From NCBI RefSeq assembly GCF_000242635.2, contig NC_017770.1:4538669-4602668 (forward strand): a stretch of DNA of 64,000 nt, written 5' to 3'. This DNA is from Solitalea canadensis DSM 3403 (GTDB lineage: Bacteria > Bacteroidota > Bacteroidia > Sphingobacteriales > Sphingobacteriaceae). Shown here one piece after another: positions 1-64,000 of this stretch. The translations under genes were made by a program, and so were the position numbers. Positions within the stretch are counted from its first letter, which is position 1. Each line of letters starts with the position of its first letter. The notes beneath the pieces are model-generated. The model made no database searches. It was not told where the DNA came from and was given only the letters and a program-made list of their open reading frames with translations.

Positions 1-726
1 GCGGCTGCCAATCGTTTTGCGAAAAGACATCGTGCGCTAGGATTGGGTGTGTTAGGATGGCATTCTTATTTGCAGAAAAACATGATTCCATTTGAGGGTC
101 TTGAGTCAAAGATGAAAACGACGGAGATTTTCAAGCATATAAATGAGAAAGCGGATAAAGCCACTCAGGAATTAGCCAGGATTTATGGCGAACCAGAATT
201 GCTTAAGGGATATGGCAGACGTAATACAACAACTTTAGCGATTGCTCCTACAACTTCCTCTTCGGCAATTTTAGGCCAAACGTCTCCAGGAATTGAACCG
301 TTCAGTAGTAATTATTACAAAGCAGGATTATCTAAGGGTAATTTTATGCGAAAGAATAAATACCTTAAGAAACTGCTGGAGGCAAAAGGGTTAGACAATG
401 AAGAAGTTTGGAGAGAGATTATGCTTAATGGAGGTAGCGTTCAGCATATGACTCAGCTTACAGAGGAGGAGAAAGCCGTGTTTAAAACCTTTAAAGAAAT
501 AAGCCAGTTGGAAATTATCCAACAAGCATCCATCCGACAAAAATATGTTGACCAGGCGCAGAGCCTTAACCTAAACATCCCTTCAGACCTTCCAATTAAA
601 CAAGTTAATGGGTTGTTAATTGAAGCATGGAAATTGGGTATTAAAACATTGTATTATCAAAGAAGTCAGAGTGTGTCGAAAGAGTTTATCACGAGCCTGG
701 TAAGTTGCAGTAGTTGTGAGTCGTAA
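1..726 (+). CDS. nrdA: Ribonucleoside-diphosphate reductase, large (alpha) subunit, C-terminal part
   Basis: This is the C-terminal 241 residues of a class I ribonucleotide reductase catalytic subunit, which makes deoxyribonucleotides from ribonucleoside diphosphates in the cytoplasm. The reading frame is open from base 1, so the gene begins left of the window. Visible landmarks are the IAPTTSSSAILGQTSPGIEP loop, the paired tyrosines in TLYYQRSQS that carry the radical into the active site, and a C-terminal CSSCES tail matching the redox-active CxxC that accepts electrons from thioredoxin or glutaredoxin. The paired tail cysteines and the tyrosine pair argue for class Ia/b rather than class II or III. 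The small-subunit gene is not in view. A strong hairpin terminator follows 24 bases after the stop. Confidence 0.95.
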   Translation, partial: AAANRFAKRHRALGLGVLGWHSYLQKNMIPFEGLESKMKTTEIFKHINEKADKATQELARIYGEPELLKGYGRRNTTTLAIAPTTSSSAILGQTSPGIEPFSSNYYKAGLSKGNFMRKNKYLKKLLEAKGLDNEEVWREIMLNGGSVQHMTQLTEEEKAVFKTFKEISQLEIIQQASIRQKYVDQAQSLNLNIPSDLPIKQVNGLLIEAWKLGIKTLYYQRSQSVSKEFITSLVSCSSCES

Positions 727-750
727 AAAAAAGAATATATACGTTAATAA

Positions 751-785
751 AAACGGGCTTCTCATTTGAGAAGCCCGTTTTATTT
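751..785. terminator. Bidirectional hairpin terminator between nrdA and the S41 protease
   Basis: A perfect 14-bp inverted repeat (AAACGGGCTTCTCA and its complement, 751-780) with a tiny loop lies between two convergent genes. A T-rich run follows on the plus strand and A's precede it, so it can stop transcription from both sides. Confidence 0.9.
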
Positions 786-801
786 TGAAGTCGTTTCCTG
801 A

Positions 802-2111
802 TTAAAGACCTTTATTTTGGTCGTCAATTATAATTGGAATAACTTTTTTCTCAAGTTGAATACTTTCAACGTATTTCAATCCTTTGGTTGACTCTACTCC
901 TTTTGTTGATGCAACTGTACTTCCATCAATAAGGTTTAGCGCTTTTGCCAATAATGGATCATGTATATCTCCCAACGGGTATAATGATTGGTCCAACTCG
1001 TTAATGATATATTGGGGACTTAATCCGGATTCATAATCACCAAAACCATCTTTATTGGCCAGTTTAAACATTATAGGTTGTATTGCCCACGAAATTCTTT
1101 CCGGTTTTCGCTGATCATAAATAGTACTGGATGCTTGATTTTTTCCAACAGTAACTTTTCCAATATGCACTACATTGATAAATGGGCGCAGGTTATTAAT
1201 GACTAATTCACTTGCTGAGGCCGAGTAGTCGGTAGCCAGTATATATACTGTCGGAAGGTTAAGATTAGCTGACTTGATCGCTGGGAAAGACGAGCTGTTA
1301 AAAATATCGGAATAACGGTAATTGGTTTTTCCCATGTTTTTATTGCCCTGGAATTGCACGAAAATATTCTCTTCAAGAAATCCTTTCTGAATTAAGGCCG
1401 TAATAAGTGCCGCTGAAGAGACTGAACCTCCCGGATTATACCTTAAATCAAGTACAAGCTGTGAAATTCCGGCTGATTTGAACTTTTGGAATGTTTGCAA
1501 TAAAGCCTCATTATGCTCTTTTATGAATTGAGAATAATATAAATAACCAACTTTGGTTCCATTTGGAGTGTTGTATACTGTATCAAGAGGCAATGGATTT
1601 TGGCTAATGTTAGTACAAATGGATTGTTTTCAAATAAAGCTGTGATTGCTGTTTTGTAATTACTAAGGGTTATTCTCGTACCATTGATCTTTATGAACTT
1701 CTGTCCTCTCTTTATTTTTAGATTATTTGCAGGAGACCCAGGGACAACGTATTTAACCAATCCATTTACGTTATTTGGATTCAGTCTGTCTTGTTCTAAG
1801 TAAAAATCAATACCAGAGGTCTTGTATATACCATTAAGGTTTTTTATAAGTTCTTCTTTTGGCTGAATCCAAGAGAAGCGATCGTGCTTACTAATGATCG
1901 ATGCAAAAAAACTTTCCGGGTCCTGGTTAAAGTTCGGTTGACTAGGAAGTTCATCATTCCAATAATAATACACCCTCATGCTGTCCAAAACCCATTTGTT
2001 TATTTCTGAGTTGGAGACTCTGGGATCAGTGTCACTTTTTTTACAGGAAACTGATACAGCAACCAGTAGTAAGGTGTAAAGCGAAATATTTCGCCAAAAG
2101 CTTTTTTTCAT
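802..2111 (-). pseudogene. S41-family (C-terminal-processing) peptidase lipoprotein, interrupted by a frameshift
   Basis: Two overlapping reading frames together make one S41 protease. The N-terminal part (2111 down to about 1600) starts with a lipoprotein signal (MKKSFWRN, lipobox SVSC), then a cap region with YYYWNDELP and a PDZ domain ending near VLTLA. The C-terminal part (about 1610 down to 802) continues in another frame with QNPLPLDTVYN and VGYLYYSQF and carries the protease domain: LDLRYNPGGS, the nucleophile region ATDYSASASE and the lysine in TVGKNQAS. The join lies around 1595-1620, where a one-base slip restores one frame of about 430 residues. Both halves look well conserved, so the break is recent or a sequence error. 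If intact, it would be an outer-membrane or periplasmic lipoprotein protease. Substrate unknown. Confidence 0.75.
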
Positions 2112-2189
2112 AAGAAACTGATGTTGTGTATAGTTAATAATTTTATCGAGGCCTAAAATAAAGGAATGTTAGTAAATAGCAAGGCGCAT

Positions 2190-2984
2190 TGGCTTATTAT
2201 GAAAAGATATTGGTCGTTGAGGGACAAACAGCAGTAGTTCTTAACCCTGAAGAAGTTCTTGACAAACGACAAAAAGTCTGTTGAAATTCCGGAATCTGAT
2301 CCACAAATGAATAAAAGTGTAGAAGAATTGAATGTGACAATGCAACAGTCAGATCTTCAAAACCTGGTTATAAGCAGGACTACCATTCTTAGTGGACATT
2401 TAAAGGAAACTGAGCAAAAGAGATTGCTTTTAATGGAAGATTATAGCAATGCTGAAGCTATTTTGCTAAACGAAAAATATAACCAGGAAGCCTTATTGGC
2501 TAAATCTAGTAAAGGGCGTAAGGCAATTAACGAATATAGAGCTGCTTGTGATAAAGCAGAGGAGAACTGAAAGATCGTTTCACAGAAGAAATTGAAGAAC
2601 AATTTGATCAAAAGCCCGCTGAGGTGAAGTCGTACAAACTTATTCAGCAAGGACTACGACATGAAGAAAAAATAGTCAGGTGGTTTATCAAACTGACTTT
2701 ACCATAAATGGTTGGGTGAAAAGAGCTGGGAATAACTATATGATCGATATTGGTAAGTTTATAGGAGGTCAGGTAAACCTAACTAAATCAGCTGAAAGAG
2801 ACAGAAAAGTAGATGTTTACATGCCTTTTGCAAGAACCTTTATAACTGTTATTTCGTTGGAAATTCCACAAAATTATGCTGTTGAAGGTGTTAAGGCGCT
2901 TAATAAAAGCCTATCAATGAAGCCGTTGATTTCGGTAGCAAGAAAGTTTTGATTAAAAAGGGATCAAGTCTTTCTATGAAGTAA
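2190..2984 (+). pseudogene. Decayed transglutaminase-type (DUF3857/DUF3858-like) protein remnant
   Basis: Coding-like sequence runs through this stretch but changes frame at least four times, and no intact start or N-terminal domain is present. Pieces in order: VVEGQTAVVLNPEEVL near 2220, the stretch 2259-2570 with ELNVTMQQSDLQ, a piece from 2567 with LKDRFTEEIEEQFDQKPAEV, the stretch 2680-2925 with INGWVKRAGNNYMIDIGKFI and DVYMPFARTF, and a last piece with NEAVDFGSKKVLIKK ending at 2984. The order and motifs recall the C-terminal half of the DUF3857 transglutaminase proteins common in Bacteroidota; this is recognition by memory, not a search. Several breaks lie near A-runs. It sits next to the frameshifted S41 gene, so the two may be decaying together. 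Confidence 0.6.
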
Positions 2985-2990
2985 TATTTT

Positions 2991-3030
2991 AAAAACAAAT
3001 CCCGCAGAAACTCATGCCGGATTTGTTTAA
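2991..3030 (-). terminator. Hairpin terminator downstream of rmuC
   Basis: AAACAAATCC (2993-3002) pairs with GGATTTGTTT (3019-3028). On the minus strand the stem is followed by a short T-run, seven bases past the rmuC stop codon. Confidence 0.55.
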
Positions 3031-3036
3031 AACAGA

Positions 3037-4395
3037 CTATTCGCTTAATTCATCTCCGCCGTTAACCAATAAATATTTTTCATCCAATTGTTTCCCGGTT
3101 TTTGCACCTAATTTCTTCAGTTTTTCTGCGGTAACGGTTAAACTTCCCCTTCCGTTTGACAGCTTGTTTATCGCTTTATCATACGACTCTCGAGATTGAC
3201 GCAAATTCTTATCGATTTGTTCCATATCTGTTATAAAGCCGACGAACTTATCATACATATCGCCACTTAGGCGAGCGATTTCCATAACGTTTCGGTTTTG
3301 TTTTTCTTGCTTCCAGATGGAGGCAACTGTTCTCAGCGTAGCTAATAAAGTGCTCGGACTAACAATCACCACCTTCTTATCCCAGGCATAGCCAAACAGA
3401 TCGTGGTCCGCCTGCACGGCCACGCTAAAAGAGGACTCAATTGGAACGAATAACAAAACAAACTCAGGGGTATTTAAACCATTTAATTGCGAGTAGTTTT
3501 TGTTGCTCAATTCAATGACATGGTTTCGCAGCGAGTTTAAATGCGATTTCTTGAAACGATCGCTGTCTTCATCATTTTCGGCATTAACCCATTGTTCGTA
3601 TGCCAGCAAAGAAACCTTTGAGTCAATTACCAAGTGTTTGTTTTCAGGCAAATGGATAATAATATCGGGATGATACCTATTTCCGTCTGTTCCGCTTAAT
3701 CCCATCTTTTTTGCCTGTGAGGTGTAACTCTCTCCTTCAATTAATCCGGAACGTTCTAGCACCCGTTCCAAAATAAACTCACCCCAATTTCCCTGTTTTT
3801 TAGTATCGGACTTTAATGCCCTGGCCAGATTATTGGCTTCCTCACTTATTTTACTATTTAGGTCGAACAGTTTTTTAACTTCTTCTTTTAGGCTGATTTT
3901 GTCGCGAAGTTCCTGATCGTACGCCGTTTCCACTTTCTTTTCAAACGCATCAATCTTCTCCTTTAATGGATGGAGCAGTTGATCAAGGTTCTTCTGATTT
4001 TGATCTGTAAACTTTTGCGACTTTTCTTCTAAAAGTTTCCCTGCAATGTTTTCAAATTGCAACGCAAATTTCTTTTGTATCTCTTCAATATCTTGGCGCT
4101 GTTCGTCAACGCGTTGCAGCTGACTGTTCAGGTTCTCGCGTAAACGGGCCAGTTCAACACTTAAAACCCGAACTTCATGCCGTTCTTTATCAAGTTCTGT
4201 GTACAGGCTAGCCTGTTCTTGCTTTGATTGCGTTTTCAGGGCAACTAACTCAACCTGAGCCAACCTTTCACGTTCTTCCAGTTTTGATTTATCGATGTTG
4301 AGCAAATGGAGCTGCTTATTTGAAATGATGCGGGCTGCAAGAAAGCCACCAAAGGCTCCCGTTGCCAATCCAATAGAGATAGTCGTAATATCCAT
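3037..4395 (-). CDS. rmuC: DNA recombination protein RmuC
   Basis: This 452-residue protein has the RmuC layout: one N-terminal membrane anchor (about residues 5-24, rich in G and A), a long charged coiled coil (about 30-190), and the nuclease-like RmuC domain (about 190-420) with KKQGNWGEFILERVLERSGL, HPDIIIHLPENKHLVIDSKV and VVIVSPSTLLATLRTV. In E. coli RmuC limits recombination at inverted repeats; the domain resembles the PD-(D/E)xK nucleases, and the D-x-K of VIDSKV fits that. Length is normal for the family. It stands alone on the minus strand, with its own terminator and a 219-bp gap to the divergent metallopeptidase gene. Confidence 0.93.
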   Translation of the reverse strand: MDITTISIGLATGAFGGFLAARIISNKQLHLLNIDKSKLEERERLAQVELVALKTQSKQEQASLYTELDKERHEVRVLSVELARLRENLNSQLQRVDEQRQDIEEIQKKFALQFENIAGKLLEEKSQKFTDQNQKNLDQLLHPLKEKIDAFEKKVETAYDQELRDKISLKEEVKKLFDLNSKISEEANNLARALKSDTKKQGNWGEFILERVLERSGLIEGESYTSQAKKMGLSGTDGNRYHPDIIIHLPENKHLVIDSKVSLLAYEQWVNAENDEDSDRFKKSHLNSLRNHVIELSNKNYSQLNGLNTPEFVLLFVPIESSFSVAVQADHDLFGYAWDKKVVIVSPSTLLATLRTVASIWKQEKQNRNVMEIARLSGDMYDKFVGFITDMEQIDKNLRQSRESYDKAINKLSNGRGSLTVTAEKLKKLGAKTGKQLDEKYLLVNGGDELSE

Positions 4396-4614
4396 GAAAT
4401 ACTATAGAATTTGAGATAAGTGTAAAGAAGCACAATAATTATTAGCAAAACAAAAGCAAGCAATCAACCTGAAAATAATGCAGACTAAAAGGTATATTGA
4501 GTAATGAACCTGAAATAATGTCGTGCCGGAGATGTAAAAATCCTAGCACAAAAGGGTTAATCTTCGGCTTGGAATATTTTTTGAGTATTTTAGAGGAAAT
4601 AAATTAAACAAACT

Positions 4615-5301
4615 ATGTACTGGATTTTAATAGGTGGAACATTTTTGATTAGTATGTTGGTAAGCTGGCGATTTAAAAGCAAGTTTAGCAAGTATTCGCA
4701 GGAACCGCTAAGCGCTGGATTAACAGGACGCCAGGTTGCTGAAAAAATGTTACAGGATAATGGAATTACCGACGTACAGGTGGTTTCAATTGAAGGAATG
4801 CTGGGTGATCATTATAACCCTGCTAATAAAACTGTTAATCTTAGCCCAGATGTTTATCATGGTGCAAGTGTAGCGGCCGCTGCTGTGGCTGCACATGAGT
4901 GCGGACACGCTGTTCAACATGCACACTCTTATGCCTGGTTGAATTTCCGTTCGGCAATGGTGCCAGTTCTTACCGTATCATCACAATGGATGATGTGGGT
5001 TATTATGGGTGGTTTACTAGTGTTGAACTTTACTCATAACCCTACGGTGCTTTGGATTGGAATAGGCCTTTTTGGGGCGACCACGGTATTCAGTTTTGTA
5101 ACACTCCCGGTGGAGTTTGATGCAAGTAACCGTGCTTTAGCTTGGTTGGATAACGCAGGCATTACCCGTTCTCGCGAGCATGAAGATGCAAAGGATGCTT
5201 TATGGTGGGCTGCAATGACCTATGTAGTAGCAGCTTTAGGATCATTAGCTACCTTGATCTACTATATCATGTTAGCTACCGGAGCCAGCAGAAGAAACTA
5301 A
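4615..5301 (+). CDS. Membrane zinc metallopeptidase (Zn_peptidase_2 / YugP family)
   Basis: A 228-residue membrane protein with an N-terminal helix (residues 3-19), a cytoplasmic or juxtamembrane zinc site HECGH (H94, E95, H98), and three further hydrophobic helices, two around 112-155 and one at about 196-222. The LPVEFDASNRAL segment after the second helix pair is typical of the YugP family, where the aspartate or glutamate probably completes the zinc site. Family members are uncharacterised neutral zinc peptidases, distantly related to HtpX/M48. The start at 4615 is the first codon after a gene-free gap and begins directly with the first membrane helix. A strong terminator follows. Substrate cannot be told from sequence. 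Confidence 0.9.
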   Translation: MYWILIGGTFLISMLVSWRFKSKFSKYSQEPLSAGLTGRQVAEKMLQDNGITDVQVVSIEGMLGDHYNPANKTVNLSPDVYHGASVAAAAVAAHECGHAVQHAHSYAWLNFRSAMVPVLTVSSQWMMWVIMGGLLVLNFTHNPTVLWIGIGLFGATTVFSFVTLPVEFDASNRALAWLDNAGITRSREHEDAKDALWWAAMTYVVAALGSLATLIYYIMLATGASRRN

Positions 5302-5324
5302 TAAGCAATAAAACTCATTAATAT

Positions 5325-5358
5325 AAAAATGGCGGTTGAGTAATCAACCGCCATTTTT
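5325..5358. terminator. Bidirectional hairpin terminator
   Basis: AAAAATGGCGGTTGA (5325-5339) pairs perfectly with the complementary arm at 5344-5358 and is flanked by A and T runs. It lies between the convergent metallopeptidase and apaG genes. Confidence 0.9.
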
Positions 5359-5360
5359 TA

Positions 5361-5444
5361 TAATCAAATAATCAAATAATCAAATAATCAAATAATCAAA
5401 TAATCAAATAATCAAATAATCAAATAATCAAATAATCAAATAAT
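5361..5444. repeat. Ten-copy perfect 8-bp tandem repeat
   Basis: The unit TAATCAAA is repeated exactly ten times from 5361 to 5440 with no substitution, followed by a partial TAAT. It begins two bases after the terminator stem and lies 28 bases past the stop codon of apaG. The 8-bp unit is not a multiple of three and the array is non-coding. Perfect identity between copies suggests recent slippage, so copy number probably differs between strains. Confidence 0.97.
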
Positions 5445-5471
5445 TCGTAACCCGTAATCCGCAATCTCCCT

Positions 5472-5858
5472 TTAATTCAACCGATAAGGACTGATTAACT
5501 GAAATTCGGGAATATTTACTTCGAACTGAACTCCATCTACTAATCGAGTCATTCCATAAGTTCCTTTCATTGAGCCTATTTCTGTAGTTAAATTGCAACC
5601 AGAAACATATTCGTGTGTTTCTCCTGGGTCAATAACAGGTTGCTGACCAACAACACCCTCACCTTCCACTTCACGGTGTGTGCCATTTGAGTCAAATATA
5701 TACCAATGTCTCCGCATTAGTTGTACCGTATAATCCGTAAGATTTTCTATGGTGATTTTATAGGCAAACATAAAATGACTGTTTGCCGGATTTGAATATT
5801 CCGGTTGATATACGGTTTCTACCGAAATTTTAACACCGTCTGTAATTTTAGTAACCAT
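5472..5858 (-). CDS. apaG: ApaG domain protein
   Basis: At 128 residues this matches ApaG in length and sequence. The fold is a fibronectin-III-like beta sandwich; visible family landmarks are FMFAYKITIENL, QLMRRHWYIFDSNG, VEGEGVVGQQPVI and PGETHEYVSGC, followed by GSMKGTYGM. ApaG was linked to Co2+/Mg2+ efflux and diadenosine tetraphosphate levels in enterobacteria, but its biochemical role is not settled. Here it is a single gene, not next to ksgA or apaH as in Proteobacteria. The start codon at 5858 gives the usual short N-terminus. Confidence 0.93.
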   Translation of the reverse strand: MVTKITDGVKISVETVYQPEYSNPANSHFMFAYKITIENLTDYTVQLMRRHWYIFDSNGTHREVEGEGVVGQQPVIDPGETHEYVSGCNLTTEIGSMKGTYGMTRLVDGVQFEVNIPEFQLISPYRLN

Positions 5859-6020
5859 ACCAGTGTTCTTTTTTGATTGAGGGCAAATTAGAAAAAAATA
5901 TCATTTACATGCATGAAATTTAAATCTGATTTGTAAAAAACTGAATGCGTAGTTAATTAATTAAATAAACGGTATAAGTATCCGGTTATCAATTTATTAG
6001 TTTCTTTTTCAGTACAATAT

Positions 6021-7010
6021 TTACGCCAAAACAGAAGAATAAGTTTCAGAGATCTCGTCTAAAACAGCATTAATTTCATAAACGGAGTTTAAGGTTACAA
6101 GCTGACTACGCAGATCTTTGCTGTTTGGAAGTCCTTTAAAGTAGTTAGCATAATGACGACGCATCTCAAAGATTCCGGTCTTCTCCCCTTTCCACTCAAC
6201 CGACTTAAGGAAGTGTGTGCGGCAAACCTCTACTCTTTCAGAAATTGTTGGACCCGGAAGTGTTTCTCCTGTTTCAAAATAATGCTTTACCTCTCTAAAG
6301 ATCCATGGATAACCAATTGAGGCTCGTCCAATCATAATCCCATCTACTTCGTATTCCTTTCTCCAGGCAAATGCTTTTTCGGCTGAGTCAACATCACCGT
6401 TTCCGAAAATTGGAATTTCAATATTCGGATTACGCTTAATGTCTCTGATCATGGTCCAGTCGGCCGATCCTTTATACATTTGAGCGCGTGTACGACCATG
6501 AATAGTTAGGGCTTTGATTCCTACTTCCTGCAATCGCTCTGCAACCTCATGCACATTTTTGGTATTATCATCCCATCCTAACCGTGTTTTTACAGTAACC
6601 GGTAAATGTGTAGCTTCAACAACAGCTTTAGTCATCTTCACCATCTTGTCAATGTCTTGTAACAAGCTGGCACCGGCACCCTTACAGGCAACGTTTTTTA
6701 CAGGACAACCATAGTTGATATCAATAAGGTCAGGTTCAACTTTGGTAGCAACAATCGTCGCCTCGCGCATGCTTTCAATGTTGCTTCCGAATATTTGAAT
6801 ACCAATGGGTCGTTCGTATTCGAAAATATCAAGCTTTTGAAGACTTTTTGCAGCATCCCGGATCAAGCCCTCCGAAGAAATGAATTCAGTATACATCAAA
6901 TCTACCCCGTTTTGCTTACACACATAACGGAACGGCGGATCACTGACATCTTCCATTGGTGCCAACAACAAGGGGAACTCGCCCAACTCAATATTTCCTA
7001 TCTTTACCAA
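6021..7010 (-). CDS. dusB: tRNA-dihydrouridine synthase DusB
   Basis: This 329-residue FMN-dependent TIM-barrel enzyme reduces uridine in the D-loop of tRNA. Motifs in order: LLAPMEDVSDPPFR at the N-terminus, MYTEFISSEGL, IDINYGCPVKNV followed by the proton-donor cysteine in ACKGAGASLL, VTVKTRLGWD, LTIHGRTRAQMYKG, IFGNGDV and DGIMIGRASIGYPW; the C-terminal helical domain has MRRHYANYFKG. The start is a TTG at 7010, because an in-frame stop lies two codons upstream and no ATG fits. A promoter box sits 14 bases before it. DusB or DusA cannot be separated with full certainty without alignment. Confidence 0.9.
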   Translation of the reverse strand: MVKIGNIELGEFPLLLAPMEDVSDPPFRYVCKQNGVDLMYTEFISSEGLIRDAAKSLQKLDIFEYERPIGIQIFGSNIESMREATIVATKVEPDLIDINYGCPVKNVACKGAGASLLQDIDKMVKMTKAVVEATHLPVTVKTRLGWDDNTKNVHEVAERLQEVGIKALTIHGRTRAQMYKGSADWTMIRDIKRNPNIEIPIFGNGDVDSAEKAFAWRKEYEVDGIMIGRASIGYPWIFREVKHYFETGETLPGPTISERVEVCRTHFLKSVEWKGEKTGIFEMRRHYANYFKGLPNSKDLRSQLVTLNSVYEINAVLDEISETYSSVLA

Positions 7011-7024
7011 AACTCAAAATTTTC

Positions 7025-7033
7025 GCAAAATTA
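7025..7033 (-). promoter_or_regulatory. dusB promoter -7 box
   Basis: On the minus strand the sequence reads TAATTTTGC, a perfect match to the Bacteroidota TAnnTTTG box, 14 bases before the TTG start of dusB. This spacing supports the TTG start. Confidence 0.6.
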
Positions 7034-7154
7034 CTAATTTACAAGCAGCATATCAATGTTTAGTAGTGTATTGTGCTGTTGAATAGCCAATTACGAACAT
7101 ATTGCTATAGCTGCAAACGTTAATTATCACTATATTAAACTATAAAATAAACGA

Positions 7155-8096
7155 GTGAAAAAAGGACTTTTACGAGAACTACCCTTAGTAATAAAATTGC
7201 TGGCGCTTGTGACAATTGCATTTTTCAGCATGTCATTCTTTACTGCAATTTCAGCTTTACTTCTTCAACCTATTTTTGGGATTAACATAGTTCAGGACCC
7301 TAATGCGTTAACCAATTACGATCATGCAAATACGTTGGCGGCTTTTAAATTCCTGCAGGTCGTACAGGCCATCACCTTGTTTATTGTGCCAGCGCTTGTA
7401 TTTCCATGGTTGTGTGGCGAAAACACAACTGATTACCTAAAAGCAAGGAAAGCTCCGACACTTTCTTTAGTTTTTTTAGTGTTACTGATTGCTTATTTCT
7501 CGTCGCCACTATTGGAGTTAACCAATCAGGTTAATCAGAGAATGGATTTTCCGGATTTTTTGAATCGTGTGGAAGAGTGGATGCGAATGAAAGAGGATCA
7601 AATGGCTGGATTAACGAAGGCCTTCCTGAAAATGGATACAGTCCGGCAATTAATTTTTAACTTATTTATGATAGCGGTACTTCCTGCCATGGGCGAAGAG
7701 CTGCTATTCAGAGGGGTACTTCAAAAATTATTGATAGATAGCTCTCGCAATCACCATGCAGGTATCTGGATCGCAGCCATTATATTTAGTGCACTGCATT
7801 TCCAATTTTATGGATTCTTGCCTCGAATGTTCTTGGGTGTTTTGTTCGGTTATTTGTTTTATTGGAGCGGAAATATTTGGTTGCCAATTATAGCTCACTT
7901 TATTAATAATTCGACTGTGGTGGTAGTTTCGTACCTCTTTCAACATAAATTCATAAATTTCGATATAGATAAAGCCTCAAAAGTTTCTATTGAAGCTTAC
8001 GTGGCTTGTTTTGCTATCAGTGTTTTACTGGTTGTTACTTTTTATCGTAATACACGCTCTTCTACGACAAGTAATTATGGAAACGAATTGGATTAA
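7155..8096 (+). CDS. CPBP-family intramembrane glutamic protease (Abi/CAAX-like)
   Basis: A 313-residue polytopic membrane protein with about seven or eight hydrophobic helices. The C-terminal half holds the three CPBP motifs: EELLFR (EExxxR) in MGEELLFRGVLQ, FSALHF (FxxxH), and AHFINN (HxxxN). These form the buried catalytic site of this family, which includes Rce1 CAAX proteases and bacteriocin-immunity Abi proteins. The start is a GTG at 7155. The last 20 bases overlap the start of the downstream DUF2007 gene in another frame, so the two are probably co-translated. Substrate is unknown; no bacteriocin or prenylated partner is visible nearby. Confidence 0.88.
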   Translation: MKKGLLRELPLVIKLLALVTIAFFSMSFFTAISALLLQPIFGINIVQDPNALTNYDHANTLAAFKFLQVVQAITLFIVPALVFPWLCGENTTDYLKARKAPTLSLVFLVLLIAYFSSPLLELTNQVNQRMDFPDFLNRVEEWMRMKEDQMAGLTKAFLKMDTVRQLIFNLFMIAVLPAMGEELLFRGVLQKLLIDSSRNHHAGIWIAAIIFSALHFQFYGFLPRMFLGVLFGYLFYWSGNIWLPIIAHFINNSTVVVVSYLFQHKFINFDIDKASKVSIEAYVACFAISVLLVVTFYRNTRSSTTSNYGNELD

Positions 8097-8292
8097 GATC
8101 TATACAACACATGAATGGTACAAGGCGGAGTTGGTTAGCCATTTGCTGGAGCAGGAAAATCTGGAAGTAGTTTGTCTTAACAAGAAAGACTCTTCTTATT
8201 TAAGCTTTGGCGCCATTGAGCTGTATGTTCACCAGAAAGATTTTACCAAAGCAATCGAAGTTATTGTGCTGAATGAAGAAAATCCGGACTAA
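8077..8292 (+). CDS. Small DUF2007-type protein (putative signal-transducing protein)
   Basis: This 71-residue protein starts at the ATG at 8077, inside the end of the CPBP gene. It has the DUF2007 pattern: an N-terminal KIYTTHEWYKAELVSHLLEQ helix start, then LEVVCLNKKDSSYLSFGAIE, a beta strand with ELYVHQKDF, and a C-terminal acidic helix ending in NEENPD. The family folds as a small ferredoxin-like unit resembling PII proteins, and no biochemical role is established. The 20-base overlap with the protease gene is a clear sign of one transcription unit. An in-frame upstream extension is open but would run through the protease coding sequence. Confidence 0.82.
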   Translation: METNWIKIYTTHEWYKAELVSHLLEQENLEVVCLNKKDSSYLSFGAIELYVHQKDFTKAIEVIVLNEENPD

Positions 8293-8343
8293 ATTCAATT
8301 ATTCTTTTTTTCTTGTATAAAGACTATTTTTCTAAACTAAACC

Positions 8344-8352
8344 TAATTTTGC
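8344..8352 (+). promoter_or_regulatory. cdsA promoter -7 box
   Basis: TAATTTTGC is a perfect TAnnTTTG box located 15 bases before the cdsA start codon at 8368. No convincing -33 TTTG is present at ideal spacing. Confidence 0.6.
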
Positions 8353-8367
8353 GCCATAAACTAACTC

Positions 8368-9183
8368 ATGAGTAATTTAGTACAACGTACCATCACCGGC
8401 TTCTTTTTTGTAGCCGTCCTAGTTTTTTGTGTCTCTTATAACGGCTACTCGCTGTCGGCATTATTTTTTATTATTTCTGTTTTAAGCTTGTATGAATTTT
8501 ACGGCTTGATTAAACAAGGTAATTATAAACCTAATATTCCGTTGGGAATGGTTGTGGGAGTAGTTGTTTACCTAGTTTTTATGTTAAGAAACTATAGCCA
8601 GATCACCAGTAGTACGATCTCTTTAGTGTTCCCATTGTTGTTCATTTTCTTTTTAGTGGAACTGTTTCTAAAACATCAAAAACCTTTTGAGAATGTTGCG
8701 ATGAGTATTTTGGGTCCGGTGTATGCAGTTTTGCCATTTGCTATTTTTACTGGGTTGGGCTTTATGCACGGAATGATCTATAATTACCAGCTGCCATTAG
8801 GGTTTCTGATATTATTATGGAGCAATGATACTTTCGCTTACCTGTTTGGGAGACAATTTGGAAAACATAAGTTGTTTGAACGTATCTCTCCTAAGAAAAC
8901 TTGGGAAGGATTTTTTGGAGGAATGTTATCAGCGGTAGCAATTTCACAAGTTCTTGCTCATTATTTTCCTACGTTAAGCGCATTGAATTGGGCTGTTGTA
9001 AGTTTGATTATCGTGTGCTTCGGAACATTAGGCGACTTGGTTGAATCAATGTTCAAACGTAGCTTAGATGTTAAAGATTCAGGAACTATACTTCCCGGAC
9101 ATGGCGGATTATTGGACAGATTTGATGGATTGCTCGTTTCTGCACCGTTTGTGTACGCATATTTAATTTTTCTTGGAGTTTAA
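8368..9183 (+). CDS. cdsA: Phosphatidate cytidylyltransferase
   Basis: CdsA converts phosphatidic acid and CTP to CDP-diacylglycerol, the branch point of phospholipid synthesis, in the inner membrane. The 271-residue protein has about eight hydrophobic helices and the family signature near the C-terminus: SMFKRSLDVKDSG followed by LPGHGGLLDRFD, whose aspartates bind the divalent metals. The segment ISPKKTWEGFFGG is also characteristic. It is followed by a terminator and then glutamate dehydrogenase; psd, acting later in the same pathway, lies 1.5 kb downstream. Confidence 0.95.
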   Translation: MSNLVQRTITGFFFVAVLVFCVSYNGYSLSALFFIISVLSLYEFYGLIKQGNYKPNIPLGMVVGVVVYLVFMLRNYSQITSSTISLVFPLLFIFFLVELFLKHQKPFENVAMSILGPVYAVLPFAIFTGLGFMHGMIYNYQLPLGFLILLWSNDTFAYLFGRQFGKHKLFERISPKKTWEGFFGGMLSAVAISQVLAHYFPTLSALNWAVVSLIIVCFGTLGDLVESMFKRSLDVKDSGTILPGHGGLLDRFDGLLVSAPFVYAYLIFLGV

Positions 9184-9268
9184 TTGAAACTAACTAAAAA
9201 AGCATTATTAACAATGTTGGTAATGCATTGTTAAATGCTATTGATTATCAATATTGCAATTTGAGAGA

Positions 9269-9299
9269 GCGTTCAGCCATTTGCTGGACGCTTTTTTTT
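9269..9299 (+). terminator. Hairpin terminator downstream of cdsA
   Basis: GCGTTCAGC (9269-9277) pairs with GCTGGACGC (9283-9291) with one G-T pair and is followed by eight T's. It separates cdsA from the glutamate dehydrogenase gene and shows that the latter cannot start upstream of about 9300. Confidence 0.9.
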
Positions 9300-9328
9300 G
9301 TTATTTCTATAAAGATTGCAACATTTGC
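9297..9328 (+). promoter_or_regulatory. Candidate promoter of glutamate dehydrogenase
   Basis: TTTG at 9297-9300 and AACATTTG at 9320-9327 are separated by 19 bases, the usual -33 to -7 spacing in Bacteroidota. The -7 box deviates at one position (A for T). Predicted transcription start would be near 9333, about 24 bases before the ATG. Confidence 0.5.
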
Positions 9329-9356
9329 AGACCAATTATTGATAAATACCTTATTT

Positions 9357-10628
9357 ATGGAAGTTAAAGAGAGTAAGCTCGCAGGGCATTCTAACCCATT
9401 CGAGTCCATGATGTCACGTTTTGATGTGGCAGCAAAAATCCTTGGATTAGACGAAGACACCTATAACATGTTAAAATCACCTGTAAAACAGGTAATGGTT
9501 AATCTTCCGGTAACGATGGATAATGGAAGAATCAACGTGTATGAAGGTTTCCGCGTAATTCACAATAACTATATGGGTCCGGGTAAAGGCGGTATCCGTT
9601 TCGCAATGGATGTTGACCTTGATGAAGTAAAAGCACTTGCAGCCTGGATGACTTGGAAATGTGCGGTTGTAAACGTTCCTTTTGGTGGAGCAAAAGGAGG
9701 TGTTAAATGTGACCCTCGTACAATGTCAAAAGGTGAACTAGAGCGCTTAACTCGTGCTTACACCCAGGCAATGGCAGATGTTTTCGGTCCGGAAAAAGAT
9801 ATTCCTGCACCTGATATGGGTACTGGCCAACAAGAAATGGCTTGGTTAATGGACGAATTCTCAAGAATTAAAGGATTTACCAATGCTGGTGTTGTTACTG
9901 GAAAGCCATTAGTTTTAGGCGGATCAAAAGGTCGTGTAGAAGCAACTGGCCGCGGAGTAATGGTTACATGCCGTGCTGCTTTAAATAAATTGAAAATTAA
10001 TCCTGCAAATGCAACTGCTGCTGTTCAAGGTTTCGGTAACGTGGGTTCAATCTCCGCTAAGTTATTAGAGAGCCAGGGAATTAAAATTGTAGCTATTTCA
10101 GATGTTACCGGAGCTTATTATAATGCTAATGGTATTAATGTTTCGGAAGCAATTGCCTATTCACAAGCCAACAAAAACTCTTTAGAAGGATATAAAAACG
10201 CAGAAAAAATCACTAATGATCAGTTGTTAACTTTAGATGTTGATGTATTGGTTCCTGCTGCATTGCAAGATGTTATCACTAAAGACAACGCACCTAATAT
10301 TAAGGCTAAATTAATTGTTGAAGGCGCAAATGGTCCAACATCTGCTAATGCTGATGCAATTCTTAAGGAAAAAGGAATCATGATCGTTCCGGATATTTTG
10401 GCGAATGCAGGTGGTGTAACTGTTTCGTACTTTGAGTGGGTTCAAAACCACCAAGGGTATTATTGGACAGAAGAGCGCGTAAATCGTCGTGCTGATCGTA
10501 CTATGAAAGAAGCTTTCGAGCAAGTTTATCAGGCATCTATCAAGTTCAATGTTGACATGCGTATTGCCGCTTACATTGTAGCAATTGATAAAGTTGCCAG
10601 CACACGTAAATTATTGGGCGGATTCTAA
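9357..10628 (+). CDS. Glu/Leu/Phe/Val dehydrogenase (glutamate dehydrogenase)
   Basis: This 423-residue enzyme interconverts glutamate and 2-oxoglutarate with ammonia, using NAD(P). The substrate domain carries GPGKGGIRF, the catalytic-lysine segment PFGGAKGGVKCDP and DIPAPDMGTG; the dinucleotide-binding Rossmann domain begins with AVQGFGNVGS, and VEGANGPT and NAGGVTVSYFEWVQN follow. Length fits the hexameric short (about 420 residue) class. The ATG at 9357 is chosen because longer in-frame starts (for example 9228) would include the cdsA terminator and because MEVKESKLAGHSNPFESM is a natural N-terminus. Cofactor preference (NAD or NADP) cannot be read with confidence. Confidence 0.95.
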   Translation: MEVKESKLAGHSNPFESMMSRFDVAAKILGLDEDTYNMLKSPVKQVMVNLPVTMDNGRINVYEGFRVIHNNYMGPGKGGIRFAMDVDLDEVKALAAWMTWKCAVVNVPFGGAKGGVKCDPRTMSKGELERLTRAYTQAMADVFGPEKDIPAPDMGTGQQEMAWLMDEFSRIKGFTNAGVVTGKPLVLGGSKGRVEATGRGVMVTCRAALNKLKINPANATAAVQGFGNVGSISAKLLESQGIKIVAISDVTGAYYNANGINVSEAIAYSQANKNSLEGYKNAEKITNDQLLTLDVDVLVPAALQDVITKDNAPNIKAKLIVEGANGPTSANADAILKEKGIMIVPDILANAGGVTVSYFEWVQNHQGYYWTEERVNRRADRTMKEAFEQVYQASIKFNVDMRIAAYIVAIDKVASTRKLLGGF

Positions 10629-10705
10629 CACCTAAACCAGGTTTAAAAGTTTGCCACTGACAAACTTTATATAAAAAGGTTGTAAGGTTGATAGGCTAAA
10701 ACTAT

Positions 10706-10714
10706 TAACTTTGC
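10706..10714 (+). promoter_or_regulatory. psd promoter -7 box
   Basis: TAACTTTGC matches TAnnTTTG perfectly and lies 24 bases before the psd start. A TTG at 10688-10690 could be the -33 element, though its 15-base spacing is short. Confidence 0.6.
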
Positions 10715-10738
10715 AACCTTTATTTTTAACTTTGATTT

Positions 10739-11401
10739 ATGAAATTTCACCGTGAAGGCTACGCAAGCCTGGCTCTCGTAATAGTTTTTAGTGCTGTACT
10801 AATCTGGGCAGCTCGTTTCTTCTTTCCTGAGACCACATTTGTGCATTATATTGCTTATGTGTTGTCGGGAGTTTTGATCATAACCATTTTACAGTTTTTT
10901 CGTGATCCTTCTATCGCGATCAACAAGGGAGAGAATTTCGTTCTTTCTCCTGCTGATGGAAAAGTAGTAGTTATAGAAGAAGTTGAGGAAAACGAATATT
11001 TTAAAGATAAACGTTTACAGGTTTCTGTTTTTATGTCGCCGGTAAACGTGCATATTAACCGTAACCCTGTTGCAGGAACTGTTAAATATGCTAAATATCA
11101 TCCAGGTTTGTATTTGGTGGCATGGCATCCAAAGTCATCAACGGAAAATGAGCGCACCACCATTGTAATTGAAAATAAACCTAAAGTGGAGGTGTTATTC
11201 CGTCAAATCGCAGGAGCTTTAGCTCGTCGGATTGTTTTTTATGTAAAGGAAGGCGATAAAGTTGAACAAGGTGGAGAAATGGGTTTTATTAAATTCGGAT
11301 CTCGTGTTGATGTTTTCTTGCCAATTGGCACTAAAATCAATGTAGAATTAAACCAGGTTGTTAAGGGCGGTAGAACCGTTTTGGCAGAACTTGGAGCTTA
11401 A
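10739..11401 (+). CDS. psd: Phosphatidylserine decarboxylase family protein
   Basis: Psd removes the carboxyl group of phosphatidylserine to give phosphatidylethanolamine, the main phospholipid of these bacteria. The 220-residue length fits the short (type II) branch. Two N-terminal membrane helices (about residues 7-50) anchor the enzyme; then LSPADGKVVVIEEV, MSPVNVHINRNPVAGTV, and GALARRIV. The C-terminal FGSRVD corresponds to the self-cleavage site, where the serine becomes the pyruvoyl cofactor. It has its own promoter box after glutamate dehydrogenase. Confidence 0.93.
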   Translation: MKFHREGYASLALVIVFSAVLIWAARFFFPETTFVHYIAYVLSGVLIITILQFFRDPSIAINKGENFVLSPADGKVVVIEEVEENEYFKDKRLQVSVFMSPVNVHINRNPVAGTVKYAKYHPGLYLVAWHPKSSTENERTTIVIENKPKVEVLFRQIAGALARRIVFYVKEGDKVEQGGEMGFIKFGSRVDVFLPIGTKINVELNQVVKGGRTVLAELGA

Positions 11402-11455
11402 TTGCTTGTCTTTGAAATCAATTATTGATATACTTGAGTTTTAAACACTGAAATT

Positions 11456-11689
11456 ATGAAGAAATTAATGATGATGATTGCTCTGGTTGGAGTAGTTTCT
11501 TTTGCTACTGCACAGGATGGTAAAGAAGCAACCAAAAAAGAGACAGCTAAGAGCTGTTGTTCAAAAGACGCTAAAAGTACAAGCTCTGCAGATAAAAAAG
11601 CTTGCTGCCAAAAGCCTGCTGCGGGAGAAAAGAAAGCTTGCTGCAAAGATGGCGACAAAGCAAAAGCATCAGCTACAAAAACTAAATAG
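11456..11689 (+). CDS. Small secreted lysine-rich protein with three cysteine pairs
   Basis: A 77-residue protein of unknown function. It has a clear signal peptide (MKKLMMMIALVGVVSFATA, cleavage before Q20), then a hydrophilic mature part of 58 residues, about a third lysine, with cysteine pairs at 34-35, 50-51 and 62-63, each in a context such as SCCSK, ACCQK or ACCKD. The regular pairs suggest metal binding or disulfide cross-linking in the periplasm, but this is inference; no known metallothionein family is recognised. It is a single gene between psd and an MscS channel gene, with a terminator 20 bases downstream. Confidence 0.75.
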   Translation: MKKLMMMIALVGVVSFATAQDGKEATKKETAKSCCSKDAKSTSSADKKACCQKPAAGEKKACCKDGDKAKASATKTK

Positions 11690-11711
11690 TTATTGGTTAG
11701 CGTATAAAATA

Positions 11712-11740
11712 AAAGGTCCCGAAATTTCGGGGCCTTTCTT
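11712..11740. terminator. Bidirectional hairpin terminator
   Basis: AAAGG and CCCGAAA pair with TTTCGGG and CCTTT around a T-G mismatch (11712-11737). It ends the cysteine-pair gene and lies just past the convergent MscS gene stop. Confidence 0.75.
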
Positions 11741-11744
11741 GTTT

Positions 11745-13034
11745 CTAGTCTACAGGTGTTATCTGTGGCGATGATGAACCATCTATTGTTTCGTGTAAAA
11801 CCTTTCGTGTTGGAAAGGCGATCTCGGCTTTGTTTGTGTTTACGATCGCTAATATTTTATAAGCAATCTCTTCTTTTAGCTTCACGTACTCTGTGTTTGG
11901 AATCATTTCGATAAAATAGGAGATTACAATATTCAACGCTGATTCACCGAAACTGTCAAATGCAACGGTGATGTCGTCTGCTACATTTGGTGTGTTTTTT
12001 AAATAAGTATCGATTTCGGAAGTAATGGCTTTCATTTGTGCCGGACTAGTCGAGTAATCAAGCCCCAGGTTGAATTTAACACGTCGGAGGCTCTTCTCTG
12101 TGAGGTTGTCCATCGGATTGTCCACAATGCGCTTATTTGGCATCGAAACAAGGCTTTTCTCGTTGGTTCGAATGCGGGTGCTCCTGAAGCCTACCTTTTC
12201 AACAGTTCCTTCTACACCGCCTACGTTTACGTTGTCTCCAACAATAAATGGCTTATCAATAAAAATGGTAAATGCGCCAAAAAGATTTTCGACAGTTTCT
12301 TTACCGGCCAACGCCAATGCCAATCCCCCAATTCCCAGACCACTTACAATAAGTCCCACGTTTAAATTGAAAACGGCACTCATAATAACAAAAAAGCCAA
12401 GGGAACCAATAAGGATTTTTACCAGTTCACGTGTAAAAGGGATCAGCTGTAAGCCGGCTTTTGATTCGCTTTCGGTGGCTTTGTTCATTAAAACAAATGC
12501 GATAAAGTCGATTATTCTTAATAGCATCCAGAAAAAGGTTCCTAAAACCAGAAACAGGAAAAGCTTATCAATAATATCAGCATAAGTGACTATGCTCTTG
12601 CTTTCGGCAGGAGCAATATTTTCTTTTGCTTTTGCATTGAACTCATTTAATGAATTTGCTGCTGCAGCCGTAGGAGTAAGAACTGTTTTTTTCGCCGTGT
12701 TATTGTTTGTCGGAGCTTCTTGCTTTACGGTTTGGGTAACTCGTGGAGCTCTGTTAAAAACAGGCTTGTTTAAGGGATGATCGAGTTGATTTACGGCCAG
12801 ATAAATTGCACAGAAAAGGATTAACAGTTCAATAGGTCTTATCATTAAATCAACAAACGTTCCGGCCGCACTGTCACCAGAGAACTGTTTAAATAAACGG
12901 AATAGAAGCTTGCTGAGCAGCTTTGAAATAATTCGTTTGAATATTATCCCGAAAAATAAAATTCCTCCCAACCAAATATAGTTAGAGAGTGGGTTTCCCC
13001 AGAATACACTGTCCAAGAATTGCAGAATGATCAT
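11745..13034 (-). CDS. Mechanosensitive ion channel of the MscS family
   Basis: A 429-residue channel protein that likely releases solutes during osmotic downshock in the inner membrane. Hydrophobic helices lie near residues 15-33, 65-85, 150-180, 200-222 and 225-245. The last is the pore helix with GLGIGGLALALAGKETVENL, followed by the beta domain IDKPFIVGDNVNVGGVEG and FRSTRIRTNEKSLVSMPN. A flexible loop of about 60 residues (around 90-150, rich in N, A and T) separates the outer helices. The C-terminal cytoplasmic domain ends near residue 420. Its terminator region is shared with the convergent small gene. Confidence 0.92.
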   Translation of the reverse strand: MIILQFLDSVFWGNPLSNYIWLGGILFFGIIFKRIISKLLSKLLFRLFKQFSGDSAAGTFVDLMIRPIELLILFCAIYLAVNQLDHPLNKPVFNRAPRVTQTVKQEAPTNNNTAKKTVLTPTAAAANSLNEFNAKAKENIAPAESKSIVTYADIIDKLFLFLVLGTFFWMLLRIIDFIAFVLMNKATESESKAGLQLIPFTRELVKILIGSLGFFVIMSAVFNLNVGLIVSGLGIGGLALALAGKETVENLFGAFTIFIDKPFIVGDNVNVGGVEGTVEKVGFRSTRIRTNEKSLVSMPNKRIVDNPMDNLTEKSLRRVKFNLGLDYSTSPAQMKAITSEIDTYLKNTPNVADDITVAFDSFGESALNIVISYFIEMIPNTEYVKLKEEIAYKILAIVNTNKAEIAFPTRKVLHETIDGSSSPQITPVD

Positions 13035-13131
13035 ATATAAAAATAACGATGAAAAGGGACATTATAGGTGTCCCGAAAAACTCAAACGGTAAAAGCTAAC
13101 CGCTTGTTGTAAATGAATGGCGGATGCTAAC

Positions 13132-13161
13132 AAAAAACCCCCTTAGTTGTCTAAGAGGGTT
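13132..13161 (-). terminator. Hairpin terminator downstream of rplS
   Basis: On the minus strand AACCCTCTTAG pairs with CTAAGGGGGTT (one mismatch) and is followed by TTTTTTG, 22 bases after the rplS stop. Confidence 0.85.
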
Positions 13162-13183
13162 AAAACGTATGTTATGAAAACAA

Positions 13184-13531
13184 TTAAGATCTTTTTTCTT
13201 TGATACGTGCTTTCTTACCGGTCAGACCACGTAAGTAGAATAATTTAGCACGACGTACAGCACCGCGGCTATTAACTTCAATTTTCTCGATATTAGGCGA
13301 GTTTACAGGGAAAATACGCTCAACACCAATTGAGTTAGAAACTTTACGAACTGTAAAGGTTTCAGTAGCACCCTGGCTGTTACGTTGGATAACAACACCT
13401 TGGTATAACTGAATACGCTCTTTGTTACCTTCTCTAATTTTATAGTGTACAGTTACAGTATCACCTGCTTTGAACGAAGGGATTTCTTTCTTCGCTATAC
13501 TTTGCTCTTCAACAAATTTTACTAAATCCAT
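13184..13531 (-). CDS. rplS: 50S ribosomal protein L19
   Basis: At 115 residues this is a full-length bL19, located at the 30S-50S interface. Signature stretches are [49 protein letters not shown] and the basic C-terminus [16 protein letters not shown]. It is the last member of the rpsP-rimM-trmD-rplS order but is separated from trmD by two unrelated genes. A perfect hairpin 12 bases before the start codon may serve as a leader element. Confidence 0.98.
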
Positions 13532-13543
13532 CTTATTAAGGTC

Positions 13544-13568
13544 TTTAAACGAATTTTAGTCGTTTAAA
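13544..13568 (-). promoter_or_regulatory. Hairpin in the rplS leader
   Basis: TTTAAACGA (13544-13552) and TCGTTTAAA (13560-13568) form a perfect 9-bp stem with a 7-base loop, 12 bases before the L19 start. It has no T-run and is too close to the start codon for an ordinary terminator. A role as a ribosomal-protein autoregulation site is inference. The core TTAGTCGTTTAA recurs at 13677-13688. Confidence 0.4.
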
Positions 13569-13728
13569 ATTCGGATTGCAAGTATAGAGAAATTATTTTA
13601 AATATGAAAGTGAATTTTCAAAAAGATATTTTTCCACATCTGCCCATTGTTAAATACAGGATAATATGACTATAAATTAGTCGTTTAAGGCAGGTTTTAA
13701 TAGTCGTGATTAAATGTTGATAAACTTT

Positions 13729-14307
13729 TTATTTAAGGCCTAACCCCAGATTATAAACTTTGCTTAACCATTTTATTCGCTGACTATCGGTTGATTTTTT
13801 TACTATCGCTATAATAGTAGATTTTACTGGGCTGATTCCGCAGAATTCCAGCACGTTTTTTTGGAAGGAATAAATGCCCGCATTTCTATAAACCAGTTTG
13901 TAATACCACGAAGGTGTATCCATGGTGGTGATAATACGAGCAGTTTTTTGAGTTAACAGCTTATCCCAGAACAAACTGTTTTCACGATACTTGAATGCAA
14001 ATCCCGGAAGGAATACACGATCTAGAAACCCTTTTAACAGAGCTGGAAATGTGCCCCACCAGGTCGGATAAATAAATACCAGGTGTGAGGCTTCACTTAT
14101 TAACTGTTGCGCCTCTTTAAGATAAGGCTCCAATTCTGTTCTTTTTCGATAACCAAATGCAAGTACCGGTGAGAATAATTGATCAGAAAGATGCAGGGTT
14201 GTTGTTGTTGCCCCTGCTTTTTCAGCGCCTTTTGCATAATTAGCTGCTAATGCTGTGCAAAAACTTTCCGAATCGGGATGGCCATTAATAATGAGAACTT
14301 TTTTCAT
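13729..14307 (-). CDS. NAD(P)H-dependent oxidoreductase, flavodoxin-like fold (quinone-reductase type)
   Basis: A 192-residue flavoprotein of the Flavodoxin_2 family (NQO1, MdaB, KefF relatives). The FMN/FAD site starts with VLIINGHPDSESFC, and the family's HLVFIYPTWWGTFPALLKGFLDR stretch lies near residues 75-100. The start at 14307 begins directly with the first beta strand; a longer start at 14334 would add nine residues with no family support. It lies 64 bases after the Crp-like regulator in the same direction, so the two may form a stress-response pair. The exact electron acceptor is unknown. Confidence 0.85.
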   Translation of the reverse strand: MKKVLIINGHPDSESFCTALAANYAKGAEKAGATTTTLHLSDQLFSPVLAFGYRKRTELEPYLKEAQQLISEASHLVFIYPTWWGTFPALLKGFLDRVFLPGFAFKYRENSLFWDKLLTQKTARIITTMDTPSWYYKLVYRNAGIYSFQKNVLEFCGISPVKSTIIAIVKKSTDSQRIKWLSKVYNLGLGLK

Positions 14308-14371
14308 GATGATTTTGTCAAAATAGTAAAACAAAGCTATGATGACCCAGAACTAAAAAAGTTACCCTATG

Positions 14372-14962
14372 TTAAGAAACAGCAGTCTTGACGAGATTCT
14401 TGCGGATACGACTAAGGCTTTCAGGAGTTATGCCTAAATAGGAAGCGATGTATTTTTGAGGAATTCTTTGGAGTAAGTCAGGTTGAGTGCCTATTAATTG
14501 AAGATATCGGTCTGTGGCAGAGTCTGAACGTAACGAACGGTCTCTTTCTTCTTTGGCTAAATATAGACCTTCAAGCGATAACCTTCCAAGGCGTTCTGCA
14601 TTTTTCGAACGATCATACAAAAAATCAAGATTAGACTTACTAATGTACATCACCTCGCTTGTTTCAAGTGTTTGTATGGAATAGGAAGATGGTGCTTGAG
14701 AAAGCAGGGAAGCACAAGAAGTTACAAACGAATTTTCAAAAGTAAACATTGTGTCCACCTCTTCTCCATCCTTTTCATAGAATAGTCTCACTGCTCCGGA
14801 TGCAATCCACCACATATTCCTCTCAATCTCTCCAGCTCTTAACAAATAGTCTTTTTTGTCGAAATGCTTACTTCTTACAATAGTAGACATTAACGCTTGC
14901 TCTTCAGTGGGAAAGCCAATTCCATATTTGTTGAATATCGCTGTAAAGAGAGAGTGTGTCAT
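14372..14962 (-). CDS. Crp/Fnr-family transcriptional regulator
   Basis: A 196-residue regulator with an N-terminal cyclic-nucleotide-binding-like beta barrel (about residues 20-120, with LLRAGEIERNMWWIASGAVRL) and a C-terminal helix-turn-helix (about 165-190, IPQKYIASYLGITPESLSRI). The barrel lacks the arginine-containing phosphate cassette of true CRP and the cysteines of Fnr, so the signal is unknown; this matches the many Bacteroidota Crp-like proteins. Its ATG overlaps the stop codon of trmD by one base (TAATG), so it is translationally coupled to trmD, and a flavoprotein gene follows. The likely target is the adjacent flavoprotein, by inference. Confidence 0.88.
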   Translation of the reverse strand: MTHSLFTAIFNKYGIGFPTEEQALMSTIVRSKHFDKKDYLLRAGEIERNMWWIASGAVRLFYEKDGEEVDTMFTFENSFVTSCASLLSQAPSSYSIQTLETSEVMYISKSNLDFLYDRSKNAERLGRLSLEGLYLAKEERDRSLRSDSATDRYLQLIGTQPDLLQRIPQKYIASYLGITPESLSRIRKNLVKTAVS

Positions 14963-15639
14963 TATTCATCCAATAAATCAGGGCGGCGAGCTCTCGTACG
15001 TTCCAAGGATTGCTCATATCGCCATTTTTCAATCGCCGGAGTATTTCCGCTTGTTAATATATCGGGCACTTTCCATCCTCTGAATTCGGCGGGGCGTGTA
15101 TATACAGGCGCATCCAATAAATCACCTTGAAACGAATCCGACAGGGCCGATGTTTCATCTGAAAGTACACCAGGTATTAAACGAATAACGGCATCAACCA
15201 ATATGGCAGCAGGCAACTCTCCGCCAGACAGGACGTAATCGCCAATTGAAATTTCCCTGGTTACAAAATGTTCTCTGATGCGATTGTCGATCCCTTTATA
15301 ATGTCCGCAAAGAATGATAAGATTCTTTTGAGTAGAAAGCTGATTGCAAATCCCTTGGTTTAAAACCTCACCATCTGGGGTCATAAATATTATTTCGTCG
15401 TACTCACGGTCGGATTGAAGCTTCTCGATGCATAATACAAAAGGTTCAACCATCATAACCATTCCTGACCCTCCCCCATATGGATAGTCATCAACCGACT
15501 GATGCTTGTTGGTTGAGTAATCGCGCAGGTTATGAACAACGATCTCGGCAATCCCTTTACTTTGCGCACGTTTTAAAATTGAATGAGCAAAGGGACTGTC
15601 GAGTAACTGTGGCAGAACGGTAATAATATCAATTCGCAT
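14962..15639 (-). CDS. trmD: tRNA (guanine37-N1)-methyltransferase
   Basis: TrmD methylates G37 next to the anticodon using S-adenosylmethionine, preventing frameshifts. The 225-residue protein begins with [13 protein letters not shown] and shows the SPOUT trefoil-knot elements: [45 protein letters not shown] and [13 protein letters not shown]. The C-terminal domain has [16 protein letters not shown]. The start at 15639 is the conserved one; a promoter box sits three bases before it, suggesting a leaderless or very short leader. The stop overlaps the start of the Crp-like gene. Confidence 0.97.
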
Positions 15640-15642
15640 GGC

Positions 15643-15651
15643 GCAAAGATA
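15643..15651 (-). promoter_or_regulatory. trmD promoter -7 box directly before the start codon
   Basis: On the minus strand TATCTTTGC is followed by GCC and then the ATG. Transcription would be expected to begin at or just after the A of the ATG, giving a leaderless or nearly leaderless message. Confidence 0.6.
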
Positions 15652-15705
15652 GGGGAACAATTTGGGAATATGAGAATTTGCAAAATTTGGGAAGTTTCTT
15701 AACTA

Positions 15706-15735
15706 AGAAAGGTTCCGCTTTTAACGGAACCCTTT
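15706..15735. terminator. Hairpin terminator between the carboxypeptidase-like gene and trmD
   Basis: GGTTCCG (15711-15717) pairs with CGGAACC (15725-15731), flanked by A's and seven T's. It lies downstream of the minus-strand gene ending at 15789 and before the trmD promoter. On the minus strand the T-run is weak (TTTCTT). Confidence 0.6.
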
Positions 15736-15788
15736 TTTTATACTATTATGAATTTTCAAATTTTCACATCTTCCAATTCCCAAATTAT

Positions 15789-16412
15789 TTACTGCATTTT
15801 CGGAATTTCTTCTCCATCCTTTTCCGCTTTCTCTACGCGTTTTTTATGTTTTTTCTTGTCGGAGGCGTTTTTGATAAATGGTATTTCCTTTAAAACCTCA
15901 CTTGGACTTATTCTTATTCCTACCGGAGGCGGAAGCTTAAGTTCTTCTTCGGTTGGAACTATTTTCGGATTAACTTTATATGCATAAGCATTCTCAGGGA
16001 TCTCAAGTTCAAGGAACGCCCGTTTAAAGTTCTCCTTGGTGAGTCCATAAACAGTTACGCCTTTCAGCGTATAAATCTGAGGACGCATGCGGATATTCAT
16101 AAATAACTTGCCGGAAGGAACATCGTCTTGCAGGTAAAATTCAAAATTCCCATAACCTAATGCGGAAAATACCAACGTATCTGATTTATACATTGGAATG
16201 GAAAAGTATCCATTAACATCACTCACAGTTCCTCTTCTTGAGTTTTTTACCCGAATGTTTACAAAAGGTACTTTTTCATTAATAGAGTCGGCAGAGTAAA
16301 TAGTACCCGAAAACTGAACAACTTGCTGCTTAGGTTGATCTTGGGCATAGAGCGCAGGTGCGGCCAGCACCAGTAATAACAATGCACACAGATATCGCAA
16401 TTTTTTAGCCAT
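15789..16412 (-). CDS. Secreted carboxypeptidase-regulatory-like domain protein
   Basis: A 207-residue secreted protein. The signal peptide ends near YAQDQ. Residues about 33-110 form a CarboxypepD_reg-like beta-sandwich: FSGTIYSADS, VPFVNIRVKNSRRGTVSDVN, GYFSIPMYKSDTLVFSALGY. The remainder is charged, with a PPPVGI segment and a lysine-rich tail (KKHKKRVEKAEKDGEE). Such proteins in Bacteroidota are usually periplasmic or outer-membrane partners of unknown role. Its position, between rimM and trmD, breaks up the translation operon. It lies 34 bases after rimM and probably shares its transcript. Confidence 0.75.
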   Translation of the reverse strand: MAKKLRYLCALLLLVLAAPALYAQDQPKQQVVQFSGTIYSADSINEKVPFVNIRVKNSRRGTVSDVNGYFSIPMYKSDTLVFSALGYGNFEFYLQDDVPSGKLFMNIRMRPQIYTLKGVTVYGLTKENFKRAFLELEIPENAYAYKVNPKIVPTEEELKLPPPVGIRISPSEVLKEIPFIKNASDKKKHKKRVEKAEKDGEEIPKMQ

Positions 16413-16446
16413 GCTTAAATTTATCGTTTCTTATCGATTTTTAAAA

Positions 16447-16974
16447 CTATTTGCTTAGATAAATGTCGAGCAAACCGTCGGGCATAGATACTATTATTTT
16501 TTTGTTTTTAACATCGATACTCTTAATGATGTCTTCATTTAGTGGTAAAAGTACCTCTGCATCATTAACTAAAATTGCGGCAACAAATTGTTTAGGGTAT
16601 TCAAATACTTCAAAAATTTCGCCTAAATCACCTTCTTTTTCATCTGAAACAAAAAAGCCGACAAGGTCTTTGTAAGTTAGGTCGCCGGTTTTGCGTTTAG
16701 GACGAAGCTTTTTAGGAATTAAAACTCTTTGACCAACCAGGGTTTTGGCCTCTTCAATAGAGTTCACATCCTCAAAGCAGAAATAGGCAACACTTTTTTG
16801 AATGCGCATGTTTTCAATAAAGTACGGAACCGCTTTGTTGTTGATTTCAAGAAACAATGTGCCATTACTAAAGTAGTTGTCAATCACATCTTCCTCTAAA
16901 TAAACCTGTACTTCCCCCTTTAATCCCTGGGTTTTAGAAATGTATCCTATTGAAAAAAGATCTTCTGGTTTCAT
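16447..16974 (-). CDS. rimM: Ribosome maturation factor RimM
   Basis: RimM binds S19 and helps the 30S head mature. The 175-residue protein has the N-terminal beta-barrel domain (FSIGYISKTQGLKGEVQVYL near residues 7-26) and the PRC-barrel C-terminal domain with YKDLVGFFVSDEKEGDLG, VLLPLNEDIIKSIDVKNKKI and DGLLDIY. The ATG at 16974 is used; an upstream in-frame extension to 17148 would cross a terminator hairpin and run into the rpsP coding sequence. A terminator between rpsP and rimM suggests only part of the rpsP transcripts reach rimM. Confidence 0.95.
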   Translation of the reverse strand: MKPEDLFSIGYISKTQGLKGEVQVYLEEDVIDNYFSNGTLFLEINNKAVPYFIENMRIQKSVAYFCFEDVNSIEEAKTLVGQRVLIPKKLRPKRKTGDLTYKDLVGFFVSDEKEGDLGEIFEVFEYPKQFVAAILVNDAEVLLPLNEDIIKSIDVKNKKIIVSMPDGLLDIYLSK

Positions 16975-17010
16975 ATTATTAACACGTAATAAATGTATTG
17001 GATGTAAATA

Positions 17011-17040
17011 AAAATAGCGAGACCAAAGCCTCGCTATTTT
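17011..17040 (-). terminator. Hairpin terminator or attenuator between rpsP and rimM
   Basis: AAAATAGCGAG (17011-17021) pairs perfectly with CTCGCTATTTT (17030-17040). On the minus strand it is followed by TATTTA after a run of T's inside the stem, 22 bases after the rpsP stop. Confidence 0.8.
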
Positions 17041-17062
17041 ATAAAATGTTTTGAAGTGATGC

Positions 17063-17599
17063 TTATTCAGCAGCAGCTTCGTTGTTTTCTTCAGTTGCAG
17101 GAGCTTCAGCTTCTTCAGCAGCAGGAGCCTCTTCAGCAACTGGTGCATTTTTAGCAGCGATAGCAGCAGCTTTTTGCTCTTTTAATTTTACTTCTTCAGC
17201 GAAGCGAACTTTTGCTATTTCAGCAGCAGAGTTAGCTAGGCCAGTTTTTTTAGCGTTAATTTTGGTTTCTTTAGCTTCTAACCAAGCAGCGAATTTAGCA
17301 TCAGCTTGTTCAGCAGTTAAAGCACCTTTAGTAACACCGCCTAAAAGGTGTTTTTTGTATAATACACCTTTGTAAGAAAGGATGCCACGAACAGTGTCAG
17401 TAGGCTGAGCACCGTTTTGTAACCATTGAACTCCTTTGTCTACGTTAAGGTCAATTGTAGCTGGGTTGGTGTTTGGGTTATAAGAACCAATTCTTTCAAT
17501 AAATTTACCATCCCTCGGAGCACGTGAATCCGCCACCACAATGTGATAAAAAGCATTACCTTTTTTACCGTGTCTTTGCAATCTGATTTTTGCAGGCAT
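17063..17599 (-). CDS. rpsP: 30S ribosomal protein S16 with a long Ala/Glu-rich C-terminal tail
   Basis: The first 80 residues are a standard bS16 ([60 protein letters not shown]). The total of 178 residues exceeds the usual 80-90; the remainder is a helical segment rich in K and A followed by a low-complexity tail of alternating A, E and P ending EENNEAAAE. Such tails are common on Bacteroidota S16 proteins and their role is unknown. It opens the rpsP-rimM-trmD-rplS series and has a hairpin leader and a clear promoter box upstream. Confidence 0.97.
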
Positions 17600-17919
17600 T
17601 TTTTTAAAGTTTTAAAGTTTAAATCCCCTTTATCTCCGCTAAAGGGACCGCAAAAGTAAGAATTATTTTTCTTTCATTATATACTAACAGTAAAAAAATT
17701 AAGCATTTAAGAAAAAATGGAACAAAGCCACAAACCATTTCGAAATGTAATTGTATTTTTAAGTGAGCTACTTATGTACCTTTCTGCTGTAATTATCAGA
17801 ACCTGATTTCTAAAATCAGTGCTTTTTATAAAGCTTTCGATTTAATAACCTAAATCTAACATGCCCTAAACAATAAAATTTTGTCGGTAGGGTTATATTT
17901 ATAATACTAAAAATCAAAT
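17600..17919. other. Intergenic region with the rpsP leader and divergent promoters
   Basis: This 320-base gap separates rpsP (minus) from the 5'-nucleotidase gene (plus). Near rpsP it holds a leader hairpin, CCCTTTA (17626-17632) with TAAAGGG (17640-17646), and a perfect minus-strand promoter box TACTTTTGC at 17650-17658, so the rpsP leader is about 50 bases. The remainder (17660-17919) is very AT-rich; no open frame, RNA gene or further repeat was recognised. Confidence 0.6.
17650..17658 (-). promoter_or_regulatory. rpsP promoter -7 box
   Basis: The minus strand reads TACTTTTGC, a perfect TAnnTTTG match 50 bases before the rpsP start codon, with the leader hairpin between the two. Confidence 0.65.
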
Positions 17920-18444
17920 ATGTTAAAATTAGCGATTGACATGGATGAAGTGATGGCCGACACATGGGCCAAATTCATTCATCGTTTTAAAGAAAGGGAA
18001 GGATTTGAAATTACCACTGAAATGCTCATTGGTAAAGAATTGAGTCAGGCCTTGCCTCACGAATTAACTCCAAAAGTTAAAGAATGGATCAATGAAAAAG
18101 GATTTTTCAGGGATTTGCCTGTAATGAAAGATGCACAGGAAGTTGTTAAAGAGCTTAGCAAAAAATATGAAGTGTTTGTTGCAAGTGCAGCATCTGAGTT
18201 TAGAAACTCTTACGAGGATAAATATGATTGGTTAGAAGAGCACTTCCCGTTCATTGACTGGAGGCACATTGTTTTTTGTGGCGATAAATCAATTATTGGT
18301 GCAGATATTATGATTGACGACCGTATTCGCAATTTTGCTCAGTTTAAAGGACGTCCAATTTTATTTAGTTCGCCTCATAATCATTTTGTAACAGATTACG
18401 AACGTGTGAATACATGGGAAGAGGTAGCTGGGTTGCTATTATAA
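17920..18444 (+). CDS. 5'(3')-deoxyribonucleotidase (NT5C family, HAD fold)
   Basis: A 174-residue HAD-superfamily phosphatase that probably removes phosphate from (deoxy)pyrimidine monophosphates. The catalytic DxD is in AIDMDEVMADTW (D7 nucleophile, D9 acid/base). Motif II is the serine in VFVASAAS, and the motif III/IV region has CGDKSIIGADIMIDDR, where DD binds magnesium. Length matches the small bacterial NT5C enzymes. It is monocistronic, with a terminator shared with the convergent glycosidase. Confidence 0.85.
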   Translation: MLKLAIDMDEVMADTWAKFIHRFKEREGFEITTEMLIGKELSQALPHELTPKVKEWINEKGFFRDLPVMKDAQEVVKELSKKYEVFVASAASEFRNSYEDKYDWLEEHFPFIDWRHIVFCGDKSIIGADIMIDDRIRNFAQFKGRPILFSSPHNHFVTDYERVNTWEEVAGLLL

Positions 18445-18464
18445 AATGCAAACGCTAAAAAGAC

Positions 18465-18498
18465 AAAGGTGACACCGGTATCGATGCCACCTTTTTTT
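18465..18498. terminator. Bidirectional hairpin terminator
   Basis: AAAGGTG (18465-18471) pairs with CACCTTT (18488-18494), followed by a run of T's; the reverse strand also ends in a T-rich run. It separates the convergent nucleotidase and glycosidase genes. Confidence 0.75.
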
Positions 18499-18508
18499 AT
18501 TCCTGTAG

Positions 18509-20797
18509 TTACCAACTAAACGTTATTGTTTCTCCTTTCCTCGTTTCTACTTCAATTGTTTCTTTAGCGACTGATGGTATTTCTTTGGTTGTTTTCATCT
18601 TTTTATTAGATGGATTTTTGATCCGAAGCATCCCTCCTCGTTCTGAATGAACGTTCAGGTATCGAACTTCTCCGTTTCTCATCTCTGCTGAAATGAGAAA
18701 TGCGCCCTGCGCTCTTAAATTGGTGAAGGATGCATTTTTCCAGTCTTTAGGCAATGCCGGAAAAAGTTGTATGGTTGGAGTATGGCTTTGAAGCAACATT
18801 TCCTGAAGGCCCGATGCAAAAGCAAAATTACCCTCCAGGGTAAAAGGCCTGTAAGTAAATTTTGAGAATCCTTTGCCAGACTGGTCTCCATTAACATGGA
18901 AACTATTTGACAGACAGAACGCCTTTGCAAATGTATTAAGGGCCGCCGCCGCTCCATCCCCGTTAAAAGCTCGGGCTTTTAAATTACCAAGCCAGGCAAA
19001 AGAATAACCTACCCAGTAATCAGAACCGAATTTGTCTAATTCAGCAATACTTGCATCTATGCGTTGTCTATCCTCTTTACTAGAGGAATAATCGATGACT
19101 CCCAAGGGGTAAATTGCCAATAAGTGAGAAAAGTGTCGGTGTGACTGGTCATAAGGTGAATTCGAGGTAACCATAAGACCTCCACTTTTTTGATTTATAC
19201 TGAAATCGCCCCAGTCATTTAGTATACTGTTCCATTTTGTTGCTTCATCTGTGTAGTTAAGTGCCGTAGCCATCTCCCCGACAGATTTATACAACCAACG
19301 AATTAGGGCCAAGTCGTAGTTGGTGGTTTTATAAGACCATGCAGTAATATCATTGTCATTATATTCTGGACTAGAGGAGAGCGGTAATTTTCTTTTTCCG
19401 TTTTCGTCAAGTTGTGCTATAGCATCGAGGTGTATTGCTACTGCTTTAAGCCATGGATATGCTTTTTTCTTTAAGAAAACCTTATCTCCAGAGAATTTCC
19501 ATTGCCAATAGAAATATTGGGATAACCAGGCCGAAGTGGTTGGAGACATAGCATACTGTGCCCATCCACCCATGGGGCTTCCGGTAAGCGTACTTACGCC
19601 GGGAACATTAAGGCCATTATTCTGATAAAACGTTTTGGTGTACTTTTCTGCCTCCCCTTTTGTGTTCCAAAGCCAATCGGTAAAGGCCGAGGCTTCTTGC
19701 AAATGATTGGAACTATAGGCAGGCCAATAACTCAACTGGGTATTTAAATCATGGTGAAAATCTCCTTTCCATGGAGGAAGTCCCCCATTGTCAGCTGTCC
19801 ATACAGCTTGCAGGGTGATTGGTGGGGCTCCTTTTCTAGATACAGAGCCAAACTTGTACTGCTCCAAGTACCATTGTCGCTCTAATAGAGTATCCGGAAT
19901 AGAGATAGCAGAGCTTTTCCAATAATCTGTCCACCATGTACCGTGTGTCTTTAAATCACTGCCAAAACTTCTTCGCATGGCTTGTTTCAATATCTTCGAA
20001 GCGGTTGCCCTTGTAGAATAAGGAGATCCTTGACTTATAATAGTCCAGCAGCCTTCCAGCGTGTCCTTGTCAGTATATTTCCACGTTACTGCAATATCGT
20101 AAGATAAATTTCCCCATGCTTGCTGATGATAAAGGATAAGGTTCTGTTTAGTTATTGGCATCCCCTTTTCATAACCAAGTCTGCTTAAGCTTTGACCACT
20201 TACAACGCTGGTGTTGTTTTTTGATAAACTAGTAGTTCCGTAGTTAGGCGCCTCAATAATTGGTTGAATCCCTTCAGGCAATGATTCAAATTTAAACCAG
20301 CCAATAGGAAGCGTTGCGTGTACAAATGTTTTAAGTTTAGTCCCGTTTTTCCATTGCACACTACAAATAGCAGAATCAATAGATAGATCAACACGCTCAA
20401 CCTGTCCTAATAAGTTAATATCAAACTCAAGTGCGCCTGCAGGAATTTTTGAAGGACCAGGATAAGTGTCATAAGGCTCATCAAGCATTTTTTGAACAGG
20501 TCCATAGTCGCCGTTTTTAACCTGCTCACATACCCATTTATAATTAAAGTTGGGATTATTAAACTCATGGGTCGGCCTTAAGTCCCAAAGGTCGGCTCGG
20601 TCAAGTGAGAATCTAATCCGGTCAGCCTTTTGCCATATTAGTGCGCCAACCATTCCATTTCCGAGGGGAACGGCTTCATCCCAATGTGAAGCCAATCGAT
20701 CAAAGTGCAAAGCATGTTTTTTTACCGTTTGATCCTGTGCAAATGCATTCCAGTTGTATAGAAAGCCAGTTAGTAAGCAGAATAATAGTTTTTTCAA
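18509..20797 (-). CDS. Secreted GH95-like glycoside hydrolase (alpha-L-fucosidase type)
   Basis: A 762-residue secreted enzyme with a signal peptide ending near residue 20 (NAFAQD). The N-terminal beta-sandwich (about 25-260) starts with VPLGNGMVGALIWQ, typical of GH95. The (alpha/alpha)6 barrel follows, with LQAVWTADNGGLPPWKGD, then DLNTQLSYWPAYSSNHLQE, the segment LPLSSSPEYND with the candidate general-acid E478, and QSHRHFSHLLAIYPL. A C-terminal beta domain ends at TITFSW. Characterised GH95 enzymes act on alpha-1,2-L-fucosides or alpha-L-galactosides. Here the first asparagine of the usual N-x-N base pair appears as D350 (D-L-N), so specificity or activity may differ. It is not in a SusC/SusD polysaccharide locus. 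Confidence 0.8.
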   Translation of the reverse strand: MKKLLFCLLTGFLYNWNAFAQDQTVKKHALHFDRLASHWDEAVPLGNGMVGALIWQKADRIRFSLDRADLWDLRPTHEFNNPNFNYKWVCEQVKNGDYGPVQKMLDEPYDTYPGPSKIPAGALEFDINLLGQVERVDLSIDSAICSVQWKNGTKLKTFVHATLPIGWFKFESLPEGIQPIIEAPNYGTTSLSKNNTSVVSGQSLSRLGYEKGMPITKQNLILYHQQAWGNLSYDIAVTWKYTDKDTLEGCWTIISQGSPYSTRATASKILKQAMRRSFGSDLKTHGTWWTDYWKSSAISIPDTLLERQWYLEQYKFGSVSRKGAPPITLQAVWTADNGGLPPWKGDFHHDLNTQLSYWPAYSSNHLQEASAFTDWLWNTKGEAEKYTKTFYQNNGLNVPGVSTLTGSPMGGWAQYAMSPTTSAWLSQYFYWQWKFSGDKVFLKKKAYPWLKAVAIHLDAIAQLDENGKRKLPLSSSPEYNDNDITAWSYKTTNYDLALIRWLYKSVGEMATALNYTDEATKWNSILNDWGDFSINQKSGGLMVTSNSPYDQSHRHFSHLLAIYPLGVIDYSSSKEDRQRIDASIAELDKFGSDYWVGYSFAWLGNLKARAFNGDGAAAALNTFAKAFCLSNSFHVNGDQSGKGFSKFTYRPFTLEGNFAFASGLQEMLLQSHTPTIQLFPALPKDWKNASFTNLRAQGAFLISAEMRNGEVRYLNVHSERGGMLRIKNPSNKKMKTTKEIPSVAKETIEVETRKGETITFSW

Positions 20798-20995
20798 GAT
20801 AAACTTGTTAATAAGATGAAAAGCTAATCTTTTTCTTAAAGACGAACAAGGATGAATGAAGTACTAATTCCACAAGTGTTAATAAAACTTTAACATAACT
20901 TATTGGTTTTTAATAGTTAAAAAGCTATATCTTTATAAGACCTCAAAAAAGTTCATCATTCAGATAGAACGGGTCTGCACTAAAAATCTATAATT

Positions 20996-21469
20996 ATGTC
21001 TTGGCGAAAATTTAACGGGGAGATTATTCATTTACCCATTCTCGATGAAGTTGAATACGCGATTGAGCGGGAGTCGTCACTAGGGTTTAAGTTAAAGGTT
21101 TGTGTGGGGACAGACTCTCAAGTGAAAGGAGAAACAATTGATTTTGCAACGGTAATTGTTTTTTTGCGTGAGCACCATGGCGGATTTATGTACATTCACC
21201 AGGAGCGCTCCATGAAAAAAATGGGAATCCGTGAGCGGATGTTAACCGAAGTTCAAAAATCAATAGATATTGCCTATGCACTGTGTCCTTTACTAGAATT
21301 ACATGATGTGGATATGGAAGTTCATGCCGATATAAACACTAATCCACATTTTAAATCAAATATAGCCTTGCATGAGGCAATGGGTTATATTTTGAGCATG
21401 GGTTTTGTATTTAGGGCTAAGCCAGAAGCCTTTGCCAGTAGTAACTGTGCCAATAAAATTGTACAGTAA
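20996..21469 (+). CDS. YkuK-family protein (DUF458, ribonuclease H-like fold)
   Basis: A 157-residue protein of the DUF458 (YkuK) family, first seen in Bacillus sporulation-associated loci, predicted to have a ribonuclease H-like fold. Visible landmarks are VCVGTDSQVKGETIDFATVI (the D is the first acidic residue), RERMLTEVQKSIDIAYAL, MEVHADINTNPHFKSN and GYILSMGFVFRAKPEAFASS. No activity has been established for the family. The gene is alone, 198 bases from the divergent GH95 gene. Confidence 0.88.
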   Translation: MSWRKFNGEIIHLPILDEVEYAIERESSLGFKLKVCVGTDSQVKGETIDFATVIVFLREHHGGFMYIHQERSMKKMGIRERMLTEVQKSIDIAYALCPLLELHDVDMEVHADINTNPHFKSNIALHEAMGYILSMGFVFRAKPEAFASSNCANKIVQ

Positions 21470-21472
21470 CTA

Positions 21473-21510
21473 AAAACAAAAAACGAGATGCACTAATCGT
21501 GCACCCCGTT
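21473..21510 (-). terminator. Hairpin terminator of the DUF4198 gene
   Basis: On the minus strand AACG...TGCAC pairs with GTGCA...CGTT (21482-21510, internal loop) and is followed by two T-runs. It lies 20 bases after the stop of the DUF4198 gene. Confidence 0.65.
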
Positions 21511-21530
21511 AAGCATACTTATTGTTCGTT

Positions 21531-22265
21531 TTATTCTGTTACTTTTAAAGTAGTTGACAGCTTATACCTGATCTGCTCGTATTTAACGGACTGATATTCT
21601 CCGGGAGTTTTGTTGCTGTAACTGTATTCAAGTACATAATTACCGGTCCAAAGAGGCTCTAAATAGAACTCTCCATATTCATTAGTGGTTACCTCTTTAC
21701 TCCAGCCATTTGGAGCAACAATGGTTATCGTTTGTTTTACCTGAGGTTTGCCTTGAAACATCAACAGAAAACCAATATTCTCCTCTTGTTTTAATGAAGC
21801 CGAATGCAAAGGCTTGATATACATCTCGGAGGTTTTAGACCATGATTTTTTTTCAGTAAGATCATTATCAATTATAACGATTGAATTACAATAGGTATTG
21901 GGTTTTACAATTCCTAAGCCATGTTTACTCAGATCGGAAACCGGTCGTTCAGATTGGTCCAACCAAACAGTATAAACACCTTTTTTAGTTGGAATAAATT
22001 CAGCCATCATGCAATTGTCTCCTGAGATAAATTGCAAATCAATCACATTTCCATCGGAAGCTACAACCCAAGCCCTAAATGGTTTCATGTAGGCATATTT
22101 GTTAAAATCTTCTTTAAGTTTTTCAGAATATTCACCAAAGTATACTTTAACTATCTGTTTTTGTCCTACTTTAGTAGCGCCGGAAACCTCCATCCATAAT
22201 GAATGAGCAAAGCTTAAGGCGGGGAGGTAAAATATTGCTATTAAGGCAATTAGAGCTTTTTTCAT
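21531..22265 (-). CDS. Secreted DUF4198-type protein
   Basis: A 244-residue secreted protein with a signal peptide (cleavage near SFAHS). The N-terminal HSLWMEVSG followed by VKVYFGEYSEKLKEDF is typical of DUF4198, whose members are periplasmic beta-sandwich proteins often next to nickel, cobalt or TonB-dependent metal uptake genes. The C-terminal part (about 165-240) looks like a second sandwich, with VTTNEYGEFYLEPLWTGNYV. No metal transporter is adjacent here, so a metal role is only inference from the family. It is divergent from a beta-barrel-like lipoprotein gene. Confidence 0.75.
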   Translation of the reverse strand: MKKALIALIAIFYLPALSFAHSLWMEVSGATKVGQKQIVKVYFGEYSEKLKEDFNKYAYMKPFRAWVVASDGNVIDLQFISGDNCMMAEFIPTKKGVYTVWLDQSERPVSDLSKHGLGIVKPNTYCNSIVIIDNDLTEKKSWSKTSEMYIKPLHSASLKQEENIGFLLMFQGKPQVKQTITIVAPNGWSKEVTTNEYGEFYLEPLWTGNYVLEYSYSNKTPGEYQSVKYEQIRYKLSTTLKVTE

Positions 22266-22395
22266 GAATAAATCGGTTTGAGATTAGCAATAATAGTGTT
22301 TTTTAATTTTATTTAATCTGATTAAAAACAGTATTTTTTTAAATAATATTCCTTTAACATAAGTTCCAAAAAAATCGATCATCTTAGAGGCGCTT

Positions 22396-23130
22396 ATGAA
22401 AACGATCAAGAATGCTTTTTTTCTGATGTTTTCGCTCTCTATGACTTCCTGCACTTTAACTAAGTACTTTCCAAGTCCGGTAACATCCCCAATGTTAAGC
22501 GAGAAAGATGAAATTAGAATGACAGCAGGAATGCCTGGTTATATTTCTGTTGCATACTCTCCTGCGGAAAACGTGGGTATTTATGCTAGTTCTTTTTTTA
22601 CCCGCGAAATGTTGATAAGCGAATCAAGGACTCAAAAAGGAGATCATTTTACTATGGAGTTTGCCGGAGGATATTATAAGAAAGATCCAGATAATGATGG
22701 GATAGTTGAAGTATATGGAGGGATAGGGGTTGGTAAGTTTAGCATTAAAGAAGAAGGCCTTGCGGGCAATTTTCGATTTAAAAGCCCAACTATGAAAATA
22801 TTCATACATCCAAGTATCGGTTGGAAACGGAAAAAGTTTGAAGCAGCATTCAATTTTAGAATTACAGGCTTAAAGTTTGGTAATTATTCTACTAATTTTT
22901 CAAATGAAAGTATTGTTGAAAACAGACTGGAAGATTTAAACAGAGGAATGGATTTCTTTATTGAACCTGCCATAACATTGAGATTTGGGCTAAAGAATGT
23001 GAAATTTGATTACCAGTCAGGTGTGTCATTGCCATTTCGGAAGAGTCCATCCTATAGCTATTTGCCAGTATTAGGAACATTTGGGATTTCCGTTAATCTT
23101 ACCAAAGACTTATTTAAAAAACAAGAGTAA
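22396..23130 (+). CDS. Hypothetical lipoprotein, probable outer-membrane beta-barrel
   Basis: A 244-residue protein with no recognised family. The N-terminus is a lipoprotein signal (MKTIKNAFFLMFSLSMTSC, lipobox MTSC, C19). The mature part has alternating aromatic and glycine beta strands (YGGIGVGKFSI, AAFNFRITGLKFGNYS, PAITLRFGLKNVKFDYQSGV, LGTFGISVNLTKDLF), the pattern of a small beta-barrel or porin-like surface protein. Its neighbours, DUF4198 and htpG, give no clue. The start is the first codon after a divergent promoter region. Confidence 0.6.
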   Translation: MKTIKNAFFLMFSLSMTSCTLTKYFPSPVTSPMLSEKDEIRMTAGMPGYISVAYSPAENVGIYASSFFTREMLISESRTQKGDHFTMEFAGGYYKKDPDNDGIVEVYGGIGVGKFSIKEEGLAGNFRFKSPTMKIFIHPSIGWKRKKFEAAFNFRITGLKFGNYSTNFSNESIVENRLEDLNRGMDFFIEPAITLRFGLKNVKFDYQSGVSLPFRKSPSYSYLPVLGTFGISVNLTKDLFKKQE

Positions 23131-23158
23131 ATATTCTAAGACCGGGAATAACAGATAT

Positions 23159-23189
23159 AAAAAAAGGATGGAGATTAGACCCCATCCTG
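23159..23189 (-). terminator. Hairpin terminator of htpG
   Basis: AGGATGG (23166-23172) pairs with CCATCCT (23183-23189); on the minus strand the stem is followed by a run of seven T's, 28 bases after the htpG stop. Confidence 0.85.
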
Positions 23190-23216
23190 TAAGAAAATAG
23201 TATCAATACTTAAGGA

Positions 23217-25082
23217 TTATTCTGCAATTTCCAGTGAACGATGAATAAAGCCTGTTAATGCTTCTCCTTTTAGCATTCCTTGTGCAAGTAATGCCAAATC
23301 GTAAGCTTGTCGTGCTAATTGAGTTTGTTTATCTTCCGAAACTGTCAGTAATTTCTGAATTAAAGGATGGTTTCCATTCACCATAACCTTTTCAGCTCCA
23401 AAACCATTAAAGCCAAACATACCCCCATTTCCTCCGCTTAATTCTTGCATTTCCATCATTCGGCGCATAAACTCAGGACGAACAATGGTTACTGGCATTT
23501 CATCGCCACTCATTGCAGCAACTTCAAGATCCAGTTTATCGTTGTTGGTAGCCTTTTTAAAGATTTCATCAACTTGTTTCTTTTGGTCATCTGTTAATGC
23601 AACGTCTAATACTGTGTCGGTTTCAACCAATTTATCAACGGTGTCAGCATCAACACGTTTCATTCGAACTTTTTCAAACTTATATTCAACATTGCTGATA
23701 AAGTGATTATCGATCAATGAATCCATTTTCAACACATCCAGTCCGCGATTCTTTGCTGCACGGATAAAGATATCCTGTTGAGCCGGGTTTGAAGTATAAA
23801 TTAAAGTGAAGTTACCATTTTTATCTACTTGATTATCCTTGATCTTTTCTTTGTACTCATCAAGCGTAAAAAATTTGCCCTCAAGTGTTTCGTACAAGCA
23901 GAATTTCTGTGCTTTTTCAAAGAATTTCTCATCAGTAACCATTCCGTATTTAACAAACAGTCCAATGCTTTCCCATTTTTGCTCAAATAATACTCTATCG
24001 CTTTTGAATAGTTCTTCTAAACGATCGGCAACTTTACGGGTTATGTAGTTGCTGATTTTTTTAACATTTGCGTCTGACTGTAAGTATGAACGAGAAACGT
24101 TTAATGGAATATCAGGTGAATCAATCACACCATGCATCAAACGCAAAAACTCAGGAACTATATTCTCTACATTGTCGGTAATAAATACCTGACGAGAGTA
24201 CAGTTGGATTTTGTCTTTATGAAGCGTAATGTCATTTTTTACTTTAGGGAAATAGAGAATACCCGTAAGATTAAATGGATAATCAACCTTTAGGTGGATC
24301 CAGAATAATGGATCTTCAGCCATTGGGTATAACTCACGATAAAAATTGAGGTAATCTTCATCTTTTAACGATTGCGGATCACGAGTGTATAATGGCTGAA
24401 CTGCATTAATAACATGATCTTTTTCGATTGTTTTTTCCTCTTCCCCTTCTTTTACTTTTTCAGCATCTTTACCGAAAACGATTGGGATTGGCATGAAGCG
24501 GCAATAGCGGTTTAGGATCTCGTTAATACGATGATCTTCTAAAAATTCTTCTGAATCGGTATTTAAATATAAAACAACGTCCGTTCCGCGTTCAGCTTTT
24601 TCAATCTCCTCTGTGCTAAATTCCGTTGAACCGTCGCACGTCCATTTAACAGCCTTAGCATCTTGATAAGACTTCGTAATTAACTCCACTTTCTCAGCAA
24701 CCATAAATGCGGAGTAAAACCCGAGTCCGAACTTACCAATGATGGAAGTGGTATCAACATCTTTGAATTTCTCAACAAATTCAGTAGCTCCTGAAAATGC
24801 AACCTGATTAATGTATTTCATCACTTCGGCTTCGGTCATACCTAAACCTTTGTCAGAAATAGTAAGCGTTTTTTTGTCTTTGTCAACACTGATTTTAATC
24901 GTTAGGTCTCCCAGTTCTCCTTTAAAATCTCCAATTCCTGCAAGTTTTTGTAATTTCTGGGTAGCGTCAGTTGCATTTGCTACTAACTCGCGTAAAAAAA
25001 TATCATGATCAGAGTAAAGAAATTTTTTAATAATAGGAAAGATGTTTTCCGTATTTACTGAAATCGATCCTTTTTGTGCCAT
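23217..25082 (-). CDS. htpG: Molecular chaperone HtpG (Hsp90)
   Basis: A 621-residue bacterial Hsp90, an ATP-driven cytosolic chaperone. The GHKL ATPase domain shows FLRELVANATDA (with the ATP-binding asparagine), ISDKGLGMT, and IGKFGLGFYSAFMVA. The middle domain has LYSRQVFITDN and LNVSRSYLQSD, and the C-terminal dimerisation domain is present through the final EIAE. The glycine-rich stretch GGNGGMFGFNGFGAEK (about residues 558-573) interrupts the C-terminal domain. The start is the ATG at 25082. It lies 38 bases downstream of the C5-epimerase-like gene, in the same direction. Confidence 0.97.
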   Translation of the reverse strand: MAQKGSISVNTENIFPIIKKFLYSDHDIFLRELVANATDATQKLQKLAGIGDFKGELGDLTIKISVDKDKKTLTISDKGLGMTEAEVMKYINQVAFSGATEFVEKFKDVDTTSIIGKFGLGFYSAFMVAEKVELITKSYQDAKAVKWTCDGSTEFSTEEIEKAERGTDVVLYLNTDSEEFLEDHRINEILNRYCRFMPIPIVFGKDAEKVKEGEEEKTIEKDHVINAVQPLYTRDPQSLKDEDYLNFYRELYPMAEDPLFWIHLKVDYPFNLTGILYFPKVKNDITLHKDKIQLYSRQVFITDNVENIVPEFLRLMHGVIDSPDIPLNVSRSYLQSDANVKKISNYITRKVADRLEELFKSDRVLFEQKWESIGLFVKYGMVTDEKFFEKAQKFCLYETLEGKFFTLDEYKEKIKDNQVDKNGNFTLIYTSNPAQQDIFIRAAKNRGLDVLKMDSLIDNHFISNVEYKFEKVRMKRVDADTVDKLVETDTVLDVALTDDQKKQVDEIFKKATNNDKLDLEVAAMSGDEMPVTIVRPEFMRRMMEMQELSGGNGGMFGFNGFGAEKVMVNGNHPLIQKLLTVSEDKQTQLARQAYDLALLAQGMLKGEALTGFIHRSLEIAE

Positions 25083-25120
25083 ATCTAATTAAATAAGTAA
25101 GTTTTTCGAATACTTCCTTA

Positions 25121-26167
25121 TCAAGTTATATACCACATCGTCTGAGAGTGCAATTTTGTCAGTTTATTAAAATATCCTTTAAAATACTTTTTTGCTTTCT
25201 CATATACCAAAAACTTAATTGAGCGTAATCGGAAATCTGAATGCCTGGTGTATTCCAAAAAACGATTTGCTTTTTCAAGCATTATCGATGAATCAGCGAT
25301 TGTCCCTAAAACATATAACTGCCAAATGTGCAATGAATGATAACCCATGCTGGCCAGATAATGGTTACCATCGTCACGAACTCCGTACCAGCTCCACCAA
25401 CCACAATCAAATGAAGGAAGCGCATCCTCAATGCTCTTGACGCCTTTTTGATACAGATCATGTATGCTTTCGGACTTGGTAAGTTTAAATAAATCAAACA
25501 GTCCCAACATTGCATACATCATCCCATTAAGCACATGTAGGCAAGGAGGCTTCACAAACTCTTCGTACCATAATAAATGGTCAGTGCCATAGGTAGACAC
25601 AACACCGTTAGCGTCAACATTCCTATAAAAGCAAGGAATACATTTTAGGGCCGCATCCAGGTACTTTAAATCATTTGTAGCTTCAAAACACCGGCAAAAA
25701 ACACTGATTGCCTGGCCTTGGCTCATTGACGAAATTTCACCTACGTGTCCCTGGCCGAGAATCTCTTTCCGAAGGTTTACTTCGTTATTATAATGATCAG
25801 CGGTTCTTAAGAGGTAATCTGCTACATGTTTAACCTGTTCTAAATATTTTTCATCATTTGTTTCGTAATAAAGATTCCAGTTGCCGATTGCATATCCGCA
25901 AAGCCTTGTATTATTGTGAATAACATTTCCCCAAACAGGCTTCACAGGAAGGCCCTCCTTATCGGATAGCCAATAGTAACCATCTTTTACAATGGTTGCA
26001 TAATCGAGAGGATATAAGCCAAGGGATGTTTCCTGATTTGAATAATTAGTTAAATCAAGATTAGGGGGAATACGCCAAAAAGCATTCACTCCTTTGAAAA
26101 TTAAAGACGAGCGCTTAAAAATTTCAGACGTATGCCCCAGCGTAGATAGAATACGTTGAGAGAGCAT
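25121..26167 (-). CDS. D-glucuronyl C5-epimerase-like protein (C5-epim_C domain)
   Basis: A 348-residue protein without an evident signal peptide. The region from about residue 140 to 300 resembles the C-terminal (alpha/alpha) domain of heparan/heparosan glucuronyl C5-epimerases: SSMSQGQAISVFCRC, YLDAALKCI, LLWYEEFVKPPCLHVLNGMM and YAMLGLFDLF, then CGWWSWYGVRDDG. The N-terminal part includes LGLYPLDYATIVKDG. In the true enzymes this domain flips uronic acid stereochemistry in a polymer. No heparosan synthase, sulfotransferase or polysaccharide lyase is nearby, so the substrate is unknown, and other six-hairpin activities are possible. It lies directly upstream of htpG. Confidence 0.7.
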   Translation of the reverse strand: MLSQRILSTLGHTSEIFKRSSLIFKGVNAFWRIPPNLDLTNYSNQETSLGLYPLDYATIVKDGYYWLSDKEGLPVKPVWGNVIHNNTRLCGYAIGNWNLYYETNDEKYLEQVKHVADYLLRTADHYNNEVNLRKEILGQGHVGEISSMSQGQAISVFCRCFEATNDLKYLDAALKCIPCFYRNVDANGVVSTYGTDHLLWYEEFVKPPCLHVLNGMMYAMLGLFDLFKLTKSESIHDLYQKGVKSIEDALPSFDCGWWSWYGVRDDGNHYLASMGYHSLHIWQLYVLGTIADSSIMLEKANRFLEYTRHSDFRLRSIKFLVYEKAKKYFKGYFNKLTKLHSQTMWYIT

Positions 26168-26333
26168 TGGTTTTTAGTTTGGTTTTTGAGATAAAACGCT
26201 AAGATAAAGAAAGATATATTTTAAATCAACGCCTTTTTAACCAGACTGTTATAAACTATTTTTAATAAAAACCTGATAAAAATCATGTTTTCTGCAACTT
26301 GGTTTTAGTCCCTTTGTAGTTAAATTATTGAAA

Positions 26334-28130
26334 ATGCAAACCAAGCCAATTCACAGCTTTCATATTCCGGTAATGGGCTTAGCCTACACCATTGATTCTC
26401 CTGTTAAAGTTGCCCGCTATGGTATTTCTTCTGTTGTGTCAATAATTGAAGACAGACTAATAGAAATGATGCGGGGTTATTATTATAACCAGATCAATGA
26501 ACCTTATGAACCAATTGACGAAAAGCAAGCGGATTATAGGACCAAACGAATAACTGATTATCTGAATCTTCTAAACAAGATTGTTAAATCCCAATTTGAG
26601 GAACTCAGAAATTCGGCGTTTGAAAAAGGTTCTGAGTTAGTGAAATATTTTGAGATGTTACCTGATAACAGCTCATTGAAATCACTTTATGATAAGATGC
26701 TCACTACAAAGGACGAATTTGAGAAGCTGAATATTCAGGATAAGTTACGTCAACTGATTAAACCAGGAAGCATTGATGTAAATATTATGACCAAGCTTGA
26801 TAAGAACAACTTTGATAAGCAAGGGAACATAATTGAGAACGGTTCTGATGCGCTCACTTCTTTACGCGCTTATGCAGAAAGTGACCTTCATGATTCATCT
26901 ATTATTTTTTCCGCTGGGATGAACCCTCGTCTCTTTAATTATATTGATCAGTTCGAGGACTTTAAGCAACAGCCTGATGGATCTTTTAAAAAGAAGGTAA
27001 TCATTAAAGTAAGTGATTTCAGATCAGCTTTGATCCAGGGGAAATATCTTGCTAAAAAAGGAATTTGGGTAAGCGAATTCAGAATTGAGTCTGGATTGAA
27101 CTGTGGCGGACATGCATTTGCGACAGATGGCTTTTTATTAGGACCGATTCTGGAAGAGTTTAAGACCAGACGAAAAGAACTTATTGACAGCCTTTTTGAT
27201 CTATATAGCAAAAGCGTAAAAGAAAATACTCCAACAGATATTCCTCCTGTGAGGATAACCGTTCAAGGCGGTATTGGAAATGCTCAAGAGCAAGAGTTTT
27301 TGCTTAACTATTATGAAGTAGACGCTACCGGTTGGGGTTCTCCATTTTTGTTAGTGCCAGAGGCAACCACGGTGGATGCTCATACTCTTGATCTGTTAGA
27401 AAAATCAAAAGAAGAAGACATAACATTAAGTCATAACTCTCCACTGGGCGTTCGATTTAATTATTTACGTCGTACAACTTCCGAAATTGAAAAATTGCAA
27501 CGTATTGCCTTTAACAAACCGGGAAGTCCTTGTACTGAAAAGTTTTTACAGACCAATACTGAATTTACAGATAAACCAATCTGTACTGCTTCGATTGAGT
27601 ATCAAAAGACGAAAATTGAAGAGATTAAAAATCAAGACCTTTCATTAGCCGAAAAGGAAAAACAGATTGAAGCCGTGCTTTCGAAGGAGTGCTTATGCAT
27701 TGGGTTAAGCAATTCAGCTGCCCTGAATTATAATACGTTCTTTCTTAAAAATCTAACTGCAGTAACAATCTGTCCAGGACCGAACATTGCCTATTTTGAT
27801 AAAAAAGTTTCATTGAAGGAAATGGTAGATCATATTTATGGTCGGATTGATTTGTTAGCTAATAAATATCGTCCAGACCTTTTCACCAAAGAGCTTCAAC
27901 TATATGTTGACTATTTTAAAGAGCAGGTTGATGAGCTTACCGAAAGTTTCCAGGAGAAAAAGCAGAAATATGTAGTTGAATTCAAAAAGAATCTGGAGGA
28001 AGGCATCGATTATTACAAAAAATTAGCACCAGCCCTTTCTGAATACAAAATCGGGAACAAGTTTGAAGAAGGCTTGAAAAATGCAGAAAAACAGCTGCAA
28101 AAGTTATTCAGTAAAGAATTATCAGTCTAA
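26334..28130 (+). CDS. Uncharacterised conserved protein with FHIPVMG N-terminus and cysteine cluster
   Basis: A 598-residue soluble protein that I do not recognise as a characterised enzyme. It starts with IPVMGLAYTIDSPVKVARYG, a layout like the first strand of TIM-barrel flavoproteins such as nitronate monooxygenase, and later has NCGGHAFATDGFLLGPILEE (C257) and VQGGIGNAQEQEFLL (about 310-324), a pair of glycine motifs that could bind phosphate of FMN. Further cysteines lie at 400, 417, 453, 455 and 480 (contexts SPCTEK, PICTAS, ECLCIGLSNSA, TICPGPNIAYF), spaced like ligands for a metal or Fe-S cluster. The C-terminus (about 495-590) is a charged coiled coil. The ATG at 26334 is preferred to a TTG two codons upstream. 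It is monocistronic with a strong terminator. Flavin and cluster binding are inferences. Confidence 0.7.
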   Translation: MQTKPIHSFHIPVMGLAYTIDSPVKVARYGISSVVSIIEDRLIEMMRGYYYNQINEPYEPIDEKQADYRTKRITDYLNLLNKIVKSQFEELRNSAFEKGSELVKYFEMLPDNSSLKSLYDKMLTTKDEFEKLNIQDKLRQLIKPGSIDVNIMTKLDKNNFDKQGNIIENGSDALTSLRAYAESDLHDSSIIFSAGMNPRLFNYIDQFEDFKQQPDGSFKKKVIIKVSDFRSALIQGKYLAKKGIWVSEFRIESGLNCGGHAFATDGFLLGPILEEFKTRRKELIDSLFDLYSKSVKENTPTDIPPVRITVQGGIGNAQEQEFLLNYYEVDATGWGSPFLLVPEATTVDAHTLDLLEKSKEEDITLSHNSPLGVRFNYLRRTTSEIEKLQRIAFNKPGSPCTEKFLQTNTEFTDKPICTASIEYQKTKIEEIKNQDLSLAEKEKQIEAVLSKECLCIGLSNSAALNYNTFFLKNLTAVTICPGPNIAYFDKKVSLKEMVDHIYGRIDLLANKYRPDLFTKELQLYVDYFKEQVDELTESFQEKKQKYVVEFKKNLEEGIDYYKKLAPALSEYKIGNKFEEGLKNAEKQLQKLFSKELSV

Positions 28131-28148
28131 ATTGTCATAAATAAAGCC

Positions 28149-28180
28149 AACGGTGGTAAGCAATTACCGCCGTTTTTGTT
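28149..28180 (+). terminator. Hairpin terminator
   Basis: AACGG and GGTAA (28149-28159) pair with TTACC and CCGTT (28164-28174) around one mismatch, followed by a T-rich run. It lies 19 bases after the 598-residue gene. Confidence 0.85.
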
Positions 28181-28333
28181 TTTTGGGTATAACAGATTTT
28201 AGTGATTTTAATTGATCAATTTATAATTGTTAAACAAGATTGAATCAGCTAAAATTATTTCAATCGATTGCTCCATAAATAGCAATAAATAGCCAACTCG
28301 CAATCAACAATTTGCAACTCGCAATTATGCGCG

Positions 28334-29269
28334 TTACAACGCGCTGCCCTGCACCACCCCTCTCTTTTCTAAATAATTCTCGAAGTAAGTCTGAATGCCT
28401 GATTTGTTCATCCCCCACTCCGGAGCAATAAGAAACTCACGGTCGGAGATGCCAAATAAACGCTGAATAACAATATCTGGACGAAGGCGTGGGATTAGCT
28501 GACAAAGAAACTCCGCATATTCTTCCATGGTGAACAGTTTGAACGGTTCTCTTTTGTATTTAACACCCATAATGGAGCCTTCAACAATATATAAATGGTG
28601 GAGTTTAACAAATTTGATCTGCGGATGGCGATTGATTTCATCGGCATAGGCTAACATCATTTCATGCGTTTCGCCAGGCAATCCAAAGATGGAGTGAACA
28701 CAAACATCCAGTTTGGAACTGGTGAGCAACCCTAGCACATCAACAAGTTCTGCATGTGTACACCCACGGTTTAGTTGCGCCAATGTTTCTTCATAAATGG
28801 ATTCCATACCCATTTCTAAATCTACATCCACATGATTGGTATAACTTTCGAGCAAGGCAATTTTTTCAGCATCAATACAATCAGCACGAGTTCCTACAGA
28901 CAAACCCACAATATCCGAAGTGTTTATCGATAATGCCTCATCATACATCGATTTCAGGTAATGCGTAGGAGCATAGGTATTGGTATTGGGCTGAAAGTAG
29001 ATAATAAATTTATCTGCTCTGTACATGTGGCGAGCGCGTTCCATTCCCAATGAGATCTGATCACGCATGTTCGGAAGTGCACGAGTAAGTTCAGGAGTGA
29101 AAGAATCTACGTTACAATAGGTACATCCTCCATAGCCTTTACTCCCGTCTCTGTTCGGACAAGTAAATCCTCCGTCCACAATCACCTTAAAAACACGCTG
29201 ACCGTTATATTTTTCTCTCAGCCAAGCGCCGTAATTATTATATGTAGTTATCCCTGAATCTGTTGACAT
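28334..29269 (-). CDS. Radical SAM protein, TIGR01212/YhcC family
   Basis: A 311-residue radical SAM enzyme. The Fe-S ligands are in GFTCPNRDGSKGYGGCTYCN (C-x11-C-x2-C), the spacing typical of the YhcC family rather than the usual CxxxCxxC. Further motifs are IIYFQPNTNTYAP, VGLSVGTRADCI, VDLEMGMESI and HSIFGLPGETHEMM. The family's reaction is not established; some relatives are linked to tRNA modification or peptide-type chemistry. A promoter box lies four bases before the ATG, so the mRNA is probably near leaderless. No partner gene is adjacent. Confidence 0.9.
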   Translation of the reverse strand: MSTDSGITTYNNYGAWLREKYNGQRVFKVIVDGGFTCPNRDGSKGYGGCTYCNVDSFTPELTRALPNMRDQISLGMERARHMYRADKFIIYFQPNTNTYAPTHYLKSMYDEALSINTSDIVGLSVGTRADCIDAEKIALLESYTNHVDVDLEMGMESIYEETLAQLNRGCTHAELVDVLGLLTSSKLDVCVHSIFGLPGETHEMMLAYADEINRHPQIKFVKLHHLYIVEGSIMGVKYKREPFKLFTMEEYAEFLCQLIPRLRPDIVIQRLFGISDREFLIAPEWGMNKSGIQTYFENYLEKRGVVQGSAL

Positions 29270-29273
29270 CGGG

Positions 29274-29282
29274 GCAAAGGTA
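29274..29282 (-). promoter_or_regulatory. Promoter -7 box directly before the radical SAM gene start
   Basis: The minus strand reads TACCTTTGC, then CCCG, then the ATG. A perfect TAnnTTTG box this close implies a leaderless or very short leader. Confidence 0.6.
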
Positions 29283-29359
29283 AGAAAAAAAGGCTGTACC
29301 CAGTGGTTACAATGGGGAAATGCTGGTATAGGGTATATGATTAATGATAAAAAACGAGT

Positions 29360-30139
29360 TTAAGCACGTTCTTTTGTCAATGTAGCTGGTTGAGTAATAT
29401 TTTTTCTGAATAGGCGTCTAGTATTTAACCACAATCTGTTCATAAATCCATTTACAGCAACTGTTTTACCTTCGATCATTGAATGGAAGCCAAACTCTGC
29501 CACTTCCCAATCTTTTGGTAGTTTTCTGCCTCGCAACAACTTATTTACTTCTATTTCTGCGAGATGCTGTAAACCTGATTGTTGAGGGTCGGGGCAAAGA
29601 GCTGTAACGGTGATACCACTATTCTTCAATTCATTGGCTATGGCTTCCGAAAATGATAGCACAAATGCTTTTGTGGCATAATAAACCGCCATGCTTGGTC
29701 CTGGTTGAAAAGCAGCAGTGGAGGCAACATTTAATACCCTGCCTTTACCATGAATTACCATGTCATTTACAAAAAGCTTTGTTAACTGAACAAGGCTGAC
29801 CACATTTAAATTGATCATCTCTCGTTCTTTCTCCCAATCAGTTTCATGAAAAAAGCCATAATCACCAACGCCGGCGCTGTTTATCAAATAATCGATCCGA
29901 AAGCCGTCTTTAATAATATCATTGTAAACAACAAAGGGAGCGTTAGTTTTACTAAGATCAAAAGGGATAAACTTTACCCGAACTCCATATCGCTGATAAA
30001 GATCGAGGGCAAGATCCATCAAGAGGTCTTCGTTCTTATCGATGAGAACCAAGTCGACTCGGTTTCTAGCCATAATTCTTGAAAAGTAATAACCAATGCC
30101 TTGGGTGGCACCTGTTATTAAAGCGGTACGTTTATTCAT
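29360..30139 (-). CDS. Short-chain dehydrogenase/reductase
   Basis: A 259-residue SDR. The NAD(P)-binding Rossmann motif is TALITGATQGIGYYF (TGxxxGIG). The NAG-type strand is LINSAGVGDYG, the catalytic serine is in NVASTAAFQPG, and the YxxxK pair is in YYATKAF. Beyond the core the protein has a C-terminal extension with RNITQPATLTKE-type charged residues. Members of this branch often act on acyl or keto substrates, but the substrate is unknown. The start at 30139 (MNKRTALITG) is better than 30166, which would only add a nine-residue polar leader. A membrane protein gene precedes it by 103 bases. Confidence 0.88.
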   Translation of the reverse strand: MNKRTALITGATQGIGYYFSRIMARNRVDLVLIDKNEDLLMDLALDLYQRYGVRVKFIPFDLSKTNAPFVVYNDIIKDGFRIDYLINSAGVGDYGFFHETDWEKEREMINLNVVSLVQLTKLFVNDMVIHGKGRVLNVASTAAFQPGPSMAVYYATKAFVLSFSEAIANELKNSGITVTALCPDPQQSGLQHLAEIEVNKLLRGRKLPKDWEVAEFGFHSMIEGKTVAVNGFMNRLWLNTRRLFRKNITQPATLTKERA

Positions 30140-30242
30140 GAGAGAGCTTTTTCTTGAATTTACCATTTTTTAGGTATAAAGACACAAAAAATAAGACAAG
30201 AAGAATACCACTGTTATAAAAAAGGTAATGGAAGGATATTTT

Positions 30243-30746
30243 CTAATTTTTCTGAATGAATTCTTTAATAAGGTTTGTATACTTATTCGCTCTGCGCCCT
30301 GCAAACTGATCACTCGCAAATAGAATCAACGCCTGAAAAAAGAGTCCTGCTCCTACTCCAAGCCAGACATTTTGCTTCCCATAATTTAACCAGATCAAGA
30401 CAATGGATGCAATGAATAAGGCAAGTTCGACATTTCTATAAACAACAAAGTTCTTATTCACCCTTTCCATGCGTGGTAATTCTTTGTTTTTGAAATAGTC
30501 AGGGTTCATGTCATAGCTATAAATCACATCACTTACTTGTTTGTCGGTTCTTGAATATACGGAATAGCCTACCATCAACTGAATGACACCAAAGACAACC
30601 AAAGGAAAACCGACACCTATGTAGGTTTTTGACTTTAGAAAGAAAAAAGCGATTCCGGCTATAATGGTTAATATGCCGATTATCATAAAAACTAATGTGG
30701 CCGATTTTTCTGCTTCAAAGTATGATCGAATATCCTGATGTGTCAT
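30243..30746 (-). CDS. Hypothetical four-helix membrane protein
   Basis: A 167-residue protein of unknown function. A short cytoplasmic N-terminus (MTHQDIRSYFEAEKS) precedes two hydrophobic helices (about residues 17-37 and 42-63), a hydrophilic loop with MNPDYFKNKELPRMERVNKN, and two more helices (about 107-122 and 125-145), ending in a basic tail. No catalytic or binding motif is visible. It is upstream of the SDR in the same direction, so the two may be co-transcribed. Confidence 0.6.
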   Translation of the reverse strand: MTHQDIRSYFEAEKSATLVFMIIGILTIIAGIAFFFLKSKTYIGVGFPLVVFGVIQLMVGYSVYSRTDKQVSDVIYSYDMNPDYFKNKELPRMERVNKNFVVYRNVELALFIASIVLIWLNYGKQNVWLGVGAGLFFQALILFASDQFAGRRANKYTNLIKEFIQKN

Positions 30747-30882
30747 AAAGAGTTGTTTTCAGTAGTTGCTTATGCTAAAGCCGTAAGTCATAAGTTAAAA
30801 ATGTGACATTTAAATCTACCAAAACATTGGTACATATTATAATACATACCCTTTGAGATGAAGCAGGGCTGAAAAAATTGTC

Positions 30883-30890
30883 TAAATTTG
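30883..30890 (+). promoter_or_regulatory. icmF promoter -7 box
   Basis: TAAATTTG matches TAnnTTTG and lies 16 bases before the icmF start codon. A TTTG at 30852-30855 is too far upstream for a normal -33 element. Confidence 0.5.
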
Positions 30891-30906
30891 ACCATTCAAT
30901 AAACCG

Positions 30907-33900
30907 ATGATGGATACAGTAGAAGTTTATAAACCTAAAAACAAGATTCGTTTTGTTACGGCGGCAGCTTTGTTCGACGGGCACGATGCCTCGATAAATA
31001 TTATGCGCCGTATCTTACAATCGTCAGGAGCTGAAGTAATTCATCTTGGGCACAACCGCTCGGTTGAAGAAGTTGTGAATTGCGCGATCCAGGAAGATGT
31101 ACAAGGTATTGCCATGACCAGCTACCAAGGTGGCCACGTGGAGTACTTTAAATACATGTATGATCTGTTGAAAGAAAGAGGCGCCGGACATATCAAACTA
31201 TTTGGTGGTGGTGGAGGCGTTATTCTTCCAGAAGAAATCGACGAACTTCACACCTATGGTATTAACCGGATTTTTTCTCCTGATGATGGTCGTACAATGG
31301 GTTTACAGGGAATGATCAATTTCTTGCTTGAGCAATGTGATTTTCCTGTTAAAACCGCATTAAACGGAGAAGTTAAAGGCATTGGAAAGAAAGAGGTAAC
31401 ATCTATTGCCCACGCTATTTCTGTGGCAGAAAACTTTCCGGAAGAAGCTGATAATTTCTTAAAAGAGGTAAAAAAATTAATCGGACAACATAAGATACCT
31501 GTTTTGGGTATTACCGGTACTGGTGGTGCAGGTAAATCATCCCTTGTGGATGAATTGGTACGCCGTTACTTGTTAGAAACGGATAAAACCATTGCCATTA
31601 TTTCTGTTGATCCTTCAAAACGTAAAACCGGAGGAGCATTACTAGGTGATCGTATCCGCATGAACGCAATTAATAACCCACGAGTTTACATGCGTTCATT
31701 AGCTACTCGACAAGCGAATCTTGCCTTGTCTAAATATGTGCAGGAAGCAATTGACATTTGTAAGGCGGCGTCTTATGATTTGATTATTGTTGAAACTTCA
31801 GGTATTGGCCAGTCGGATACTGAGATTACAGAACACTGTGATGTATCATTATACGTTATGACGCCGGAATTTGGTGCGGCAACCCAGTTGGAGAAGATCG
31901 ATATGTTGGATTTTGCCGACCTTGTAGCCATCAACAAATTTGATAAACGTGGCGCATTGGATGCTATCCGTGATGTAAAAAAGCAATACAAGCGTAACCA
32001 TAATTTATGGGATGCCAATGATGATACGTTGCCAATTTTCGGAACCATTGCTTCTCAGTTTAATGATCCGGGGATGAACAATCTGTTCATGGCATTGATG
32101 GCGAAGATTAAGGAAAGAACCGGCGTTGATTTTCAGGCTCATTATGAACTAACCCCCGAAGTTTCTGAGAAGGTTTACATCATTCCACCAGATAGAAATC
32201 GCTACCTGGCTGAAATTGTAGAAAACAACCATGAATATAAAAGCTGGGTTAACGAACAATGCGTTATTGCTCAGAAAATGTTTCAGTTGAAGGGTACGAT
32301 CGATTTGTTGAAAGCGCCCAATTCTACCGATCTGGCAGCGGAATCAATAGCACAACTTGAAGGACTTTACAATCATTTGGAAGATAATCTTGCAGGTGAA
32401 TGTAAGCGTTTGTTGCGTGAATGGCCGGAAACGGTAAAAAAATACAAAGAAGATAACTTTATCTATAAAGTTCGTGATAAAGAGATTAAACAAGCACTGT
32501 ATTACGAATCGTTATCGAAGCTTCGTATTCCTAAAATCTCTTTGCCAAAATATGAGGCTTGGGGTGATATATTGCGTTGGTTGCTGACCGAAAATGTTCC
32601 GGGAGAGTTTCCATATGCAGCCGGCGTGTTTCCACTGAAACGAGAAGGCGAAGATCCAACTCGTATGTTTGCTGGAGAAGGTGGTCCGGAGAGAACCAAC
32701 AAGCGTTTCCATTATGTTTCATTGGGTCAACCGGCACATCGTTTATCGACTGCATTTGATTCAGTTACACTATATGGCGAAGATCCTCACGTTCGTCCGG
32801 ATATCTATGGAAAAATAGGTAATTCAGGGGTTTCAATTGCGACGCTTGATGACTGCAAAAAACTGTATTCAGGTTTTGATCTTTGTCATCCGAGCACCTC
32901 TGTTTCTATGACCATTAATGGCCCTGCTCCAATGCTGTTAGGCTTTTTTATGAACACGGCTATCGATCAGCAATGTGAAAAATATATTCACCAGCATGGA
33001 TTGGTTAAGGAGGTAAAAGCTAAGATCGATGAGATCTATAAAAAGAAAGGCTTGGAAAAACCTACGTACAATGGTGAACTTCCCGAGGGTAACAATGGGT
33101 TGGGTTTAATGCTGTTGGGTGTTACGGGAGATGAGGTATTGCCGGCCGATGTGTATGAAAAAATAAAAGCACATGCTATTGCGACGGTTCGCGGGACAGT
33201 ACAGGCCGATATTTTGAAAGAAGACCAGGCGCAGAATACTTGTATTTTCTCAACTGAATTTGCTTTGAGAATGATGGGAGATATTCAACAGTACTTTATT
33301 GACGAGAAGGTTCGCAATTTTTATTCAGTATCAATTTCAGGGTATCACATTGCAGAAGCTGGTGCCAACCCGATTTCTCAGCTTGCATTTACATTAGCGA
33401 ACGGATTCACGTTTGTTGAATATTACCTAAGCCGGGGAATGCATATTGATGAGTTTGCGCCAAATCTTTCGTTCTTCTTCTCCAATGGCATCGATCCGGA
33501 ATATTCTGTTATTGGTCGTGTTGCCAGAAGAATTTGGGCCAAAGCGATCAAAAATAAATACAAAGGAAATGATCGTTCACAAAAGTTGAAGTATCATATT
33601 CAAACCTCTGGCCGCTCATTGCATGCGCAGGAAATTGATTTTAACGATATCAGAACTACATTACAGGCGTTATATGCAATTTACGACAACTGTAATTCTT
33701 TGCATACGAATGCATATGATGAAGCGATCACCACTCCAACAGAAGAATCTGTTCGTCGGGCAATGGCTATCCAGCTTATCATTAACCGCGAATTGGGATT
33801 AGCTAAGAATGAAAATCCAATTCAAGGTGCGTTTATTATTGAAGAACTGACTGATCTGGTAGAAGAAGCGGTATTGACGGAATTCAAACGGATAAATGAT

Positions 33901-34290
33901 AGAGGTGGTGTTTTAGGAGCGATGGAAACTATGTATCAACGCAGCAAAATACAGGAAGAATCATTGTATTACGAAACGTTGAAACATACTGGTGCCTATC
34001 CGATTATTGGGGTTAACACCTTCTTAAATAGTAAAGGATCGCCTACGGTTGTTCCGCAAGAAGTTATTCGCGCAACTGAAGATGAAAAACAGTATCAGAT
34101 TGCCGCACTTCATGCTTTTCAAAAACGCAACGACGCCCAAAGTGTTCAACTATTGAAAGAGTTGCAACAAGCAGCAATTCACAATGAGAATATTTTTGAT
34201 AAACTGATGGAGGTATCGAAATGCTGTTCTTTAGGACAGATTTCTGCTGCACTTTATCAGGTGGGCGGACAGTACAGAAGAAATATGTAG
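30907..34290 (+). CDS. icmF: Fused B12-dependent acyl-CoA mutase IcmF (isobutyryl-CoA mutase family)
   Basis: At 1127 residues this is the fused mutase, chaperone and B12-binding protein IcmF. The N-terminal cobalamin domain (1-145) has the base-off ligand histidine in FDGHDAS (H26), [11 protein letters not shown] and LFGGGGGVI. The G-protein chaperone domain (about 150-430) has the Walker [10 protein letters not shown] near 204-212, [20 protein letters not shown] and NKFD. The C-terminal TIM-barrel mutase domain (about 550-1120) has [38 protein letters not shown]-type residues and [19 protein letters not shown]. IcmF enzymes interconvert isobutyryl-CoA and butyryl-CoA and, in some cases, isovaleryl-CoA and pivalyl-CoA. 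The substrate cannot be fixed from sequence alone. Standalone gene with its own terminator; no mce epimerase nearby. Confidence 0.95.
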
Positions 34291-34313
34291 TATTTTCGAA
34301 AATATAATGAAAT

Positions 34314-34347
34314 GAGAAGGGCCTGCAAAACAGGCCCTTCTCGTTTT
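34314..34347. terminator. Bidirectional hairpin terminator
   Basis: GAGAAGGGCCTG (34314-34325) pairs perfectly with CAGGCCCTTCTC (34331-34342), with T's following. It separates icmF from the convergent M1 peptidase gene. Confidence 0.92.
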
Positions 34348-34369
34348 TATAAGTAAGCTGAACTTTTGG

Positions 34370-36235
34370 TTATTTCAGCATTTCGTCAATTGTTACTTGA
34401 GCCACAGAATGATAGTTAGCACGGGCGCTTGCATAAATACCCTTTGCCATTTTCTTTCCTTCTTCAGTTGAGGCGAGCGCTTTGTAGAGTGGTATTAAGA
34501 AGCGACGACGGCCAACGTGTTCCAAAAAGTTGTTTAGAGAAGGATAGGCATCAACATAATGATTGTTAATGGCCAGTGTAAGCCATGCCGCTAAAACTTC
34601 ACTATTGCCACTTTCTGTAAACTTAAATGTTTTGTCAAGTTCTTTCATTTGCTCAGGCGTCATACTATCTGGCAAATGACGAACAAAGTGAAGCCATTCG
34701 TGCGAACTCCAGTTTTTAGTAGTTAATGAGGATGCAGGCTTTCCTTTGATCCATTGTTCTAAGGCAGTATCTACTGCATCAAAACGTGTTGAGTTAAACT
34801 TAGGACAATTTGCGGGTAAGCCCGGCTCAAATACCCATTTCTCAATTCCTATCTTTTCTGCAAGGGTTTTATCATTGCCAATCAGTTCTTTATAATAGTA
34901 ATCGATAAATTCTTCACTTGTGATTGTTTTAAAGGCATGAGTGTTGAAATAGTTGGTTACAAAGGCGTCAAATCGCTGACGGCCAACCGCATTTTCTATA
35001 GTTTTTAACAAGCAAAATCCTTTTTCATAAGCAATATCACCTACAGCATCATCAGGATTCCTACCTCTTAAATTTAGTTTCAGTTTGGTGTCTTCATTTG
35101 TTGGTCCCAAGTCTGTAATTGTTGCCTGTAGTTCCTGAAACCCTAAAACAGAAAGCATGTCTGCATAATCTTTGCCTTCCATTTCCTCCATAATTCTGCG
35201 TTCAAAATAAACAGTGAATCCTTCATTCAGCCACATATCATTCCAAGATGCATTGGTAACAAGATTTCCACTCCAGGAATGAGCCAACTCATGAGCCACC
35301 AGGCTAACTAATGAGCGATCACCCGCAATAATAGTTGGAGTTGCAAAGGTCAACTCCGGATTTTCCATTCCGCCAAAAGGGAAACTAGGAGGAAGCACTA
35401 AAACGTCATATCGGCCCCATTGATAAGGTCCATATAGTTTTTCAGCAGCTATCATCATTTTAGGCAAGCCTTCAAATTCAGCGGCGCATTTTTTTATCAT
35501 GCTGTGTTCTGCGTAAACCCCTGTATTTGGACCCAGTTGTTTATACTCCAGGTCGCCAACAGCAAGGGCCATTAAATAAGATGAAATAGGCTTTTCTTGC
35601 TTGAATGTGTAAACGCCTTTACTGTTTTTGGCCGTCGGATTAGTTGCACTCATGAGTGCAATCAGGTAATTAGGAACACGGACTGTCGCATTATAGGTAA
35701 ATCGAATGGCCGGACTATCCTGGCAAGGAATCCAAGAGCGAGCCAATATTGCTTCCGACTGGGTAAATAGGAACGGATATTTTTTGTCTGCCGTTTGCTG
35801 CGGATTAAGCCATTGTACAGCCTCTGCCTGAGGGATCGTCCTGTACCAAATTGAAACCTTTTTTGCGGTTGGTTTGATATCAATGTCTAATGGTCGGCCA
35901 AGGTATTTTTTTTCATGACCTAAACTGAATTGCACCGAACTTCCATCAACTTTTACACTGTCGATCAATAAACCATTGGTGTCAAAAATGATTTCATCCG
36001 TGTTTTCTTTGGTTTCAATATCCCATGTTGCAAGACCGCTTATCTGTTTCTTTTCAAAATCAACTTCAAGATGGAGGTCAAGGTGTTTTACTTTCGCTTT
36101 ATTAGGTTTTGCAAAGCTATGCATATCATCCTGTCGGACTAACGGCAAAGGTTCTTTTTCAGTCGTTTGCTTCTTAGGTTCTTGTTTACACGCAATTATA
36201 CTAAAAGATAATAATGCGATATAATGAAACTTCAT
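34370..36235 (-). CDS. M1-family metallopeptidase lipoprotein (leukotriene-A4-hydrolase-like aminopeptidase)
   Basis: A 621-residue lipoprotein (MKFHYIALLSFSIIAC, lipobox IIAC, C16). The M1 layout is complete: N-terminal beta domain, GGMENPE (288-294), the zinc site HELAH (H315, E316, H319) with the third ligand E338 in NEGF, and a C-terminal helical ARM-type domain. The size and the C-terminal domain match the leukotriene-A4-hydrolase/aminopeptidase B branch common in Bacteroidota. It probably trims peptides in the periplasm or at the surface. A second, more divergent M1 enzyme is encoded at 42353-43990. Confidence 0.92.
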   Translation of the reverse strand: MKFHYIALLSFSIIACKQEPKKQTTEKEPLPLVRQDDMHSFAKPNKAKVKHLDLHLEVDFEKKQISGLATWDIETKENTDEIIFDTNGLLIDSVKVDGSSVQFSLGHEKKYLGRPLDIDIKPTAKKVSIWYRTIPQAEAVQWLNPQQTADKKYPFLFTQSEAILARSWIPCQDSPAIRFTYNATVRVPNYLIALMSATNPTAKNSKGVYTFKQEKPISSYLMALAVGDLEYKQLGPNTGVYAEHSMIKKCAAEFEGLPKMMIAAEKLYGPYQWGRYDVLVLPPSFPFGGMENPELTFATPTIIAGDRSLVSLVAHELAHSWSGNLVTNASWNDMWLNEGFTVYFERRIMEEMEGKDYADMLSVLGFQELQATITDLGPTNEDTKLKLNLRGRNPDDAVGDIAYEKGFCLLKTIENAVGRQRFDAFVTNYFNTHAFKTITSEEFIDYYYKELIGNDKTLAEKIGIEKWVFEPGLPANCPKFNSTRFDAVDTALEQWIKGKPASSLTTKNWSSHEWLHFVRHLPDSMTPEQMKELDKTFKFTESGNSEVLAAWLTLAINNHYVDAYPSLNNFLEHVGRRRFLIPLYKALASTEEGKKMAKGIYASARANYHSVAQVTIDEMLK

Positions 36236-36304
36236 AATTATATTTAAGGAGGTTTAACTAGTGTTCTTAAAAAACGCTGTAAATAGAGAACGGTTTTTAT
36301 ATAC

Positions 36305-37561
36305 CTAAATATGTATAAAATTGACGTAATGGTGCTGGCGACTTTTTACAGGTTTACCACTTTTTAAGGCTGGCAACCATTTTGGTCCATTTTTTAGCAC
36401 CTCAACCGAAGGATTGTCGAAATCTGCACCCATGCTACGCAAAACTTTAAAGTCGCTCAGCGAGCCATCCGCATTTACAGTAAATCCAACTTCAACAGTT
36501 CCTTCTCTTCCCATTTCAGTATATGCTTTGGGGTAAGCAATATGTTTGTTTATATAAATTTGATAAGCTGATGCACTAACGGCAAGTTTTGCTTCATCAG
36601 TTTTGTTATTTGTATTCGCCAGGTAATCTTTAATTGCTTTTTCTGCCATTAATCGTACATCGGGCAATAATCCAACCGTAAGTTTACCATCTGTTATTTC
36701 GGTTGCCTTAATGGTTAATGATGAGTAACCTTTTTTCGACAACTCCAGTTGTTGTTTATCGTTTGGTATACTAATGTTGAAAGCTCCCTGATCATTGCTT
36801 TCGGTTTTGACTTCGGTTCCTTTTACAATTACTACTACATCAGGAATGGGATCTGAACTTAAAATGTCAATAACATTGCCATTAACTTGTATCGCAGAGG
36901 AGAATGCTTTTGATAATGCGGCTCTTGAGTTTGCGTTAGTAAGATCTTTTGAAACCTTTCCTGCCAAGTAATTGGAATCACTAAGCGCCACTTTTGCCGA
37001 CTCCGCTAATGCAGGAGCAGCAGCAACAACAGCTACGGGTTTTTCATCTGCAACAATTAAGCGTTCTGTTTTTTTATAGTCAGCCTGAATTTCATGTTGT
37101 GGGTTGAATCGTTTCAGATCACTTTTGGCAATCTGTGCTGTATGAATTATACGTTCATCCGGCAGATAGATCAACAATGTATCATTCTTAGAAAGCATTT
37201 TTGGAACCTCAAAACGTTCGGCGATCAATTGCTTTTCGTGCTGCTGTTTTTTTATGATGTAAAATGCACCAATACAAACTACAGCAGCAACTGTTGCTGC
37301 AACACTTAATTTTTGCCAAGGTAATTCCCTGAATCTTTCTTTATTCTTTATTTTTTGGTTGAGTTGATGTTTAAGGTCAACAAGAACCTTATCATTATTG
37401 ATTCCGGCCTTTTTCATAGCAATAAAACCTTCGAGTGCATCGCGCTCAAGGTCCGAATCCAATAATAAATTTACTTCTTCAGGCGAAAGCTCGCGCCCGG
37501 CCAGTTCTTTTAATTCTTGAACCAGCAAATCAGGATGAATATGTTTCTGCGACTTAGCCAT
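36305..37561 (-). CDS. Membrane protein with carboxypeptidase-regulatory and TonB C-terminal domains, partner of an ECF sigma factor
   Basis: A 418-residue single-pass membrane protein. The N-terminal about 80 residues are cytoplasmic and charged (SPEEVNLLLDSDLERDALEG). A helix follows at about 84-103 (LSVAATVAAVVCIGAFYII). A CarboxypepD_reg-like domain lies around 200-285 (INGNVIDILSSDPIPDVVVI-like pattern, NDQGAFNISIP), and a TonB C-terminal domain at about 330-418 (EGTVEVGFTVNADGSL). Its ATG overlaps the stop of the ECF sigma factor gene by eight bases, so it is translationally coupled and likely acts as the sigma regulator. It differs from the standard FecR-type anti-sigma factor. Role as anti-sigma factor is inference. 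Confidence 0.75.
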   Translation of the reverse strand: MAKSQKHIHPDLLVQELKELAGRELSPEEVNLLLDSDLERDALEGFIAMKKAGINNDKVLVDLKHQLNQKIKNKERFRELPWQKLSVAATVAAVVCIGAFYIIKKQQHEKQLIAERFEVPKMLSKNDTLLIYLPDERIIHTAQIAKSDLKRFNPQHEIQADYKKTERLIVADEKPVAVVAAAPALAESAKVALSDSNYLAGKVSKDLTNANSRAALSKAFSSAIQVNGNVIDILSSDPIPDVVVIVKGTEVKTESNDQGAFNISIPNDKQQLELSKKGYSSLTIKATEITDGKLTVGLLPDVRLMAEKAIKDYLANTNNKTDEAKLAVSASAYQIYINKHIAYPKAYTEMGREGTVEVGFTVNADGSLSDFKVLRSMGADFDNPSVEVLKNGPKWLPALKSGKPVKSRQHHYVNFIHI

Positions 37562-38141
37562 TGTTTTTCTCAACACAAATTTTAAGGTTACGCTTTCCGT
37601 TTTGTATGTAACTCTTCACTTTTGAAGTGTCGTAACCAGTTATATCAACAATTTCTTTATAGCTTTTTTGTTTTAAATAAAAAAGATCAATGCATATTTT
37701 TTGCTCCTCGGGCAACTGATGAATACACTTTTCCATTGCCTGTAGCGTAAGTTCTTTGTCATTTATACCATTATGATGCTCATCCGATACAAATTCCATA
37801 TCGTCGTCATCATCTTTTAATGCAACCATGCTTTGTTCCACATGGTACTTCTTAGATCGAAGCTGCATCAGGCAGTAATTTTTGGCAACAACATGAATCC
37901 ACGATTTCCAATTCGTAACATGTTGATGAAGCAAATCGTGGGTAATTTTCTCAAAGATATGCATAACTGCATCCTTGCTTTCCTCTTCGTTCTTAAGGTA
38001 CTTAAAGCAAACGGCAAAAATGAGTTCCATGTAACGACCATACAATTCACCCAAATGCGCAACATCACCTGTTCGGCGGTACAGCGCAAGCAATTCCGAA
38101 TCATCTTTCGGTTTGGGTTTATTAAATAGCTTTACAAACAT
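37554..38141 (-). CDS. ECF-type RNA polymerase sigma factor
   Basis: A 195-residue sigma-70-family factor. Region 2 is LGELYGRYMELIFAVCFKYLK to NWKSWIHVVAKNYCL; region 4 is LPEEQKICIDLFYLKQKSYK followed by EIVDITGYDTSKVKSYIQNG, a helix-turn-helix for the -35 element. An acidic linker (DDDDDMEF) joins the two. It is co-directional and overlapping with the TonB-C membrane protein gene, its probable regulator. No FecA-type TonB receptor is next to it. Confidence 0.9.
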   Translation of the reverse strand: MFVKLFNKPKPKDDSELLALYRRTGDVAHLGELYGRYMELIFAVCFKYLKNEEESKDAVMHIFEKITHDLLHQHVTNWKSWIHVVAKNYCLMQLRSKKYHVEQSMVALKDDDDDMEFVSDEHHNGINDKELTLQAMEKCIHQLPEEQKICIDLFYLKQKSYKEIVDITGYDTSKVKSYIQNGKRNLKICVEKNNG

Positions 38142-38317
38142 TCAGGTAAATAAGGGCTCAAGTTAGAAAAATTGATTTTATTTATGAATAGGAAATGGAA
38201 TTTCATTCCCGTTGACTGGAAGTCAATGCCCTTTAACTTTTGGTTTTCAGTTCATTCCGGAGAATGAATAGTCTGTTGCCGAACTAGTAAACATTCACAA
38301 GAATGACACAAATTTTG

Positions 38318-38401
38318 AACACACCCCTAACCCCTCTCAAGAGGAGAATCCCTTATCAACGTAGTTGATGCTCTCCTCTTGAGAGGGGTTGGGGTGTGTT
38401 T
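38318..38401. repeat. Large imperfect palindrome (MITE/REP-like element)
   Basis: Arms of about 30 bases, reading ACACACCCCT then AACCCCTCTCAAGAGGAGA on the left (to 38347) and the complement on the right (38372-38401), differ by one extra T in the left arm. The 24-base middle holds a smaller hairpin, ATCAACGTAGTTGAT. It lies in the 299-base gap between the sigma factor gene and the DUF4136 gene, both on the minus strand; otherwise this gap is AT-rich with a small TTCATTCC inverted repeat near 38250. It may be a non-autonomous element and could stop the DUF4136 transcript. Confidence 0.8.
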
Positions 38402-38440
38402 CAACCTATCGAAGATAACTGCATTACTCTGCAATCCAAT

Positions 38441-39001
38441 TTATTTTGAAGCCCCATTTCCTGCTATCGGAAAGTCCTTTAAAATTGTCGCGATCGTCTG
38501 GTCGATGTTTTTTTGTATTTGTTCAGTTTTTTCAGGCAAAATACCATCGGCACTTACCTGCCATAACGGTGTTTTTAGTTTTCCCTCGATAAAGTCTAAT
38601 GTTACAAAACCTTCCCTGTATCTACCGGTTTCAACAGTTTCACTTTTCCATGAATAATTTCTGGTTCCCATATATTTGGGACGATCAGGGTCCGTGAAAC
38701 TTGTTTCGCGGGTTTGTACCTTTTCTTTTACTACCAAACCTATATTAATCAGTAAATCGGGATTCTCATTATTTTGTACAAGCCCTCTGGCTGTTAAATT
38801 CTTAGCAATGGCAGTTTTTAGTAGATCAGTTCTTTCTTTAAAAACAGCACTAACGGTATCACCGCTAACATCAAGCTTATAGAAATCGAATGATTTGTAA
38901 TTGTTCCAGTTGGTTGTTGCAGCTTCGTTTTTAACAGTAACTTTTGGGCTTGCACATGCCATAATAATTAAGGGCAAAAACAATAAAATGTATTTTCTCA
39001 T
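38441..39001 (-). CDS. DUF4136 lipoprotein
   Basis: A 186-residue lipoprotein. The start at 39001 gives MRKYILLFLPLIIMAC, a good lipobox (IMAC, C16); the longer start at 39043 would put a polar stretch before it. The mature part is a DUF4136 beta-alpha domain: YKSFDFYKL, LLKTAIAKNLTARGLVQN, NPDLLINIGLVVKEK, a tyrosine-rich stretch with YMGTRNYSWK, then FVTLDFIEGKLKTPLWQVSA. The family is common in Bacteroidota and Proteobacteria outer-membrane lipoproteins, with no known function. It is upstream of the sigma factor gene by 299 bases. Confidence 0.82.
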   Translation of the reverse strand: MRKYILLFLPLIIMACASPKVTVKNEAATTNWNNYKSFDFYKLDVSGDTVSAVFKERTDLLKTAIAKNLTARGLVQNNENPDLLINIGLVVKEKVQTRETSFTDPDRPKYMGTRNYSWKSETVETGRYREGFVTLDFIEGKLKTPLWQVSADGILPEKTEQIQKNIDQTIATILKDFPIAGNGASK

Positions 39002-39078
39002 GAGCGATTTATTTAAATGTATACTACAATATAATTGATTCAATTATATTTTGGATAGTTTAAGGAAGAAATGGTTTA

Positions 39079-39119
39079 AAACAACAAAGCCTGTACGCGG
39101 TTTTGCGGACAGGCTTTGT
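39079..39119 (-). terminator. Hairpin terminator of ffh
   Basis: ACAAAGCCTGT (39084-39094) pairs with ACAGGCTTTGT (39109-39119), with an inner CGC/GCG pair. On the minus strand it ends in TTGTTTT, 18 bases after the ffh stop. Confidence 0.85.
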
Positions 39120-39136
39120 CTATATTTTTAATGTGC

Positions 39137-40471
39137 TTATTTGCGCATTTTAGGCATATTACGCATCATTTTTGCTGCTTGCCCCGGATCTGAAAATACC
39201 TTCATCATCTTGCGCATGTCTTCAAATTGCTTCAATAATTTATTTACTTCGGCAATAGAAGTTCCGCTACCGTTTGCAATACGCTGACGACGGTTTCCGT
39301 TGATTAATTCAGGGTTTTCACGTTCGGTCGGAGTCATTGACTGAATGATCGCTTCAATGTGTTTAAATGCATCATCATCAATGTCAACATCTTTAATTGC
39401 TTTCCCAACCCCAGGAATCATACCCATCAAATCTTTAATGTTACCCATTTTCTTGATTTGATTCAATTGAGAAAGGAAGTCGTTAAAGTCAAATTTGTTT
39501 TTACGGATCTTTTTCTGAAGTTCAGCAGCTTGTTTTTCGTCAAACTGCTGTTGAGCACGTTCAACAAGGGAAACCACGTCACCCATTCCCAGGATACGCG
39601 AAGCCATACGATCAGGATAGAACACATCAATTGCGTCCATCTTTTCGCCCGTACCAATAAATTTAATGGGTTTATTAACTACAGACTTAATTGAAAGTGC
39701 CGCACCGCCACGAGTATCACCATCTAATTTGGTTAATACAACACCGGTGAAATCCAGACGATCATTAAATGCTTTTGCCGTATTTACAGCATCCTGACCC
39801 GTCATTGAGTCAACCACAAATAAAATCTCATGTGGCTTGGTCGCAGCTTTAACATCAGCAATCTCATTCATCATTTGCTCATCGATCGCTAAACGACCGG
39901 CAGTGTCAATGATGACTACAGTATTACCATCTGCTTTTGCTTTTGCAATACCAGCTTCTGCAATTTTAACCGGATCTTTAGATTCATAGTCCGTATAAAC
40001 CGGTACCCCAATTTGTTCTGAAAGAACTTTCAACTGGTCAATCGCCGCAGGGCGGTAAACGTCTGCAGCAACCAGGAAAGGCTTCTTCCCTTTTTGGGTT
40101 TTAAGGTAGTTGGCAAGCTTTCCGGTGAAAGTGGTTTTACCCGCACCGTTTAAGCCCGCAATTAAAATGATCGACGGGTTTTGTTTAATATCGAGCTCAG
40201 AGACGTTACCGCCCATTAACTCTACCAACTCATCATTTACAACTTTTACCATTAACTGCCCTGGAGAAACAGAGGTAAGCACATTCATGCCTAACGCCTT
40301 TTCTTTAACAGTGTCAGTAAATGCTTTTGCAGTTTTATAGTTTACGTCGGCATCAAGAAGGGCTTTACGCACCTCTTTAACGGTTTCAGCCACGTTAATT
40401 TCTGTAATGCTGCCGTGGCCCTTCAGAACTTTAAATGCCCTGTCGAGCTTATCGGATAAATTATCAAACAT
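39137..40471 (-). CDS. ffh: Signal recognition particle protein Ffh
   Basis: The 444-residue GTPase of the signal recognition particle, which directs membrane proteins to FtsY and SecYEG. The N domain is followed by the G domain: [14 protein letters not shown] (P-loop, G1), [23 protein letters not shown] (G3), [16 protein letters not shown] (G4) and GTGEKMD. The methionine-rich M domain covers about 300-444 ([33 protein letters not shown], then MRKMMKVF and MRNMPKM). Length is normal. A perfect promoter box is 30 bases upstream of the start. Confidence 0.98.
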
Positions 40472-40501
40472 AATTTCAGTAATAATCTGATTTCAAGGGC
40501 T

Positions 40502-40510
40502 GCAAAGTTA
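40502..40510 (-). promoter_or_regulatory. ffh promoter -7 box
   Basis: The minus strand reads TAACTTTGC, a perfect TAnnTTTG match 30 bases before the ffh start codon. Confidence 0.65.
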
Positions 40511-40640
40511 GTATTTTTTTACTAATAGCCACCCGTTGCATTGTTATTGATGGGCTGAATTTATGGTTTATGAGATTTTTTTGTTATGAATTACTGGTAA
40601 AAAAACGCACATTTACTATAGGCTTCTTAAAATTAGTGAT

Positions 40641-41399
40641 ATGAAACTACTTCGACATTTTTTTCAGTTAGTTTTTCTCTCCTTTCTTCTTTCCTCTTGT
40701 TACGATGCTGTCCAGAAGATTGACTTTGCTGAAAATGGCGGCGGTAAAGTGATATACAGTGTTGACTTTAGCAAAGGAATAACTATGATGAAGGTCTTTA
40801 TTCCGGATTCGATCCAGCAATCGCCCGACTTTAAAAAAAGCATTGATACTTCGATAACGATGTTGCAAGCAATGCCTGATTCCATTAAGCGAACCAAGGA
40901 TGCTGAAAGTCTTGAAATGTATAAAAATACGATGATGAATGCCCAGATGGACATGGCTAATAACAAACTAAAGATTGTGTTTTCCGGGGATGCAACAACC
41001 GAAAAAGCGTTGATATTCAGGTTGAAAAACTTTGAAAAAGAGCTATCAGAATCAGGTTCGTTTATGGGAAATTCAGGAAATCAGAATATGACCGGAGGCA
41101 TGTCGCCTATTGATGTTAACTATTTTATTTATGACTATAGAAAGGGATACTTTAAGCGATCGGTTGATACAGCAGTATTTTCAAAAAATATTGCACAAAA
41201 TGCTTCTATGTATGATATGATAAAGGACGCTGGTTTGGATGCCAACTTTACGCTCGATCTTAACTTTCCTAAAGCGGTTAAAAAATGTAAGTCGTCAAAA
41301 GTGATTTTAAGTAAGGATAAGAAGAATGCAACCTTAAAATACTCCCTGAAAGAAGCAATAAAAGATCCATCTATCATGGAAATTGAAGTTGAGTATTAA
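40641..41399 (+). CDS. Hypothetical lipoprotein
   Basis: A 252-residue lipoprotein of no recognised family (MKLLRHFFQLVFLSFLLSSC, lipobox LSSC, C20). The mature part has beta-strand stretches (GGKVIYSVDFSKGITMMKVF), a lysine- and methionine-rich helical middle (about 45-105), a glycine/asparagine loop around FMGNSGNQNMTGGMSP, and C-terminal strands ending PSIMEIEVEY. No catalytic motif is visible. It lies between the divergent ffh and a terminator. Confidence 0.6.
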   Translation: MKLLRHFFQLVFLSFLLSSCYDAVQKIDFAENGGGKVIYSVDFSKGITMMKVFIPDSIQQSPDFKKSIDTSITMLQAMPDSIKRTKDAESLEMYKNTMMNAQMDMANNKLKIVFSGDATTEKALIFRLKNFEKELSESGSFMGNSGNQNMTGGMSPIDVNYFIYDYRKGYFKRSVDTAVFSKNIAQNASMYDMIKDAGLDANFTLDLNFPKAVKKCKSSKVILSKDKKNATLKYSLKEAIKDPSIMEIEVEY

Positions 41400-41477
41400 T
41401 GAATCCTCGGTGCTCAATACAGATACATCTTTTTTGGGATTGATGCTATCGTATTAATCAGGAGAATTATAAAAAAG

Positions 41478-41511
41478 AAAAGCTCCGGGTATTCCCCGGA
41501 GCTTTTTTACC
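41478..41511. terminator. Bidirectional hairpin terminator
   Basis: AAAAGCTCCGGG (41478-41489) pairs perfectly with CCCGGAGCTTTT (41495-41506), with T's after and A's before. It lies between convergent genes. Confidence 0.92.
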
Positions 41512-41534
41512 TTAATAATATTGATGGATTTCTA

Positions 41535-41753
41535 TTATTCTCCTTTTGGCCAGTACAAATAAAAGGCAATTGCAAATGGCTCGATAGCAAACAAGGTTAA
41601 GAATACTTTACCGCATGCTTCAACAAATGTTACCTGCGCTGCATGATCGCCAACGTTAAATGTAATAATTGCAATAACTAATAAAACGATGGCAATGATC
41701 AAATTGATTGTCATCAATTTTGGAATCAACTGGTCTTTTCTATTTCTTTCCAT
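41535..41753 (-). CDS. Small two-helix membrane protein
   Basis: A 72-residue protein with no recognised family. A basic N-terminus (MERNRKDQLIPK) precedes two hydrophobic helices (about residues 14-32 and 44-66) separated by VGDHAAQVTFVEACGK, and it ends LYWPKGE. The 246-base gap upstream (41754-41999) has no open frame or structure that I could recognise. It may belong with the neighbouring small membrane protein. Confidence 0.55.
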   Translation of the reverse strand: MERNRKDQLIPKLMTINLIIAIVLLVIAIITFNVGDHAAQVTFVEACGKVFLTLFAIEPFAIAFYLYWPKGE

Positions 41754-41999
41754 TTTGAAGTACTATTTGCTTTTAGAAGCTGACTGAAATAACGTGTTTT
41801 AGGACGTTGGGTTTCTGCAGCAAAAATAAAAAAAATACCCAAAAAGCAATTAACCAACCAATTATTTATTCATCCACCTGTAAAAGCGATTAAATAACGT
41901 TCTTACAGGAGTAATCAACTTTTGTAATTCGGTAACCATCATCATCTTTCCTTGTTTCGTATATTAATAACGGTGCTTGGTCTATGATTAGTATAAACC

Positions 42000-42326
42000 T
42001 TAATGATCTTGAGTGTTTTCAATTCTTTTGACTTCCTTTAGTTCGCTTTTGCCTTCTTTTGTGCCAATTAAATACTTACCAACCCATGCAATGGTAAAGG
42101 TTGGAATAATATCTGTTCCGGGTAAAATCTCTTCAAGGAAATTAAAGGCACCTCCAATTAAACCGATCTTCCTTCTAAACAAAAGAAAGAACACAATGGC
42201 AGAGAATGGAGCCCAAAGAAAATCAATTGATTCTCCTAAAACAGGAATGGAATAAGTTCCCATTCCCGCCAGATCCATTACTAAGCAAATAACTAAATCG
42301 AAATATTTTCGTTGTGTACTGGTCAT
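42000..42326 (-). CDS. Hypothetical small membrane protein
   Basis: A 108-residue protein with an N-terminal MTSTQRKYFDLVICLVMDLA segment, a hydrophobic helix (FLWAPFSAIVFFLLF, about 36-50), GGAFNFLEEILPGTDIIPTF, and a charged tail (KEGKSELKEVKRIEN). The middle resembles short integral-membrane proteins annotated only as hypothetical in Bacteroidota. It lies 26 bases after the M1 peptidase gene in the same direction, so it may share its transcript. Confidence 0.55.
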   Translation of the reverse strand: MTSTQRKYFDLVICLVMDLAGMGTYSIPVLGESIDFLWAPFSAIVFFLLFRRKIGLIGGAFNFLEEILPGTDIIPTFTIAWVGKYLIGTKEGKSELKEVKRIENTQDH

Positions 42327-42352
42327 GCCTGTTGTTTCAATCAGAAAGCAAG

Positions 42353-43990
42353 TTATAACTTTTTGATGTCAATATAATAAAGGTCTTCCGCTACAACAAT
42401 CTCAGAAACTGCTTTAACAGGCAGTGACTGCCAGCTTGGACTCGGAACAATGGTTTGCCATTTGCCGTTATTAAGAGAAACTTTAATTGGCATGTCAAAC
42501 CCCGGAACATCTGCCTTCCAGCGGTAAGATACAACATTGTTATCTTTCTTAAGTTCTAATGTTGGGATGTGTGTATATTTTAAATACTGATAGAAAACTT
42601 TAGTCAGATCCTTACCTGTTTTCTTATTAAAGAAATCAATAATATCATTGGTGGTTACTGTTTGATGTCTGAACTTAAGTGCTACTCCCTTCAAGGCACC
42701 AAAAAACACTGAATCGCCCACAATACTTCTGATGGTGTGAAGCATTAAGCCTCCTTTGTAATACATGTCGCCAGAACCTTCCGCATTTACACCATAAGAG
42801 CCAATAATTGGTTCGTCATTTCTTACACTGTGCTTATAGCCATTGATATGTTTTAAATAATCGTCGTGACCAAACTCACATTCAGCATAAATCGACTCGG
42901 AATAATTGGTAAAGCTTTCGTGGATCCACATGTCGGCAATATCTTTTGATGTTACACTGTTGCCGAACCACTCGTGCCCGCTTTCATGAATGATGATAAA
43001 ATCAAATTTAGTGCCTACGCCAGAGCCGGTTAAATCATTACCAAGGTAACCGTTCTTGTATTTGTTGCCATAGGCTACGCAACTTTGATGCTCCATTCCT
43101 AAATAAGGTGTTTCTACAAGTTTGTAGCCATCTTCATAAAATGGATAAGGCCCAAATCGTTTTTCGAAACAAGACATCATTGGCTTCACTTGCTTAAACT
43201 GCTCTTTTGCTTTTTCAAGATTTTCACGAAGCACATAATAATCAAGGTCAAGATCGTTGTACTTGTCGCTAAAGTGAGCATATTTTGCAATGTTCACCGA
43301 AACATCGTAGTTGTTAATTGGATTGCTGACAAACCAGTTATACTTAGTATATCCGTTATTTAGGTCTGCCTTCGATCTTAACCGCCCATTCGACACATTC
43401 ATTAGTTCACTAGGCACGGCAATGCTGATCATCATACTATCTGGTTCGTCGCTTTGGTGATCTTTGTTAGGCCACCATAAACTAGCTCCGGTTCCCTGAC
43501 AGGCCACTCCAATCCAAGGATCTCCCGCTTTATCTTTGGTCCATACAAAACCACCATCCCATGGGGCTCTTTTAGCAACTATGGGTTTTCCGGAATAATA
43601 AAAACGGATGGTTTGAGAAGAAGGGGTTTTAACAACTTCGGGGAATTCGATAAAAACAGCGCCAAATTCTCTTTTGTAAGTAAGTTCTTTACCGTTCCAG
43701 GTGATCTTTTCAACTTTCATGTTAGGAAACAGATCAACCTGAATTCTTTTAAAATTTTTTACAGTTTTAAAAGTGATGTCATTATATCCTTCAATAGTTT
43801 GATCTGTGGGATCAATTTTAATATCCAAGTGATAAAAACTAACATCATAACAAGCTCGTTCAGCACTTAGGGTACCTCGTAGTGTGTCGGCTCGGGTGAA
43901 ATGTTTATTGCCATCCATTAATTGAGCATGAACTGATGTAAGGCAAAAACCTGTTAGTAAAACAGGAAAAAGGGCTTTCTTCAATGACAT
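42353..43990 (-). CDS. Secreted M1-family metallopeptidase
   Basis: A 545-residue secreted protein with a signal peptide (cleavage near SVHAQ). The N-terminal beta domain (about 40-230) precedes the catalytic domain: LGMEHQS (298-303; the usual GxMEN is GMEH), the zinc site HESGH (H335, E336, H339) and E358 in HESFTNY. The C-terminal part (about 470-545) is a short beta domain in place of the ARM domain of the other M1 enzyme. The asparagine-to-histidine change in the substrate-recognition motif is shared with some Bacteroidota M1 enzymes. It probably cleaves peptides outside the inner membrane. Confidence 0.88.
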   Translation of the reverse strand: MSLKKALFPVLLTGFCLTSVHAQLMDGNKHFTRADTLRGTLSAERACYDVSFYHLDIKIDPTDQTIEGYNDITFKTVKNFKRIQVDLFPNMKVEKITWNGKELTYKREFGAVFIEFPEVVKTPSSQTIRFYYSGKPIVAKRAPWDGGFVWTKDKAGDPWIGVACQGTGASLWWPNKDHQSDEPDSMMISIAVPSELMNVSNGRLRSKADLNNGYTKYNWFVSNPINNYDVSVNIAKYAHFSDKYNDLDLDYYVLRENLEKAKEQFKQVKPMMSCFEKRFGPYPFYEDGYKLVETPYLGMEHQSCVAYGNKYKNGYLGNDLTGSGVGTKFDFIIIHESGHEWFGNSVTSKDIADMWIHESFTNYSESIYAECEFGHDDYLKHINGYKHSVRNDEPIIGSYGVNAEGSGDMYYKGGLMLHTIRSIVGDSVFFGALKGVALKFRHQTVTTNDIIDFFNKKTGKDLTKVFYQYLKYTHIPTLELKKDNNVVSYRWKADVPGFDMPIKVSLNNGKWQTIVPSPSWQSLPVKAVSEIVVAEDLYYIDIKKL

Positions 43991-44250
43991 TGGTTATTTA
44001 TATGGTTAATAATTATGCAAAAATTACTGGTATGGTCTTTGAAATAACTATACCCCAAGGCTCAAATTTAAAAATCAGGGCGACTTAATGGTCTTTACAT
44101 CAATATAGTTACGTGTCGCCCATTAAAGTTTAAAACTAAGCCAGCTATTTTTTGTATTTTAATTACACGTAATATCGAAATTACATGCATATTCGTTTTA
44201 AAGAGTGTAATTTCACATAAATATAGATTGTATATCCTAACACCAAACAA

Positions 44251-46344
44251 ATGATAAAAAAATTGATGCTGGAAGCCGTAGCGTTTTCGTTTGTGATCAG
44301 TTCTTGTTCGGCAACTCCTCCTCGTCTGACTACCGATGTTGGCTCCGGAAAGTTTGACCTGAAACCGGAACCCAAGCATTATACGGTAGCAAAAGTTATT
44401 ACAAGTGCCATCGAAGAGTACCACTATAAAAGTGTAAAGCTCGATGATTCTCTTTCTTCTCAGATTTTCAATAAATACTTGAAAGATTTGGACGGCTCAA
44501 GAAGCATGCTTTTGGCCTCCGACGTAAAAGATTTTGAACAATTCCGTTATCAAATTGATAACCAATTAGACGCTGGCGACCTTACCGCAGGGTATTATAT
44601 TTATAATCACTATGCTGATCGTTTAAGTCAACGGGTTGATTATGCCTTAGCATTATTGAAAACCAAGATGAATCTTGATTCAACTGATACCTATGTACTT
44701 GATCGTGAAAAAGAGCCTTGGTTTGCAACAACAACCGACCTTAATAATTATTGGAATAAACGCATCCGTTATGAACTGATCAACCAAAAATTAATCAGTA
44801 AGGACGATAAGAAAGCATACGATATTATTACCAAGCGTTACGAGAATTTAAAGTCTCAATTGGCGAAACTTAAAAGTGAGGATGTTTTCGAAACCTACAT
44901 GAATGCGTTTTCGTCAACAGTTGAACCTCATACTGTTTATCTTTCTCCAAAATCATCAACAGACTTTAAGATTGATATGTCGCGCTCCCTGGAAGGAATT
45001 GGCGCCACTCTTCGTTCAGAGAACGAATACACAAAAGTGGTTCAACTAACCAAAGGAGGCCCGGCAGAGAAAAGTAAACAGATGCAACCAAACGATCGTA
45101 TTATTGCTGTTGCCCAAGGAAAAGACGGTGAGTTTGAAGATGTGGTAGGTTGGAGAATTGACGACGTAGTGGGTAAAATACGAGGTCCTAAAGGAACAAC
45201 CGTTCGTTTGCAAATTCTACCTGCTGGTGCTGACGCTAACGCTAATCCAAAAACAGTGGTACTGATAAGAGATAAAGTGGTTTTGGAAGAGCAAAAAGCA
45301 CAAAGTGAAGTAAAGCAAGTAACGTATAATGGCAAGCCCTATAAAATAGGTGTAATTACAGTTCCTGCATTTTATATCGATTGGGATGCAATGCGTAAAG
45401 GAGATCCTAATTATACCTCAACTACCCGTGATGTAAAAAACGCATTGGTGAAATTTAAGGCTGAAGGAGTAGACGGTGTTGTTATGGACCTTCGCAATAA
45501 TGGAGGAGGCTCTTTGAAAGAAGCAATAGAACTTACGGGTTTGTTTATTAAAACAGGTCCGGTTGTTCAGGTGCGTGAGGCAGGTGGCAAAGTAACGGTT
45601 AATGAAGATAAAGATCCGGAGATTACTTATACCGGACCGTTAACAGTTATGATTAACCGCTTTAGTGCGTCTGCTTCAGAAATTTTCTCGGCAGCAATAC
45701 AAGATTACCATAGAGGATTGATCATCGGTTCTCAAAGCTACGGTAAGGGTACTGTTCAAACTGCTGCTGCAATTAACGAGTTAATTAATAAGCCAGATAA
45801 TTTAGGTCAGCTTAATTTGACTGTTGCTAAGTTCTATCGTATCAGCGGTGGGAGTACGCAACACAAAGGAGTAATTCCAGATATTACTTTCCCAAGCATG
45901 TTCCCAGCAAGTGAATTTGGTGAAAGCTCAGAGCCAACAGCACTGCCTTGGGATCAGATTGCACCAGCGCAATATGCACCACTTGGAAAACTTGACGGAA
46001 TTAAATCGGTTGTTGTAACCGATCATGAGAAACGCATGGAAGTTAGTCAGGAGTATAAATATATTCTTGAGGATATAAAAGAGTTTGATAAAAACCGTGC
46101 TCAAAAAACAGTTGTTCTTAACATTGATCAGCTTAAAAAAGAACGTGATCAAAAAGATGACGAAGAACTTGTACGATATAATCAGCGCCGCTCAGCCTTA
46201 GGTGAAAAGCCTGTTGCAAAAGGTGCCGACAGAGTTCCTTTAAACAATGATTATGTTAAGGATGAGAGTTTAGAAATTACTGCTGAATATGTTAGTAAGG
46301 TAACTCCAAATACCATCGCCGAAACACTTCAAAAGAAGTTTTAA
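44251..46344 (+). CDS. prc: Tail-specific (C-terminal-processing) protease, Prc type
   Basis: A 697-residue S41A protease lipoprotein (lipobox ISSC, C19). The long N-terminal helical region (about 40-235), the PDZ domain (about 240-340, SLEGIGATL, KGGPAEKS), and the protease core (LDLRNNGGGSLKEA-type segment at 413-425, MINRFSASASEIFSA, SYGKGTVQ) follow the E. coli Prc order. The nucleophile is S474 and the lysine K499, spaced 25 residues as in Prc. The C-terminal DUF3340-type region continues to 697. It trims misfolded or tagged proteins and lipoproteins in the periplasm. It stands alone with a strong terminator. Confidence 0.93.
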   Translation: MIKKLMLEAVAFSFVISSCSATPPRLTTDVGSGKFDLKPEPKHYTVAKVITSAIEEYHYKSVKLDDSLSSQIFNKYLKDLDGSRSMLLASDVKDFEQFRYQIDNQLDAGDLTAGYYIYNHYADRLSQRVDYALALLKTKMNLDSTDTYVLDREKEPWFATTTDLNNYWNKRIRYELINQKLISKDDKKAYDIITKRYENLKSQLAKLKSEDVFETYMNAFSSTVEPHTVYLSPKSSTDFKIDMSRSLEGIGATLRSENEYTKVVQLTKGGPAEKSKQMQPNDRIIAVAQGKDGEFEDVVGWRIDDVVGKIRGPKGTTVRLQILPAGADANANPKTVVLIRDKVVLEEQKAQSEVKQVTYNGKPYKIGVITVPAFYIDWDAMRKGDPNYTSTTRDVKNALVKFKAEGVDGVVMDLRNNGGGSLKEAIELTGLFIKTGPVVQVREAGGKVTVNEDKDPEITYTGPLTVMINRFSASASEIFSAAIQDYHRGLIIGSQSYGKGTVQTAAAINELINKPDNLGQLNLTVAKFYRISGGSTQHKGVIPDITFPSMFPASEFGESSEPTALPWDQIAPAQYAPLGKLDGIKSVVVTDHEKRMEVSQEYKYILEDIKEFDKNRAQKTVVLNIDQLKKERDQKDDEELVRYNQRRSALGEKPVAKGADRVPLNNDYVKDESLEITAEYVSKVTPNTIAETLQKKF

Positions 46345-46361
46345 CAAAAGCATTGGATATA

Positions 46362-46392
46362 AAAAAAGGAGGGCTATTAGCCCTCCTTTTTT
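46362..46392 (+). terminator. Hairpin terminator downstream of prc
   Basis: AAAAAAGGAGGGCT pairs with AGCCCTCCTTTTTT around a short loop, about 18 bases after the stop codon, with T's following. Confidence 0.92.
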
Positions 46393-46527
46393 ATTAATGG
46401 CTTACCGTATTTAGGTAAGTTATTTAAGGGCGAAAGTCAAAGATGATTTCAATGAATAATTTCAGAATAAATCATTTTCTTTGCTCTCCTTCTTTACAGA
46501 AGAGATTAAATTTAAACCAGGCAATCA

Positions 46528-47403
46528 ATGGAAGAAATTTCAAGATCTCCAATTAATAACAATGAACTAGCAGATTTTATCACTGCAAAGGATTACACCG
46601 TAACTGGCAAAAGCTTTACCATAAAGATCGATGAAGCAACCGGACTTTTAGTTACTACCCCTCGTCCTAAAGAAGAGGATTTGGGTAAATACTATGAAAG
46701 CGAAGAATACATATCTCATACAGATGGTAACTCATCCTTATTTGAGAAAATTTATAATCGTGTTAGGGCTTATTCATTAAAGAGAAAATTGGCATTGGTT
46801 GAGTCGAAACATGCTAAAGGGTCTTTGTTAGATGTTGGTTGTGGTACCGGTGCATTTCTTCAAACCTGCAAAAATGCCGGATGGAATATCTGTGGAGTAG
46901 AACCCGGCGATAAGGCGGCTTCATTAGCCAAAACAAAGGTCGGCGATGAGATTTATGCTTCCTTGTTTGATGAGGCTTTAAATAGCCAGCAGTTTGATGT
47001 GATAACCATGTGGCATGTGTTAGAGCATATGCCTGATCTGCATAAAACGATTGAGCGATTAAGAAGTTTGTTAAAGCCGAACGGAGTGCTTGTAGTGGCT
47101 GTTCCCAATTATAACTCTTATGATGCACTGCATTATGGCGAATATTGGGCAGCTTATGATGTTCCGCGCCATTTGTATCATTTCTCGCAGCAATCGATTA
47201 AAGAGTTGTTTGGATCTTTGGGAATACAGTTAATGGAGACCAAGCCGATGATTTTTGATTCTTTTTATGTGAGTTTGCTAAGTGAACAATATAAAACCGG
47301 GCGAAAAAAATGGTTCTCGGCCTTCTTAATAGGACTAGAGTCCAATATCAAAGCACAACAAAATGGTGAATATTCCTCGTTGATCTATATTTTAAAAAGA
47401 TAG
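46528..47403 (+). CDS. Class I SAM-dependent methyltransferase
   Basis: A 291-residue methyltransferase with a Rossmann SAM site: LLDVGCGTGAFLQTCKNAGW (motif I), ICGVEPGDKAA (motif II), FDVITMWHVLEHMPDL and LLKPNGVLVVAVPNYNSYDA. The N-terminal segment (about 25-70) resembles the zinc-less leader of Methyltransf_23 proteins that act on sugar or lipid intermediates. The methyl acceptor is unknown and nothing in the neighbourhood identifies it. The following gap carries two unusual hairpins. Confidence 0.85.
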   Translation: MEEISRSPINNNELADFITAKDYTVTGKSFTIKIDEATGLLVTTPRPKEEDLGKYYESEEYISHTDGNSSLFEKIYNRVRAYSLKRKLALVESKHAKGSLLDVGCGTGAFLQTCKNAGWNICGVEPGDKAASLAKTKVGDEIYASLFDEALNSQQFDVITMWHVLEHMPDLHKTIERLRSLLKPNGVLVVAVPNYNSYDALHYGEYWAAYDVPRHLYHFSQQSIKELFGSLGIQLMETKPMIFDSFYVSLLSEQYKTGRKKWFSAFLIGLESNIKAQQNGEYSSLIYILKR

Positions 47404-47522
47404 TAGAAAATATAAAGCATTACAGTTCCTTAACAACTATTAAATATTAGTTGCGGTAATTTGCAGTGTAATTGAAATGCGTTTAGGGTAAAGAGATTAC
47501 TTCAAAAAATTGGATTGGATAG

Positions 47523-47552
47523 CCGGTTTGTAAATAACAAACCGGTTTTTTT
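47523..47552 (+). terminator. Hairpin terminator, first copy
   Basis: CCGGTTTG (47523-47530) pairs with CAAACCGG (47538-47545) followed by seven T's. It is 120 bases past the methyltransferase stop, so it may end a separate transcript. Confidence 0.85.
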
Positions 47553-47826
47553 ATCTATAAAACCTGTCGCCTTAGTGTCGAAAATACGCGGCCTGTTTTT
47601 AGTTAAAAATGTGGTGAAAATTCCCCGTCAAAATATTAATTCGAGAACAAAATAAAATACCAAAAACTGTACGGCTAAATCGAGTTTGTGGCGAATAACT
47701 AATGTTAAGAATTTCAAAAAATCACGACATTATTACATCAAGTTAACAATTAACTAATAGCATTGTTTGATATTTGTAATGTAAAAAATCGAACAACTTT
47801 TCTTCATATACATTGGATTGGATTAG

Positions 47827-47853
47827 AGCCGGCTGGGAAGCCGGCTTTTTATT
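47827..47853 (+). terminator. Hairpin terminator, second copy
   Basis: AGCCGGCT (47827-47834), loop GGGA, AGCCGGCT (47839-47846), then T's. It lies 114 bases before the yceI start and there is no gene immediately upstream. Confidence 0.85.
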
Positions 47854-47967
47854 TTCATTCCTTTTCTGCTAAAAATCAACAGTAATTATTCTATGACTTT
47901 TATCATGTTTCCGCAGAATTAATATTTATTCTTTTGTGTTAGTATTAGTAACCAAAAAATCAATCAA

Positions 47968-48564
47968 ATGCCAAAATTTAAAATAGTTACATCTATTTGC
48001 GTAGCTCTATTATCCTTTAATGTAAATGCCCAGCAAGCTCCATTAAAACTGGCCGAGAAAGAAAGTAAAGTACTTATTCACGGAACCTCGAGTGTGCACG
48101 ATTGGACTGCACAGTGCGACCAGAGAAGTGGGGATATGGTAGTGGTATTTGATAAAGGAGCAGTTAAAACAATTCAATCGTTAAATCTTAAAGTTAAATC
48201 AAAAAACATCAGAAGTATTGACGAAAAAGGTGCTTATTATGACGATTTGATGGACAGTAGGATCTGGAAAGCATTAGAAACGGACAAATTTGCGGATATC
48301 AGTGTAGGTTTGAAGCAAGTTAAGTTGGTTAAACCAACCGGAACCAAATCTGAAATTGATGCAATTGCTGTGGTTTCAATTCATGGGGTTAAGAAAGAAG
48401 TTCCTGTGAAAGTTTCTGCAGAAGCAAACGGAACTGGAGTTTTGATTAAAGGAAAAAAAGAAATTAAAATGTCTGACTATGGAGTAAAACCTCCAACCAT
48501 CTTGCTTGAATTTTTAAAAACAGGAGATGATATTATTATCGAATTTGAACTGAATTATAAATAA
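47968..48564 (+). CDS. YceI-family periplasmic protein
   Basis: A 198-residue secreted protein with a signal peptide (cleavage near NVNAQ). The lipocalin-like YceI beta-barrel binds isoprenoids or other hydrophobic molecules: KVLIHGTSSVHDWTAQCDQR, LNLKVKSKNIRS, YDDLMDSRIWKALETDKFAD and the C-terminal GVKPPTILLEFLKTGDDIII. No cytochrome b561 or other partner is adjacent. A strong terminator follows. Confidence 0.88.
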   Translation: MPKFKIVTSICVALLSFNVNAQQAPLKLAEKESKVLIHGTSSVHDWTAQCDQRSGDMVVVFDKGAVKTIQSLNLKVKSKNIRSIDEKGAYYDDLMDSRIWKALETDKFADISVGLKQVKLVKPTGTKSEIDAIAVVSIHGVKKEVPVKVSAEANGTGVLIKGKKEIKMSDYGVKPPTILLEFLKTGDDIIIEFELNYK

Positions 48565-48583
48565 AATTTAGGTTGTTGTCTGC

Positions 48584-48614
48584 AGGCGCACTGGGAAATC
48601 CGTGCGCCTTTTTT
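48584..48614. terminator. Bidirectional hairpin terminator
   Basis: AGGCGCAC (48584-48591) pairs perfectly with GTGCGCCT (48602-48609), followed by T's. It separates yceI from the convergent response-regulator gene. Confidence 0.9.
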
Positions 48615-48615
48615 A

Positions 48616-49305
48616 TTAAAAGATCAATTTATACCCACGCCCGTGGACGTTAATAATTTCTACCGAGTCATCTCCTTTTAACAATTTTCTTAGTTTACTT
48701 ATGTAAACATCCATGCTACGAGCATTAAAATAATTGTCGTTACCCCAAATTGCTATTAATGCCTGTTCCCTGCTTAATACATCATTTTTATGCTGACACA
48801 GTAAGTGGAGCAGTTCCGATTCTTTAGCCGATAATTTTTGTGATTGATAACCATTGTGAATTTCCTGAGTCATGGGATTGAAAAGAATTGATCCCACCTG
48901 GTATTTATCGGGCTGCTTCTCTTCCTGAAGAGTATTACTGCTCCGCTTAAGTAATGCATTTATTCTTAGCAGCAGTTCTTCAATGCGGAACGGCTTGGTA
49001 ATGTAGTCATCTCCACCAATATTAAAGCCTGCAATTTTATCTTCCAGCATTGATTTTGCCGTAGCGAAAATAATTGGCACCTTTTCATCTAATTCTCGGA
49101 TTTCTTTGCCCAATGTAAAGCCATCTTTTTTAGGCATCATAACATCCAGAATGCAAACATCAAATGTATTGCTTTTAAATACATCAAGTGCCTGAACTCC
49201 ATCGATACATAACTTTACGGTATATCCTCCTTTAAGTTGCAGGTACTCCTGCAAAATCATTCCCAGGTTCGGATCATCTTCAACTAACAAAACTGATTTG
49301 CTCAT
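48616..49305 (-). CDS. OmpR/PhoB-type response regulator
   Basis: A 229-residue regulator with a receiver domain (VEDDPNLGMIL, phospho-acceptor D in ILDVMMPKKDG, IFATAKS, ITKPFRIEELLLRI) and a winged-helix DNA-binding domain (about 125-225, KLSAKESELLHLLCQH, MDVYISKLRKLL, VEIINVHGRGYKL). It is the partner of the histidine kinase encoded 16 bases upstream. The likely target includes the divergent secreted protein gene, by position only. Confidence 0.93.
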   Translation of the reverse strand: MSKSVLLVEDDPNLGMILQEYLQLKGGYTVKLCIDGVQALDVFKSNTFDVCILDVMMPKKDGFTLGKEIRELDEKVPIIFATAKSMLEDKIAGFNIGGDDYITKPFRIEELLLRINALLKRSSNTLQEEKQPDKYQVGSILFNPMTQEIHNGYQSQKLSAKESELLHLLCQHKNDVLSREQALIAIWGNDNYFNARSMDVYISKLRKLLKGDDSVEIINVHGRGYKLIF

Positions 49306-49321
49306 AGTTAATGTTCAATAT

Positions 49322-51076
49322 TTATGCAATAGAAAAGCTTAGTTCGAAAGTGCTTCCTTTTTGAGGTTCGCTCTTAATGGTAATATTACCTTTTAACAAT
49401 TTAATAATCGAATACACATAGTTAAGCCCTAAACCAAAGCCTTTTATATTGTGAAGGTTGCCTGTATGCGCACGATAAAACTGGTCAAACACGCGACTTT
49501 GTTGCTCACGAGTCATTCCAATGCCATTATCGTTGACTTTAACGATTAATAAACTTCCCAAATTTTGAGTTGAAATTACAATTTGAGGATCATCCGGAGA
49601 ATATTTTAATGCATTATCCAACAAGTTGTAAATCACATTCGACAAATGCAGTTCATCTCCAATAATGGTAGCAGTTGTAGCCTGAAGGTCTATTGAAACA
49701 GCAGCCCCTTTTCGTTTGAATTGTAAGTTCATGCTATCTGCAACTGCAGAAATAAGGTCGTGCATGTCAACAGGTTTTTGTTCTAGTTTGAGGTCACTCT
49801 TTTCAAGTTTGGCAAGATTCAATACTCGTTCAACATAGCTGCTCAACCGAAGGTTTTCATCGTAAATGATTCCGGCGTAGCGGTTAACCATATTTTTGTC
49901 AGCTGCCATTTGCTCATCTCGCAAAGCTTCACTTGCAAGCATAATAGTCGCCACCGGAGTTTTGAATTCATGGGTCATGTTGTTGATGAAATCACTTTTC
50001 ATTTCGGAGAGCTTTTTCTGACGCAATAGGGAGAGGATCGTAACTCCAAAACACGACATAATGACCAATACAATTAATGATGACGCCATAATTAATACCA
50101 GCATTTTATTCATGAGAAAATCGGACTTTCCAGGGAAAATAACGGTTAAAGTGCCTGCGGTATTTAATACATCTTTAGGGAATAGTGCTGCCTTATAAGT
50201 ATTGTCTTTTGCAGTTGTTCCTTGTTTATAGGATGCGGACCTAAAGACCGTTGAATCTTTACCCGATTCTATAGCGTAAAAGTAGTCAATGGAAATTCCG
50301 GCCGATGTAAACTCTGCCTTTAATAAAGAATCCAATAATTTAGGATTCACACGATTAATCAATGAAAGTTTCTTGCGATCAGCCTCCACTGCCAGTTTTT
50401 CAAAAACTTCTATTCTTTTCTTAAATCGAGATACAGAATCAAGCCATGTTTGAACTAACACATCCTGTTCACTTGGAGGCTCATCAGCTACAACAGATAC
50501 ATGTTTTTCTATTCTGACTTCCGGACGAGCCACTTGTGCTGTTACGGGTATAACTGTAGAAAACGATGAAGCATGCCGAGTCTTATACTTAATTGTATCA
50601 ACATTACCATCTGGTCCTACCCTGATAATAAAACGATCATTCTTATCTCTTTTGATTTTTATCCTTTTAGCAAGTTCTTCCCGGTTAATTCGTGCCCCCG
50701 AAATGTCCTGCGGCGAAAGAAATAGAAGTCGGCCACTTAATAGACTGTCGTTTAAAATAATAGGCTCGGGAGGAGCAGGAACAGGTGAATTGGTTATTCT
50801 GATTTCATCAACTGTTTTTCTAACTTTCTTCTTTTTATGCCTAGCCTTTGGAAGTTCAGGAAATGTGGGAATGGATATTTTATTTCCTATAAATTGAAGA
50901 GCCTCACTCTTCTCGATCTTTTCTGATACTGTTCGTAATGAGCTTTCAACCGTTTGATCAAACAACTGCGACTTTAGTTTGTATGAATCATATATAAAAT
51001 ATGCTTGCACAGTCATTAAGCTCAGGAGCCCAATGCCAATTGCTATAACCGTAACAATAAAACTCTTCTTTTTCAT
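49322..51076 (-). CDS. Sensor histidine kinase
   Basis: A 584-residue membrane kinase. The N-terminal helix (about residues 4-30) is followed by a large periplasmic sensor (about 32-325) without a named domain, then a second helix (about 330-360). The HisKA domain has the phospho-acceptor in NNMTHEFKTPVATIML; the ATPase domain has NVIYNLLDNALKYS, VNDNGIGMT, GFGLGLNYV and GSTFELSF. The start at 51076 (MKKKSFIVTV) fits the membrane helix; a longer start at 51139 would add a second hydrophobic stretch before it and cannot be ruled out. A short divergent region of about 120 bases separates it from a secreted protein gene. Confidence 0.9.
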   Translation of the reverse strand: MKKKSFIVTVIAIGIGLLSLMTVQAYFIYDSYKLKSQLFDQTVESSLRTVSEKIEKSEALQFIGNKISIPTFPELPKARHKKKKVRKTVDEIRITNSPVPAPPEPIILNDSLLSGRLLFLSPQDISGARINREELAKRIKIKRDKNDRFIIRVGPDGNVDTIKYKTRHASSFSTVIPVTAQVARPEVRIEKHVSVVADEPPSEQDVLVQTWLDSVSRFKKRIEVFEKLAVEADRKKLSLINRVNPKLLDSLLKAEFTSAGISIDYFYAIESGKDSTVFRSASYKQGTTAKDNTYKAALFPKDVLNTAGTLTVIFPGKSDFLMNKMLVLIMASSLIVLVIMSCFGVTILSLLRQKKLSEMKSDFINNMTHEFKTPVATIMLASEALRDEQMAADKNMVNRYAGIIYDENLRLSSYVERVLNLAKLEKSDLKLEQKPVDMHDLISAVADSMNLQFKRKGAAVSIDLQATTATIIGDELHLSNVIYNLLDNALKYSPDDPQIVISTQNLGSLLIVKVNDNGIGMTREQQSRVFDQFYRAHTGNLHNIKGFGLGLNYVYSIIKLLKGNITIKSEPQKGSTFELSFSIA

Positions 51077-51180
51077 TACTAAAAGATAAAATCCATACAA
51101 AACTAACCAGCTAATAATTAGCATCGTAACATTTAACACTTTTTAACAAGTGTTTAACATTTTTTCACTAAACAGTCAGG

Positions 51181-51188
51181 TAATTTTG
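51181..51188 (+). promoter_or_regulatory. Promoter -7 box of the divergent secreted protein gene
   Basis: TAATTTTG matches TAnnTTTG and lies 10 bases before the ATG at 51199 (or 19 before the ATG at 51208). It is next to the kinase start, so a shared operator is plausible. Confidence 0.55.
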
Positions 51189-51198
51189 GATTATTAAA

Positions 51199-51918
51199 AT
51201 GATTGATATGCAAAAAATAGTATTAACAGCAATTCTTACCAGTTTAAGCGTGCTCACATTTGCTCAGGAAAAATCTCCGAAAAAGGAGATTGTTTACCGG
51301 AAAATTGAGATAAAAGGTAATGACACAATTGTTGACATAACCAAAAATTACGATCAACTTTCGGAGGTAGAACGCAAAGAGTTAGATAATTTTAGAAATG
51401 GCGATGTGTTGTTCGCAGCACCTAAGCGAATAAGGGTTAAGAAATTAGATTCTGCTGCGGTTGGGATGTGGAAAGAAGATAAAAACAAAGAAATTGTGAT
51501 CATGAGCGATGATGCAGTTTTTGCTCCAAACCCTAAACACCGTTTCGAGAAACGGATTTCGGTAAGTGGCGACAGTACCAAACGTAAAAAAATAATCGTG
51601 ATTGAGGCAGATGGTGACGAGCAAATGATCATGCCAATGAGAGATGAAAATATGATTATTGAACGTGAACCTATGCCTGGTAAGAAAATGATGCTCAAAA
51701 AACGTTTTTCCCCAGCATATGAACTTAATTTCGCTCTTCCGGTAAAAGGTTCTGTGGATGTAGTAATAAAAGATGAAGAAGGAAAAGAAGTTTATAAAGA
51801 AACCGTGAAAAATTTTACAGGCAATTTCAGTAAGAAAATAGAATTACTGCCTGGAAAATACACCGTTGTAGCAAGCCAAAAGGGCAAGCAATTAGTAAGT
51901 TATACCATAGAAAGATAA
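51199..51918 (+). CDS. Hypothetical secreted protein divergent from a two-component system
   Basis: A 239-residue protein with no recognised family. A signal peptide ends near TFAQE. The middle is strongly charged with methionine-rich stretches (KIIVIEADGDEQMIMPMRDE, MIIEREPMPGKKMMLKK), and the C-terminus is a beta-sandwich with VVIKDEEGKEVYKETV, GNFSKKIELLPGKYTV and QLVSYTIER, like a fibronectin- or Big-type fold. Methionine clusters could sense oxidation or bind copper, which is inference. The start is ATG 51199, with ATG 51208 also possible. It is divergent from the response regulator and kinase genes, a common arrangement for a regulated target. Confidence 0.6.
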   Translation: MIDMQKIVLTAILTSLSVLTFAQEKSPKKEIVYRKIEIKGNDTIVDITKNYDQLSEVERKELDNFRNGDVLFAAPKRIRVKKLDSAAVGMWKEDKNKEIVIMSDDAVFAPNPKHRFEKRISVSGDSTKRKKIIVIEADGDEQMIMPMRDENMIIEREPMPGKKMMLKKRFSPAYELNFALPVKGSVDVVIKDEEGKEVYKETVKNFTGNFSKKIELLPGKYTVVASQKGKQLVSYTIER

Positions 51919-51948
51919 CGACCTGGTAACTTCATATAACTAAAGGCA

Positions 51949-51977
51949 GCCGGAAAACATTTCCGGCTTGTTTTTTA
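51949..51977. terminator. Bidirectional hairpin terminator
   Basis: GCCGGAAA (51949-51956) pairs with TTTCCGGC (51960-51967), followed by T's. It overlaps the stop region of the convergent amine oxidase gene. Confidence 0.85.
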
Positions 51978-53318
51978 TGATATAGTCAATAATTCACTAA
52001 CCGCTCTTTCTCCTGATCTAACCGCCCCGTCAATATAGCCATTCCAAATGTCTGATGTCTCCGTTCCTGCCCAATGGATATTTCCACATGGCGTTCTTAA
52101 AGTTTTCCCCACACTGGTCCATGCGCCAGGGGGCATAATTCCGGCATAACAACCCCGAGTCCACTCCTCATTAGCCCATGCCTGATCAATATACAGGTCA
52201 TAATTTCTGGCTTCCGGCCCTAAAAAGGCAGCAAAACAATCAATAGCGGCTTTTTCACGCTCAAGAGGATTAAGTTCTAAAAACGATTTAGCCTGATTGG
52301 CAAGTGCAAATCCCATAAGCATCCCTTTTGAACCATCTTTGGGCGAATTATCAAATGTAACAGTGATTAACCCTTTATTTGATGCACAAAGTCCATTTAG
52401 ACCTCGTTCTCGCCAGAACGGTGTTTTATAGATTGCATAACATTTTACCACACTACCCATAAAAACGCGTTGCATTAATTGATCGCGATTTGGAGGAAGA
52501 GGTTTGTTGTATTCAATTCGTGAAGCTAAGGCCGGTGGAATGGCAATAATTACCTTTTTCGCGGAATACTTAAAGCCTTCGCCGATCACATCAACGCCGT
52601 TTTCATCCTGATCAATATGCCTTACCGGTGAGTTTAAGCGTAACTCATCTTGAAGCTCTTTAACCATTCGGTTTACTAACTCTTGAGCACCTCCGACAAA
52701 TCGTTCTTCCTGTGCCCCATTTTTTATATTCATAAGGCTGTCCAGGTCTTTTCCCGACTTTACATAAAATAATGCATGGAGCAATGATATTTCAGCAGGG
52801 TTAGCTGCAAAGATTGCTTCAGACGCGACCTGGAAAAAATCTCGCGCAGTTTTCGAACTCATTTGCTGTTGCATCCAACTATATAAAGTTATTGAATCTA
52901 GCTGCTGAGCATTCGGAGTTAACCAAGGTTGTTGAAGATTGACCGATTTAGAAAGCTTATTCATTTTCTTAATGGCAGCATCCAGGCTCAAAAGTGAGTA
53001 TATTGGTAAAGGGGGTATTATTCCATTGTATGCTTTTAACCTGTTGTTGAAGAGCAACGTACTTTTGCCTTGGTCATAAGATTTAAAGGTTTCCACCCCA
53101 AATTCTTTTGCCAAAGCATAAATACGATCTTGGGTGGGACCAATCCATTGACCTCCCAAATCTACATAAGAGCCATCATCGAAATATTTAGTTTCAATAC
53201 GTCCCCCTACTCTATTACGGGCCTCCAGCAGCAATATTCTTTTGCCTGCACGTTTAAGGTTTAATGCCGCGGTTACTCCGGCATACCCTGCGCCAATAAT
53301 AATAGCATCATATTTCAT
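51975..53318 (-). CDS. Flavin-dependent amine oxidase (monoamine oxidase family)
   Basis: A 447-residue FAD enzyme. The dinucleotide-binding motif is DAIIIGAGYAGVTAALNL, followed by VGGRIETKYFDDG and DLGGQWIGPTQDRI. The C-terminal FAD motif is HWAGTETSDIWNGYIDGAV, the typical MAO/polyamine-oxidase end, and the segment GCYAGIMPPGAW matches the family. The substrate could be a monoamine, polyamine or amino acid. The start at 53318 begins directly with the Rossmann strand; the longer start at 53387 adds a hydrophobic leader with no family support. It is divergent from an AraC regulator (215 bases), its possible controller. Confidence 0.88.
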   Translation of the reverse strand: MKYDAIIIGAGYAGVTAALNLKRAGKRILLLEARNRVGGRIETKYFDDGSYVDLGGQWIGPTQDRIYALAKEFGVETFKSYDQGKSTLLFNNRLKAYNGIIPPLPIYSLLSLDAAIKKMNKLSKSVNLQQPWLTPNAQQLDSITLYSWMQQQMSSKTARDFFQVASEAIFAANPAEISLLHALFYVKSGKDLDSLMNIKNGAQEERFVGGAQELVNRMVKELQDELRLNSPVRHIDQDENGVDVIGEGFKYSAKKVIIAIPPALASRIEYNKPLPPNRDQLMQRVFMGSVVKCYAIYKTPFWRERGLNGLCASNKGLITVTFDNSPKDGSKGMLMGFALANQAKSFLELNPLEREKAAIDCFAAFLGPEARNYDLYIDQAWANEEWTRGCYAGIMPPGAWTSVGKTLRTPCGNIHWAGTETSDIWNGYIDGAVRSGERAVSELLTIS

Positions 53319-53533
53319 AATGGTAAAAGCGATTCTAAATGTCAAAAAAGTGACAATACAATATCTGTTTTTTAGATTAAAAATCAAGTATGGAAAAAAT
53401 CTTCTTTAATGTCTGGTATACAATATATTATCTTATTGTAATTAAAACAATAAGCCAGCGGGAGGCGTGCGTTTTCTTGCATTTTTTGTATGAAACAAGC
53501 GAAAAAGTAAAATTTCTGTAGTTTAGTAATAAA

Positions 53534-54418
53534 ATGAATATGGAAGATATTATTGTTTTACCTCAAGCTATTGTTTGTAAATCCACAGCTCAAAAGCCAA
53601 TAATAATACATAATTACACGTCGTATAAAAATCTCCAGAAGAGCAAAGTTCTACTCCAATATAACCTCATCACTTTTTTAATTAATGGTGAAAAGAGCTT
53701 TCAATATGCCAATAACTCAACTTCGATCGACAACAAGAAATTGGCTGTTTTATCATCGGGTAATTGTTTAATGACCGAAAAACTTTCAAATGGAAATAAC
53801 TACAGCAGTATCGTTTTGTTTTTTGACAACGCTGTACTAATGAACTTCTTTATTAAATACCCTGTAGTTAGTAATAAAGCACCCTCGAAAAATGAGGCTA
53901 AAGCACCATTTATTATTCTTGAAAAGGATGATTTTGTAAAGAATTTTTTGATTTCAATAGATTTAATAAAAGCTAATACTACTGAAATATCGGATGGAAT
54001 GTTATTGTTAAAGTTCGAAGAAATCATGCTGTATCTACTTGAAAAATCACCTGAAGTGATCCTTTCTCTTCAAGCTTCCCTTCAAACGCAGCAATCGGAT
54101 TTTGAAATAAGAAAGTTGGTAGAGCAAAATATACAATCCAATTTGACCATTGAAGAACTGGCTTTTTTAGGTAATATGAGTGTATCAACTTTTAAAAGAA
54201 GATTTGCAAAAATTTATAATTGTTCACCAAGTCAGTTCTTTTTGCAAAAGAGAATGGAAATAGCAGCTGATTTATTGGTGCATAATCAGGAAAATCCGAG
54301 TGAAGTTTTTTATAAAGTAGGATATGAAAACCATTCAAGTTTCTCTCTGTCCTTTAAACAAATTTATGGAATGAGTCCTAAGCAATATCAACTTAAAAAA
54401 TTGACCGATTCTCAATAG
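53534..54418 (+). CDS. AraC-family transcriptional regulator
   Basis: A 294-residue regulator with a C-terminal double helix-turn-helix of the AraC type (about 195-285: IQSNLTIEELAFLGNMSVSTF, SPSQFFLQKRMEIAADLLV, YENHSSFSLSFKQIYGMSPKQ) and an N-terminal domain of about 170 residues that resembles the sensing part of Bacteroidota AraC proteins but has no named fold. It is divergent from the amine oxidase and upstream of the PEBP gene by 75 bases, so it may control either. Confidence 0.88.
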   Translation: MNMEDIIVLPQAIVCKSTAQKPIIIHNYTSYKNLQKSKVLLQYNLITFLINGEKSFQYANNSTSIDNKKLAVLSSGNCLMTEKLSNGNNYSSIVLFFDNAVLMNFFIKYPVVSNKAPSKNEAKAPFIILEKDDFVKNFLISIDLIKANTTEISDGMLLLKFEEIMLYLLEKSPEVILSLQASLQTQQSDFEIRKLVEQNIQSNLTIEELAFLGNMSVSTFKRRFAKIYNCSPSQFFLQKRMEIAADLLVHNQENPSEVFYKVGYENHSSFSLSFKQIYGMSPKQYQLKKLTDSQ

Positions 54419-54493
54419 TCTTTGAACGTTTTGCTCTCTTTGACAGTTCAATGTCTGTATATTTTTGCCTCAATAATCATCACATTAATTCAC

Positions 54494-55036
54494 ATGAGAA
54501 AAACTGTTACAGCAATTGTCGTTTTGATAATTATGAGCTCCGGAATGCTACATGGCCAAACTTTTACGTTAAAAAGCAATGAGCTAAACGGACAGTTTAC
54601 AAGTAAGCAATACGGAAATGATTTTGGATGCAATGGGGGAAATATCTCTCCTGACTTAGTTTGGGAAAACGCACCCAAAGACACAAAAGCGTTCGCTATA
54701 ACAATGTATGACAAAGACGCTCCTACTGGAAGTGGCTTTTGGCACTGGGTGGTCTACAATATTCCGGCAACAACTATGGAACTTAAATCGGATGCTGGTA
54801 ATTACTCTCAAAAGAGTTTACCACAAGGAGCTGTTAATGGAAACAATGATGCTGGCACCCCTGGCTATGTAGGCGCTTGTCCTCCTCCCGGACCTGCACA
54901 CATGTATGTAATTACTGTTTATGCACTTAAAAGTAAGCTTGAGATTGATAAGAATGCCAGCGCGGCCTTGATCGGCTTTATGCTCAATGCCAATACAATT
55001 GCAAAAGCATCCATTATTGCATATGGACAACAATAA
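54494..55036 (+). CDS. Secreted YbhB/YbcL-type PEBP protein
   Basis: A 180-residue protein of the phosphatidylethanolamine-binding (Raf-kinase-inhibitor-like) fold. The signal peptide ends near LHGQT. Family landmarks are NGGNISPDLVWENAPKDT, TMYDKDAPTGSGFWHWVVYN and YVGACPPPGPAHMYVITVYA, whose D, H and P residues line the ligand pocket. The start at 54494 begins the signal peptide. Bacterial members have no settled function. It follows the AraC gene by 75 bases in the same direction. Confidence 0.88.
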   Translation: MRKTVTAIVVLIIMSSGMLHGQTFTLKSNELNGQFTSKQYGNDFGCNGGNISPDLVWENAPKDTKAFAITMYDKDAPTGSGFWHWVVYNIPATTMELKSDAGNYSQKSLPQGAVNGNNDAGTPGYVGACPPPGPAHMYVITVYALKSKLEIDKNASAALIGFMLNANTIAKASIIAYGQQ

Positions 55037-55055
55037 CAATAAGGTTTAAAAAAAC

Positions 55056-55088
55056 AAAAAGCCTTCTGTTTAATACTGAAGGCTTTTT
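55056..55088. terminator. Bidirectional hairpin terminator
   Basis: AAAAAGCCTTC (55056-55066) pairs perfectly with GAAGGCTTTTT (55078-55088). It lies between the convergent PEBP and DUF3127 genes. Confidence 0.9.
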
Positions 55089-55109
55089 ATCAATTGATTA
55101 AGAATTTTA

Positions 55110-55490
55110 CTAGAAAGGAAGATCATCTTCTTCTCCCGGAGCATTAGAAATATCCGGAGGTGTGAACGACGACGGTGTTTCTTCCATTGGAGCTCCCATT
55201 GCGTTAGCTCCTAATGTTGTTACTCTCCAAATTTGCAATGTGTTAAAGTAATCGGTTTTGCCGGTTTTTGGATTGTTCCATGCACGACCTTTTAAATTAA
55301 ACGACACCTCCACCATATCACCCACTTTACATTTATCCATTAGTGATACACGATCCTGAATGGCTTCAAACTTTATAAACTCAGGGTATGAAGGATTTTC
55401 AGCATATTCAATTACCAATTCACGCTTACGGAATGAAGATGTTACCTCCATTACTTCCGAAATTTCGTGTACTTTACCTTTAATGTCCAT
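55110..55490 (-). CDS. DUF3127-type small protein with an SSB-like acidic tip
   Basis: A 126-residue protein of the DUF3127 family. An OB-like beta fold is suggested by DIKGKVHEISEVMEVTSSFR, LVIEYAENPSYPEFIKFEAI, CKVGDMVEVSFNLKGRAWNN and TDYFNTLQIWRV. A flexible linker (about 98-118) then ends in GEEDDLPF, nearly identical to the C-terminal tip of single-strand DNA-binding proteins (DDDLPF), which docks partner proteins. The start at 55490 (MDIKGK) follows a promoter box. It is divergent, 51 bases apart, from the THUMP methyltransferase gene. A DNA- or RNA-binding role is inference. Confidence 0.8.
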   Translation of the reverse strand: MDIKGKVHEISEVMEVTSSFRKRELVIEYAENPSYPEFIKFEAIQDRVSLMDKCKVGDMVEVSFNLKGRAWNNPKTGKTDYFNTLQIWRVTTLGANAMGAPMEETPSSFTPPDISNAPGEEDDLPF

Positions 55491-55511
55491 AATATTGACG
55501 AATTTAGCCCC

Positions 55512-55519
55512 CAAAATTA
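55512..55519 (-). promoter_or_regulatory. DUF3127 gene promoter -7 box
   Basis: On the minus strand TAATTTTG matches TAnnTTTG, 21 bases before the ATG at 55490, within the 51-base divergent gap. Confidence 0.5.
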
Positions 55520-55541
55520 ATAATCAATCCTTAAATAACAG

Positions 55542-56726
55542 ATGTCTGTTTTCAACACTCCGGAAAAAATTATTGTTACTTGTCCTAAATATATCTCAAC
55601 GTATCTAAAAAGAGAAATGTTGTATCTCGGATTTGAGATAACTGACCAGGGACAAACCTATATAGAAACAGTTGGTACATTAACTGACTGTATGAAATTA
55701 AACCTCAATTTACGCACTGGAAACAATGTTTTATATCAATTGAAGGCCTTTAAGGCAATGAATCCGGATCAGTTATATGATCAGTTGGTTGGTATGCCTT
55801 GGGAAAAATGGATAGATGAGGCAGGGTATTTATCCATTACCTGTAATGTTAGTAATCCGTTCATTGATAACACGATGTTTGCTAATGTGCGGGTAAAGGA
55901 TGCTATTGTTGACCGACTGATGCAAAAAAGAGGACGCCGGCCTGATTCTGGTCCGAAACGCGATAAGGCGGTTGTTCATTTACATTGGAAAGAAGACAGA
56001 GCTGCAATTTATATTGACACATCTGGTGAAACATTATCGAAGCACGGTTATCGCAAGCACCCTGGTTTAGCTCCAATGCAAGAAAATCTTGCAGCGGCCG
56101 TAATAATGGCAACCGGATGGAATGGCGATGGAAACTTCGTTAATCCTATGTGTGGAAGCGGAACATTGGCCATTGAAGCGGCATTGTTTGCTTTAAAACG
56201 TTCAGTTGGGTTGTTTCGTGATAATTTTGGCTTTATGCATATCAAAGATTTTGATGAAGCTATTTATGTAGCCGAACGACGTAAGGCCCGAGAGCTAGCA
56301 CAAAAACGCATCAACGGAAGAATTATCGCCACAGATATTGAGCCTATTGCCATTGATTTGGCAAGAAAAAATGCAGTTACCGCTGGCGTTGACCAATATA
56401 TAGATTTTCAGGTTTGCGATTTTCGTGAAACAGAGGTTCCTGAAGGTGATGGTGTAGTTATTTTCAATCCGGAATATGGTGAACGATTAGGTGATTTTGA
56501 CGAATTGGTAGATATTTATAAAGCTATTGGCGATTTTATGAAAAAAGATTGTCAAGGCTACAAGGGGTACATCTTCACCGGCAGTCCAAACCTAGCCAAA
56601 AAAGTAGGGTTGAAAGCCACTAAGAAAATCGAGTTTTATAATTCTAAACTTGAGTGCAGATTGTTGGAGTATGAGTTGTATGGCGGTTCGAGAAGAACGG
56701 AAGATGAAAGACCCCAAAAAGGTTAA
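55542..56726 (+). CDS. THUMP-domain class I RNA methyltransferase (RlmL N-terminal type)
   Basis: A 394-residue enzyme with an N-terminal ferredoxin-like and THUMP RNA-binding region (about 5-160; CPKYISTYLKREMLYLGF, NLRTGNNVLYQLKAF) and a Rossmann methyltransferase domain (about 170-385): GLAPMQENLAAAVIMATGWN, FVNPMCGSGTLAIEAALFAL, IATDIEPIAIDLARKNA and IFNPEYGERLG. The last is the catalytic NPPY-type motif, here NPEY. In the family this domain makes N2-methylguanosine in 23S rRNA or tRNA; G2445 is the target of RlmL in E. coli. The rRNA target here is likely but not proven. Confidence 0.92.
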   Translation: MSVFNTPEKIIVTCPKYISTYLKREMLYLGFEITDQGQTYIETVGTLTDCMKLNLNLRTGNNVLYQLKAFKAMNPDQLYDQLVGMPWEKWIDEAGYLSITCNVSNPFIDNTMFANVRVKDAIVDRLMQKRGRRPDSGPKRDKAVVHLHWKEDRAAIYIDTSGETLSKHGYRKHPGLAPMQENLAAAVIMATGWNGDGNFVNPMCGSGTLAIEAALFALKRSVGLFRDNFGFMHIKDFDEAIYVAERRKARELAQKRINGRIIATDIEPIAIDLARKNAVTAGVDQYIDFQVCDFRETEVPEGDGVVIFNPEYGERLGDFDELVDIYKAIGDFMKKDCQGYKGYIFTGSPNLAKKVGLKATKKIEFYNSKLECRLLEYELYGGSRRTEDERPQKG

Positions 56727-56763
56727 TTTCAGTAAATTAGTTAATTAGGGATCACAACGTTGT

Positions 56764-56831
56764 CATGCTGAGGAACGAAGCACCTGAGATTTATTAGCAC
56801 TAAGCATACAGATTCATCCTTCTTCAGCATG
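56764..56831. repeat. REP-like imperfect inverted repeat
   Basis: CATGCTGAGGAACGAAG at 56764-56780 is mirrored imperfectly by a complementary arm with TTCTTCAGCATG ending at 56831. The sequence resembles a dispersed intergenic repeat found in Bacteroidota genomes, by memory. It lies in the gap between the THUMP gene and trmO. Confidence 0.5.
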
Positions 56832-56939
56832 GCTAGAGTATATGAGTTTCATTGCCGTTGGTTGAAACCTAAAGGCAATGAAACTGAAATAAGCCTCTAT
56901 CCTAGTTTTTAAGTTTCTCTACAAACATCAATAAGTAAA

Positions 56940-57638
56940 TTGGATTCAATAGTCCTTACACCTATAGGCATTATTCATTCTCCTTTCAAGGAGAAGTTCG
57001 GAATCCCCAGGCAGCCGGGATTAGCACCGTCGTCTTACGCGGTAGTAGAGTTGATAGCTCCATATAATTCTGCTGATGTAATTCTTGGTTTGGAGCAATT
57101 TTCTCATCTGTGGATCATTTTTCAGTTTCATGAAACAGCACACAAGAAATGGACTCCCACCGTTCGTCCGCCGCGATTAGGAGGAAATAAGCGAATGGGC
57201 GTTTTTGCCACGCGCTCAACTCATCGACCAAATCCTATTGGAATGTCGGTCGCTGAGCTCGAGAAAATCGAAACAGAAAATAATGAAGTAAAAATCTATT
57301 TAAGAAATATTGATTTGATGGATGGGACTCCGGTTTTAGACATTAAGCCATATATTCCCTATTCAGATGCAATTCCAACAGCTACAGCCGGATATGCAGC
57401 TATTGCACCAGAAAAGCCATTGGATGTGCAGTTTGATCCGGAAATAGGCAATGAGCTATCCATTCAACCAGAATTGAAACAACTAATCATAGAAGTACTA
57501 AGTTTCGACCCTCGTCCGGCCTATAAAGCCACAAAAGACGATACGAAAATCTATGGTGTTTTACTGGAAAATGTAGATGTTAAATTTAAAATTGATGGTT
57601 CAATAGCTACCGTTATTTCCTTAGAACGTAGTGCTTAG
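56940..57638 (+). CDS. trmO: tRNA (N6-threonylcarbamoyladenosine37-N6)-methyltransferase TrmO
   Basis: TrmO adds a methyl group to t6A37 of threonine tRNAs with SAM. The 232-residue protein shows the family pattern: PIGIIHSPFKEKFGIPRQPG, LEQFSHLWIIFQFHET, the central GVFATRSTHRPNPIGMSVAE (with RPNPIG), LDIKPYIPYSD and the C-terminal DPRPAYK. The start is a TTG at 56940; no ATG lies at a suitable position and the family N-terminus begins about here. It is followed by ywbE on the opposite strand. Confidence 0.92.
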   Translation: MDSIVLTPIGIIHSPFKEKFGIPRQPGLAPSSYAVVELIAPYNSADVILGLEQFSHLWIIFQFHETAHKKWTPTVRPPRLGGNKRMGVFATRSTHRPNPIGMSVAELEKIETENNEVKIYLRNIDLMDGTPVLDIKPYIPYSDAIPTATAGYAAIAPEKPLDVQFDPEIGNELSIQPELKQLIIEVLSFDPRPAYKATKDDTKIYGVLLENVDVKFKIDGSIATVISLERSA

Positions 57639-57665
57639 TGATCATTTAGTAGATCGATAATCCTT

Positions 57666-57866
57666 TTAATCTTCCTCGAAAATTTCAATTACCCGCCCAA
57701 TCTGTCCATCTTCTAATCGTACTTTTATTCCCCGATGATGGAATGGTGCTTTTGTCAATAGGTCCTTTACAAACCCTCTGGTTCGCTCACCAGACCGTTG
57801 GTCTTTCTTTAAAATTATATCAACCTCTAATCCTGGGTAAATATTGCTGCGTGTTTTGCCATCCAT
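57666..57866 (-). CDS. YwbE-type small protein (DUF2196)
   Basis: A 66-residue basic protein. The YwbE family is seen in IYPGLEVDIILKKDQRSGERTRG, VKDLLTKAPFHHRGIKVRLE and DGQIGRVIEI. The fold is predicted to be a small beta barrel with nucleic-acid-like features, without known activity. The start at 57866 (MDGKTRSN) is chosen since a promoter box lies four bases upstream; a longer start at 57929 would read through it. It is convergent with trmO. Confidence 0.85.
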   Translation of the reverse strand: MDGKTRSNIYPGLEVDIILKKDQRSGERTRGFVKDLLTKAPFHHRGIKVRLEDGQIGRVIEIFEED

Positions 57867-57870
57867 AAGG

Positions 57871-57879
57871 GCAAAGATA
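57871..57879 (-). promoter_or_regulatory. Promoter -7 box directly before the ywbE start codon
   Basis: The minus strand reads TATCTTTGC, then CCTT, then the ATG. This is the third gene in the window with a perfect box 3-4 bases from the start. Confidence 0.6.
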
Positions 57880-57998
57880 TAAAGATCTATAAGGATGCAT
57901 GCAATGACCTTTACATCGCTCGCCTTCACTTAGAAATTTTCTTCCTAATGTTATGGAATCCTTTTCACTCCTGCATCATTAAGGAAAATAAGATCGCC

Positions 57999-59864
57999 AT
58001 GAGAACGTCAATTCATTTCTTCTTTCTGATTCTGCTGGCAATAGCAAGCAGTTGCAGTCAATCACGTACCGTTAAAGGACGAGTTACTTCTGCTGAAAAT
58101 GGTAAGCTGATTAACAGGGCCGAAATACAATTTGAAGGATCAATTGTTAAATCGCACACCAATAAACGAGGCGTATTTTTTATTAAAGCGACGGATTCTG
58201 CCCGAAAGTTAACGATAAAAGCGAAAGGGTATGAGCCAAAGGAGTTAATAATTGGCAATGATTCAGTTGTTGATGTAGCCTTGGTTCCTGAAGGATATGT
58301 AATGTATGAGATCGCAATGCCAGTGAAAGATAGTAAAGTGAGGGAAGAGGATCAGTGTAAATTAAAAGTTGCTTCCCGCACAATGGTTATTGCATACGAT
58401 CGACATGCCGAAAACATTAATACTGAAGATTACTCCCCGATTGCCGAAAATGGATTCAGACTGACTTCAAGGAATGCGCTTTCGACATTTTCTATAGATG
58501 TTGACAATGCATCCTACAGCAATATCCGCCGGTTTATAAATACGGGTCAAATACCTCCTGTTGATGCCGTTCGTATAGAAGAAATGATCAATTATTTCAA
58601 TTATGATTATGGTCAGCCTAAGGGGAAGGATCCTGTGGTTATTCATACAGATGTTGCAGAATGCCCATGGAATCCGGTACATAAATTAGCAAGAATTGGA
58701 ATTCAGACTAAAAATATTTCAGCTGAAAATTTACCGCCGTCTAATCTGGTCTTTCTTATAGATGTCTCTGGATCTATGGAAGCAGCCAATAAGTTACCTC
58801 TTGTAGTTTCCGCTTTTAAATTGCTGATAAATCAAATGCGTTCTCAGGATAAAGTTTCAATTGTTGTATATGCAGGAGCATCGGGAACTGTACTCAATGG
58901 AGTGTCGGGAACAGAAAAGATGAAAATTAGCGATGCTCTTACTCAATTGAAAGCCGGAGGATCTACAGCTGGAGGTGAAGGTATCCAATTAGCTTATAAG
59001 GTTGCACGTCAAAATTATATAAAAGGAGGAAACAACAGGGTTATTCTGGCTACCGACGGAGATTTTAATGTTGGTGTTTCAAGCGATGGTGAATTAGTGA
59101 GCCTAATTGAGGAAGAGCGTAAGGATAATGTTTTCCTTTCTGTTTTAGGATTTGGAATGGGGAACTATAAAGACAATAAACTTGAGCTGCTTGCCAATAA
59201 AGGAAATGGGAATTATGCCTACATCGACGGATTTTCTGAAGCTAGGAAAGTGTTCGTGAATGAGTTTGGGGGCACGTTGTTCACCTTAGCGAAGGATGTT
59301 AAACTTCAGGTTGAGTTTAATCCGGCAGTTGTTAAGTCATATAGGTTGATTGGCTATGAAAACAGATTATTAAATGATGAGGACTTTAATAATGATAAAA
59401 TTGATGCAGGTGAAATAGGTTCAGGTCAAACAGTTACTGCATTGTATGAGGTCATTCCTGTTGGAGTAAAGAGTCCGCTCCTACCTGATATCGATTCATT
59501 AAAATATCAGAAAAATCAAAATAAGGCATCCTTAAATACAACCGACTTGCTTACGGTTAAGCTGCGCTACAAAGAGCCAACAGGTAATGAAGGTAAATTA
59601 ATGACTAATGTGCTGCTTGATAAAAACATCCCATTCACTAATGCAAGTGCGGATTTCAGGTTTGCAGCATCAGTTGCTGAGTTTGGGATGCTCTTAAGGT
59701 CGTCACCTTATAAAAAGGGTGCTAATTATGATCATTTAATTTCCTTAGCCTCAAAATCTTTAAATAATGACAGCGAAGGGTATAAAAGTGAATTCTTGAA
59801 GCTTGTTAGATCAGCTAAATCACTTTCAACCAATAACTGGATTTCAGTGATCGGGGAGAAGTAA
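57999..59864 (+). CDS. YfbK-like von Willebrand factor A-domain lipoprotein
   Basis: A 621-residue lipoprotein (lipobox IASSC, C19). Near the N-terminus is a short CarboxypepD_reg-like sandwich (about 24-95), then the YfbK-type N-terminal region (about 140-240, STFSIDVDNASYSNIRRFIN and PPVDAVRIEEMINYFNYDY), the vWA domain (about 245-420) with the MIDAS metal site DVSGS (D255, S257, S259) and ATDGDFNVG, and a C-terminal DUF3520-like region (about 440-615). The vWA domain binds a metal and usually a protein partner. The function is unknown. The start at 57999 gives a proper signal peptide; an earlier start at 57948 is less likely. Confidence 0.88.
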   Translation: MRTSIHFFFLILLAIASSCSQSRTVKGRVTSAENGKLINRAEIQFEGSIVKSHTNKRGVFFIKATDSARKLTIKAKGYEPKELIIGNDSVVDVALVPEGYVMYEIAMPVKDSKVREEDQCKLKVASRTMVIAYDRHAENINTEDYSPIAENGFRLTSRNALSTFSIDVDNASYSNIRRFINTGQIPPVDAVRIEEMINYFNYDYGQPKGKDPVVIHTDVAECPWNPVHKLARIGIQTKNISAENLPPSNLVFLIDVSGSMEAANKLPLVVSAFKLLINQMRSQDKVSIVVYAGASGTVLNGVSGTEKMKISDALTQLKAGGSTAGGEGIQLAYKVARQNYIKGGNNRVILATDGDFNVGVSSDGELVSLIEEERKDNVFLSVLGFGMGNYKDNKLELLANKGNGNYAYIDGFSEARKVFVNEFGGTLFTLAKDVKLQVEFNPAVVKSYRLIGYENRLLNDEDFNNDKIDAGEIGSGQTVTALYEVIPVGVKSPLLPDIDSLKYQKNQNKASLNTTDLLTVKLRYKEPTGNEGKLMTNVLLDKNIPFTNASADFRFAASVAEFGMLLRSSPYKKGANYDHLISLASKSLNNDSEGYKSEFLKLVRSAKSLSTNNWISVIGEK

Positions 59865-60018
59865 AGTGATGTTTAAATTAAAGAATAACTGCAAATGAAT
59901 ATAAAAATGATGGTTAAACGTATTGGTGCTCACCCGCCGCCCGTGTGGGATGCGCGAGGCCTACCTGTCGGATTGTTTGCTAAGCGAACGAAACGAGGAT
60001 TTATTTTTTGAGCTTGCT

Positions 60019-60048
60019 CCGAACCCTTGATCTGCGTCAGGGGTTTGG
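60019..60048. repeat. Twelve-base-pair stem-loop
   Basis: CCGAACCCTTGA (60019-60030) pairs with TCAGGGGTTTGG (60037-60048) with two G-U pairs and a 6-base loop. It may be a REP-type element or a terminator remnant. Confidence 0.6.
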
Positions 60049-60111
60049 GCGTTTTATAGGAATACAGATTTGTAAATCACGTAAGGCGTTTTATTTTTAG
60101 GCCGAAATACC

Positions 60112-60139
60112 GTAGAGACAAGGCATGCCTTGTCTCTAC
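60112..60139. repeat. Perfect 28-bp palindrome (probable REP of the adjacent RAYT)
   Basis: GTAGAGACAAGGCA followed directly by its complement, ending 57 bases before the RAYT start codon. A near-identical copy (29 bases) lies inside the RAYT coding sequence at 60482-60510. Confidence 0.85.
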
Positions 60140-60196
60140 CCGGATACGAACCACGTTAGCAACAATTATAAAAACAGCGGAAAGCCGCAAACACCT

Positions 60197-60727
60197 ATGG
60201 ATCTATACAAAAATAAATACCGCATTGCGTCTACGCGGTTGCAAAATTGGGATTATCGTCGTAACGCCGCATACTTCATTACCATCTGTACCCAAAACAG
60301 AATTCATTATTTCGGTGAAATAATTTCACAACAAATGCAATTAACAGACATTGGCCAATTGGCAGAAAAATTTTGGTTGGAAATACCGAATCATTTTCCG
60401 TTTGTTGAATTGGGTAATTTCGTAATAATGCCCAATCATATGCACGGCATTTTGATTATTAATAATTCGATTGACGTGGCGGTAGAGACAAGGCATTGCC
60501 TTGTCTCTACGGGGTGCGATATGTCACGAAAAAATTCAATATCATCCATTGTTGGATCCTACAAATCGGTTGTCACAAAAAATGCAAGAATACAATTTGA
60601 TACACGATTTGCATGGCAATCACGTTTCCATGACCATATTATCCGCAATTCTGATTCATTCGGTCGTATTCAACAATACATTGCAAATAATCCGGAAAAT
60701 TGGAATAAGGATAAATTTCATCAGTAA
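60197..60727 (+). CDS. REP-associated tyrosine transposase (RAYT, Y1-Tnp fold)
   Basis: A 176-residue relative of IS200/IS605 TnpA. The HUH-type metal pair is in IMPNHMHGIL, the start of the fold is AAYFITICTQN, and the catalytic tyrosine is in IQQYIANNPENW. RAYTs are usually single-copy genes that act on palindromic REP sequences scattered through the genome. The palindrome sits both just upstream (60112-60139) and inside the gene (60482-60510), where it is read in frame as VETRHCLVST. The start at 60197 (MDLYKNKYR) is normal; an in-frame start at 60125 begins inside the palindrome and is rejected. The protein appears intact. Confidence 0.9.
   Translation: MDLYKNKYRIASTRLQNWDYRRNAAYFITICTQNRIHYFGEIISQQMQLTDIGQLAEKFWLEIPNHFPFVELGNFVIMPNHMHGILIINNSIDVAVETRHCLVSTGCDMSRKNSISSIVGSYKSVVTKNARIQFDTRFAWQSRFHDHIIRNSDSFGRIQQYIANNPENWNKDKFHQ
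60482..60510. repeat. REP palindrome within the RAYT coding sequence
   Basis: GTAGAGACAAGGCA, one T, then the complementary arm: the upstream 28-bp palindrome with one extra base. It is translated in frame between the HUH segment and the catalytic tyrosine region, with no disruption of the frame. Confidence 0.9.
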
Positions 60728-60746
60728 GATATCAGAATGGCAATAT

Positions 60747-61139
60747 TTACAAATACTGCTTTAACCATTCCTTGGCATCTTCCTCATTCGAAAACGTTCT
60801 CATGGGAATAGATGGCTTCTGAAATTTAAAAATGAAATTAATGACGAAACTGCCTAAAGAAGAATTTGAAACGATAGCCATTGCTTTGTAAATACTGCTA
60901 AGTTGCTGCGCTACAAAATCACGGGTTTGTTTATCTGGTTGAGGAGAACGGGAGAGGTAAACCAAAATACAAACAGGAGTATTATTGGAGATTTTCTTGA
61001 TCAGATTAATATTGGATTTAACATTATCTAATGTTCTTAAGATTTTATTGGAAACGGAACATAAAATACCATTTTCGTCAAACCAATAAGTTCCCAATTC
61101 ACCTTCAAATCTCTCGACATTTTCTGGAATCTGCTTCAT
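60747..61139 (-). CDS. Hypothetical protein, possible STAS/SpoIIAA-like fold
   Basis: A 130-residue soluble protein. I recognise no exact family. Alternating strands and helices (ERFEGELGTYWFDENGILCSV, TPVCILVYLSRS, DFVAQQLSSIYKAMAIVSN, SFVINFIFKFQ) and the final RTFSNEEDAKEWLKQYL resemble STAS/SpoIIAA-like proteins of Bacteroidota, which often lie alone like this. The end KEWL-type motif is the best hint. It sits between the RAYT and the efflux operon. Confidence 0.55.
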   Translation of the reverse strand: MKQIPENVERFEGELGTYWFDENGILCSVSNKILRTLDNVKSNINLIKKISNNTPVCILVYLSRSPQPDKQTRDFVAQQLSSIYKAMAIVSNSSLGSFVINFIFKFQKPSIPMRTFSNEEDAKEWLKQYL

Positions 61140-61191
61140 TGCAATTATTTAAGTCAAAAATAGAAATTGTCGATTATTCACAAAAAGGAAT

Positions 61192-61226
61192 AAAAAAGCC
61201 TGGTAAGAAATAATTCCTACCAGGCT
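61192..61226 (-). terminator. Hairpin terminator of the efflux operon
   Basis: AGCCTGGTA (61197-61205) pairs perfectly with TACCAGGCT (61218-61226). On the minus strand the stem is followed by TTTTTTA, 27 bases after the stop of the outer-membrane factor gene. Confidence 0.9.
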
Positions 61227-61253
61227 AGTAAAATATAAAAGAGAGATTAATTG

Positions 61254-62678
61254 TTATTTCCAGCCACCGCCCAATGAACGGTATAATTCAACAGCTAGCG
61301 CTAAACGCTGACGTTGAATATCCGCCAGGTTTAGTTCACCTTGCAATGCACTTCCCTGTGCAATTAAGACTTCAAGATAATCAGCCATTCCACTGTTAAA
61401 CAATAGTTTGGCATTTACAATGGCCGATTTCAGAGTATCCACCCTAGTTCTTTCGATGGTTTCCTGCTCTTGTATTTTATCAATCCTTACTAAAGCATCA
61501 GAAACTTCTCCAACCGCTATAAGTACCGATTGACGGAAATCAAGGGCAAACCTATCGCGATCAATTTTTGCCAACTCATATTGAGTTCTCAATTGTTTAC
61601 GCATGAAAATAGGTTGAGCTACAGAACCAGCTGCAGTTGCAAACAACGATCCCGGAATATTGAACCAATTGCTTGCCTCAAATGCATTTAATCCTCCGGT
61701 AGCGGTGATCGTCAATGAGGGATAAAGCGCAGCCTTAGTAACACCAACTCGGGCATTTGCACTAACGAGGGCAAGTTCACTTGACTTTACGTCGGGTCTG
61801 TTACTTAGCAATAATGCTGGAACACCTGAGTTATATTCCGTTGGAAGGTCAACACGGTAAAGATTTTGTCGACGTGTAATTACTTTGGGCATCTCACCGG
61901 TTAAGAAGCTAAGCGCATTTTCCTGAATGGCAATGCTTTGTTCCAGTTGCGGAATTAATATTGCAGAATTCAGCCTTTGAGCCTCAGCCTGCTGAACAGC
62001 CAATGTAGTTGCCTGTCCGGCATCTCGCTGTAAACGAATGATAAACAATGTGCTATCATTTAGTTCCACATTGTTTTTGGCAATGCGGAGTTGTTCATCT
62101 AGCATCAACAGGTTATAATAACCTTGTGCAACGGCCGCAACTACTTGCGTTTGTACAGCTTTGGCAGCTTCCTGGCTTTGAAGGTAGGTAGCTAAAGCAG
62201 ACTCCTTTTGCGATCGGATTTTTCCCCAGATATCAGCTTCCCATGAAAGGTTCAAGGTTGCCTGATAATCTTTTACATATTTTGAGCCTAAAAATTGTCC
62301 AGCACTGATACCATTTAAGCTATTATCAGAAGGACGAGTGATTGATGCCGCAATTTGTGCCGATAATTCCGGGATGTTTCCCATCTTCGCCTGACTCAAT
62401 AATCGCTCTGCACTTTCTATGTTTTTAACCGCCAGCTGAAGATTGATATTATTATGTATTGCACTGTCAATAAGTGATACTAACTCTTCATCTTTAAATA
62501 ACGTTCTCCATTCTAATTTTCCTATGGAAGAACTGGTATCAGCTGAAGAAGTATAATCGCGGTATTGTTCCGGCATTTTCTGATCAGGACGCGCATATTT
62601 TTCGCTTACGCGGCAAGCATTAAAGCTTGCCGATAAGGCCAAAAGAGCTACACCTAACTGAAATTTATTTTTCATCAT
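61254..62678 (-). CDS. Outer-membrane efflux factor of an RND system (OprM/NodT type)
   Basis: A 474-residue lipoprotein outer-membrane channel (lipobox FNAC, C22). The TolC-type helical repeats follow: RLLSQAKMGNIPELSAQIAA, SWEADIWGKIRSQKESALA, GVPALLLSNRPDVKSSELAL, ANARVGVTKAALYPSLTITA, and the matching second-half helices up to LYRSLGGGW. It accepts substrates from the inner-membrane pump encoded 29 bases upstream and exports them across the outer membrane. Substrate range is unknown. Confidence 0.93.
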   Translation of the reverse strand: MMKNKFQLGVALLALSASFNACRVSEKYARPDQKMPEQYRDYTSSADTSSSIGKLEWRTLFKDEELVSLIDSAIHNNINLQLAVKNIESAERLLSQAKMGNIPELSAQIAASITRPSDNSLNGISAGQFLGSKYVKDYQATLNLSWEADIWGKIRSQKESALATYLQSQEAAKAVQTQVVAAVAQGYYNLLMLDEQLRIAKNNVELNDSTLFIIRLQRDAGQATTLAVQQAEAQRLNSAILIPQLEQSIAIQENALSFLTGEMPKVITRRQNLYRVDLPTEYNSGVPALLLSNRPDVKSSELALVSANARVGVTKAALYPSLTITATGGLNAFEASNWFNIPGSLFATAAGSVAQPIFMRKQLRTQYELAKIDRDRFALDFRQSVLIAVGEVSDALVRIDKIQEQETIERTRVDTLKSAIVNAKLLFNSGMADYLEVLIAQGSALQGELNLADIQRQRLALAVELYRSLGGGWK

Positions 62679-62707
62679 TAGTTGATTCTTGATTATCTGT
62701 TAAAAAA

Positions 62708-64000
62708 TTAGTGTAATACAGGTTCTTCTTCACCCTCATCCACGTATTTCTTGATGTAAGCTTTTCCGGTTATCATTTCCTGAATGTATTGGAAAACGAT
62801 AAATAATACAGGGATAATAAATACACCTAATACTACCCCGGCAAGCATACCCCCTGCCGCACTGATACTGATGGAGTGGTTACCAATAGCAGATGGACCT
62901 GTTGCGCGCATCAACGGAATAAGACCTACCACAAATGCAATTGAAGTCATGATGATAGGACGTAACCTAAGCTGGGCAGCCTCAATAGCAGCGCCCATCA
63001 GGCTCATTCCTGCCCTACGGCGTTGAATGGCATATTCAACAATTAGAATGGCATTTTTGGCTAACAAACCGATCAACATGATCAATCCTACCTGTACATA
63101 GATGTTGTTTTGAATACCCGTTAGATTGATAGCAATAAATACCCCAAGCATACCTGTTGGAATAGATAGAATTACTGCCAATGGAACAATATAACTTTCG
63201 TATTGAGCTGCCAATAAGAAGTAAACAAACAATAAACAAAGAGAGAAAATAATCACCGATTGTCCGCCTGATTCCTTTTCTTCCTTACTCATTCCGGTCC
63301 ACTCGAAAGAATAACCTTGAGGTAATTTACGGGCAGCCACCTCCTCTACACGATTTAATGCATCGCCGGTACTGAAACCTGGCTTAGGCATTACGTTCAC
63401 TGTAATAGAGTTAAACATGTTATAACGGTCTAAAGATTCAGGTCCGTAAACACGTTTTAGTTTCGCTACAGTATTTAAAGGAACCATTTCACCTTTGTCA
63501 TTTTTAACAAATGCGCCTGTTAAAGAACCTTCTGTCTGACGGTAAGGCGCGTCAGCTTGCATCATTACACGGTAATATTTACCGAAGCGATTAAAGTCAG
63601 AAGCCATCATCCCTCCATAGAAAGCCTGCATAACAGTCATCAGGTCTTTTACGTTAACTCCAAGTTGTTTTGCTTTCACTTGGTCAACTTCCAACTCAAA
63701 TTGTGGATAATCGTTTTTGAAGGTGGTATAAGCAACTGCAATTTCTTTTTGTTGCATTAGCTCCATGTTGAATGCAAAGGCTGTTTGGCTAAACTTATTC
63801 AAGTCACCACCGGTACGATCTTGTAATACCATCTCCAAGCCGTCAACGTTACCAAAACCAGGAACGGTTGGTAAAGTAAACACAAAGAATGAAGCTTCTT
63901 TAATGCCGGCAAGTTTCTGGTTCATAAGGCCCATAATACCATTCACATCTTTTACATCACCACGATCCTTTAAGTCTCGAAGATTGGCAAATGCAACGCC
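62708..64000 (-). CDS. RND efflux transporter permease (HAE1/AcrB family), C-terminal part
   Basis: The last 430 residues of an inner-membrane drug-type pump; the frame is open to the right edge, so the N-terminal part lies outside. The visible part covers the second porter domain (FFVFTLPTVPGFGNVDGLE, QVKAKQLGVNVKDLMTVMQA, SFEWTGMSKEEKESGGQS) and the last six membrane helices (FVYFLLAAQYESYIVPLAVI, GLIMLIGLLAKNAILIVEY, SAIGNHSISISAAGGMLAGV). It is 29 bases upstream of the outer-membrane factor gene in the same direction; the periplasmic adaptor gene probably precedes it. It acts on hydrophobic or amphipathic compounds by family; the substrate is unknown. Confidence 0.93.
   Translation of the reverse strand, partial: GVAFANLRDLKDRGDVKDVNGIMGLMNQKLAGIKEASFFVFTLPTVPGFGNVDGLEMVLQDRTGGDLNKFSQTAFAFNMELMQQKEIAVAYTTFKNDYPQFELEVDQVKAKQLGVNVKDLMTVMQAFYGGMMASDFNRFGKYYRVMMQADAPYRQTEGSLTGAFVKNDKGEMVPLNTVAKLKRVYGPESLDRYNMFNSITVNVMPKPGFSTGDALNRVEEVAARKLPQGYSFEWTGMSKEEKESGGQSVIIFSLCLLFVYFLLAAQYESYIVPLAVILSIPTGMLGVFIAINLTGIQNNIYVQVGLIMLIGLLAKNAILIVEYAIQRRRAGMSLMGAAIEAAQLRLRPIIMTSIAFVVGLIPLMRATGPSAIGNHSISISAAGGMLAGVVLGVFIIPVLFIVFQYIQEMITGKAYIKKYVDEGEEEPVLH

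Follow-up and report, generated by a model that had tools for sequence, protein, structure and literature searches.

The RAYT (TnpA_REP) gene located in a 64,000-nucleotide stretch of Solitalea canadensis DSM 3403 DNA, hereafter the window, carries within its own reading frame a palindrome of which another copy lies upstream of the gene. In the reading that we favour, with a probability of roughly 60%, this is the cognate palindrome of the encoded enzyme: it would have been self-inserted near its own gene by a single-strand HUH enzyme, tolerated in a disordered loop of the protein and renewed at the DNA level. The phenomenon has already been published for TnpA_REP subclass 2.4, and the window locus is a further instance of it; since the oddity is in print, the survey of relatives reported below may matter more than the locus itself.

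The RAYT gene and its two palindromes

The features of the locus are as follows:
60112..60139, no strand: upstream double-foot palindrome; its arms are shared with the inner copy and it ends 57 nt 5' of the probable gene start
60197..60727, + strand: RAYT / TnpA_REP gene, 176 aa plus stop (ORF; start taken from homologues)
60461..60526, + strand: variable protein loop, residues 89-110 (from the alignment; modelled without helix or strand)
60482..60510, no strand: in-gene double-foot palindrome with a 1-nt centre, encoding residues 96-105, VETRHCLVST

The upstream element, GTAGAGACAAGGCA|TGCCTTGTCTCTAC, is a perfect 28-bp palindrome with 14-bp arms and no gap. The 29-bp copy, 370 bp beyond it, has the same 14-bp arms plus one centre base. 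Both are of the double-foot type (5' GT[AG]G and 3' C[TC]AC), one flanking the gene and one inside it. The preliminary description had pointed to these two palindromes with common arms and to the inner one being read in frame as VETRHCLVST between the HUH motif and the tyrosine; both observations are confirmed from the sequence. Perfect arms of at least 12 bp separated by 0-4 bases are found in the window only in these two palindromes and in three terminator-like ones, and nowhere in ten mononucleotide-shuffled windows. The three others (750-781, 5325-5358 and 46362-46392) form perfect hairpins with A/T tails and resemble bidirectional terminators. A known RNA family was considered and rejected: the three Rfam matches are each under their gathering score and are taken as chance, including whalefall-1, which sits on the palindrome itself.

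As called, the ORF runs from 60125 to 60727 (+), and its ATG falls in the centre of the upstream palindrome. Because homologues begin where the window protein has MDLYKNKYRI, the gene probably starts at 60197 rather than 60125. The protein harbors the HUH motif MPNHMHG (residues 78-84), WQ (140-141) and YIANNP, whose Tyr161 is presumed to be the catalytic tyrosine; VETRHCLVST begins 18 codons past the start of MPNHMHG, ahead of the other two motifs. Residues H81, H83, W140, Q141 and Y161 are invariant in 67 aligned sequences. Profile searches, for which the query was the 200-aa ORF including the upstream extension, return NF047646, the NCBIfam REP-associated tyrosine transposase, with 52.6 bits (E 4e-14) for a cut-off of 80, and Pfam Y1_Tnp (PF01797) with 22.6 bits, just missing the cut-off of 23. 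Our guess is that the NF047646 model leans to other subclasses. The AlphaFold2 model (mean pLDDT 86.7) is similar to IS608 TnpA, ISDra2 TnpA and E. coli TnpA_REP (PDB 4ER8), and together with the invariant residues it describes an IS200-like fold with an HUH motif and one catalytic tyrosine. In this otherwise confident model, residues 97-106 have a pLDDT below 50 and nearly coincide with the palindrome-encoded residues. They belong to the 89-110 loop, which separates the HUH strand from the next helix and is also the palindrome site in homologues.

Three copies of the palindrome are present in the 5.2-Mb genome, two at the gene and one elsewhere; the latter (1190355-1190382) is imperfect, intergenic and just after a stop codon. 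A BLAST search of the 4.7-kb locus against its own genome (E <=0.001) detects no copies beyond these three. An abundant REP family is thus rejected for this genome, where three copies in 5.2 Mb are not the many expected of a REP sequence. The preliminary description had presumed a REP, and had held that finding no other copy in the genome would speak against it; the count stops just short of that, and calling the palindrome a REP family here is generous because there is one other, imperfect copy. That third copy (L204, G000:C1:1190342-1190395) lies one base past the stop codon; its flanks are inverted, and a 54-bp stretch matches its own reverse complement at 89%. The empty site of this copy has no match in three same-genus genomes.

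The RAYT gene itself has no match in the three same-genus genomes, though the neighbouring genes are conserved there, and its relatives have a patchy distribution, being present in 14 of 60 and in 103 of 295 genomes, which fits a probable horizontal acquisition. Plasmid carriage was considered and rejected, 4 of 72,556 plasmid records holding a relative of the protein, the best of them 53% identical. A PHROGs search with the protein yields one weak family of unknown function. Around the gene, intergenic DNA at 59884-60020 is conserved in all three same-genus genomes, the adjoining 130-aa gene (60747-61139, minus strand) has no nucleotide match at the site in any of them, and positions 60746-60844 have an 80% match on a different contig in one of them.

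Palindromes in the loop of RAYT homologues

Two sets of RAYT genes were surveyed for loop palindromes, i.e., palindromes located in the HUH-WQ loop with arms scoring at least 10 and at most one mismatch. Set A comprises 80 loci gathered by protein similarity, 73 of which pass a motif filter, and set B comprises 42 genes, window gene included. Loop palindromes occur in 56 of the 73 RAYT ORFs of set A and in 33 of the 42 of set B. Among the neighbouring ORFs of the same loci, a palindrome at any position is found in 11 of 263 and 1 of 116, respectively (Fisher p 4e-37 and 1e-24), one control ORF, L094, being itself a second ORF with RAYT motifs. Expressed per kb, RAYT ORFs contain 1.46 and 1.63 palindromes against 0.054 and 0.013 in their neighbours, rates ~27 and ~120 times lower, and no palindrome appears when each RAYT ORF is shuffled once at constant composition. 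Of 113 surveyed RAYTs, 87 carry an inner palindrome, a prevalence that is possibly too high as query and profile contain carriers; the 26 RAYTs without one at this threshold are an upper limit, the "none" of L130 concealing a decayed palindrome. Dereplication at 80, 70 and 60% core identity leaves carriers at 76/101, 59/83 and 32/46. The motif filter missed, and thus left uncounted, 7 of the 80 loci of set A, among which L103 does have a loop palindrome, and four of set B (L010, L015, L032 and L145). Carriers span named records of Bacteroidota, cyanobacteria (Nostoc, Westiellopsis), Chloroflexi and Desulfobacterales.

The distance of the inner palindrome from the HUH motif ranges from 12 to 72 residues, and a second tolerated place is found 39-52 residues before HUH (L023, L028, L070, L097, L109 and L114). 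Five loops (L057, L058, L113, L041 and L050) contain two or three in-frame palindromes or tandem half-palindromes; judging by these multi-copy loops, it is as if the RAYT loop kept accumulating palindromes. The pairs of genes with and without palindrome (L086/L113, L130/L048, L130/L058 and L066/L133) give no insertion borders of an in-gene empty site because the loops of these aligned close relatives are too variable. Taken together, the survey suggests that the RAYT gene is a favoured home of the palindrome.

A REP-like flanking palindrome is present within 800 bp at 49 of the 113 RAYTs, a number that is undercounted, some loci stopping at contig ends and the core-comparison filter having kept REP-like motifs only. 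The 8-base core arm is the same in the inner and flanking palindromes at 26 of 40 loci, for a chance expectation of 4.8 (maximum 13 in 5000 shuffles). Much of this match is shared ancestry, because the flank of the nearest relative already equals the inner core exactly at 18 of these 40 loci; the gene's own flank is the better match at 19 loci, the worse at 7 and tied at 14 (p 0.03). A comparison of entire palindromes without gaps (mean identity 0.79) was set aside, as it combined forms of 28 and 29 bp. The 28 kinds of core in the 87 carriers change 37 times on a RAYT protein tree built without the loop, a weak tree with 18 of 110 inner branches well supported, against an average of 61.3 and no fewer than 55 in 300 shuffles, which argues that palindrome core and enzyme lineage go together.

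Origin and upkeep of the in-frame palindrome

Of the palindromes whose foot reads GTA, 52 have it in codon phase 0 and 15 in phase 1. None has it in the third phase, which would read TAG, a zero that is partly ascertainment since open frames were required. On the tree, the reading phase changes at least 11 times, where shuffling gives 16.5 on average and no fewer than 11. Several of the insertions must therefore be independent; not all of them are, and phase also clusters by lineage. The preliminary description had proposed a self-insertion tolerated in frame. In-frame carriage of the gene's own REP is indeed supported by the palindromes in homologue loops, by an inner-flank core match above chance and by the two frames, and the proposal holds to that extent; it is not specific to this gene.

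Among the 87 inner palindromes, 46 are perfectly paired through the foot, and 10 of these 46 extend at least 5 bases into the local flank, where ~0.04 would be expected. Among 133 copies mapped in other genomes, 19 extend by at least 4 bases, against a mean of 1.0 and a maximum of 5 in 200 rounds of flank swapping; 18 of the 19 are dispersed copies and one is in a RAYT gene, i.e., long inverted flanks are found in 18/102 dispersed versus 1/20 in-RAYT copies. Locus-specific inverted flanks of 7-12 bp past the GTAG/CTAC feet are seen in loops L039, L133, L081, L107, L051 and L126, as well as in dispersed copies L279, L284 and L209. In the close relatives L039 and L133, the right flank repeats the left one in inverted orientation, and the two have changed jointly. 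Such inverted local flanks hint at hairpin-templated copying; insertion into pre-existing hairpins could possibly explain them too. A bolder proposal, that the RAYT coding sequence is the principal home of the palindrome, which would be renewed there by fold-back copying that duplicates the local flank in inverted form, making the family self-labelled, is tentative and in our view rather doubtful.

Changes between close relatives bear on the first alternative. Across 18 independent close pairs, symmetric changes number 25 and asymmetric ones 16, i.e., the arms remain complementary as the cores diverge. Each of three processes would account for this: strand switching templated by the hairpin, re-insertion, and selection on the hairpin. 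Selection is what would be expected if the in-gene palindrome were a cis-acting site, the protein binding the hairpin of its own mRNA or single-stranded DNA and thereby limiting its synthesis or activity. RNA folding gives the in-gene copy (60482-60510) a very stable hairpin, at -21.1 kcal/mol (z -8.1), and the leader copy (60112-60139) one of -18.6 kcal/mol. Inner palindromes are also more frequent than REP-like flanking ones, and 47 of the 87 carriers are devoid of a REP-like flank within 800 bp at the threshold used, which selection for the inner copy could explain. However, up to 26 of the 113 relatives do without a loop palindrome, and the variable offset from HUH, combined with two frames, does not describe a fixed operator position; nor do the upstream palindromes, whose ends are anywhere from 10 to 408 nt ahead of the assigned start. 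Symmetric change may also come from hairpin-templated repair. We consider a selected site unlikely.

The distribution of copies across genomes addresses a second alternative, a neutral accident, in which palindromes are everywhere in these genomes and the RAYT loop is merely tolerant, its own gene being nothing special. The pattern GTAGAGAC-(8-16)-GTCTCTAC was scanned in 295 genomes of the class and is present in 41, the reversed control being found in 2. It occurs in 32 of the 103 RAYT-positive genomes and in 9 of the 192 RAYT-negative ones (p 1e-9), an association that includes the copies inside RAYT genes themselves. Outside the window genome, 133 of the 155 copies were mapped, in 40 other genomes (the 22 left out are from G043, G062, G081, G141 and G282). 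Twenty of them are within open RAYT frames: 16 occupy the HUH-WQ loop, 2 precede HUH and 2 belong to frames lacking an HUH motif. A further 11 lie within 1 kb of such a frame, 18 inside other ORFs of at least 150 aa and 84 elsewhere. Copies L221, L222, L224, L255, L258 and L260 are among those in other ORFs.

The disorder predicted for the loop, the 102 dispersed copies and the published intragenic REPs of many unrelated genes, as reported in the accessible portion of PMC3733652, all fit a neutral scatter. Yet copies are few (1-18 per genome), and 20 of the 38 located in ORFs, counting RAYT frames and other ORFs of at least 150 aa and leaving out of the tally the 11 found up to 1 kb from a RAYT, are in RAYT frames. 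The copies do disperse, and among the ORF-located ones the RAYT gene is greatly over-represented, enriched and not exclusive. Neutral scatter does not explain this enrichment, the paucity of palindromes in neighbouring ORFs also stands against it, and cores track the RAYT lineage; we regard it as improbable. A third alternative, a conserved peptide segment that happens to be palindromic as DNA, draws on the V-E-T of the 67-homologue consensus and is rejected as highly improbable, because one and the same DNA yields VETLHATSL in some genes and, translated in the other frame, GRDVACNVST-like peptides elsewhere, and because the cores vary yet remain palindromic. The preliminary description had named such a segment, conserved in all orthologues, as what would refute its own proposal; the survey finds instead that those 26 relatives show no loop palindrome at the threshold used and that it is the DNA that recurs.

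According to the favoured reading of self-insertion and renewal, the HUH/Tyr enzyme would recognise the GTAG-footed hairpin on single-stranded DNA and would insert or copy it, preferably close to its own gene. Copies falling in the flexible loop that follows the HUH strand would be tolerated when the frame avoids TAG, and they would be kept perfect by re-insertion and/or hairpin-templated (strand-switch) repair, not for the sake of the peptide. These enzymatic steps are proposed by analogy with the studied TnpA_REP systems, as described in the accessible part of PMC8266576. If the in-gene palindrome is the substrate of the enzyme, many genes combine in a single unit an enzyme and the hairpin that it recognises, and the RAYT-REP specificity becomes testable by comparing protein and core sequences. 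If, moreover, the family is self-labelled, each gene spells the hairpin of its enzyme, and enzyme-substrate specificity would be readable from sequence. The inverted local flanks provide a clue to how palindromes arise and stay perfect.

Comparison with known systems

Among the closest known systems is TnpA_REP subclass 2.4 of Quentin et al. 2018, which corresponds to Bertels group 4 in Table 1 of PMC6006769. The accessible text of that paper describes this subclass as abundant in Bacteroidetes and Cyanobacteria, with double-foot REPs and with in-frame REPs that lie between the HuH and Y positions of tnpA_REP, in a loop that the authors judge to be peripheral. The resemblance to this portrayal includes the NHxH, WQ and YIxNNP motifs, a variable HuH-Y insertion, a patchy distribution, double-foot GTAG/CTAC palindromes and a frame-preserving REP inside tnpA. 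For the motifs, given as NH[IFV]H / WQ / YIxNNP, the window protein has NHMH, with M in place of I, F or V, and YIANNP; its insertion is the 89-110 loop, and double-foot palindromes both flank the gene and lie inside it. By motifs, REP type and insertion, the window gene is placed as a subclass-2.4-type TnpA_REP. It differs by the three palindrome copies to which its genome is limited. The inner-flank core match, the core-lineage match, the two-frame reading and the inverted local flanks are not found in the accessible text of PMC6006769, and among the matches listed in searches of the open-licence literature nothing further appeared on in-gene REPs of RAYTs.

The E. coli REPtron is another of these systems. 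Its TnpA_REP (PDB 4ER8) shares the HUH-Tyr fold (Foldseek rank 7, TM 0.54 by query; phmmer E 0.016), and the system has in common a GTAG foot and a REP adjoining the gene. Whereas E. coli REPs possess a bulged stem, according to the accessible part of PMC8266576, the window palindrome is perfectly paired, carries a foot at either end and is also present in the gene. Finally, in-frame read-through in proteins is described for intragenic GTAG/CGTC REPs and for Rickettsia palindromic elements, whose hosts, in the accessible portion of PMC3733652, are assorted, unrelated genes, many of them in DNA synthesis and repair. In contrast, the host gene here is that of the presumed mobilising enzyme itself.
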